Below are positions 1 through 34,408 of a DNA stretch of 34,408 nucleotides, piece after piece. Origin of the DNA: Bacteroidota bacterium. GTDB lineage: Bacteria; Bacteroidota; Bacteroidia; Flavobacteriales; Schleiferiaceae. The notes under the pieces are model-generated. The model did not search any database and was not told the origin of the DNA. It saw only the letters and a program-made list of their open reading frames with translations. The stretch lies in assembly GCA_003045825.1 (NCBI GenBank), contig PZPA01000012.1, positions 1 to 34,408 of the forward strand, read 5' to 3'. Positions within the stretch are counted from its first letter, which is position 1; the number at the start of each line of letters is the position of its first letter. The position numbers were made by a program, and so were the translations under genes.

Positions 1-361
1 CTTCATACACCACACCAATAACTAAATGTTCTTTGTGCTTTAACGCAATAGAAACGCTGTATATGGGCAGGCCGTGTACAAAATTAGTGGTGCCGTCCAA
101 AGGATCTATTATCCAAACCAAATCCTTTTGAAGTTCTTGAACCGTGGTTTCTTCCTCTGTTAAAAATCCAGCCTCTGGTAACAACGCAGAAAGACGTTCC
201 ACTAGGAGACGTTCGGTATTTTCATCCACATCGCTGACTAAGGCGTTTAGACTTTTTAAGCTTACGCGTTCTTGAGAAAATGTGCTTTGTTGCTTTCGTA
301 GGAAGGCGCCGGCTTCCTTTGCTATGGCTTCTACGGCGCTCGTGATGTCGGTGAGGTTCAT
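1..361 (-). CDS. Inositol monophosphatase family protein (partial)
   Basis: The 3' end lies beyond the left edge; about 120 N-terminal residues are visible, starting at the ATG complementary to 359-361. The family hydrolyses inositol-1-phosphate and related phosphomonoesters with Mg2+. The metal-binding signature is present: a Glu cluster (LTEEETT) followed by WIIDPLDGTTNF, which supplies the two metal-ligand Asp residues and the D-G-T loop. It is probably the last gene of the minus-strand run that begins with the aminotransferase; only three bases separate it from the small gene upstream. Substrate cannot be fixed: SuhB-type phosphatase and CysQ-like relatives share this motif, but the spacing looks like SuhB/IMPase. 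Family call is firm, exact role is not. Confidence 0.88.
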   Translation of the reverse strand, partial: MNLTDITSAVEAIAKEAGAFLRKQQSTFSQERVSLKSLNALVSDVDENTERLLVERLSALLPEAGFLTEEETTVQELQKDLVWIIDPLDGTTNFVHGLPIYSVSIALKHKEHLVIGVVYE

Positions 362-364
362 TCG

Positions 365-640
365 TTATTTTCGAAGGGCCGCGTATTTAAAATGAATGCT
401 TTTACAAATGGTCTGCATGCCACTTTGGTCTTTTCGGTAATCGGTGTAGAGTGTGAGTATTTCTTCCCTGTGGTTCGGATTGAAGTCAATCATTCCAAGA
501 AACATTCCTTCTCTTATTTTGTACAATTCTGAATTAAGCATTAATCCATCTTTCATATGCGAGGCCCGGCAATGGTGCCAATGTTTAATGAAAGCGTCTT
601 CGCCCACTAAGGGCTTATATTCGATGAAAATTTGTGGCAT
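365..640 (-). CDS. Small conserved-looking hypothetical protein, about 91 aa
   Basis: I do not recognise a family. The protein is soluble, has no signal peptide or membrane segment, and is rich in His, Lys and aromatic residues (IKHWHHCRASHMKDG region near residues 17-31). It ends three bases before the phosphatase gene. Two in-frame ATGs are possible, at 640 and 661. I chose 640 (MPQIFIEYKPL), which overlaps the end of mtaB by 26 bases; the upstream one would overlap by 47. Position inside a tight same-strand run supports it being translated. It could be a small ferredoxin-like alpha/beta domain, but that is only an impression from length and strand pattern. Confidence 0.6.
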   Translation of the reverse strand: MPQIFIEYKPLVGEDAFIKHWHHCRASHMKDGLMLNSELYKIREGMFLGMIDFNPNHREEILTLYTDYRKDQSGMQTICKSIHFKYAALRK

Positions 641-1964
641 TGATGGCGTTCTTAGGTACATCTAAGATAACAATTCCATCATTGTTAATAGTTGACAATG
701 AGAATGTTTTGATTTTGTTCGCCCATTCAGGGTTCCAAAAAGTCTTTACGCGGATGTAATTGTCAGTGTATCCGTACATGTAGCCTTTGCGATTTTCACC
801 TTCAAAAAGTACCGGTCTGGACTGACCTAATTGGTTTTCATAAAACTGTCGCGTCTTCTTTTCACTTAAGATACGCAGCATTTTATTCCTGCGTTTACGC
901 TCGGGAATGGGTACTACACCGTCCATTGCTGCCGCAGAAGTGTTGCTTCTTTCACTGTAAGTGAACACATGTAAGTAGCTTATTTCTAAGCTATTGATAA
1001 AATTGTACGTCTCTAAAAAATGTGCTTCCGTTTCGCCTGGAAACCCCACGATGACATCAACTCCTATTCCAGCATCTGGATGCGCTTTTCTAATCGCAGC
1101 AACGCGTTGGCGGTACAGTGCGGTCATGTAGCGCCGCTTCATCTTTTTTAGAATTTCGTCCGATCCGCTCTGAAGTGGGATGTGAAAATGCGGAACGAAT
1201 TTTTTGCTTGTTCCTGTGAAGGCAATGATTTCATCGCGCAGAAGATTTGGTTCGATCGAAGAGATGCGTATGCGGTCTACCGGAACTTGCTCGTCAAGCG
1301 CTTGAACCAATTCCAAGAAGGTATTTTCATGACGTTTATTACCAAATTCACCTTTGCCATAATCGCCAACGTTCACCCCCGTCAAAACTATTTCAGGAAT
1401 GCCTTTGGCCGCGATTTCTTTTGCATTCTTAACTACATTTTCCAAGGTATCTGAACGCGAAATTCCTCGCGCTAGTGGAATGGTACAGTACGTACACTTG
1501 TAATCACAGCCGTCTTGAACTTTTAAAAAAGCTCTTGTGCGTTCTCCTGCACTGTAAGAACTAACGAAAGAATTGGCTTCTGCAATTTCGCAGCTGTGGA
1601 TTTCCGCAGGACCCTGTTGTTTCTCAAGAGCACCTAAGAATTGAGTGACATTAAATTTTTCCGTTGCGCCTAAAACAAGATCTACGCCGGGCATCTCCAT
1701 AATTTGCTCAGGCTTTAATTGGGCATAACACCCTACTACCACTATAAATCCATCGGGATTAGCACGCAGTGCTCTGCCGACAATGTTCCGGCACTCGCGA
1801 TCTGCATTTTCAGTAACGCTGCAAGTATTGATGACATACACATCTGCCTTTTCTGCATAGGGTACGGTTACAAATCCTGCGGTATCAAAGTCCTTCGCGA
1901 TGGTTGAGGTTTCTGCAAAGTTGAGTTTGCAACCTAGCGTGTGAAATGCGACCGATTTACTCAT
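615..1964 (-). CDS. mtaB: tRNA t6A37 C2-methylthiotransferase MtaB
   Basis: 449 aa radical-SAM enzyme that adds a methylthio group to C2 of N6-threonylcarbamoyladenosine at position 37 of ANN-decoding tRNAs. The N-terminal UPF0004 domain shows the three cluster-binding cysteines C12 (GCKLNFAET), C48 (NTCSVTENAD) and C79 (VVVGCYAQLKP). The radical-SAM motif CxxxCxxC is at C153, C157 and C160 (DGCDYKCTYCTIP). A C-terminal TRAM-like region follows. The GCKLN start and length fit MtaB better than MiaB (GCQMN) or RimO. Its ATG overlaps the murB stop by four bases (ATGA), so the two are probably translationally coupled. Confidence 0.95.
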   Translation of the reverse strand: MSKSVAFHTLGCKLNFAETSTIAKDFDTAGFVTVPYAEKADVYVINTCSVTENADRECRNIVGRALRANPDGFIVVVGCYAQLKPEQIMEMPGVDLVLGATEKFNVTQFLGALEKQQGPAEIHSCEIAEANSFVSSYSAGERTRAFLKVQDGCDYKCTYCTIPLARGISRSDTLENVVKNAKEIAAKGIPEIVLTGVNVGDYGKGEFGNKRHENTFLELVQALDEQVPVDRIRISSIEPNLLRDEIIAFTGTSKKFVPHFHIPLQSGSDEILKKMKRRYMTALYRQRVAAIRKAHPDAGIGVDVIVGFPGETEAHFLETYNFINSLEISYLHVFTYSERSNTSAAAMDGVVPIPERKRRNKMLRILSEKKTRQFYENQLGQSRPVLFEGENRKGYMYGYTDNYIRVKTFWNPEWANKIKTFSLSTINNDGIVILDVPKNAINATNFHRI

Positions 1965-2968
1965 ATCAAGTTCACTTCTGCTTGCAGTAGAATTCCGAAT
2001 TTCTCGTGAACGCTGTTAATCACAGAATGCGATAAGGCCAGAACTTCTGCACCAGTTGCACTTCCGTAGTTTACCAAAACCAACGCTTGATTTTTATGAA
2101 CACCGACATCACCGTCTTTAAATCCTTTCCAGCCGGCTTGTTCAATCAGCCAGCCCGCAGCAATTTTAACCCCACCTTCAACGGCATAGGTGGGCATGTC
2201 CGAATACTGCTCTTTCAATTCATTTGCCAATTCCTCGCTCACCACAGGGTTTTTAAAGAAGGATCCACTGTTGCCGATTTCCGCTGGATCTGGTAGCTTT
2301 TTTTTACGAATCGCAACCACTGCATCGCTTATGGCTTTTGGCGTAGGATCGGAAATCCCATTCGCAGCCAATTCATCTTTAATAGCCCCGTAATCAAGAC
2401 GAAGTATATGATTGCGTTTTGTGAGCCTCAGGGTGATCCGGGTAATGATTGCTTTGCCTTTCCACGCATTTTTGAAAATACTATCTCGATAGTTGAACTG
2501 GCAACCGTCAAGGTCCAATTCAAAGTAGCGCTTTTCATCGATATGTACTCCCTCACATGAAATAAAGCAATCCTTCAATTCCACGCCATAGGCTCCGATA
2601 TTCTGCACTGGTGCCGTACCGCAATTTCCAGGAATTAAGCTTAAATTTTCTAAGCCACCGAGCCCTTGGTTAAGCGTCCATAGGACGATATCATGCCAAT
2701 TCTCACCAGCACCAAATCTTATGTGTACTTCATCATCGTTTTCAAAAACGACCTTTCTGCCGTGAATATCCACCTTCAGTACGTCGCCTGTAACATCCTG
2801 GGTGAGGAGCATATTTGAACCGCCGCCTAAAACAAGCGCTGGTGCACCGTGATGACGCACGTAATTCAAGATCTCTTCGGCACTGTGTGCCCAAATTAAT
2901 CGCTCGGCCTTTTGATCGATACCAAAGGTGTTGAGTTTCTTCAAGCTCTTGTTAATCTGTACGATCAA
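1961..2968 (-). CDS. murB: UDP-N-acetylenolpyruvoylglucosamine reductase MurB
   Basis: 335 aa cytoplasmic flavoenzyme that reduces UDP-GlcNAc-enolpyruvate to UDP-MurNAc with NADPH, the second committed step of peptidoglycan precursor synthesis. The FAD-binding segment has LVLGGGSNMLL near residues 46-56 and LSLIPGNCGTAPVQNIGAYG near 105-124. The catalytic serine lies in NSGSFFKNPV, and the C-terminal Glu is in LLQAEVNLI. The length and C-terminal domain correspond to the longer type I (E. coli-like) MurB. It follows the aminotransferase stop by seven bases and overlaps mtaB by four. Confidence 0.96.
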   Translation of the reverse strand: MIVQINKSLKKLNTFGIDQKAERLIWAHSAEEILNYVRHHGAPALVLGGGSNMLLTQDVTGDVLKVDIHGRKVVFENDDEVHIRFGAGENWHDIVLWTLNQGLGGLENLSLIPGNCGTAPVQNIGAYGVELKDCFISCEGVHIDEKRYFELDLDGCQFNYRDSIFKNAWKGKAIITRITLRLTKRNHILRLDYGAIKDELAANGISDPTPKAISDAVVAIRKKKLPDPAEIGNSGSFFKNPVVSEELANELKEQYSDMPTYAVEGGVKIAAGWLIEQAGWKGFKDGDVGVHKNQALVLVNYGSATGAEVLALSHSVINSVHEKFGILLQAEVNLI

Positions 2969-2975
2969 TGGACGA

Positions 2976-4175
2976 TTATTTTATGGTTCCTGGATACACT
3001 TGCAAAGCATGTCTAACGATTTCTATACATTCCTTAAGGTCTTCAACATTCAAGACATATGCAAGTCGTGCTTGTTGCCTGCCTAATTCTGGTTTTGCGT
3101 AAAACCCAGCGGCAGGGGCCATCATTAAAGTTTTACCGTTATGATCAAATTCACTGAGCAGCCATTCTGCAAAATGCTCAGCGCTTTCTACTGGGAAAGC
3201 TGCCACGGCATAAAATGCCCCTTTTGGTTTAGGACAAAATACCCCATCAATACTGTTCAGTCCATCAACTAAGACATTTCTTCGCTCCACGTATTCTGTA
3301 TTAACGGTATCAAAATAAGATTGTGGTGTTTTTAAAGCTGCCTCACTAGCAATTTGCGCATAGGTTGGGGGCGACAGGCGCGCTTGCGCAAATTTCATAG
3401 CAGTTGCCATAAAATGCCTGTTTTTACTCACCAAACAACCAATGCGGGCGCCACACATACTGTAACGCTTTGAGAAACTATCTACGACAATCGCATGTTC
3501 CTCAAGCCCTTCTATTCCCAAGATAGAATAATGTTCCGCTCCATCGTATGTGAATTCGCGGTATACCTCATCTGCGATAAGAAACAGGTCGTGTTTTAAA
3601 ACGATGGCTTTGAGTTGATTGAGCTCTTCTTTACTGTAGAGGTAGCCAGTGGGGTTTCCTGGGTTGCAGATCATAATTCCCTTTGTTTTGGGAGTTATGG
3701 CTGCTTCAAAGGCGCTTACAGGCGGCAACGCAAATCCATTTTCAATATTCGACTCTACTGGTATCACCTTTACGCCGCTCGCCGTGGCAAAGCCATTGTA
3801 ATTGGCATAAAATGGTTCAGGAATAATCACTTCATCGCCTTCGTCCATTGCCGAGCCAAAGGTGAATAGCAGTGCTTCTGAGCCCCCGGTTGTAACAATG
3901 ATTTCTTCGCTCGTCACCCGTAAATTTTTACTGTGGTAGTATTCTGAAAGACCTGCTCTTAAGCTCGCAAATCCCGCGCTGTGACTGTATGCTAAAACAG
4001 GAACATCGGCTTCTTTGATGGCTCTTTGAGCCACTTCAGGGGTGTGGATATCTGGCTGACCAATATTTAGATAGAATACTTTTTTACCAGCACGTTCAGC
4101 GTTCTCAGCAAAAGGAACAAGTTTGCGAATAGGACTTGAAGGCATTGCTTCCCCTTTTCTAGATACAGTCGGCAT
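2976..4175 (-). CDS. PLP-dependent class I/II aminotransferase
   Basis: 399 aa fold-type I aminotransferase of the AspC/AAT-like group. Visible cofactor residues are N174 in NPGNPTGYLY, D202 in ADEVYREF, the Schiff-base lysine K236 in VDSFSKRYSMCGAR, and the Arg of that motif for substrate carboxylate. The MPSSPIRKLVPFAENA start region and NIGQPDIHTPE are typical of Bacteroidota proteins annotated simply as PLP-dependent aminotransferase. The amino acid substrate cannot be read from the sequence; aspartate or aromatic donors are possible. It is the first gene of the minus-strand run down to the phosphatase. A perfect TAnnTTTG -7 element lies 34-41 bases upstream of its ATG, inside the loop of the preceding terminator. 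Confidence 0.92.
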   Translation of the reverse strand: MPTVSRKGEAMPSSPIRKLVPFAENAERAGKKVFYLNIGQPDIHTPEVAQRAIKEADVPVLAYSHSAGFASLRAGLSEYYHSKNLRVTSEEIIVTTGGSEALLFTFGSAMDEGDEVIIPEPFYANYNGFATASGVKVIPVESNIENGFALPPVSAFEAAITPKTKGIMICNPGNPTGYLYSKEELNQLKAIVLKHDLFLIADEVYREFTYDGAEHYSILGIEGLEEHAIVVDSFSKRYSMCGARIGCLVSKNRHFMATAMKFAQARLSPPTYAQIASEAALKTPQSYFDTVNTEYVERRNVLVDGLNSIDGVFCPKPKGAFYAVAAFPVESAEHFAEWLLSEFDHNGKTLMMAPAAGFYAKPELGRQQARLAYVLNVEDLKECIEIVRHALQVYPGTIK

Positions 4176-4197
4176 AATTCAGTCGTTTTTTAAATGC

Positions 4198-4230
4198 AAA
4201 AAGCCCCGCAAAAATACGGGGCTTTCTTTA
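4198..4230 (-). terminator. Intrinsic terminator after the DUF1573 gene
   Basis: Eight-base-pair stem AAGCCCCG (4201-4208) / CGGGGCTT (4217-4224) with an eight-base loop. Read leftward it ends in a short T-run, so it fits termination of the DUF1573 transcript. It is also weakly T-rich on the plus side. The loop itself (4209-4216) reads TATTTTTG on the minus strand, a full match to the Bacteroidota -7 element. Confidence 0.8.
4209..4216 (-). promoter_or_regulatory. Candidate -7 element for the aminotransferase-murB-mtaB run, inside a terminator loop
   Basis: Minus strand reads TATTTTTG, matching TAnnTTTG at all fixed positions, 34-41 bases upstream of the aminotransferase ATG. I see no convincing TTG at the -33 distance, so the promoter call is tentative and could be a chance match in an AT-rich loop. 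Confidence 0.35.
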
Positions 4231-4263
4231 AACTTTCGAGGTGTACTGGGTACGCCTTTAAAC

Positions 4264-4701
4264 TTAATTTGCAATAACGCTACCTCCAGTCTTGGTGGGC
4301 GTCGACGGCTTTGAATCAGGATTCATTACCTGTCCTTTGATCGTGAGCACCACAGTTTTGTTGCTCGCGTTGGATTGAACGGTTACCGTTTTGTGGAAAT
4401 TACCTAAACGGTTCGTATCATACTTTACAGTGATTTCACCCTCTGCGCCAGGTGCGATAGGCTCACGTGTCCACTTTGGAGTTGTACAGCCGCACGAAGC
4501 GCGAACGGAATTTAGAACCAACGGCTCAGTACCTTCGTTTTTAAATTTAAAAACACGCGTTCCGTTTCCACCTTTTTCGACTTTTCCGTATTCCATTACC
4601 TTTCGGTCAAATGAAATTTTGGCGCCACTGGTGTTTTCTTCTTGTGCCTGAGCAACAAATCCAAATAGGGCAACGAATAGCGTTAGGAATAACTTTTTCA
4701 T
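4264..4701 (-). CDS. Secreted DUF1573 domain protein
   Basis: 145 aa from the ATG at 4701; a longer reading to 4758 begins upstream of the signal peptide and is disfavoured. Residues 1-19 are a signal peptide (MKKLFLTLFVALFGFVAQAQ). The mature part is a single immunoglobulin-like beta sandwich of the DUF1573 family: an EYGKVEKG start, KNEGTEPLVL, then the hallmark SCGCTTPKW and IAPGAEGEITVKYDTN. The family is abundant in Bacteroidota and is thought to sit in the periplasm or at the surface; its function is unknown. It stands alone, divergent from valS, with its own promoter and terminator. Confidence 0.9.
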   Translation of the reverse strand: MKKLFLTLFVALFGFVAQAQEENTSGAKISFDRKVMEYGKVEKGGNGTRVFKFKNEGTEPLVLNSVRASCGCTTPKWTREPIAPGAEGEITVKYDTNRLGNFHKTVTVQSNASNKTVVLTIKGQVMNPDSKPSTPTKTGGSVIAN

Positions 4702-4728
4702 AATATAATTAGATGAATTTTTCTTTTT

Positions 4729-4759
4729 CAAATGTAAGAGTAGTTTAAGCACTTTCAAA
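4729..4759 (-). promoter_or_regulatory. Bacteroidota-type promoter for the DUF1573 gene
   Basis: On the minus strand TTTG (4756-4759) is followed by a 19-base spacer and TACATTTG (4729-4736), a full match to TTTG-N19-TAnnTTTG. The start codon is 28 bases downstream of the -7 element. Confidence 0.7.
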
Positions 4760-4791
4760 GGAAATTAACAAACTCTTAGCCTATGGGTTCA

Positions 4792-4818
4792 TTGAATGCG
4801 TGAAGCCTTGTATTTTTG
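4792..4818 (+). promoter_or_regulatory. Bacteroidota-type promoter for valS
   Basis: A perfect -7 element TATTTTTG (4811-4818) lies 24 bases before the valS ATG. A TTG at 4792-4794 gives a 16-base spacer, shorter than the usual 19-21, so the -33 part is uncertain. Confidence 0.55.
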
Positions 4819-4842
4819 CAGCTTACATAAGTCAATTATTTC

Positions 4843-7428
4843 ATGCGCGAAATTGGAAAATATACTCCGGGAGATATAGAGTCTAAGTGGTACGGCCATT
4901 GGTTGGAAAACAACTACTTCCATGCAGAAGTCAGTGAAAAAGAGCCCTATACCATTGTCATTCCTCCCCCTAACGTTACGGGTAAATTGCACATGGGACA
5001 CATGCTGAACAATACTATTCAGGATGTGCTCATTCGACGTGCGCGCATGCTAGGCCTCAACGCATGTTGGGTGCCAGGTACAGACCATGCATCTATCGCC
5101 ACAGAAGCAAAAGTGGTGAAGCGCTTGCGCGAACAAGGCATAAAAAAATCGGACTTAAGTAGAGAAGATTTCCTCAAGCATGCTTGGGACTGGACCGACG
5201 AATATGGCGGCATAATTTTAAAGCAATTAAGACATCTTGGAGCCTCATGTGATTGGGATAGAACAGCCTTCACTTTAGATGAAACACGCAGCGAGCAGGT
5301 TATAAATGTCTTCATAGACTTGCACAAAAAAGGGATGATTTACCGCGGTTTACGCATGGTGAATTGGGACCCTGTAGCACTTACAGCAGTTTCTGACGAG
5401 GAGGTCATTCATAAAGAAGAAAACAGTCGTTTGTACTATATGAAGTATCAGATCGAAGGGTCTGAAGAGTCTTTGCAAGTGGCGACGACGCGTCCTGAAA
5501 CCATCTTCGGAGATACGGCAGTTTGTGTAAATCCTGAGGACGAACGCTACCAACACTTAAAAGGTAAAAAAGCTGTAGTTCCACTCGTAGGCCGGGCGGT
5601 TCCTATCATTTTTGACGACTATGTCGATATTGAATTTGGTACGGGAGCGTTAAAAGTGACGCCTGCGCACGATACGAACGATAATATGCTTGGCGAGAAG
5701 CATGGATTGGAAGTGATCGATGTTTTTGATCAACATGCAGCATTGAATGAAAACGGTGGTGTCTTTGCTGGTATGGACCGATTCGATGCACGAAAGGCCG
5801 TCGCTAAAGCATTGGATGAAGCCGGATTTTTGGTAGAAACGAAGGATTTACGCAATAAAGTCGGACGCAGTGAACGCACGGATGCAGTAATAGAACCAAG
5901 ACTGTCCATGCAATGGTTCTTAAAAATGGCTGATCTAGTGAAGCCTGCTATTGATGGTGTGAAGTCAAAAGATATAACGCTTCATCCACCACATACTGAG
6001 AAAACCTATTTGTACTGGATGGAAAACATCAAGGATTGGTGTGTTTCTCGTCAATTATGGTGGGGTCACCGCATTCCTGCTTGGTACGATGCCGAAGGTA
6101 ATGTTGCGGTTTGTAAGACACGTGAAGAGGCCGCGAAAGCCTTGGGGACCGACAAGGTACACCAAGACGAAGATGTGATGGATACCTGGTTTAGCTCATG
6201 GCTCTGGCCGTATAGTGTTTTTGCAGGCAATAAGGAAGAGGAGGATTATTTCTACCCTACCAGTACCTTGGTCACCGGACAGGACATTATTTTCTTTTGG
6301 GTAGCTCGTATGATTATGGCAGGATATGAGTTTAAAGGCAAACGTCCTTTCAAAGACGTGTATTTTACCGGAATGGTACGCGATAAAAAGCGCCGTAAAA
6401 TGTCCAAACAGTTGGGCAATAGTCCAGATCCGTTGGATCTCATCGCGCAATACGGTGCCGACGGGGTGCGCGTGGGCATGTTGATGACTGCGCCGGCAGG
6501 AAATGACCTGCTTTTTGATGAAGATTTGTGTGCGCAAGGCTCCTTCTTCGCCAACAAGGTTTGGAATGCCTTCCGTTTGGTGGGGATGTGGGAGACTGGA
6601 GCGGATAAGATGAGTCCTTCTGAAGCCCTGGCGGTGAATTGGATGCGCAATCGTATCGGTGAGGCGTTGATAGAATTAGAAAACAGCTTCATAAAGTACC
6701 GTTTGTCAGAGGCGTTAATGACCACATATAAGCTTGTTTGGGACGATTTCTGTTCTTGGTATTTAGAAATGGTAAAGCCTGCGCGCGGTGAGAAGGTTTC
6801 GGCTGAGGCATTGGAGGCTACTAAAAATATTTTCAATACACTCTTGGAAATTATGCATCCGTTTATGCCTTTCATAACAGAAGAATTGTGGCAGAATTTA
6901 GCAGATCGCAAAGAGGGTGAAACGATCAACTTCGCACCATGGCCTTCTTTGAAAGTAGAGGATGATGCGATATTGAAAGCATTTAATCATTTCGCGGAGG
7001 TAGTTGGTGGCGTGAGAACCGTAAGAAACGAAAACGGCATCGCACCAAAAGAGGTCTTAACACTTGAGATAGCAAAGGGTACGCCGCACAGCAGCGCATT
7101 TGATGCATTGATCAAGAAGTTGGCAAATGTTGATGCTATTGTCGAAGTAAACGAAGTTCAGAAATCGGCATTCAGTTTTGTCGCTGGGGGCGTTAATTAT
7201 ACCATACCAGCCGACGCCTTTGTGAATGTTGAAGAGGAGATCGTTAAGCTCGAAGAAGAATTGGCCTACACGCAAGGATTTTTAAAGGGTGTTGAGAAGA
7301 AGTTGAGCAATGAACGCTTCGTTTCTAATGCGCCTGAGGCCGTCGTCGCCTCTGAACGTAAGAAGCAAGCGGATGCCGAAGGTAAAATTACCCTGATTAC
7401 ACAGCGCTTGGAAGCCTTAAAAGGATAA
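4843..7428 (+). CDS. valS: Valine--tRNA ligase
   Basis: 861 aa class Ia aminoacyl-tRNA synthetase charging tRNA-Val. The Rossmann core has the HIGH-type motif PPPNVTGKLHMGHMLN (HMGH at residues 50-53) and the second signature as KMSKQ (from residue 519) in KMSKQLGNSPDP. The CP1 editing domain lies between them (TTRPETIFGDTAV, GTGALKVTPAHD). An anticodon-binding helical domain follows, and the last 65 residues or so are the charged coiled coil typical of ValRS (EEEIVKLEEELAYTQGFL and following). Full length for the family. It is followed after two bases by the DUF4287 gene, so both probably form one transcript ending at the terminator near 8001. Confidence 0.98.
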   Translation: MREIGKYTPGDIESKWYGHWLENNYFHAEVSEKEPYTIVIPPPNVTGKLHMGHMLNNTIQDVLIRRARMLGLNACWVPGTDHASIATEAKVVKRLREQGIKKSDLSREDFLKHAWDWTDEYGGIILKQLRHLGASCDWDRTAFTLDETRSEQVINVFIDLHKKGMIYRGLRMVNWDPVALTAVSDEEVIHKEENSRLYYMKYQIEGSEESLQVATTRPETIFGDTAVCVNPEDERYQHLKGKKAVVPLVGRAVPIIFDDYVDIEFGTGALKVTPAHDTNDNMLGEKHGLEVIDVFDQHAALNENGGVFAGMDRFDARKAVAKALDEAGFLVETKDLRNKVGRSERTDAVIEPRLSMQWFLKMADLVKPAIDGVKSKDITLHPPHTEKTYLYWMENIKDWCVSRQLWWGHRIPAWYDAEGNVAVCKTREEAAKALGTDKVHQDEDVMDTWFSSWLWPYSVFAGNKEEEDYFYPTSTLVTGQDIIFFWVARMIMAGYEFKGKRPFKDVYFTGMVRDKKRRKMSKQLGNSPDPLDLIAQYGADGVRVGMLMTAPAGNDLLFDEDLCAQGSFFANKVWNAFRLVGMWETGADKMSPSEALAVNWMRNRIGEALIELENSFIKYRLSEALMTTYKLVWDDFCSWYLEMVKPARGEKVSAEALEATKNIFNTLLEIMHPFMPFITEELWQNLADRKEGETINFAPWPSLKVEDDAILKAFNHFAEVVGGVRTVRNENGIAPKEVLTLEIAKGTPHSSAFDALIKKLANVDAIVEVNEVQKSAFSFVAGGVNYTIPADAFVNVEEEIVKLEEELAYTQGFLKGVEKKLSNERFVSNAPEAVVASERKKQADAEGKITLITQRLEALKG

Positions 7429-7430
7429 CC

Positions 7431-7991
7431 GTGAGTCAAGACCTAAACGCCGGAATTCATAGCCACATTGCAGGACTCGAGAAGAAAACGGGCCAGCCTA
7501 TTTCGTATTGGGTGGACATGGTCCGCTCTTGGAACGAGCCGAAGCACATGGCCAATGTGAAGCGATTAAAAGAGGAGTTTGGTATAGGTCACGGACATGC
7601 GAATATGATCGTTCACCTAACCAAGGAGAATACTTCCCTACACATGGATGAAAGCCAGCTAGAGGATAGCGTTTTCAAGGGCAAGGAGCATTGGAAGCCG
7701 TTGTGCGAACGCATCGTTGAGGGCTTGCAAGCCACTGGTTTGGAATTCGAGCTCAGCGGTAAAAAGAAGTATTATAGCATTCGTACCTCAAAGCAGATTG
7801 CTTGTTTAGTTCCGGCTACCAAGGGGAGGTTCGAAGTCTGGATCAACGTAAAAGGTCAGGAGCCAGTAGGAAATCTGCAACTCATGAAAGCGGGCAGTAT
7901 GTGTTCGCATGCCATTCATGTAATGGAGGAGGATGCTGATACTTCGGAAGTGCTCCTATGGCTTGAAAGAGCTTTAAAAATGACTCTTTGA
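7431..7991 (+). CDS. DUF4287/DUF5655 domain protein
   Basis: 186 aa, starting at GTG (7431) two bases after the valS stop, with an AAAGGA Shine-Dalgarno-like stretch before it. Residues 1-62 match DUF4287 (GIHSHIAGLEKKTGQPISYW, then a helix-rich GIGHGHANMIVHL). Residues 75-186 match DUF5655, a small domain with an aromatic/charged beta core (FELSGKKKYYSIRTSKQIAC, RFEVWINVKG). The two domains often occur fused in bacteria; no biochemical function is established that I can name. No signal peptide or membrane segment. Co-transcription with valS is inferred from spacing only. Confidence 0.85.
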   Translation: MSQDLNAGIHSHIAGLEKKTGQPISYWVDMVRSWNEPKHMANVKRLKEEFGIGHGHANMIVHLTKENTSLHMDESQLEDSVFKGKEHWKPLCERIVEGLQATGLEFELSGKKKYYSIRTSKQIACLVPATKGRFEVWINVKGQEPVGNLQLMKAGSMCSHAIHVMEEDADTSEVLLWLERALKMTL

Positions 7992-7992
7992 T

Positions 7993-8028
7993 AAAAAAAA
8001 GCCCGGCGCACAGCGCCGGGCTTTTTTT
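7993..8028. terminator. Strong bidirectional intrinsic terminator
   Basis: Perfect 9-bp GC-rich stem GCCCGGCGC (8001-8009) / GCGCCGGGC (8013-8021) with a three-base loop, flanked by eight A's on the left and seven T's on the right. It can end the valS-DUF4287 transcript rightward and the 8110-8484 gene leftward. The 80 bases that follow (8029-8109) hold nothing I can identify. Confidence 0.93.
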
Positions 8029-8109
8029 GTTACGGACCGCCTCCGCTTACTAAATAAATTCAATCCTCGGTATGAGGCGTTTACTCAGGTCAAGGGCTGG
8101 TTTAGATAT

Positions 8110-8484
8110 TTAGTTGGGTTGAATGCTTACGGTGAACAATGCTTTACATACACGCTTCGCTGTCCTTCCTTTCTTACGTCTACTCACATAAATTTTTAAG
8201 TCGATTGTTCGCTTACCATTAGGCGCAAAGCTGCTCTCCACAAACAGGTCTTCATTCAATTCCGCGGCGCTATACATTTTCACGTCCAATTGTTCGAATT
8301 TCTCTTTAAATGATGCATTTAGAAGCAGCTGTTCCATTCGGCGACTTTTAACTTCATTTAGGATCTGCATCAAATTCCATATGGATAATTCACCATTGGC
8401 ATCGACCATGGACGCTGTGATGTTGTAACTGTCTTTCGTTCTGAGCGGTCCAGTTTTTCTAGCGGTATTGATGAAATTCTTCAT
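8110..8484 (-). CDS. Hypothetical protein, about 124 aa, possibly hotdog-fold
   Basis: I cannot assign a family with confidence. The start is the ATG at 8484 (MKNFINTARK); a longer reading begins at TTG in the terminator T-run. The pattern, ANGELSIWNLMQILNEV followed by a long amphipathic helix, then LFVESSF and TIDLKIYVSRRKKG and a final CKALFTVSI strand, resembles a small hotdog-fold thioesterase-like domain, but no catalytic residues can be named. No signal peptide. Only 14 bases separate the ATG from a terminator hairpin upstream, which leaves no room for a separate promoter, so expression probably depends on read-through of that hairpin. The bidirectional terminator near 8001 closes the unit. 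Confidence 0.7.
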   Translation of the reverse strand: MKNFINTARKTGPLRTKDSYNITASMVDANGELSIWNLMQILNEVKSRRMEQLLLNASFKEKFEQLDVKMYSAAELNEDLFVESSFAPNGKRTIDLKIYVSRRKKGRTAKRVCKALFTVSIQPN

Positions 8485-8497
8485 TCGTTTTTTAATC

Positions 8498-8527
8498 AAA
8501 AAAAAACGCCCTCACAATGTGAAGGCG
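8498..8527 (-). terminator. Attenuator-type terminator upstream of the 124-aa gene
   Basis: In minus-strand RNA, CGCCUUCAC (8527-8519) pairs with GUGAGGGCG (8515-8507) through nine base pairs including one U-G wobble, with a three-base loop, followed directly by nine U's. It sits between a leader and the ATG at 8484 of the gene it would switch off. The wobble makes it a better helix on the minus strand than on the plus strand, which fixes its direction. Confidence 0.82.
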
Positions 8528-8568
8528 CTTCCGTTATAAAATGGGTTTATTGGTCTATATCACTGCCT

Positions 8569-8646
8569 TCACGTATACATATAGCAACCCTTCCACATAT
8601 AATTGCGGTTCTTGAAGTTGACAATATGTTTGGTTGTGTGTTGCAT
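8569..8646 (-). CDS. Candidate 25-codon leader ORF
   Basis: ATG at 8646 to TGA at 8571-8569. The peptide is basic and its last ten residues are aromatic-rich (YMWKGCYMYT, with three Tyr and one Trp). The stop codon lies inside the antiterminator segment GTGAAGGC (8572-8565), so a ribosome finishing or stalling here would mask it. No Shine-Dalgarno site is visible and the predicted transcript start falls at about the ATG, so translation would be leaderless. Real translation is unproven; the ORF could be chance. Confidence 0.4.
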   Translation of the reverse strand: MQHTTKHIVNFKNRNYMWKGCYMYT

Positions 8647-8651
8647 TGAAA

Positions 8652-8687
8652 TAAAAGTAAGTGTTTTTGAGAATTTCAGCTTTCAAA
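8652..8687 (-). promoter_or_regulatory. Candidate promoter for the leader RNA
   Basis: Minus strand reads TTTG (8687-8684), a 24-base spacer and TACTTTTA (8659-8652), one base off TAnnTTTG. The spacer is longer than the usual 19-21. The predicted start is at about 8646. Confidence 0.4.
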
Positions 8688-8720
8688 CGACTGAAAATTA
8701 ACAGAAAAGTCTCTTTTCAT

Positions 8721-10628
8721 TTAATTTCTGCGCCAATCGAGCCAGACTTGCCACATCTCTGCCGGTTTTTTACCCTGCAAATCTTTGTGTAATTTTTTCA
8801 AAGCAGGTCTTGGATTATCCATCCCAGCGAAGAGCTTAAGCGTATTTACACTGCTTTTTCGATACGCATCAAGCATTTGCATTTTTTGGCCTTCCGCGGG
8901 GCCCTTAGGCTGGTAATTCGTAGTATTCAAATTTTGCCAATACCATTCTAAATCCTTGGTGGAGACCAATTTCATGGCTTGTAAAGAAGCATAAACATCG
9001 CCTTTTACACGGTAAAGTTCCATCAGTTGCATGGCTGCATTGCCATTGCGAGGAGCAATCTCAATAACGCGTTCGTATAAATCAATTGCTTCACCAATAC
9101 TGCTGTCGTAGCGTTTTACGGCCGCTAATTGGTTAAGGGATAAAATATGGTTAGGGTGAATGCGCAACGCTTCTATAAATGAAGTTTCCGCTTGTGCTAG
9201 TTTCTTCTCTGAGGGTATCTGTCCATTCGCCGCACGCATGTGGCTAAGACCTTCGAAATAGGCCATGGGATTATTGTAAATGTCCATTTCGAAACAAACA
9301 TTCTGTGCCTTTTCGGCATTGATTTGCATGCTTCTTACATTTCCTGACATGTAGCCGTCTAAGCAGTTTTTTGCTGCACGTTCACCTTGAACGCGGTTTT
9401 GCCCAACATAAAGCGCAAATAATCCCGCTACACCAGCGGATAACATACCCACCATTGCGCTAGTTTTTATTGTTGGTTTAGAATGGGCTACAGCAAAACC
9501 TAAGGCAGTAGCCAGAGGGAGTAACATGGTTGCGCGCTCCAAAGGGAATTCACCGAAGCCATAAACAGTAAAACCTACAATGGTGAGCGAAAAAAATAAG
9601 CCCCCATCGTGTCTTATCGTCTTTGTAAAGCCTAGAACGAGTAGCGCTAGGAAGAGTATAGCACCCGCAATACCCGTTTCACTTAGCATCCACAACAAGT
9701 CGTTGTGTGGTCGAAGAATAGACGTTTGTCCACTCATCACACTTTCATTTGTGCCTTTTAGCCCAGTACCGGGGTATTCTATTTTCCACTGGCCGCCACC
9801 AACACCGGATACAGGCTGGTCCATAAACATTTCCCACGATGCATTCCAGTAGTGTAAACGGCTCTGAATAGTGTCGCTGTTAAATATTTTTTCACTCCCT
9901 GCGGCAAAAATGGCTACAACAATTCCAATAGATATCACGCCCATTGCCAGCAAGCCAATGCTTCGACGTTGTGCATTTCCTTTTAAGGTATAGTAGGCTA
10001 CCGCTACGGCCGTCATGGCGAAAGCACCAAGCCAAACCCCGCGAGTCCTCAAAAGAAGAATGCATAAAATAGCTAGACCAACACTAATTCGTTGCATCCA
10101 TAGACCTAGTGGACCATCCTCTTTTGCATTTAAGGCGAGCGGAACTAGCAATAATAAAGTGGCTGCAGCATAGTTTTTATGGGTGAAAAGTGGTCCATTG
10201 GCCAGGTAGATGTTTGATGCCTTATAGGCCTCAACTAGCGAAGGGAGGATGCTTAATCCGGCGATCAACAACGCGACCTGGGCACCAGTAGCCAGGGCGA
10301 GAATACCACTAGATTTTTCTTTTCGAAATAAGGCAGCGCTTAATTGGACCCAAGTAAACAAAAGAGCGATTCGAGCGCCAAAACCAAGCAACTCTGAGAC
10401 AGCACTGACATTTCCAATCTTCGCCAAGGGAAGGAGGAGTATCAGGATAAAGAGTGCAATACTATTTAGGCCCTCACCACCATGCTTTCGCGTCAAAAAG
10501 CTACCGATGCCACCTACAGCCGCAAGAACCGTAATTCGCAGCCAAAGGCCGATGTCCTGACTGCCGGAATCAACAGCAAGTAGCAGTAGCAGAGGCATGT
10601 AGAAAAAGAGGGAGCGCAAAGACTTCAT
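8721..10628 (-). CDS. O-antigen ligase/polymerase-like membrane protein with C-terminal TPRs
   Basis: 635 aa from the ATG at 10628; a reading to 10646 starts at TTG. Residues from about 8 to 415 contain roughly a dozen hydrophobic segments of the Wzy_C/WaaL type in the inner membrane. The family's periplasmic loop is visible as [14 protein letters not shown] near residue 305, with [10 protein letters not shown] earlier. About residues 460-545 form tetratricopeptide-like repeats (a [20 protein letters not shown] unit, then an [20 protein letters not shown] unit). Such proteins ligate or polymerise O-antigen or other glycans; in Bacteroidota some act as oligosaccharyl transferases, so the glycan and acceptor are open. 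Monocistronic, divergent from icmF, with a TAnnTTTG element just upstream. Confidence 0.82.
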
Positions 10629-10643
10629 AAAAATCGATTTGTT

Positions 10644-10651
10644 CAAATATA
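10644..10651 (-). promoter_or_regulatory. -7 element for the O-antigen-ligase-like gene
   Basis: Minus strand reads TATATTTG, a full TAnnTTTG match, 15 bases before the ATG at 10628. No clear TTG at the -33 position. The same DNA lies in the short region before icmF. Confidence 0.5.
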
Positions 10652-10713
10652 ACGAAAGGAATCATTGCCCGATTCTACCTTATCTTAGAGGTCCCAAATA
10701 CTTATCACAGACT

Positions 10714-13700
10714 ATGGAAAACCCGGCTCCGTACGTACCTAAGAACAAGGTGCGGATTGTTACTGCCGCTTCACTTTTTGACGGACATGATGCAGCAATA
10801 AACATCATGCGTCGTATTATTCAAAGCACCGGTTGTGAAGTCATTCATTTAGGACACGACCGCTCCGTTGAAGAAGTGGTAGACACTGCCATCCAGGAAG
10901 ATGCAAACGCCATTGCCATGACCTCTTACCAAGGTGGGCACATTGAATACTTCAAATACATGTATGATCTGCTCCAAGAAAAAGGAGCCGGACACATCAA
11001 AATATTTGGCGGCGGTGGTGGCACCATATTGCCGGAAGAAATAGAAGAATTGCACGCATACGGTATTACCCGATTATACCATCCGGACGACGGAAGAAAG
11101 ATGGGATTACAGGGCATGATCAATGATTTGATCGAACAATCTGACTTTTTAGTGGGCGATGCCTTGCCATCAGATGCAGCGTCGCTTGGCACGGCTTCTA
11201 CGGCAACGATTGCTCGCTGGATCAGCGCAGCAGAGAATTGTGGGGAGCTACATGCTGCGTCACTGAAGGAGGTTTCGGAGAAAGCAGGAGGTATTGCTAC
11301 GCCTATTTTAGGAATCACCGGTACCGGTGGTGCGGGGAAGAGTTCTATGGTCGATGAATTGGTGCGCCGATTCCTCTTAGATTTTCCGGAAAAACGCTTG
11401 GCAGTAGTTTCTGTAGACCCTTCGAAAAGAAAAACCGGCGGTGCTCTGCTGGGAGATCGTATTCGCATGAATGCCATCAAGAATGGAAATGTATTTATGC
11501 GTTCATTAGCCACACGTCAGGCTAACCTTGCATTAAGCGCACACGTTCAAAATGCACTCGATATTCTTAAGGTTGCAGGTTTTGATTTGATTATCCTTGA
11601 AACTTCGGGTATTGGTCAAAGCGATACGGAAATTTTAGACCACAGTGATGCGAGTTTATATGTGATGACGCCGGAATACGGTGCCGCGACACAGCTGGAA
11701 AAGATAGATATGCTCGATTTCGCGGATTTAATTGCCTTGAATAAATTCGACAAACGCGGCGCCTTGGATGCATTGCGTGATGTAAAGAAACAATACCAAC
11801 GCAACCACAATTTGTGGGAGCAGGATCCGGATACCATGCCGGTTTATGGAACCATTGCAAGCCAATTCAATGATCCGGGCACCAATAGTTTGTACAGCGC
11901 AATCATCGCGATGCTGAACGAGAAGGCAAATGCCGGTTTTGATAGCACTTTTACGTTGACTGGGGAGATGAGCGAAAAGATTTTTATCATTCCGCCAAAC
12001 CGAACCCGTTACTTAAGCGAGATTTCAGAAAGTCACCGCATTTACCGCGATCAAATAATGGCCCAGGTAGAGGTGGCGGATAAGTTATATGCGCTGCATC
12101 GTACCATGGAAACTTTGGAGGATGAGGATGTGATCGGCCAATTGCAATTGAGCTTTGATCGTATAAAAATGAATCTTGATCCGCACAACTGGGAGCGTTT
12201 GCAGCAATGGAATGCAACCGTTAAACGTTACAAAGATCCAGTATACACCTTCCATGTTCGAGGAAAAGCGATCAATATAGAAACGCATACCAAGAGCTTG
12301 TCACATACGCGGATTCCAAAAGTTGCACTGCCTAAATACCGCAGTTGGGGTGATGTGTTGCGTTGGCTCCTGTTAGAAAATGTACCTGGTGAATTTCCAT
12401 ACACGGCGGGAATTTATCCGTTCAAAAGAGAGGGCGAGGACCCCACACGCATGTTTGCCGGTGAAGGCGGACCTGAGCGCACGAACAAGCGCTTCCATTA
12501 TGTGAGCCTAGGTCTGCCTGCGAAGCGTTTATCAACGGCTTTTGATAGCGTCACACTTTATGGAAACGATCCCGATCGACGTCCGGATATTTATGGCAAA
12601 ATTGGAAATTCAGGGGTAAGCATTTGCTGTCTTGACGACGCGAAAAAATTGTACAGTGGATTTCGATTGACGGATCCGTCAACTTCGGTATCCATGACTA
12701 TTAATGGTCCGGCGCCCATGCTTTTAGCTTACTTCATGAATGCGGCGATTGATCAAGAATGTGAACACTACATCAAGGAAAATAAGCTTGAAGCAAAGGT
12801 TGAGGCTCTTAAAAAAGCTAAATACGACGAACAAGGTATTGCGCGACCGGCTTACCAAGGTGAACTGCCAGAGGGTAATGATGGTCTAGGTTTACTCCTG
12901 TTGGGGGTGACCGGTGATGAGATTCTCGATGCAAAGACCTATGGCGAAATAAAGTCCAAGACTTTGAATACTGTGCGTGGGACTGTTCAGGCGGATATTC
13001 TTAAAGAAGACCAGGCACAGAACACTTGTATATTCTCCACAGAATTTGCGCTGCGCTTGATGGGCGATGTGCAGAGTTATTTTATTGATTGGCAGGTACG
13101 TAATTTCTACAGTGTCTCCATCTCGGGTTATCATATTGCCGAGGCAGGAGCAAACCCTATTTCTCAATTGGCCTTTACGCTTTCCAACGGTTTCACCTAC
13201 GTGGAATATTACCTGAGCCGTGGCATGGACATCAATAAATTTGCGCCCAACTTGAGTTTCTTCTTCAGCAACGGAATTGATCCTGAATATGCAGTGATCG
13301 GTCGCGTGGCTCGACGAATATGGGCCAATGCCATGAAGAATAAATATGGGGCAGATGCGCGCTCGCAGATGTTGAAATACCATATCCAAACCTCCGGGCG
13401 TAGCTTGCATGCGCAAGAGATCGATTTCAACGACATACGCACCACCTTACAAGCGTTGTATGCGATTTACGATAACTGTAATTCTCTGCACACTAATGCT
13501 TACGATGAGGCGATCACGACTCCGACAGAGGAGAGTGTGCGTCGCGCCATGGCCATCCAGTTGATCATTAACAAAGAATTGGGGCTTACCAAGAATGAGA
13601 ATCCTATTCAAGGCGCCTTTATCATTGAAGAGTTAACAGATTTGGTAGAGGAAGCGGTATTGTTAGAATTTGACCGTATCACAGAACGTGGTGGCGTATT

Positions 13701-14076
13701 GGGAGCCATGGAAACCATGTACCAGCGCGGAAAGATTCAAGAGGAGAGCATGCATTATGAAATGCTGAAACATACCGGCGAATTCCCTATTGTAGGGGTG
13801 AATACCTTCTTGAATAAGAAAGGTTCTCCAACGGTCTTACCAGCGGAAATCATTCGTGCTACGGCGAACGAAAAAGAATACCAGATTGAAATGCTCGAGC
13901 GTCTTATACAGGCGAAAGGCAAGTTGAACGATGAGATGATAGGTGCTTTGCAACATGCAGCCATTCAAAATGAAAATATATTTGACGTCTTGATGGAAGC
14001 TGCCAAGCATTGCTCACTGGGACAGATTACCAATGCGCTGTTCGAAGTTGGTGGACAGTATAGAAGAAATATGTAA
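10714..14076 (+). CDS. icmF: Fused isobutyryl-CoA mutase (B12 domain, G-protein chaperone, mutase)
   Basis: 1120 aa from the ATG at 10714; the upstream reading to 10639 begins at TTG and overlaps the opposite promoter. The enzyme interconverts isobutyryl-CoA and n-butyryl-CoA with adenosylcobalamin. Domains in order: B12-binding ([11 protein letters not shown], axial ligand H25; [14 protein letters not shown]), MeaI-type GTPase (Walker A GTGGAGKS at 203-210; [13 protein letters not shown]), helical linker, then the TIM-barrel substrate domain from about residue 545. This order is that of IcmF. At the two positions that separate the families, methylmalonyl-CoA mutase Tyr89 is F581 (TRMFAGEGG) and Arg207 is Q769 ([10 protein letters not shown]), as in isobutyryl-CoA mutases. 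An insert of about 45 residues lies around 690-735. xth begins immediately after its stop. Confidence 0.93.
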
Positions 14077-14841
14077 ATGAAATTACTCTCGTTTAATGTC
14101 AATGGCGTGCGCGCCGCAGCTGGAAAAACTTTAATTGAAGACCTACACGAATTGGACTGTGATGTCGTGGGATTGCAGGAGACCAAGGCTACGCCGGAGC
14201 AAGTGAAGGAAGCTTTGGCAGAGTTGAAGGGCTATCATATCTATGCCTTTAGCGCGGAGAAGAAAGGGTACAGCGGTACGGCTATTCTGTCTAAAGTAGA
14301 GCCATTATCGGTAACGATGGGCATTGGCATTGGGGAGCACGATAATGAAGGTCGTGCCATTACCGCAGAATACGAGGATTTCTACTACGTGACCACCTAC
14401 GTCCCAAATTCGAGTTCAGGTTTAAGACGCCTGGATTATAGGACTCGAGAATGGGATGTAGCTTTCTTAGCCTATTTAAAGAATTTAGAGGAGAAAAAAC
14501 CCGTAGTGGTTTGTGGCGATTTAAACGTGGCGCATCAGGAGATAGACTTGAAGAATCCAAAATCGAATTACAACAAAACACCAGGCTATACACAGGCTGA
14601 GATCGACGGCATGACGACGATGATTGAAGCAGGTTTTGCAGATACCTTCCGAACGCTTTACCCAGATACGATTAAGTACAGCTGGTGGAGTTACCGTGGC
14701 GGTGCTCGTTCTAAAAACGTGGGCTGGCGCTTGGATTACTTCATGGTCAGTGCAGGATTCATGGACCGAGTACAGGATTCACAAATCTTGAACGAGGTAA
14801 TGGGTAGCGACCACTGTCCAGTAATGCTGGTCCTTAAGTAA
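14077..14841 (+). CDS. xth: Exodeoxyribonuclease III
   Basis: 254 aa enzyme of the endonuclease/exonuclease/phosphatase fold that cleaves at abasic sites and degrades 3' ends in base-excision repair. Catalytic motifs are all present: N7 in SFNVNGVRAA, the metal-ligand Glu in VVGLQETKA, GDLNVAHQEIDLKNP with its Asp and Asn, GWRLDYFMVS, and the terminal GSDHCPVML His. The ATG directly follows the icmF TAA with no gap (TAAATG), so translation by re-initiation is likely even though the two functions are unrelated. It converges on the M1 peptidase gene with no intergenic base. Confidence 0.96.
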   Translation: MKLLSFNVNGVRAAAGKTLIEDLHELDCDVVGLQETKATPEQVKEALAELKGYHIYAFSAEKKGYSGTAILSKVEPLSVTMGIGIGEHDNEGRAITAEYEDFYYVTTYVPNSSSGLRRLDYRTREWDVAFLAYLKNLEEKKPVVVCGDLNVAHQEIDLKNPKSNYNKTPGYTQAEIDGMTTMIEAGFADTFRTLYPDTIKYSWWSYRGGARSKNVGWRLDYFMVSAGFMDRVQDSQILNEVMGSDHCPVMLVLK

Positions 14842-17265
14842 TTATTGCAGCGTAAATTTCGTTGTACCTGCCTCACAGATGAACAGGTAGGTACCTGCGC
14901 TACAGTGTTCTGGTAGTCTCAATTCGCTAGTGCCGTTGGTTTGCGCGAGGGTACCTTGATCTATAATTTTCCCTTGAGGATCACTGATTTGATAATCAAG
15001 ATTACTAGCACCGATATTGGTTTCAACTTTCAAGATGCCATTGGTCGGGTTAGGGAAGATTTTCAATCCATTGATACTGCCATCCTCAACGCCAATATTG
15101 GCGGTGTTCATGATGAAGTAGTAACGTGCAACATGCTGAGGTGTGAAGGTTATATTTCCCACACCGGTATTGCCCAAAGCTTGTGTTGAAGCATTTGAAA
15201 TGGGCACGCCTGTTTTCCATTTAAGATTTGGGCTTTCCCCAATGGTCATCTGACTCCCGGGTGAGCCATTTAAATCGCTGTCTAGGCCGCCAGTATTTGC
15301 GTTCGTATTGAAGGAGATAGTTACCTCGAAAGGCAATTCTGTCGCATAATCAATGGGTGGATCATGGCTTCCTTCATACCCAATAAAGTAAAAATGATCG
15401 CGACTGGTTGTACCATTGTTTGGATAGTTGCCTTCAGTGTAGTGGTGCCAAACGTAGAATGTACCGTTAAGTCCGGCTGTATTTGGTTTAGGCGTAACCT
15501 TTACGCCAGTTTTAGGTAATGTTTTGGTACCATTTAGCTCTGCCCAAGTGAAAGTATCATAGACTGAGGTACCCAAAGATTCAGCACTGTCGTTGGTGCT
15601 CAACCAATAATCTTGTCCTGCACCTAAAGGAATGGATTGAGCGGTAAATGTGAGATCTGAACTAGACGCTGTAAAGAAAGCAGCGTTTCCTAATTCCTCT
15701 TTACCACTGAAACCATAGTTGTAGCTGTGTTTGTATACAACAATTGGTGTAGTCTTTTGGGTAGCACTATGATTCCCTGTGTGTGCACTCAAGTGGTGAA
15801 TGTTTACTTGTTTAGTTGAATTGGCCCAATTGGCATTCGCTGGATAATTCAACTCTACCCAAGCACCGTGATACCCGGGATGGTAGATCCAATCGTCCCA
15901 AAAATCGTCCAAATCCACACCTGTTGAATTCTCAAAGGATTCCTTAAAGCTGTTCGCATCGTAATTGCCAAAGGTGTTGGTGGCAATGAGTTGTTTTACC
16001 GCATGGCTGAAAAGGCTATCGCCTAAAAATTCACGAAGGTTATGGGCGACCATTGCGCCTTTTTGATAGGTATGGGTGCCGTAGGTTTGATTCTGGTTGA
16101 CGCCGCTCAATGCAAGATGTCCACCATCATTTTGCCTGGCTTGCTTCAATACAAGGGCTTGGTTGTTTTGTACTGTGTTCACGTACTGCGCTCGCCCGTA
16201 TACTTTCTCCTCATAGAAGTGCGAGCCAAATTCAGCAAAGCCTTCGTTGATCCACATATCTTCTGCAGTTTTAGTCGTCACCGCATTCCCAAACCACATG
16301 TGCGCCAGCTCATGTGCGATGATGTCTTCGCCGCTAAGGTTGGCGTTGGCCAGAGTACGTGGCAAATGAATCATACCTGCATGCTCCATAGCACCTGTGA
16401 TCGTCATGGCATAGCCGACTTTCTCAAAGACATAGGAGCCGAACTCCTCGACAAAGGCATCATAGATAGCATTAAGGTGTACAAAGCCCGCGGTCATATT
16501 GGCAGTATCCTGCGCACGGCCATAGAGCTCGAACGATTTTCCTGCGTGTGTCCAGCTTTGTTTATGGTAATCTGAGACTGCAAGACTTACCAGATAAGAG
16601 GGGAGAGGTGCTTGACCTTCCCAATGCCACACCAAATCACCTGAGGTTAGCGTATCAACGGAGGTGAGAATGCCGTTGCTTACACCGACCTTTCCAGAGG
16701 GCGTAGTGATGTTCATTTCTTCGAGGGTGCATTTCTCAACAAAATTGTCAAAACAAGGGAAGAGACTTCGGCCGTAAACATGAGGATTAGCAGCGAACCC
16801 TACGCCTAAATTATAATCATAGGCGCCATCGTGATGTATGCCGCCCCAGCCGCTTCCATCTTTCGTAGTGCTGCCTTGGTAATAAATGTCCCAATGCAGA
16901 ATGCTCCCAGCAATGGCATTATGGGTTACAATCAAATGCTCCCCTTTCTGCACAAAAGAAAGAGGTCCCGAGGAGCTAATGACGCTGTCCACGGTGAATC
17001 CTAGTAAGTCAAAACGGAGCTTCGAGAAATTTATCTTCACTCCGATCTGATAGGAGGCTTTTCCTGATAGTTGCTGGTTTGTGAATGCCGTGGTATTAAT
17101 ATCTAGTTGCAGTTCTACTAAGTCTGCCGTATCCGATCTAGAATTGTAATTAATGGACGTAGTGCTTTGTTGAGCAACAGGCGCATATTTGGTGCTTTGG
17201 CAATTGAATTGCCCGTAAAGCACATTACAGCACATGACTAATAATCCAACTACGATTCCCCTCAT
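14842..17265 (-). CDS. Secreted M1-family aminopeptidase with type IX sorting domain
   Basis: 807 aa zinc metallopeptidase. A signal peptide covers about residues 1-19 (MRGIVVGLLVMCCNVLYGQF). The N-terminal beta domain is followed by the catalytic domain with GAMEH (in TITGAMEHAGMIHL) and the zinc site HELAHMWFGN: H318, E319, H322 and E341 (WINEGFAEF). The catalytic Tyr is in HTYQKGAMVA. A region rich in Asn, Thr and Gly follows, and from about residue 733 a type A sorting domain for the type IX system (LKIFPNPTNG, then a GTYLF strand near the end). It should be exported across the outer membrane and cleave N-terminal residues from peptides. Two bases separate it from rlmB upstream, so it is probably the last gene of the ung-rmuC-rlmB run. 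Confidence 0.93.
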   Translation of the reverse strand: MRGIVVGLLVMCCNVLYGQFNCQSTKYAPVAQQSTTSINYNSRSDTADLVELQLDINTTAFTNQQLSGKASYQIGVKINFSKLRFDLLGFTVDSVISSSGPLSFVQKGEHLIVTHNAIAGSILHWDIYYQGSTTKDGSGWGGIHHDGAYDYNLGVGFAANPHVYGRSLFPCFDNFVEKCTLEEMNITTPSGKVGVSNGILTSVDTLTSGDLVWHWEGQAPLPSYLVSLAVSDYHKQSWTHAGKSFELYGRAQDTANMTAGFVHLNAIYDAFVEEFGSYVFEKVGYAMTITGAMEHAGMIHLPRTLANANLSGEDIIAHELAHMWFGNAVTTKTAEDMWINEGFAEFGSHFYEEKVYGRAQYVNTVQNNQALVLKQARQNDGGHLALSGVNQNQTYGTHTYQKGAMVAHNLREFLGDSLFSHAVKQLIATNTFGNYDANSFKESFENSTGVDLDDFWDDWIYHPGYHGAWVELNYPANANWANSTKQVNIHHLSAHTGNHSATQKTTPIVVYKHSYNYGFSGKEELGNAAFFTASSSDLTFTAQSIPLGAGQDYWLSTNDSAESLGTSVYDTFTWAELNGTKTLPKTGVKVTPKPNTAGLNGTFYVWHHYTEGNYPNNGTTSRDHFYFIGYEGSHDPPIDYATELPFEVTISFNTNANTGGLDSDLNGSPGSQMTIGESPNLKWKTGVPISNASTQALGNTGVGNITFTPQHVARYYFIMNTANIGVEDGSINGLKIFPNPTNGILKVETNIGASNLDYQISDPQGKIIDQGTLAQTNGTSELRLPEHCSAGTYLFICEAGTTKFTLQ

Positions 17266-17267
17266 TT

Positions 17268-18002
17268 TTAACTTCTTTGACGAACGGCTTCGTAGAGAAT
17301 GATACCTGTTGCCACGCTTACATTCAATGAATTGATTTGACCGTGCATTGGAATCAAGGCTTTGGCATCTGCCAATTGTAACAAGCTTTTATGCACGCCC
17401 GTTTCTTCATTACCCATAATAACCATACAGGGCTCATTAAAGGGCGCTTCGTACATAGGGGTTTCTGACTTTTCCGTACCTGCAATAATTTTCAGACCTA
17501 AGCTTTGTGCTAAGTACACGGCATCTTTCATATGATTAACCTTACAAACAGGCACTTCAAGTAAAGCTCCAGTGGACGTGCGAACGGCATCGGCACTGAC
17601 AGGGGCGCTATCGTTTTTTGGAATTACAATAGCATCTACTCCCGAACAGTCTGCAGTTCTGGCTATGGCTCCAAAGTTTCTTACATCTGTGATGCGATCT
17701 AAGGCGAGAATGAGCGGCTTACGTCCGTCCTCTACTACCTTCATTATCACTTCTTCTAATTCGTGAAAGTCAATAGGGCTGAGGTAGGCCACTGCACCCT
17801 GATGATTACCGCTTGTGACACGGTTCAATTTTTCTACCGGAACATATTTTGGTTCAATACCCGCATCGCGCAACGTGCCTTCGAGTTGGGTGTAAAGCGG
17901 TCCGCTGATTCCCTTTTGAAGAAAGACTTTGTCGATGGTCTGTCCATCCTGAACAGCTTGTAGAATAGGACGAAGTCCGTAAATGAGTTGATCGTTTGCC
18001 AT
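17268..18002 (-). CDS. rlmB: 23S rRNA (guanosine-2'-O)-methyltransferase RlmB
   Basis: 244 aa SPOUT methyltransferase of the TrmH family that methylates the 2'-OH of G2251 in the 23S peptidyl-transferase P loop. An N-terminal L30e-like substrate domain (IYGLRPILQAVQDG) is followed by the trefoil-knot domain with LALDRITDVRNFGAIARTA, MVIMGNEETGVHKSLL and INSLNVSVATGIILYE, the three SPOUT motifs. The length fits RlmB; a generic TrmH-family RNA methyltransferase is the fallback. It sits two bases after rmuC and two before the peptidase gene. Confidence 0.93.
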   Translation of the reverse strand: MANDQLIYGLRPILQAVQDGQTIDKVFLQKGISGPLYTQLEGTLRDAGIEPKYVPVEKLNRVTSGNHQGAVAYLSPIDFHELEEVIMKVVEDGRKPLILALDRITDVRNFGAIARTADCSGVDAIVIPKNDSAPVSADAVRTSTGALLEVPVCKVNHMKDAVYLAQSLGLKIIAGTEKSETPMYEAPFNEPCMVIMGNEETGVHKSLLQLADAKALIPMHGQINSLNVSVATGIILYEAVRQRS

Positions 18003-18004
18003 AG

Positions 18005-19390
18005 TTAGTTTTCAGAGGTAGTGTCCTCGATTTGTTGGTCTGAATATTCACCTAATTCGGCTCTATCCACAAGTCTATTGTCTAATTCTTTTTTTGTCTT
18101 ACTGCCCAATTTCTTCAGTCGTTCTACCTGTGAAATGAGATTTCCACGACCTTCCATCATTTTGGTCATGGTGTCTTGGTAAGTATTCTGTGCAGTTTGG
18201 AATTGGCTGCCTAGTTTTTTTAAATCTTCGCTAAGCCCAACAAATTTGTCGTAGAGTTTACCGCCGGCCTCCGCAATTTCAATCACGTTTTTAGTCTGCT
18301 TCTCTTGCCGCCATGCCATTGCTATTGTCTTAAGGGTAGCCAAAAGCGTTGAAGTACTCACCACGATGATTTTCCTTGAAAAAGCGAATTCATACAAGGC
18401 TTGATCAAATTTAGTCACCTCCATGAAGGCTGCTTCGATAGGAATGAAGAGCAAAACAAATTCAGGCGTATCACCCCCATACAATTGTGGATAATCTTTA
18501 TCACTAAGACCTTTAATGTGAGTTTGTACGCTGACTGCCAAGGCCTTTAATCCCGCGGAAGCTTCTTCCTCTGTTGCAGCATTGATAAAGTTATCCCAAG
18601 CCACTAAGCTCACCTTAGAGTCAATTATAATCTTCTTATTTCCTGGAAGTTGTATGATAACATCGGGCTGTAAGCGACGTCCGTCTTCCGTTGTCTCGCT
18701 GTTTTGTACAAAGTACTCTTTGTCTTTGGCAAGGCCGCTCATCTCTAAGGCGCGTTCTAAAACAAATTCACCCCAATTCCCTTGTTTTTTATTATCTCCA
18801 CGCAGCGCTTTTGCGAGGCCGCTCGCTTCTTCGGAGAGTTTATCGTTCATATCCTTCAGCGATTTGATGTTTTCCATCAATGCAGAGGTAGACTTGACTT
18901 CCTTCTCGTGGTTATCCTTTACCGTTTTTTCAAAATCTTCAAGCTTCTGTTTAAATGGAGCCAGGAGCTTATCCAATTCTTCTGAATTTGTCGTTTTGAA
19001 CTGTTTCGATTTCTCATCGAGAATGGTTTGAGCTAAAACTTTGAACTCATTTTTCATTCCCTCTTTTGCTTTTTCTTCCTCTAACTTCTGGGCCTCATGA
19101 AGTTTTTCTAGGTGGATCAATTTATCTTTAGCCGCCTCCAGCGCACTTTCTAAAGTGGCCTTTTCAGTTGCGCTATTAAGAAGCACGTCTTGTTGAGTTT
19201 TACGGCTTTCGTCAAGCGCATTTTCTAATTGTTGAATACGGTTTTTTAGTTCCTCCAATTGCTGTGCTGCCCACGCCGGGAGGTTGTTTGATACTGTTTG
19301 TGAATCATCACCATTCGACGATCCTCTCATGCGGTAGACGAGGTAAGCGAATAACAAAACGTTTAATAGCGGAAAAATCAGTTCAGTCAT
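18005..19390 (-). CDS. rmuC: DNA recombination protein RmuC homologue
   Basis: 461 aa. One N-terminal membrane segment (about residues 3-20, LIFPLLNVLLFAYLVYRM) is followed by a long coiled coil to about residue 200 with dense Glu, Lys and Gln. The conserved RmuC domain then shows QGNWGEFVLERALEMSGL, RRLQPDVIIQLPGNKKIIID, SKVSLVAWDNF and the LLFIPIEAAFMEV strand. The core has the look of a restriction-endonuclease-like fold; in E. coli RmuC limits inversions at short repeats. Lies in the same run as ung upstream and rlmB downstream. Confidence 0.92.
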   Translation of the reverse strand: MTELIFPLLNVLLFAYLVYRMRGSSNGDDSQTVSNNLPAWAAQQLEELKNRIQQLENALDESRKTQQDVLLNSATEKATLESALEAAKDKLIHLEKLHEAQKLEEEKAKEGMKNEFKVLAQTILDEKSKQFKTTNSEELDKLLAPFKQKLEDFEKTVKDNHEKEVKSTSALMENIKSLKDMNDKLSEEASGLAKALRGDNKKQGNWGEFVLERALEMSGLAKDKEYFVQNSETTEDGRRLQPDVIIQLPGNKKIIIDSKVSLVAWDNFINAATEEEASAGLKALAVSVQTHIKGLSDKDYPQLYGGDTPEFVLLFIPIEAAFMEVTKFDQALYEFAFSRKIIVVSTSTLLATLKTIAMAWRQEKQTKNVIEIAEAGGKLYDKFVGLSEDLKKLGSQFQTAQNTYQDTMTKMMEGRGNLISQVERLKKLGSKTKKELDNRLVDRAELGEYSDQQIEDTTSEN

Positions 19391-19416
19391 GGTGGGTCAA
19401 TGTTCTCTGTATCAGT

Positions 19417-20133
19417 TCAAAACAATGTTTTCTGAGTGGTCGATGGAAGTTTCCAAGTTACGGTTTTTCGACCTTTTTCTTCTTGTTTAGAATTAAAAGT
19501 TGTGAAGGGTTTTGAGCCAAAGAATCCCCTGTAGGCGCTCAGTGGTGAGGGGTGGGGCGTGCGGATTATTACGGGGTCATTTTCGGGATAACGGTCGCGG
19601 CACTCCATGGCAAGTTGGTAGGCAGGTGATCCAAAACAGATGAATCCCATGTGTTCATTGTTTTTCAAAAGGTACGCTATCGTATTTCGAGTAAAAATCT
19701 CCCATCCCTTGTTTCTGTGCGAACCCGCTTCTTTTTCGCGCACTGTCAAAGCAGTATTGAGCAAGAACACACCATTTTCCGCCCATTTGATGAGGTTTCC
19801 ATTTTTAGGTACATCGAATTTTAAGTCGGAACAATACTCTTTAAATATATTTTTTAAAGAGGGCGGTATTTTTTGATTGGGTGCGACGCTGAAAGCCAGG
19901 CCATTGGCCTGACCTTTTCCATGGTACGGGTCTTGGCCTATAATCACGCAGCGCAGATGTGTAGGCTCGCAAGCATGAAATGCTTTAAAGATTTCTCCTT
20001 TAGGTGGATAACAAGTGGAAGCGTATTCAGTAGAGAGGAATTGGTCTAAAACCGCCCAATATTCTTTTTTCTGTTCCGATTCAAAGAAGTCGGACCATGA
20101 ATTCTGTGGAAATGTGGAAAGGAAGTTGGGCAT
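19417..20133 (-). CDS. ung: Uracil-DNA glycosylase
   Basis: 238 aa family-1 enzyme that excises uracil from DNA. The start is the ATG at 20133 (MPNFLSTFPQNSW); the longer reading to 20178 enters the divergent promoter region. Motif A is VIIGQDPYHGKGQANGLAFS with the catalytic Asp. FLLNTALTVREKEAGSH and the C-terminal HPSPLSAYRGFFGSKPF (catalytic His loop that inserts into DNA) are intact. It heads a minus-strand run with rmuC (26-base gap), rlmB and the M1 peptidase and is divergent from the small lipoprotein gene. Confidence 0.96.
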   Translation of the reverse strand: MPNFLSTFPQNSWSDFFESEQKKEYWAVLDQFLSTEYASTCYPPKGEIFKAFHACEPTHLRCVIIGQDPYHGKGQANGLAFSVAPNQKIPPSLKNIFKEYCSDLKFDVPKNGNLIKWAENGVFLLNTALTVREKEAGSHRNKGWEIFTRNTIAYLLKNNEHMGFICFGSPAYQLAMECRDRYPENDPVIIRTPHPSPLSAYRGFFGSKPFTTFNSKQEEKGRKTVTWKLPSTTQKTLF

Positions 20134-20204
20134 TACGCAAGAAGTTTGGCGCGTGTGCGTTATTTTTACCACTCGCAAGTTAAGCGAAACTAATCGATGA
20201 GATG

Positions 20205-20324
20205 ATGAAAAAAGTTTTAACTCTTGCTGTAGTTCTAGCAGCTACATTGGCGCTCTCCTCATGTGGAACGACTGAAAAATGTCCGACGTACTCTCATGTT
20301 GAGCTTCCTTCGCAACACGGATAA
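20205..20324 (+). CDS. Tiny lipoprotein, 39 aa
   Basis: MKKVLTLAVVLAATLALSSC is a clear lipoprotein signal peptide with lipobox LSSC (Cys 20), leaving a mature chain of only about 20 residues that includes GTTEKCPTYSH. A second ATG three bases upstream (20202) is equally possible. Its last 29 bases overlap the start of ytxJ in another frame, which argues for coupling. A weak -7 element TATTTTTA lies at 20161-20168. I recall short Cys-Pro-x-Tyr lipoproteins next to ytxJ in other Bacteroidota, but give this as recollection, not proof. Function unknown; the free mature-chain cysteine hints at thiol chemistry. Confidence 0.75.
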   Translation: MKKVLTLAVVLAATLALSSCGTTEKCPTYSHVELPSQHG

Positions 20325-20703
20325 ACCAGGTCAATCGGCCTCCGCAATCCCTTTTGAGCACCCGCAATCTTTTGAAGATCTTGCGGGTTATCTGCATCTA
20401 ACGGGACCGGTGTTTATCTATAAGCACAGTACACGCTGTAGTGTGAGTTTGTTCGCGATGAAACGCCTATTGTTATTGGATACTACGCAGAACGAAACGT
20501 GGGTTTATATAGATGTAGTTGCTCAGCGCCCATTGTCTTTGGCGCTCGCGGAAGAGTTGAATATTTTGCATGAAAGTCCTCAACTTATTTTGCTTTCGGA
20601 AGGAAATGTGCTCGCGCACGGTTCACATCATCAGGTCACCGAAACAACAGTGGAAAATTGGCGAAAAGAATTTGGTTTTACTCAAAACAAAACCGACGTC
20701 TAA
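20296..20703 (+). CDS. ytxJ: Bacillithiol-system redox protein YtxJ (DUF2847, monothiol bacilliredoxin-like)
   Basis: 135 aa thioredoxin-fold protein from the ATG at 20296, inside the end of the small lipoprotein gene; a longer reading would cover most of that gene. The active-site region is FIYKHSTRCSVSLFAMKRL with the single redox Cys48 in TRCS, as in the DUF2847/YtxJ family, believed to remove bacillithiol from mixed disulfides. The strand-helix order and the LSPQL-type cis-Pro region (HESPQLILLSEG near residues 94-105) fit. lipA follows after 13 bases. The presence of BstA about 4 kb away supports a bacillithiol-making host. Confidence 0.88.
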   Translation: MLSFLRNTDKPGQSASAIPFEHPQSFEDLAGYLHLTGPVFIYKHSTRCSVSLFAMKRLLLLDTTQNETWVYIDVVAQRPLSLALAEELNILHESPQLILLSEGNVLAHGSHHQVTETTVENWRKEFGFTQNKTDV

Positions 20704-20716
20704 AAGTTAACGTAAT

Positions 20717-21604
20717 ATGGTTGATCAACATACTTCTCAAATGCCTCAAGCAACGAAGGAACGCGTGAAAAAACCGCAATGGTTGCGCGTCAAGTTGCCG
20801 ACAGGTGAAAAATACAAGAGTGTACGAGGTCTCGTAGATAAATACAAGCTGCACACCATTTGTGAATCTGGTCATTGTCCCAACATGGGAGAATGTTGGG
20901 GTGAAGGAACCGCGACATTTATGATCCTTGGTAACATCTGTACGCGTTCGTGTGGATTCTGTAATGTTGCAACGGGACGTCCGCTTTCTGTGGATTGGGA
21001 GGAGCCGGAGAAGGTCGCGCGCAGTGTTAAGTTGATGAAAGTTAAGCACGCCGTACTCACCTCGGTTGATCGCGACGATTTGGCGGATGGAGGTTCCATT
21101 ATTTGGGCGGAAACGGTGAACGCCATTCGGCGCATTAGCCCTACGACCACTATGGAGACACTTATACCAGATTTCAAAGGCGAGTTGCACAATGTAGACC
21201 GCATTATTGAGGCCAATCCGGAGATTGTTAGTCACAATATGGAAACGGTCCGTAGATTGACCAGAAAAGTAAGAATTCAGGCACAGTTTGACCGTTCATT
21301 AATGGTGTTGAAATACCTCAAGGATCAGGGCATTCACCGCACAAAAAGTGGAATTATGCTAGGTCTCGGTGAGACTGAAGCGGAGGTCATTGAAGCGATG
21401 CAGGATTTAGTCGATGCTCGCGTAGATGTTTTGACCTTGGGTCAGTACTTGCAGCCTACACCTAAGCATTTGCCTGTGGTAGAGTTTGTTACACCAGAAA
21501 CCTTTGATAGATTAAAAGAAATTGGCCTAGAAATGGGCTTCAAATATGTAGAGTCAGGACCATTGGTTCGTAGTTCGTATCATGCTGAAAAGCACTTGGC
21601 ATAA
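20717..21604 (+). CDS. lipA: Lipoyl synthase
   Basis: 295 aa radical-SAM enzyme that inserts two sulfurs into octanoyl groups on lipoyl domains. The auxiliary cluster motif [13 protein letters not shown] and the radical-SAM CxxxCxxC in [13 protein letters not shown] are complete, as is the C-terminal Arg-Ser-Ser-Tyr ([10 protein letters not shown]) whose Ser ligates the auxiliary cluster. [23 protein letters not shown] and GIMLGLGE are also typical. Full family length. It is the third gene of the lipoprotein-ytxJ-lipA unit. Confidence 0.98.
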
Positions 21605-21608
21605 GGAC

Positions 21609-21639
21609 TTGCAGCAATGCGTTCTGAACCTTATTTTTA
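21609..21639 (+). promoter_or_regulatory. Candidate promoter for the large secreted Asp-box protein
   Basis: TTG (21609-21611), a 20-base spacer and TATTTTTA (21632-21639), one base off TAnnTTTG. The ATG is 30 bases downstream. Position between lipA and a secreted-protein gene supports separate transcription. Confidence 0.5.
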
Positions 21640-21669
21640 AACACATTAGAAACAATTAGTTTACTATAC

Positions 21670-24600
21670 ATGAAAAAAGGATTACGTTTCGCCTTAGCGG
21701 GCTCATTATTAACCGCCGCCATTATTACGCTCTCTACTAGCGAGCCTAAATACACGCCTGTCAGTTTAGAGGAACAGAGTGCCGCTGGCGCTGCTGCTTA
21801 CTTGCACGGTTTACGCGCAAACCAAATTACAGGAACTGTGAATCAAGAGGACATTCAATCGGCGATTGAAAGTTTAGCGGATATGCCAGAAAGTGCTATC
21901 GGTCTAAACTGGGCAGAAAGAGGTCCAAACAACCGCGGCGGTAGAACACGTGGTCTTGCAATCAATCCATCGAATCCAAACGAAATGTACGTTGGTTCTG
22001 TCAGTGGTGGTTTGTATAAGAGTAATAATTCAGGTTTGAGTTGGACGGAAGTAAATCCAGATCAAGAGAATTTAGCGGTAATGACCATTGCCTACAGCAA
22101 GGATGGAGACGTGTACTACGGTACAGGTGAAGGATTATATAATACCTGGACGACGGGATATGGTGCTTCTACTTCTTCTGGTTTCCCAGGTGCGGGTGTT
22201 TTCAAGAAAGGGGTCAATGATGCTGGCTTTACTCAGCTTGCATCAACGGATGGATTTTCTTCGGTTGGTGCGATTGTAACAGATCCAACCAATAATGATA
22301 AAGTATATATCGGTACAAGTTCGGGTATTCGTCTATCAACAAACGGCGGCTCAACTTGGAGTAATCCTTTGCAGGGTCAGATAGGTTCTAATGGGACGTG
22401 TTGGGATATCCACATGGATGCTGGCGGAAATATTTGGGGAACCTTAGGAGGTCGTACCATGAAAAGTGCTGATGGCGGATCAACATGGGATGAGGTTTCT
22501 AAATCTTCAGCAGGTTCGACAGGTCTGCCACGTAGTGGCGGTCGTATCATGTTTGCATCTGCAGCAAATGATGAAGATTATGTATATGTCGTTCAAATTA
22601 CTTCAGGTAACGCTCTCGCCGGAGTTTACAGAACAACGGACGGTGGTGATACTTGGTCCAAAATAGGACAGAAATCAACGTATTTTGATCCATTCTGTAG
22701 CTCACAGTGTCAAGGGGAATATGATTTGGCAGTGGGTGTAGATCCGAGCAATAAGAACCGCGTTATCGTTGGTGGTATTACAGTTTGGGAATGGGAACAA
22801 GGTCAAGGCTGGAACCAAGTCAATGGATTTGGTCCGTACAATATCCACTCCGATAACCATGATGTCGTATGGCACCCAACAGACAGTAGTAAGGTATACA
22901 TTGTTAATGATGGCGGTGTTTACTTCTCAAATAACGGCGGTGATACTTGGCAAACTTTGAACAAGAATTATGTAACCACACAGTTCTACGACATTGGAAT
23001 TTCCGCTGATCGCTATGTTGTTGGCGGTACGCAAGACAATGGAAGTTGGGTGATGGACGGATTAGGTAATACAACTAATGAAGGACGCAGCCTTGGTGCT
23101 GTAGACGGTTTCTCAGGTGATGGGGGGTATTCTACGATATCATGGTTGGTTCCTAAGATTTATTTTACGGAATACCAACAAGGTAGAATTGGCCGCAGTG
23201 AGAACAAAGGTCAGTCGTTTACTTCCTTTTGGGACAGCAGAGTTGATCAAGCAATAGGCTCTTGGATGACTCCGTTCTATTTGTATGAGAACAGTGATGA
23301 TCCACTCAGCGAGGATTCAGTTCAATTTAAAGTGGATCGCGCATTGCGTTCTTTAGGTTTTGCGAATGCAGGTCAAGATACTTTTGTTTCTAACATTGCA
23401 CCGCTCCAAGCTTCGGCAGTTATGAATGCTGCCACATTTAAGGTGCAAAGTGGTACTGCGGTAATTAGTTCTGATGCCAGCGGAAACTTGAGTGGTGATG
23501 GAACGGGTAATTTTGATGCCGCTACAGGAAACTTTACAGTGATTTTTAATTCATCACCTGCTGCGGAAATCATTGCTACAGTAGATGTAAGTTATGCTGC
23601 GGGTTCAGAAGTAGTTCTAGGCTCGAACACAAACGGCCTACCGTTTAAATACATCTTGCCAAATAGTTTGGGTATGGGTGACAGTGTTATTGTGCAAGAC
23701 CCTGTGAGTAGCATGTTTATTGTGGGCTTTAGCGGTTCTGTTTGGATGACTCGCGGAGCACTAGATTTTAGTACAACACCAGAGTGGTATAAATTGGCAT
23801 CTATTACAGGGACGACTCAGGCCGTTGAAGTAAGTGCTGATGGAAATTACGCTTGGATAGGTACAGAAAATGGTCGCCTATACAGAATTGCAGGATTAGC
23901 TGCAGCTCGTGATTATGGCACTGCAGACGCAGATAGCGGTGCAACAGCAGTTACTGTGGATTTGGTACAAAACTTTATGGGCAGAAATATTAGCGGAATT
24001 GCAGTAGATCCAAATGATAACGACCGTGTTTTGGTAACCTTAGGGAATTATGGAAACGCTAATTATGTCTACTACAGTGGAAATGCTACTTCAACTTCGC
24101 CAAACTTCCTTGTGAAGGATGGCAACTTGGGTAATTTCCCTGTCTATGCAGCGACCTTTGATAAAGGCAATAGTGCCTATGCGGTTCTTGGAACAGAATA
24201 TGGAATCTTCTCAACGCAGAACATCAATACCACTTCACCACAATGGGGTGCAGATAATAGTGGTTTGGCTCGCGTGCCTGTGTTTACATTGAAGCAGTAC
24301 CGCACGAATAAGAGCTCGACCGCAGATATGACCGTTGAAGAAGGCGATATATTCGCAGGGACCTTTGGTCGTGGAGCCTTCCAGACCACATCATTAATGA
24401 CAACGCGTCCTATCGGTATTGCCGAGCAAGAGGTGGAACAGGTTCAAGAAACCATGAAACTCTTCCCTAACCCGGCAGAGAACTTTACGACGCTTGCCTT
24501 AGAATTGCCTGCGGGAAGCTACACTGTAGAATTGATTGATTTGAATGGTCGTTCAGTGAAAGCAGTAGTGTTTGAGGCTACCGAGAATGGTGCACAAACC

Positions 24601-24696
24601 TTCAAGCTCGATATCAGTAGTGTTGCAAATGGAATGTATATCGTAGGTGTGAAAGAGGCACCGGGCTCTTTTGCGAGATTATTGATCGCACATTAA
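21670..24696 (+). CDS. Large secreted Asp-box (sortilin/VPS10-like) beta-propeller protein with type IX sorting domain
   Basis: 1008 aa. An N-terminal hydrophobic signal (about residues 5-24, LRFALAGSLLTAAIITLSTS) precedes GPNNRGGRTRGLAINPSNPN, a motif common at the start of these Bacteroidota propellers. Five Asp-box-type repeats are visible: SNNSGLSW (about 118), STNGGSTW (223), SADGGSTW (266), TTDGGDTW (322) and SNNGGDTW (420), a signature of sortilin- and sialidase-type propellers. A propeller-like second half follows. From about residue 929 there is a type A sorting domain (MKLFPNPAENF and a GMYIVGV strand). Likely exported to the cell surface or medium; its ligand is unknown and no catalytic residues are evident. 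It ends at a strong terminator. Confidence 0.88.
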   Translation: MKKGLRFALAGSLLTAAIITLSTSEPKYTPVSLEEQSAAGAAAYLHGLRANQITGTVNQEDIQSAIESLADMPESAIGLNWAERGPNNRGGRTRGLAINPSNPNEMYVGSVSGGLYKSNNSGLSWTEVNPDQENLAVMTIAYSKDGDVYYGTGEGLYNTWTTGYGASTSSGFPGAGVFKKGVNDAGFTQLASTDGFSSVGAIVTDPTNNDKVYIGTSSGIRLSTNGGSTWSNPLQGQIGSNGTCWDIHMDAGGNIWGTLGGRTMKSADGGSTWDEVSKSSAGSTGLPRSGGRIMFASAANDEDYVYVVQITSGNALAGVYRTTDGGDTWSKIGQKSTYFDPFCSSQCQGEYDLAVGVDPSNKNRVIVGGITVWEWEQGQGWNQVNGFGPYNIHSDNHDVVWHPTDSSKVYIVNDGGVYFSNNGGDTWQTLNKNYVTTQFYDIGISADRYVVGGTQDNGSWVMDGLGNTTNEGRSLGAVDGFSGDGGYSTISWLVPKIYFTEYQQGRIGRSENKGQSFTSFWDSRVDQAIGSWMTPFYLYENSDDPLSEDSVQFKVDRALRSLGFANAGQDTFVSNIAPLQASAVMNAATFKVQSGTAVISSDASGNLSGDGTGNFDAATGNFTVIFNSSPAAEIIATVDVSYAAGSEVVLGSNTNGLPFKYILPNSLGMGDSVIVQDPVSSMFIVGFSGSVWMTRGALDFSTTPEWYKLASITGTTQAVEVSADGNYAWIGTENGRLYRIAGLAAARDYGTADADSGATAVTVDLVQNFMGRNISGIAVDPNDNDRVLVTLGNYGNANYVYYSGNATSTSPNFLVKDGNLGNFPVYAATFDKGNSAYAVLGTEYGIFSTQNINTTSPQWGADNSGLARVPVFTLKQYRTNKSSTADMTVEEGDIFAGTFGRGAFQTTSLMTTRPIGIAEQEVEQVQETMKLFPNPAENFTTLALELPAGSYTVELIDLNGRSVKAVVFEATENGAQTFKLDISSVANGMYIVGVKEAPGSFARLLIAH

Positions 24697-24718
24697 TACG
24701 TATTAAAAAATTTCTCAA

Positions 24719-24752
24719 GGCCCCGCATCTTAGGATGCGGGGCCTTTTTTTT
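24719..24752 (+). terminator. Strong intrinsic terminator
   Basis: Perfect 11-bp stem GGCCCCGCATC (24719-24729) / GATGCGGGGCC (24734-24744), TTAG loop, then eight T's (24745-24752). It ends the Asp-box protein transcript; bstA starts 28 bases later. Confidence 0.95.
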
Positions 24753-24776
24753 GCTCACCGTATAGCGCTATTTTTG
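24751..24776 (+). promoter_or_regulatory. Candidate promoter for bstA, giving a near-leaderless transcript
   Basis: A perfect -7 element TATTTTTG (24769-24776) lies only four bases before the bstA ATG, so the transcript would start at about the start codon. A TTG at 24751-24753 overlaps the end of the terminator T-run, with a short 15-base spacer. Confidence 0.5.
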
Positions 24777-24780
24777 CCTT

Positions 24781-25311
24781 ATGGATTTAGAATTTCTACA
24801 GTACCCTATTGGACGAGCGTCCATTGAAAAGAACCCTGGTGAAGAGCGCGTCGAAAGTAGTATAGCTGTTATCGGTCGTCTACCACAGCAGTTGATGGAG
24901 TTTGCAAAAGGATTGACAGCCGAGCAGTGGGATACGCCGTACCGAGATGGCGGTTGGTCACCACGTCAAGTCGTACATCATTTGGCAGATTCCCACATGA
25001 ACGGTTTTAACCGTCAACGATTGGCCGTAGTGTCTCCGGAAGTCCCTTCGGTCACAGGTTATCCTCAAGACATATTCTCAAAGCTTCCGGATTACAGTAC
25101 GGATCCTTTTCTCAGTATTATCCTGTTAGCGAGTCTTCACGAAAAATGGGTGAGTTTTTTAAATGGCATCACCGATGCAGGCTGGGAAAAAGCGTATTAC
25201 CATCTTGAGGACAAGTGCGAATACTCCATGAAGGAAAGCGTACAAATGTATGCGTGGCATTGCCAGCACCATTTAGCCCACATTAGAATTGTATTAGATA
25301 AGAAAGATTAA
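24781..25311 (+). CDS. bstA: YfiT/BstA-type DinB-like metal-dependent enzyme (putative bacillithiol S-transferase)
   Basis: 176 aa four-helix-bundle protein of the DinB/YfiT superfamily. The N-terminal LQYPIGRA segment, PYRDGGWSPRQVVHHLADSH (His66/67 and His72) and the C-terminal WHCQHHLAHI (His160, His163/164) supply the three-histidine metal site expected for YfiT. Members of this branch in Firmicutes conjugate bacillithiol to electrophiles; older annotations call it a putative metal-dependent hydrolase. A perfect -7 element ends four bases before the ATG. The gene converges on the TlpA-like gene and their stop codons overlap in TTAA (25308-25311). Confidence 0.87.
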   Translation: MDLEFLQYPIGRASIEKNPGEERVESSIAVIGRLPQQLMEFAKGLTAEQWDTPYRDGGWSPRQVVHHLADSHMNGFNRQRLAVVSPEVPSVTGYPQDIFSKLPDYSTDPFLSIILLASLHEKWVSFLNGITDAGWEKAYYHLEDKCEYSMKESVQMYAWHCQHHLAHIRIVLDKKD

Positions 25312-26420
25312 TTCAACGTCTGGATGGAGGAGGAGCGATCCGTAATAACACCATCTTTTACTTTGAAATAGACGGGCAATTCTGTAATGCCAAGCCCACT
25401 GATAATTCTGCTGCGGCTTCCCATTAAATCGCTAAGGTGCGTGCCGCCTAATTTGTCTTCTTGTAGGGCGCCATACCATTCGGCGAGCGGACTACGCTGT
25501 TGAGGTAGGCCGTCAATACTTAAATAGATCCATTCTTCCTGCCTTCCTTGATCTGCTGTCATGCGCAGTTCGTTGCGGCATCCGCTGCACCAAGATGCCC
25601 AAACGGCTATAGTTTGGTCTTCAAGGCTCATGCGTTTGATGTGAACAGACTGTCCTTCAGGGGTTTCAAGTTTCAACTCTGGAAAAGGATGTCCAGGTTG
25701 AAATTTTGCCTCCGCTGCCTCCACTTCAGCGGTAAACGCAAGCATTTCTTCGTATTTGCCCAACCACATGGCATAGGTGGTGACATCGGGACTTCCCGGG
25801 TAGGCGTTTTGGAGTTTCTGGTACATGCCTTGTAACAATTCGCGGTCTACGGCATAATCGAGCGCAGGCTGTTGTCCTATGCGGTGGTAGATGGTCAGTA
25901 AGTTAGATAACCGCTCTGGATGTTGCTGAAGTGAATCCAGTATGCGCTGTCTGTACCCATCCGCATAAGCGTAATAGGCATTGTTTAAGGCTTCCAAACC
26001 TACAAAGGTGTTGCTGTCGACGTACGTACTTTTAATGGCATCCATACTATCTGTATAGTCGATAAGGTCAAGCTGCATTTTACGCTGCGCACCGAGCCAA
26101 TTATTTTCGGCGTCGCCGGATATAAATCCATCTTTAGAAATGGTCAATTTTTTAGAGTTGGGGCCTACAACTGCATGAATGACCGGTAATTCGCCTTTGA
26201 GAGGAAGGAAGGAAATGATGCGAGCGGTGTCGAATTGGACCATAAATGCGTCATTGCCCTTAAGTTCAAGGGTATCAAGAACGATGAATTCACCCACTTC
26301 ATCCCGCATTTGGACCGAATATGTACCGGTAGTTTCCAGGGCAAACAAGAATTGTGTGCCTTTAGGTTCAGGGGTACAGCTCAGAATAGCTAAAAGTAAA
26401 AGGAAGCTAAACTTATGCAT
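25308..26420 (-). CDS. TlpA-like thioredoxin-fold lipoprotein
   Basis: 370 aa from the ATG at 26420. A lipoprotein signal peptide with lipobox LAILSC (MHKFSFLLLLAILSC) is followed by a DUF4369-like beta domain (about residues 20-110), a helical middle, and a C-terminal thioredoxin fold from about 250 with WASWCSGCRNE (C278, C281) and the cis-Pro in GITELPVYFKV. Such proteins act in the periplasm or at the surface in thiol-disulfide exchange. The ATG overlaps the end of gatB by eight bases (ATGCATAA), so translation is probably coupled to it. The redox partner is unknown. Confidence 0.88.
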   Translation of the reverse strand: MHKFSFLLLLAILSCTPEPKGTQFLFALETTGTYSVQMRDEVGEFIVLDTLELKGNDAFMVQFDTARIISFLPLKGELPVIHAVVGPNSKKLTISKDGFISGDAENNWLGAQRKMQLDLIDYTDSMDAIKSTYVDSNTFVGLEALNNAYYAYADGYRQRILDSLQQHPERLSNLLTIYHRIGQQPALDYAVDRELLQGMYQKLQNAYPGSPDVTTYAMWLGKYEEMLAFTAEVEAAEAKFQPGHPFPELKLETPEGQSVHIKRMSLEDQTIAVWASWCSGCRNELRMTADQGRQEEWIYLSIDGLPQQRSPLAEWYGALQEDKLGGTHLSDLMGSRSRIISGLGITELPVYFKVKDGVITDRSSSIQTLN

Positions 26421-27867
26421 CCAACTTCTCGCGCAACAGGGCGCTCGCTTTTTTAGGATCTGCACTACCGCGACTGTACTTCATCACCTCGCCCATAAAG
26501 AGCCCGATGAGTCCTTTTTTACCTGCGCGGTATTCCTCAATCTTTTCTGGATATGCAGCCAGGGCTTGGTCTACCCATGCGCCGAGCTGGTCGCTATCGC
26601 CTTGCTGAATCCAGTTGTTCTGCTCGCACAACGCGGCGGCATCTGCAGCAGGATTTTCTAGCAGGGCAGGGAATAATTTCTGAGTAGCTGTGGAGATCGA
26701 AATCTTTTCTTCGTCCACAAGCGTTTGAATGCTGGCTAGTGCTGCCGGCGCAATAGGAAACTCTTCAATCTCAACACTCTGCTCATTCAACCATGATTTC
26801 ACAGGGCCAATGAGCAGGTTGGTTGCCCCCTTGTAATTTGTCGTATGCTTGATGACTTCTTCGAAATATAAGGCGAACGCCTTACTGTCGGTCAGTACGA
26901 AGGCGTCGTATTCACTCAGGCCTAATTCTGCAGTATACTTTTTGAACAACTCATACGGAAGTGGGGGCATGGTCTCACGGACTTCCGAGATGTAAGACGG
27001 TGTCACCATTACAGGCACCAAGTCGGGCTCTGGGAAGTAGCGGTAGTCGTGTGCATCTTCTTTGGTACGCAGACCTATGGTACAGTTTTTCGCTGCATCA
27101 AAAGTTCTGGTCTCTTGAAAAATTGGGGTTCCACCCTCAATTAAATCGATTTGACGAATAATTTCAAAATCGATGGCTTTCTGTACGTTACGGAAGGAGT
27201 TCATGTTTTTAACCTCCACCTTGGTCCCAAATTTGGTCGTTCCCTTTTTGCGTACCGAAATATTCAAATCCGCACGAAGTGAACCTTCCTCCATATTTCC
27301 GTCGGAAATTTCTAAATAACGGACCAATTTTCTGATCTCACTTAAATAGCTATACGCTTCCTCACCATTTTTAATCTCTGGCTCTGAAACGATTTCTAAC
27401 AATGGAATTCCCGCACGATTCAAATCTACGAGTGTGTTGAAAGGGTCAATGTCATGTATGCTTTTTCCCGAATCTTCCTCCATGTGGATTCGAGTCAGGT
27501 TAATGTTTTTGTCTTTACCTAGCGCATCCTTGATTCGGATGAAACCGCCAGTACAAATGGGCGTAGTATCCTGTGTGATTTGGTAGCCCTTTGGTAAATC
27601 AGCGTAGAAGTAATTTTTACGAGCAAATTCGTTGCGCTCACGAATGGTGCAATCACAGGCAATACCCAACTTCACGGCATAATTCATCACGTCCTTGTTA
27701 AAGACGGGTAAGGTGCCAGGATGTCCCAAGCTGATGGGACTCACTTGTGTATTTGGTGAAGCGCCGTAAGCCGTGGCGTCACCACAATAGGCTTTACTTT
27801 TTGTGCCCAATTGCACGTGAACTTCAATACCAATAACCGGTTCGTATGTATCGTAAATACTCGACAT
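26413..27867 (-). CDS. gatB: Asp-tRNA(Asn)/Glu-tRNA(Gln) amidotransferase subunit B
   Basis: 484 aa tRNA-binding and kinase subunit of GatCAB, which converts misacylated Glu-tRNA-Gln or Asp-tRNA-Asn to the correct form. N-terminal GIEVHVQLGTKSKAYCGD, then DLPKGYQITQ, IHMEEDSGKSIHDID, DLNRAGIPLLEIVSEPEI and EGSLRADLNIS are all signature stretches; the C-terminal GatB/YqeY helical tail ends in KGLIGLFMGEVMKYSRG and a lysine-rich end. Full length. gatA and gatC are not in the window. It follows lpxK by 33 bases and overlaps the lipoprotein gene by eight. Confidence 0.98.
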   Translation of the reverse strand: MSSIYDTYEPVIGIEVHVQLGTKSKAYCGDATAYGASPNTQVSPISLGHPGTLPVFNKDVMNYAVKLGIACDCTIRERNEFARKNYFYADLPKGYQITQDTTPICTGGFIRIKDALGKDKNINLTRIHMEEDSGKSIHDIDPFNTLVDLNRAGIPLLEIVSEPEIKNGEEAYSYLSEIRKLVRYLEISDGNMEEGSLRADLNISVRKKGTTKFGTKVEVKNMNSFRNVQKAIDFEIIRQIDLIEGGTPIFQETRTFDAAKNCTIGLRTKEDAHDYRYFPEPDLVPVMVTPSYISEVRETMPPLPYELFKKYTAELGLSEYDAFVLTDSKAFALYFEEVIKHTTNYKGATNLLIGPVKSWLNEQSVEIEEFPIAPAALASIQTLVDEEKISISTATQKLFPALLENPAADAAALCEQNNWIQQGDSDQLGAWVDQALAAYPEKIEEYRAGKKGLIGLFMGEVMKYSRGSADPKKASALLREKLDA

Positions 27868-27900
27868 CCAAAGGAATTTTAAAGCGCTAATTTACGCTTT

Positions 27901-28887
27901 TTAAGCCTGTTTTTGTGACCGATTTTTATACACTTCCTCAATCTTTGCCACCATGGCATCAAGGAGCGGCTGAACATTGCCAACAGGCTGAATTTCAACA
28001 TCCCAAACGCTCAGCCTAAGAGGGCTGTTTTCTGCCTCAACCAGGGGAGCCAATTTCACAGCATCCTTGGCGGTGCAATGCACGTGGTATTCGTATTTCT
28101 TAGAAGCCTTTTCTATGCGAGCAAGATCTGCCGCGCTGTAGCGATGGTGGTCGCGAAACTTCATTTCATCTCCAATGAATTCGCCGGCTTTTTGAATGCG
28201 GTACAGGCAATCGTCTGGATTCGCAACGCCACAAACCACCAAGCCTGGTTCTTTGCTTCCAGATCTTAGAACAGTCTCTCGTGCGAAGGTATATTCAGGG
28301 ATGCCTTTCCATGATTCAACCTTTTGGTATCCTGCTTCATTAATCTGTGAGAGGATTGCGTGAACGTTTGTGTGTGGAATTTGGCGAAGGCGCCCAATAG
28401 GTAACATTGCATCCGCTTCAAATCGAAGATTCTTTTGGCAAACGATGGAGAAGTCCTTCAGAAGCTGGTAGTGCTGCAAGCCGTCGTCCATGATTAACAC
28501 CTTTTTATCTCCAGGAATCGTATGAGCTAGGTGAGTACTTTCTAACCTGTTTTTGCCAACAATGGTTGGAAAATGCTGGGCATGCAATACGGTCTCGTCG
28601 CCGTAAGCATAGGCGTCTTGGCGATCAACTATGGTGCTTTTTGAAACCGACCCTCTGTAGCCTCGGATAATTATGACAGGGGAGTAACCCAATCCTTTTA
28701 TCTGCTTCGCAACCCACAACGTAGCTGGCGTTTTTCCAGTTCCTCCCGCCTGAAAATTTCCAACGCATACGGTGGGATAGGGGGCATGCTTCGCTGTTTT
28801 GGAACGAACAACCTCGTCGATTTTTTGCCCCAACAGATAGATGGAACCGGTGATAAGTTGCGAAAAGGAGAAGAAGTTGATGTACAT
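27901..28887 (-). CDS. lpxK: Tetraacyldisaccharide 4'-kinase
   Basis: 328 aa inner-membrane kinase that phosphorylates the lipid A disaccharide to lipid IVA. The Walker A-type loop is in VGNFQAGGTGKTPATLWVAK, followed by IIIRGYRGS and the family's MDDGLQHYQL. An N-terminal hydrophobic segment (FFSFSQLITGSIYLLG) fits membrane association. Lies two bases after miaA on the same strand. It implies the organism makes LPS. Confidence 0.96.
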   Translation of the reverse strand: MYINFFSFSQLITGSIYLLGQKIDEVVRSKTAKHAPYPTVCVGNFQAGGTGKTPATLWVAKQIKGLGYSPVIIIRGYRGSVSKSTIVDRQDAYAYGDETVLHAQHFPTIVGKNRLESTHLAHTIPGDKKVLIMDDGLQHYQLLKDFSIVCQKNLRFEADAMLPIGRLRQIPHTNVHAILSQINEAGYQKVESWKGIPEYTFARETVLRSGSKEPGLVVCGVANPDDCLYRIQKAGEFIGDEMKFRDHHRYSAADLARIEKASKKYEYHVHCTAKDAVKLAPLVEAENSPLRLSVWDVEIQPVGNVQPLLDAMVAKIEEVYKNRSQKQA

Positions 28888-28889
28888 GA

Positions 28890-29792
28890 TTACATTATCC
28901 CAGCTTTACGTAAAGATTCCTCTTGCCCATTTATATCATTCGGGTCAAGCCAGATTGCGCCTTCGAAACGCTTGAAATAGGTCAATTGTCGTTTCGCGTA
29001 ACGACGACTGTATTGTTGAATAAGTGCAACGGTACGATCAATATCATATTCATCATTGAAGTACGGCCACCACTCGCGGTAGCCCACCGTCTGAAGACTT
29101 ACTAAACCCTGATGTTCTTTCAATCCTCGTGCTTCCTCTTCTAGTCCCGCGGAAATCATCACATGCACTCGACTGTTAATGCGTTCGTACAGGGCCTCTC
29201 GTTCTAAATTCAGTACCCAATTCACAATCTTAAACGGACGCTCTTTTGGCGTATTGTTCAATTGCTCTGAATATTTCTTTCCGGTGATTTCTATTACTTC
29301 CAAAGCTCGTATTACACGTCGTGGATTGCGGACATCAACTTTTGCAGAATGTTCAGGGTCCAAATGGTAAAGTTCCGTCTTCAATGCAGCTAGACCTTCG
29401 ACAGTTGCACGCTCTTCCAACTTTGCCTTCACGTCGGCATCTGTAGGTAAAGGGTCTAAACCGTGCAATAACGCATCGATATACATACCAGAACCTCCAA
29501 CGGCTACCACAACATCGTGCGTTTTGAAAAGCTCTTCTAATGTGGCTAAGGCAAACTTTTCATATTCTCCTGCAGTAATGGGCTCATGAATGCTGCGGTC
29601 TGCAATAAAGTAATGCGGTACACGGTCCAATTCTTCGCTGGACGGCGGTGCGGAACCTACAGCCAGTTCGCGGTAACATTGCCTGGAATCTGTGGAAAGT
29701 ATAGGACAACCCAGCTTTTCTGCCCAGTACAGCGCGACGGTGGTTTTTCCGACGGCAGTTGGGCCGCACAGGTTGATTAAAGTTTTAGTCAT
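28890..29792 (-). CDS. miaA: tRNA dimethylallyltransferase
   Basis: 300 aa from the ATG at 29792; a longer reading to 29906 runs deep into the channel gene and is rejected. The enzyme adds a dimethylallyl group to A37 of UNN-reading tRNAs. LCGPTAVGKTTVALYWAE is the P loop, with STDSRQCYREL, the GGSGMYIDALLHGL region, and RNPRRVIRALE with QTVGYREW and YSRRYAKRQLTYFKR in the tRNA-binding part. The ATG overlaps the channel stop by eight bases, so translation coupling is likely. Confidence 0.97.
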   Translation of the reverse strand: MTKTLINLCGPTAVGKTTVALYWAEKLGCPILSTDSRQCYRELAVGSAPPSSEELDRVPHYFIADRSIHEPITAGEYEKFALATLEELFKTHDVVVAVGGSGMYIDALLHGLDPLPTDADVKAKLEERATVEGLAALKTELYHLDPEHSAKVDVRNPRRVIRALEVIEITGKKYSEQLNNTPKERPFKIVNWVLNLEREALYERINSRVHVMISAGLEEEARGLKEHQGLVSLQTVGYREWWPYFNDEYDIDRTVALIQQYSRRYAKRQLTYFKRFEGAIWLDPNDINGQEESLRKAGIM

Positions 29793-30609
29793 TTGAGGGG
29801 AATTCAGTGCCACATCCTGGGCAGTAGTTAGCGTCCTTCGAGCAGCTGTTTCCACAGTTCTCGCAAGTTTTGAGCGTTGGTTCTTTTGTATTGTGATTAG
29901 CAGCAAGATCTACCGTGACGATCCCCGTAGGGACAGCGATAATGGCATAGCCCATAATCATGATGGCGGAAGCGATGAATTGGCCCAAAACTGTACCTGG
30001 GGCAATATCTCCATACCCTACAGTAGTGAGGGTCACAATGGCCCAGTAGATACTTAAGGGAATGGAACTGAAGCCATTTTCAGGCCCTTCCACCGTATAC
30101 ATTATGGTCCCCATGATTACGCAAAGAAGTACCACTGTAAAGAGGAAGACGCCTATTTTACGAGAGGAGCGCAACAAGCTTTGCCAGAGTAAATTGCCTT
30201 CAACAAGGAATCGACTTAATTTTAATACGCGGAAGATTCTTAATAAGCGCAGTGCACGAATCACGGCAAAAGTTCCCGTGGCGGGGAATAAGACCGCAAG
30301 GTAAAAAGGTAGGGTGCTGATCAAATCTATTATACCGTAGAAACTGCGGGCATAATGCTCAGGTTTGGGACTGCACCAAAGTCTCAAAACGTATTCTATG
30401 GTAAAGAGTAGCGTGGTGACCAGTTCAATGGCCTTAAACCAATCGCTTGCGAAGGGAAGTGCAGCTATGCTTGGTACAGATTCCAGCATAATAGCCGTTA
30501 CACTTACGCCTATGGTTGCGAATAAGGCCACATCGAAAGCCTTACCTGCTGGGGTATTTGCTTCGAATATGATGGTGTACAGAGAATCTCTTAGACGGTT
30601 CGTGCTCAT
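29785..30609 (-). CDS. Voltage-gated potassium channel with C-terminal zinc ribbon
   Basis: 274 aa. Six membrane segments: S1 near 23-43, S4 near 115-133 with arginines every third residue (RALRLLRIFRVLKLSRF), then the pore helix and selectivity filter TLTTVGYGDIAPG (GYGD at 198-201) and S6 to about 232. The tail has two CxxC pairs (CENCG and CPGCG, about residues 247-268), a zinc ribbon replacing the RCK or cyclic-nucleotide domains common in other channels. It should conduct K+ in the inner membrane. It heads the channel-miaA-lpxK-gatB-lipoprotein run. What the ribbon binds is unknown. Confidence 0.92.
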   Translation of the reverse strand: MSTNRLRDSLYTIIFEANTPAGKAFDVALFATIGVSVTAIMLESVPSIAALPFASDWFKAIELVTTLLFTIEYVLRLWCSPKPEHYARSFYGIIDLISTLPFYLAVLFPATGTFAVIRALRLLRIFRVLKLSRFLVEGNLLWQSLLRSSRKIGVFLFTVVLLCVIMGTIMYTVEGPENGFSSIPLSIYWAIVTLTTVGYGDIAPGTVLGQFIASAIMIMGYAIIAVPTGIVTVDLAANHNTKEPTLKTCENCGNSCSKDANYCPGCGTEFPSND

Positions 30610-30618
30610 AATTGGTTC

Positions 30619-30632
30619 AAATTACGTAATTT
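30619..30632. promoter_or_regulatory. 14-bp perfect palindrome between divergent genes
   Basis: AAATTACGTAATTT is its own reverse complement. It lies 10 bases upstream of the channel ATG and 23 bases upstream of the plus-strand ATG at 30656, in a 46-base intergenic region, where an operator for both genes could sit. No regulator is identified; AT-rich palindromes also arise by chance. Confidence 0.35.
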
Positions 30633-30655
30633 TCGTAGGAGCGCTTCTCAAATCT

Positions 30656-30943
30656 ATGACTGAACAACCTATAGATATCACCAGGCTTGATACTGCCGCG
30701 TTGGTTTTTCCTTCGGGCGACGTCTTATCAAATGAATACCAGCGAACTAAGCGTTCAAAGCGTATTCATTCGGCTACATATGTGGGTAATATTCGTCACG
30801 AAAAAGTGGCCATTGTCTTTCAAACGGAGACGGCCATCTTTAAGGTTCAGACTACGATTTGGCTGAATTACGGAGGGTGCATTTATCTCAAAGGCAATAT
30901 CACGATTCCTGTAGAGCGTGTATTGTCCGTGGATTGGCTTTAA
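30656..30943 (+). CDS. Small conserved-type hypothetical protein, 95 aa
   Basis: I do not recognise a domain. The start is ATG at 30656 (MTEQPIDITRLDTAALVF), with an AGGAG about 15 bases ahead; the longer reading upstream overlaps the channel gene on the other strand and is rejected. The sequence is mainly predicted beta strands with RSKRIHSATYVGN, VAIVFQTETAIFKVQTTIW and IYLKGNITIPVERVLSV, like a small beta barrel. It is cytosolic by composition. Its stop overlaps that of the IS1096-passenger-like gene in TTAA (30940-30943). Confidence 0.72.
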   Translation: MTEQPIDITRLDTAALVFPSGDVLSNEYQRTKRSKRIHSATYVGNIRHEKVAIVFQTETAIFKVQTTIWLNYGGCIYLKGNITIPVERVLSVDWL

Positions 30944-31479
30944 TAATAGGGGTCGTCCTGGAAGTCGTCTTCGTCCTCCTCCTCACTATTCTTTTCCGAA
31001 TCTAAATCATCTAAACCGTAGAGTGCATTGATTTCAGCTTCACTCATTTGCGAAGGATCTTTACCTGGTGCCGCTGGGGTAGGCGTGGAAGATTCGCGCG
31101 CAGGAAGTTCTCCTACTGTAGAGATCACAACGAAATCTTCAAAGCCTTCCTCTTCTTCAGTTTTCGTTTTCTCCACATAAAAAATATTCATGTCAAGAAA
31201 ATTGTAGACATAAAGACCGTGTGCCGTTCCTTGAAAGAAGTCTTCGACGGTCGTGTTTTCCATGCTTGGCATCCCGTCTTCCATTGAAAACATAGGTACT
31301 TCATCGCCCTGGTCCCAATCTTCTGTGCTGTAGAAAAAACTTCCCATTTCACCTTCACTCAGGTTAAAGAGTGGGAGCGCCAATTGTTGAAAATTCAATA
31401 AGGTTGTACTGCCTTTCACACGTACTTCGCGAATGACGGTTTCTTGTGTATCGGCAATGATTCGTAGGTATACTTCCAT
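30940..31479 (-). CDS. IS1096-passenger/pRiA4b ORF-3-like protein
   Basis: 179 aa. It begins MEVYLRIIADTQETVIREVR followed by a helix (LLNFQQLALPLFNL), then SSFFYS-type and WDQGDEV strands, LYVYNFLDMNIFYVE near 90-105, and an acidic low-complexity tail (GLDDLDSEKNSEEEDEDDF). This is the layout of the pRiA4b ORF-3/TnpR-passenger family, well represented in Flavobacteria. Despite the name there is no transposase, inverted repeat or other mobile-element sign nearby, so it is a resident gene. It follows the CCA enzyme by two bases. Function unknown. Confidence 0.8.
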   Translation of the reverse strand: MEVYLRIIADTQETVIREVRVKGSTTLLNFQQLALPLFNLSEGEMGSFFYSTEDWDQGDEVPMFSMEDGMPSMENTTVEDFFQGTAHGLYVYNFLDMNIFYVEKTKTEEEEGFEDFVVISTVGELPARESSTPTPAAPGKDPSQMSEAEINALYGLDDLDSEKNSEEEDEDDFQDDPYY

Positions 31480-31481
31480 GG

Positions 31482-32897
31482 TTATTTTGTAATGCCTAAA
31501 GTGGCGGCAATCGTTTTCATTTTTGTTAATGCTGCTGCGCGTTCGTTGGGGATTTCGCCTTCAAGAATGGCTTCTTTTAACCCTTCTTTGATTTGACCGA
31601 TCTCACGACAGGGACCAATTCCAAAAGTCTTCATGATATCCTCACCACTTATGGGCGGCTGGAAATTTCTAATATGATCGCGCTCCTCAACTTCTTTAAA
31701 CTTTTCACGGACCTGCTTAAAGTTGTTTAAATAACGCCGCTTTTTCTTTTCATTTTTGGTCGTTAAATCGGCCTCGCAGAGCAGCATCAGCGCCTCGACG
31801 TCATCACCTGCATCAAAGAGTAATCTTCGCACTGCGCTATCTGTCACTTTCTGGTCGACTAAGGCGGCAGGACGCGAGCTCATCTGAACCATTTTTACGA
31901 CGAATTTCATACGTGCATCGGTCGGTAACTGGAGGCGCTTGAAAATTTTAGGTACCATTTTTCCGCCTAGAAATTCATGTCCTCGAAAGGTCCATCCGTG
32001 CGGTTTAATAAATTTTTTCGTTCGAGGTTTTGCGATATCGTGAAGTAAGGCCGCCCAGCGCAGCCAAAGATTATCCGAGGCTTTAGCAAGGTTATCTACA
32101 ACCTCGAGGGTGTGGTAAAAATTGTCCTTGTGCGTTTGACCTTCTACCTCTTCAATTCCTTTGAGTGCAATGAGCTCCGGAAGCACTTCTTGAAGAAGCC
32201 CGGAGGTATATAGTAGCCCTAAGCCATAGCTAGGTTTGGCAACTTGCATGATCTTATTGAATTCCACAGCAACACGTTCTGGAGCCACAATAGAAATTCT
32301 GCTGGCATGCGTCCTCATACTGCTCAATGTTGCCGCATCGATTCTGAAATCCAATTGGGCTGCAAAACGCACAGCGCGCATCATGCGAAGCGGGTCATCG
32401 TCAAAGGTTTTATCAGGCGCAAGCGGTGTAGTGATCCGTTTTTTATCGAGATCACTGATGCCGTCGAATGGGTCTAATAATTCGCCCCAGCGGTCTTTAT
32501 TTAAGCAAATGGCCATTGCGTTGATAGTGAAATCACGACGGTCTTGGTCGTCCTGTAGGGAGCCGTTTTCAACAAGTGGATTCCGACTGTCTTTGCGGTA
32601 ACTTTCTTTTCTGGCGCCTACAAATTCTAGGTCGATGCCCTTATATTTCATGTGGGCGGTGCCGAAGGATTTGAATACGGTAAGTTTAGGCTTGGGTTTT
32701 AATTCTTTCTGCACGGCACGGGCCAATTCTATTCCGCTGCCGACCGTGACAAAGTCTAAGTCCATTTTTATTGGACGACCCAAATGTTTATCGCGCACAA
32801 ATCCGCCGACGACGTAGCATTCTTGACCCAACTGGTCGGCTACATTGCCAATCAACGAAAAGCTTGGTTGGTCTAAAAATTTTGCGCAATCATTCAT
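31482..32897 (-). CDS. cca: CCA-adding tRNA nucleotidyltransferase with HD domain
   Basis: 471 aa class II nucleotidyltransferase. The catalytic head has YVVGGFVRDKHLGRP and the metal DxD in MDLDFVTVGSG, then RRDFTINAMAI and the RNA-binding PDKTFDDDPLRMMRAVRFAA. A C-terminal HD phosphohydrolase motif is in LLHDIAKPRTK with further His in HGWTFRGHEFLGG. It adds or repairs the 3' CCA of tRNA; poly(A) polymerase relatives share the head but usually lack the HD part. It abuts the membrane-protein gene upstream (TAAATG). Confidence 0.93.
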   Translation of the reverse strand: MNDCAKFLDQPSFSLIGNVADQLGQECYVVGGFVRDKHLGRPIKMDLDFVTVGSGIELARAVQKELKPKPKLTVFKSFGTAHMKYKGIDLEFVGARKESYRKDSRNPLVENGSLQDDQDRRDFTINAMAICLNKDRWGELLDPFDGISDLDKKRITTPLAPDKTFDDDPLRMMRAVRFAAQLDFRIDAATLSSMRTHASRISIVAPERVAVEFNKIMQVAKPSYGLGLLYTSGLLQEVLPELIALKGIEEVEGQTHKDNFYHTLEVVDNLAKASDNLWLRWAALLHDIAKPRTKKFIKPHGWTFRGHEFLGGKMVPKIFKRLQLPTDARMKFVVKMVQMSSRPAALVDQKVTDSAVRRLLFDAGDDVEALMLLCEADLTTKNEKKKRRYLNNFKQVREKFKEVEERDHIRNFQPPISGEDIMKTFGIGPCREIGQIKEGLKEAILEGEIPNERAAALTKMKTIAATLGITK

Positions 32898-33248
32898 TTA
32901 TGCAGGGAGTGTCGAAGCTTTAGAAAAATAAATACCGGCCAGCAAAAGTACAATTAGGATGAAGTACAATGCGAGGTTGGTGCGTTTGATTTTAAGTAAC
33001 CAGTGGTCCTCCTTTTCTTTTCCCGTTAATAAGACGGGGTAAAGCAGCGGGAATAGCATGATCGATTCTTTCCACCATTGACGGTCCTTTTTATGGATAT
33101 AGTTGCGCTTGTAGTAGTCGGTCCAATGCCCAGGTGCTTTTTTATTCTGCACTCTTAGGTATTGAAAATGCAATGCCCATTTAAAGCTGTATACAGCCAC
33201 AGTAAGCACCATTACGGTCACTAGGAAAAAGGTCTGTCCGCTGGTCAT
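32898..33248 (-). CDS. Small membrane protein with two hydrophobic segments, 116 aa
   Basis: No family recognised. Hydrophobic segments lie at about residues 5-24 (TFFLVTVMVLTVAVYSFKWA) and 90-110 (LALYFILIVLLLAGIYF), linked by a basic, aromatic, Trp-rich loop (GHWTDYYKRNYIHKKDRQWW). The ATG overlaps the glycosyltransferase stop by four bases (ATGA), and its stop directly precedes the cca ATG, so it is a firmly embedded gene. It may assist a membrane process such as the neighbouring glycosyl transfer, but that is inferred from position alone. Confidence 0.7.
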   Translation of the reverse strand: MTSGQTFFLVTVMVLTVAVYSFKWALHFQYLRVQNKKAPGHWTDYYKRNYIHKKDRQWWKESIMLFPLLYPVLLTGKEKEDHWLLKIKRTNLALYFILIVLLLAGIYFSKASTLPA

Positions 33249-34000
33249 GAAAGTCTTAATTTTTTTAATTCAACATAGCGCCAAAAAACGCCTTGTGCCA
33301 TAGAGATACTGTACCAAAAACCGGCACGTCCGTCCAGGAAACCCAGTCGAAGCACGAAGTGTTTAAAAAAGCGAAAAGCGGGCTTAGCCGCGGTGTGGTA
33401 AAGTCCTATACGCCCTGTCTTGTCCTGGTGATCCTTTGCACTTCTTTTGGCATACGCACGCTGCTTACTGGCCCATTCGTCCCAGTTTTTGTAGGTATAA
33501 TGTTCAAGAACCCCAGGTAAGGGTTTTGGTTTGGGAACATTGATTTTCTCGTGTACTTCGCAGTCGTTGTATCGACGGGTATGGTGAAATAATCGGACTA
33601 CTACGTCTGACTGAAGCCCTGAAAACCGCATCGCACGTCCCATAAAAAAATGAGAGCGGCGCAGTCCCCAATAGTCCTCTTCGTCCGTGTGGAGATTCTT
33701 TTTCCAATGCAAAATAGCCTGTATAAGCTGCTCATTAAGTACTTCATCTGCATCAATAAAGAGGACCCATGGGTATTTAGATTGTTCCATGGCCCAATTT
33801 CGTTGATCCGCCCAATTCACAAAATTGCGCACTTCTATTTTTGTGGCACCGTTTTTCTCTGCCACGTTCAAAGTATTGTCTGAAGAGTGGCTATCCACGA
33901 TCACTAATTCATCCGCTACTTGAGCTGCTGCTTGCATGGTTCTAGCAAGCACATCTGCTTCGTTATAAGTGAGTATGATAATGGAAAGCTTGGTAGACAT
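33245..34000 (-). CDS. Family-2 glycosyltransferase (WaaE/LPS-core type)
   Basis: 251 aa GT-A enzyme. The nucleotide-sugar region is LSIIILTYNEADVLARTM, DELVIVDSHSSDNT and the DxD-type metal site FIDADEVL. The RNFVNWADQRNWAMEQSK stretch and the later CEVHEKINV and YYKNW-like basic part (YTYKNWDEWASKQRAY) are typical of the WaaE/KdtX group, which adds glucose to LPS core; the sugar cannot be told from sequence. Its ATG overlaps the dapD stop by one base (TAATG). Together with LpxK and the O-antigen-ligase-like protein it points to LPS synthesis. Confidence 0.9.
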   Translation of the reverse strand: MSTKLSIIILTYNEADVLARTMQAAAQVADELVIVDSHSSDNTLNVAEKNGATKIEVRNFVNWADQRNWAMEQSKYPWVLFIDADEVLNEQLIQAILHWKKNLHTDEEDYWGLRRSHFFMGRAMRFSGLQSDVVVRLFHHTRRYNDCEVHEKINVPKPKPLPGVLEHYTYKNWDEWASKQRAYAKRSAKDHQDKTGRIGLYHTAAKPAFRFFKHFVLRLGFLDGRAGFWYSISMAQGVFWRYVELKKLRLS

Positions 34001-34408
34001 TACACAGCGACGTTGTGCGTTCTTAAAGCGTCATTAAGCGACGTTTTTTTATCCGTGCTTACTTTGCGTTTGCCTATGATTAGGGCGCACGGTACGTTGA
34101 AAGTACCGGCTGGAAAATCCTTCGGTAGTGTACCCGGGATAACTACTGAACGCGCAGGTACATGGCCCTTGTAGACTAACGGTTCATTTCCACTTACATC
34201 GATGATTTTTGTAGACGCAGTTAGAACGACATTCGCCCCTAATACCGCTTCTTTTTCCACACGAACGCCTTCAACCACGATACATCTTGAACCAATAAAA
34301 CAATCGTCTTCAATGATAACCGGTGCAGCCTGTAACGGTTCCAGAACACCGCCTATGCCGACTCCACCGCTCAGGTGAACGTTTTTACCGATCTGTGCGC
34401 ATGAACCT
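34000..34408 (-). CDS. dapD: Tetrahydrodipicolinate N-succinyltransferase (partial)
   Basis: The 5' end lies beyond the right edge; about 135 C-terminal residues are visible. DapD transfers succinyl from CoA to tetrahydrodipicolinate in the lysine/diaminopimelate pathway. The left-handed parallel beta-helix hexapeptides are seen in [20 protein letters not shown], then [20 protein letters not shown] and VLGANVVL, followed by DapD's C-terminal [16 protein letters not shown]. The reading frame runs without a stop to the window edge. First gene of the run dapD, glycosyltransferase, membrane protein, cca. Confidence 0.94.

Follow-up and report, generated by a model that had tools for sequence, protein, structure and literature searches.

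A 34,408-nucleotide stretch of DNA (the window), part of a 1.83-Mb Schleiferiaceae assembly labelled G000, carries on its minus strand what is probably a ribosome-mediated transcription attenuator that works through stalling at a tryptophan (Trp) codon, ahead of a gene for a predicted hotdog-fold protein (Table 1). Judged from comparisons of sequence, the element is very likely an attenuator and likely a ribosome-mediated one, and the chance that it is specific to Trp is about even. A sequence-only reading of the window had proposed a terminator/antiterminator switch ahead of a 124-amino-acid gene, and this part of the proposal is upheld. The same reading saw a possible undescribed attenuator or riboswitch-like leader and recognised no known class, but a leader ORF that contains a Trp codon and ends at the antiterminator strand is the anatomy of ribosome-mediated attenuation. 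Our verdict is that a known kind of element, the leader-peptide attenuator, occurs here in a new setting. Its novelty seems to lie in the gene that it regulates, in a background that is apparently auxotrophic, and in a layout that persists without its sequence.

We infer the following scheme. Transcription would begin at or near the leader ATG, and ribosomes would make a peptide of ~28 residues that has a Trp codon in its second half. A ribosome that translates to the stop codon would cover segment A, which would allow segments B and C to pair and to terminate transcription ahead of the hotdog gene. If a shortage of charged tRNA-Trp stalled the ribosome near the Trp codon, A would instead be free to pair with B, and RNA polymerase would read into the gene. 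A second choice may be made between two further pairings, as S1:S2 would leave A free and S2:S3 would enclose it. The terminated leader would itself be a free small RNA.

Table 1. Features of the leader and its downstream gene in the window
Feature	Positions	Strand	Remarks
TTTG, -33-like	8687-8684	minus	spacer of 24 nt to the -7 box
-7 promoter box, TACTTTTA	8659-8652	minus	matches TAnnTTTG at 5 of its 6 specified bases; leader ATG 5 nt downstream
Leader ORF, MQHTTKHIVNFKNRNYMWKGCYMYT	8646-8569	minus	25 codons plus TGA; probably nearly leaderless; stop inside A
S1	8620-8614	minus	pairs with S2
P0, small hairpin	8608-8593	minus	CCGCA (8608-8604) with TGTGG (8597-8593); RNAalifold consensus
Trp codon (codon 18 of the leader ORF)	8595-8593	minus	TGG in 20 of 20 complete genus leaders
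S2 (GGAAGGGG where quoted for G022 and G015)	8592-8585	minus	partner is S1 or S3
Segment A, GTGAAGGC	8572-8565	minus	5' strand of the antiterminator, where the leader ORF ends; invariant in 22 genus leaders; complementary to B
S3	8547-8543	minus	3' strand of the A-enclosing helix, which has 5 bp in the window and up to 11 bp in relatives
Segment B, GCCTTCAC	8526-8519	minus	common to antiterminator and terminator
Segment C, GTGAGGGC	8515-8508	minus	terminator 3' strand
T run, nine T's	8506-8498	minus	intrinsic terminator
124-aa gene, predicted hotdog-fold protein	8484-8110	minus	AlphaFold2 and Foldseek

Architecture of the leader

The leader ORF was overlooked in the sequence-only reading. In all 20 complete genus leaders, a -7-like box with five of the six specified bases of TAnnTTTG, given as the Bacteroidota-type consensus in PMC7366714, ends 4 to 6 nt upstream of the leader ATG. 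Because the box ends this close to the ATG, transcription probably starts at the ATG or within a few nucleotides of it, which would give a leaderless or almost leaderless transcript. Leaderless mRNAs are put at 5.5% for Flavobacterium psychrophilum in PMC9723704. The promoter earlier proposed at 8687-8652 is plausible; its spacer is long compared with the 18 to 21 nt of relatives having a TTG.

In 18 of the 20 complete genus leaders, the ATG lies 75 nt before A and opens a 28-codon frame that ends GTG AAG GCA followed by TAG or TAA (V-K-A-stop), with A within the last three codons. The window leader has one base less and reaches its stop after 25 codons, and the G008 leader has one base more and runs for 30 codons; both frame shifts are downstream of codon 18, and the frame to the Trp codon is kept. 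Throughout the genus, the stop codon is at A or just after it. An equally open frame was seen in 8 of 20,000 column permutations for codons 2-25 of the 18 unshifted leaders, and in 110 of 20,000 for codons 2-17 of 20 leaders. The leader ORF is established by comparison of sequences, and is presumably translated. Peptide-level selection on the genus leader was not significant, either in codon-position differences (0.31, 0.36 and 0.37) or in a BLOSUM frame score, which was reached by 22 of 300 permutations. An initial candidate, a 13-codon peptide of the form MWKG..VKA, was dropped once the 28-codon ORF was found.

The positions earlier given for A, B, C and the T run were confirmed on the minus strand, as were the pairings claimed for them: B matches A perfectly over 8 bp and C with one wobble. 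The terminator also lies just ahead of the ATG at 8484, but the distance from the last T is 13 nt rather than the 14 reported. Among the genus leaders, the outer pair made by C shows a compensatory change between G-C and A-U.

Upstream complementarity of this kind is rare in the genus and exceeds chance. In a 394-kb sample (220 kb of G021, 140 kb of G016 and the window), 3 of 81 terminator-like hairpins have an 8-mer complementary to the 5' arm at most 120 nt upstream, whereas shuffles give an expectation of 0.2. Each of the three is the present locus, in a different genome. When duplex energy was used with a looser definition of terminators, 4 of 113 were matched by at most 10 of 200 shuffles, and three of these four are again this locus. 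The only other sampled terminator that pairs upstream better than shuffles (2 of 200) is near position 219704 on the plus strand of contig C23 in G021 (L102), and is a possible second attenuator of the genus.

Two neighbouring features were also observed in the window. The gene upstream (8721-10646, minus strand) encodes an O-antigen-ligase (Wzy_C) domain with C-terminal TPR-like repeats. Beyond the hotdog gene, between it and a facing DUF4287/DUF5655 gene, a strong inverted repeat at 8000-8030 (GCCCGGCGC..GCGCCGGGC) is flanked by T and A runs and is likely a two-way terminator.

S2 (GGGTTGT) is inside the ORF and can pair upstream with S1 or downstream with S3 (ACAACCC). The helix that encloses A takes the form GGGTTGT../..ACAACCC in most relatives, and in the window joins 8590-8586 with 8547-8543. 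A different hairpin, earlier thought to present A in its loop (8584-8579 with 8560-8555, CTATAT/ATATAG), is present in the window but is not kept in the alignment of relatives. The S2:S3 helix extends further with its own partners than with swapped ones, a result reached in 226 of 20,000 permutations; the eight clade representatives of this analysis were picked by us. On paper, a pseudoknot could contain S2:S3 and A:B at once, and this possibility, together with the extension of S2:S3 by its own partners, would suit a pseudoknotted aptamer of a metabolite riboswitch or of a protein-bound leader. We regard such an aptamer as highly improbable, as the genera share no sequence core beyond the layout and the Trp-bearing ORF, and neither the window nor 13 family loci gave an Rfam match at gathering score, including to riboswitches, the T-box and the Flavo-1 motif that had been suggested for checking. 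A lax Rfam search returned sub-threshold matches only.

Folding of partial leaders is consistent with the attenuator scheme. When a ribosome is masked on the Trp codon and the RNA extends no further than B, A pairs with downstream bases in 20 of 20 leaders, through all eight bases in 17 and through six or seven in G005, G006 and G022. With the ribosome at the stop codon, B pairs with C in 20 of 20. In full-length folds B:C also wins in 20 of 20, even when the ribosome is stalled at the Trp codon, and therefore antitermination must be kinetic. In truncated leaders folded after S3 has been made, S2:S3 takes over in 7, 2 are mixed, and 10 retain S1:S2; the S1:S2 region beats shuffles (z of -2 or lower) in just 9 of 19.

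Some of these folds would also suit a leader that senses translation in general, in which the gene is opened whenever translation slows or fails, Trp being incidental. In 19 of 19 truncated leaders, S1:S2 is dominant until S3 is made. If no ribosome were present, S1:S2 would thus form first and leave A free, and lack of translation would therefore give read-through, the opposite of the trp operon. Similarly, ribosome-free folds ending at B open all eight bases of A towards B in 17 of 20 rows. The Trp codons that bear on this possibility are considered below.

Within the genus, the A:B duplex is equalled by at most 15 of 500 shuffles in 19 of 21 copies tested, although in two of these 19 (G022 and G015) the best duplex runs through S2 and not A. 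In G005 and G006 the duplex does no better than shuffles (119 and 192 of 500, respectively, reach it), and A:B is only 6 bp in the clade of G005, G006 and G022. No A:B covariation occurs within the genus because A never varies there. Pair counts on the genus covariance alignment did not beat shuffles; this alignment mis-registered S2:S3 because the 5' arm of that helix slips by one base between clades. From the genus leaders, RNAalifold recovered only P0 and B:C, and in P0 all cells are paired and substitutions are confined to the 5' side.

Distribution and rewriting of the proposed attenuator

The 124-aa gene is found in 21 of 25 genus genomes as 22 full-length copies, and the leader is present at all 22, cut by a contig end in G014 and G015. 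The sequence-only reading had looked for its counter-evidence in relatives that keep the gene and lose the A/B/C complementarity; this check favours the switch, as all 21 gene-bearing genus genomes have the leader, including the two in which it is cut. Of the four genomes that lack the gene, G004, G010 and G020 keep the O-antigen-ligase-like neighbour and have neither leader nor hotdog gene after it, and in G018 the neighbour was not found. Sequence comparison thus establishes that leader and gene are present together and absent together. In G004 a promoter-like remnant, GACTACATTCATC, remains after the ligase gene (L114), and the loss of leader and gene looks like a deletion. In G011 leader and gene are present twice, as nearly identical copies (L046 and L060, on contigs G011:C25 and G011:C8). 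A 37-residue fragment of the hotdog gene occupies a second place in G013 (G013:C16:202990-203100) and was left out of the count of gene copies.

A covariance model of the leader (R1) matches strongly in 20 genus genomes (21 loci, E of 4e-14 or better) and partially in G014. Among 63 other family genomes it yields only six weak matches (E from 6e-4 to 0.01), which all align mainly through a terminator; weak second matches also occurred inside genus genomes, for example on G019:C63 and G008:C8. A pattern search of the window's own genome with the motif of its relatives found nothing; the window lacks one G of the pattern.

Layout and complementarity, in contrast, trace the attenuator between genera where the genus covariance model finds nothing comparable. 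When 395 genomes of the order, taken from a larger group, were searched with a profile of the hotdog protein, homologues were detected in 37, every one of them a member of the window's family. Among the 23 loci compared outside the genus, 22 have a terminator ahead of the gene and, upstream of it, a short ORF whose end is close to a segment complementary to the terminator's 5' arm; no attenuator was found near the gene in G052. The terminator is 16 to 40 nt from the gene at 16 loci and 134 to 156 nt from it at six loci in two genera, and the leader ORFs of the 22 loci stop 11 to 38 nt after the start of A.

The letters of A and B are unrelated between genera. Where the window's genus has GTGAAGGC and GCCTTCAC as A and B, these segments are GGGAAGCACCTC and GAGGTGTTTCCC in G046, GGAGAAGCA and TGCTTCTCC in G054, GGGGTGCC and GGCGCCCC in G057, TTGGGGCT and AGCCCCGA in G105, and CCAAGGGGG and CCCCCTTTGG in G047. 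The A:B duplex is matched by at most 8 of 500 shuffles at 16 of the 23 loci, compared with 1 of 110 unrelated terminators at no more than 10 of 200. It is weak in G103, G101, G045, G073, G066 and G056 (22, 31, 37, 57, 111 and 149 of 500 shuffles, respectively). Comparison across genera thus documents an element whose sequence is rewritten while its complementarity is kept, and this is the strongest evidence in the sequences that A:B pairing is functional.

A second small ORF of 36 to 44 codons was observed between terminator and hotdog gene at six loci in two genera (L116, L117, L119, L120, L121 and L122, in G046, G070, G062, G051, G065 and G073). Its stop overlaps the gene start as ATGA, it contains Trp in six of six cases, and it ends in LL in five of six. 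No such ORF was found at the 10 other non-genus loci that were checked.

The same comparisons bear on whether the leader is a constitutive short RNA or small-protein gene that ends at the terminator, the hotdog gene being expressed by leaky read-through or from an unseen promoter. The terminator is strong, and the Sinorhizobium meliloti rnTrpL described in PMC7298713 is a terminated attenuator RNA that can act in trans. However, between genera the A:B complementarity is conserved and the peptide sequence is not, the leader always accompanies the hotdog gene in the genus, and a promoter would hardly fit into the few nucleotides that separate the terminator from the ATG. We therefore consider a free-standing RNA or small-protein gene quite unlikely, and favour an attenuator that controls the hotdog gene.

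The product of this gene had been described as unknown, but it has a recognisable predicted fold. AlphaFold2, run with 22 sequences, gave a model (pLDDT 88.6, pTM 0.83) with a long helix, five strands and a short N-terminal helix, which we predict to be a hotdog domain. The best PDB matches in Foldseek are 4HBT-type thioesterases (E of about 1e-7), for example 4zrb, 4k00 and 1lo9. The likeness to these enzymes is in the predicted fold, whereas identity is 6 to 16% in the matches listed and no catalytic column is conserved in the family alignment. Thioesterase activity would call for a conserved catalytic acidic residue; D28 is kept at 90% or more within the genus but not across genera, where M1 alone is invariant and Y114 nearly so. 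Pfam gave only sub-threshold hits, with a hint of Acyl-ACP_TE in 7 of 22 sequences. Nothing was found when PDB sequences were searched with the genus profile, or NCBIfam with the window protein.

Tryptophan codons and tryptophan synthesis

Of 41 leader peptides, 22 from outside the genus and 19 from within it, 40 contain Trp, a count that takes the two copies of G011 once and leaves out G052, which has no attenuator, and the contig-cut leaders of G014 and G015. The lone leader without Trp, in G058, is a 15-codon ORF close to a contig start. Leader starts for this count were set from the listings of the non-genus loci, and in G054 and G040 a longer ORF was taken over the first choice of the script, which had 13 codons and no Trp in G054 and contained one Trp in G040. 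Choices of this kind, like our picking of representatives, tilt the results in favour of the reading proposed here. Genus leaders have one Trp codon and no tandem run, and in the window this single codon is 23 nt before A. Outside the genus, the Trp codon starts 8 to 46 nt before A in most leaders; in G040 it is nearer to A, and in G102 it follows A. Among 11 genus representatives that we picked, Trp is present in all 11 compared with 5.0 expected from in-frame dinucleotide shuffles (P of 1e-4). This is the lowest P of the 20 residues, the next being that of His (0.039).

Conservation of the codon is thus plain from the sequences, and Trp as the cue is suggested by it. A leader that senses translation in general would be compatible with the single Trp codon of genus leaders, but it would not account for the presence of Trp in nearly all leaders, including every genus representative tested, or for the frame to the Trp codon being kept in both frameshifted genus leaders. 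We consider such a general sensor unlikely, and prefer stalling at the Trp codon.

Classical amino-acid attenuators govern genes that make the amino acid concerned. The TrpE domain, TrpA, HisD and IlvD gave no match in any of seven genus genomes, whereas controls matched in 14 of 14, 14 of 14, 13 of 14 and 14 of 14 cases, respectively; the leader therefore has no part in Trp synthesis in this genus. In the family as a whole, TrpA exceeds the cut-off in 2 of 88 genomes. One of these hits, in G107, is a partial match of 58 positions, which leaves full-length TrpA in 1 of 88. The leader could report Trp hunger in auxotrophs, although the assemblies vary in completeness, and genes for His and branched-chain amino acids are missing as well.

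Relation to known attenuators and significance

The trp attenuators of Gram-negative bacteria, as presented for S. meliloti trpL/rnTrpL in PMC7298713, share with the present element a Trp-containing leader ORF and alternative antiterminator and terminator hairpins. The S. meliloti trpL RNA starts with the ATG of the leader ORF (PMC7298713). In that account, trp attenuators have several consecutive Trp codons and precede trp genes, whereas most leaders here have one Trp codon and precede a hotdog gene. The trp operon attenuator is defined by its control of genes that make tryptophan; the gene downstream here is of the hotdog family, in a genus with neither TrpE nor TrpA in the seven genomes searched.

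The ilvBNC attenuator of Corynebacterium glutamicum, as described in PMC11857589, is similar in having a leaderless leader, one strand common to terminator and antiterminator, and an extra anti-antiterminator hairpin. Its conserved control codons are CUU and GUA (PMC11857589), and it differs in serving branched-chain amino-acid synthesis, in its codons and in its phylum. Closer in phylogeny is F. psychrophilum, of the same class of bacteria, for which leader-peptide attenuation is proposed in PMC9723704 from structured 5' regions; these regions precede amino-acid biosynthesis operons, unlike the hotdog gene here. Our literature searches, which covered leader-peptide attenuation, Bacteroidetes, Schleiferiaceae and hotdog proteins, turned up no description of the element.

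The same attenuator logic, with a conserved Trp codon, thus precedes a hotdog gene, in bacteria that for the most part seem incapable of Trp synthesis. Somewhat tentatively, at a little under an even chance, we suggest a Trp-starvation switch that is uncoupled from Trp synthesis, in which a shortage of charged tRNA-Trp turns on a hotdog protein specific to the family, its strands rewritten and its logic kept; in two genera the second Trp-bearing small ORF would be coupled to the gene through the ATGA overlap. The finding suggests that marine and related flavobacteria have a response to amino-acid hunger, and the attenuator offers a handle on an orphan hotdog family.
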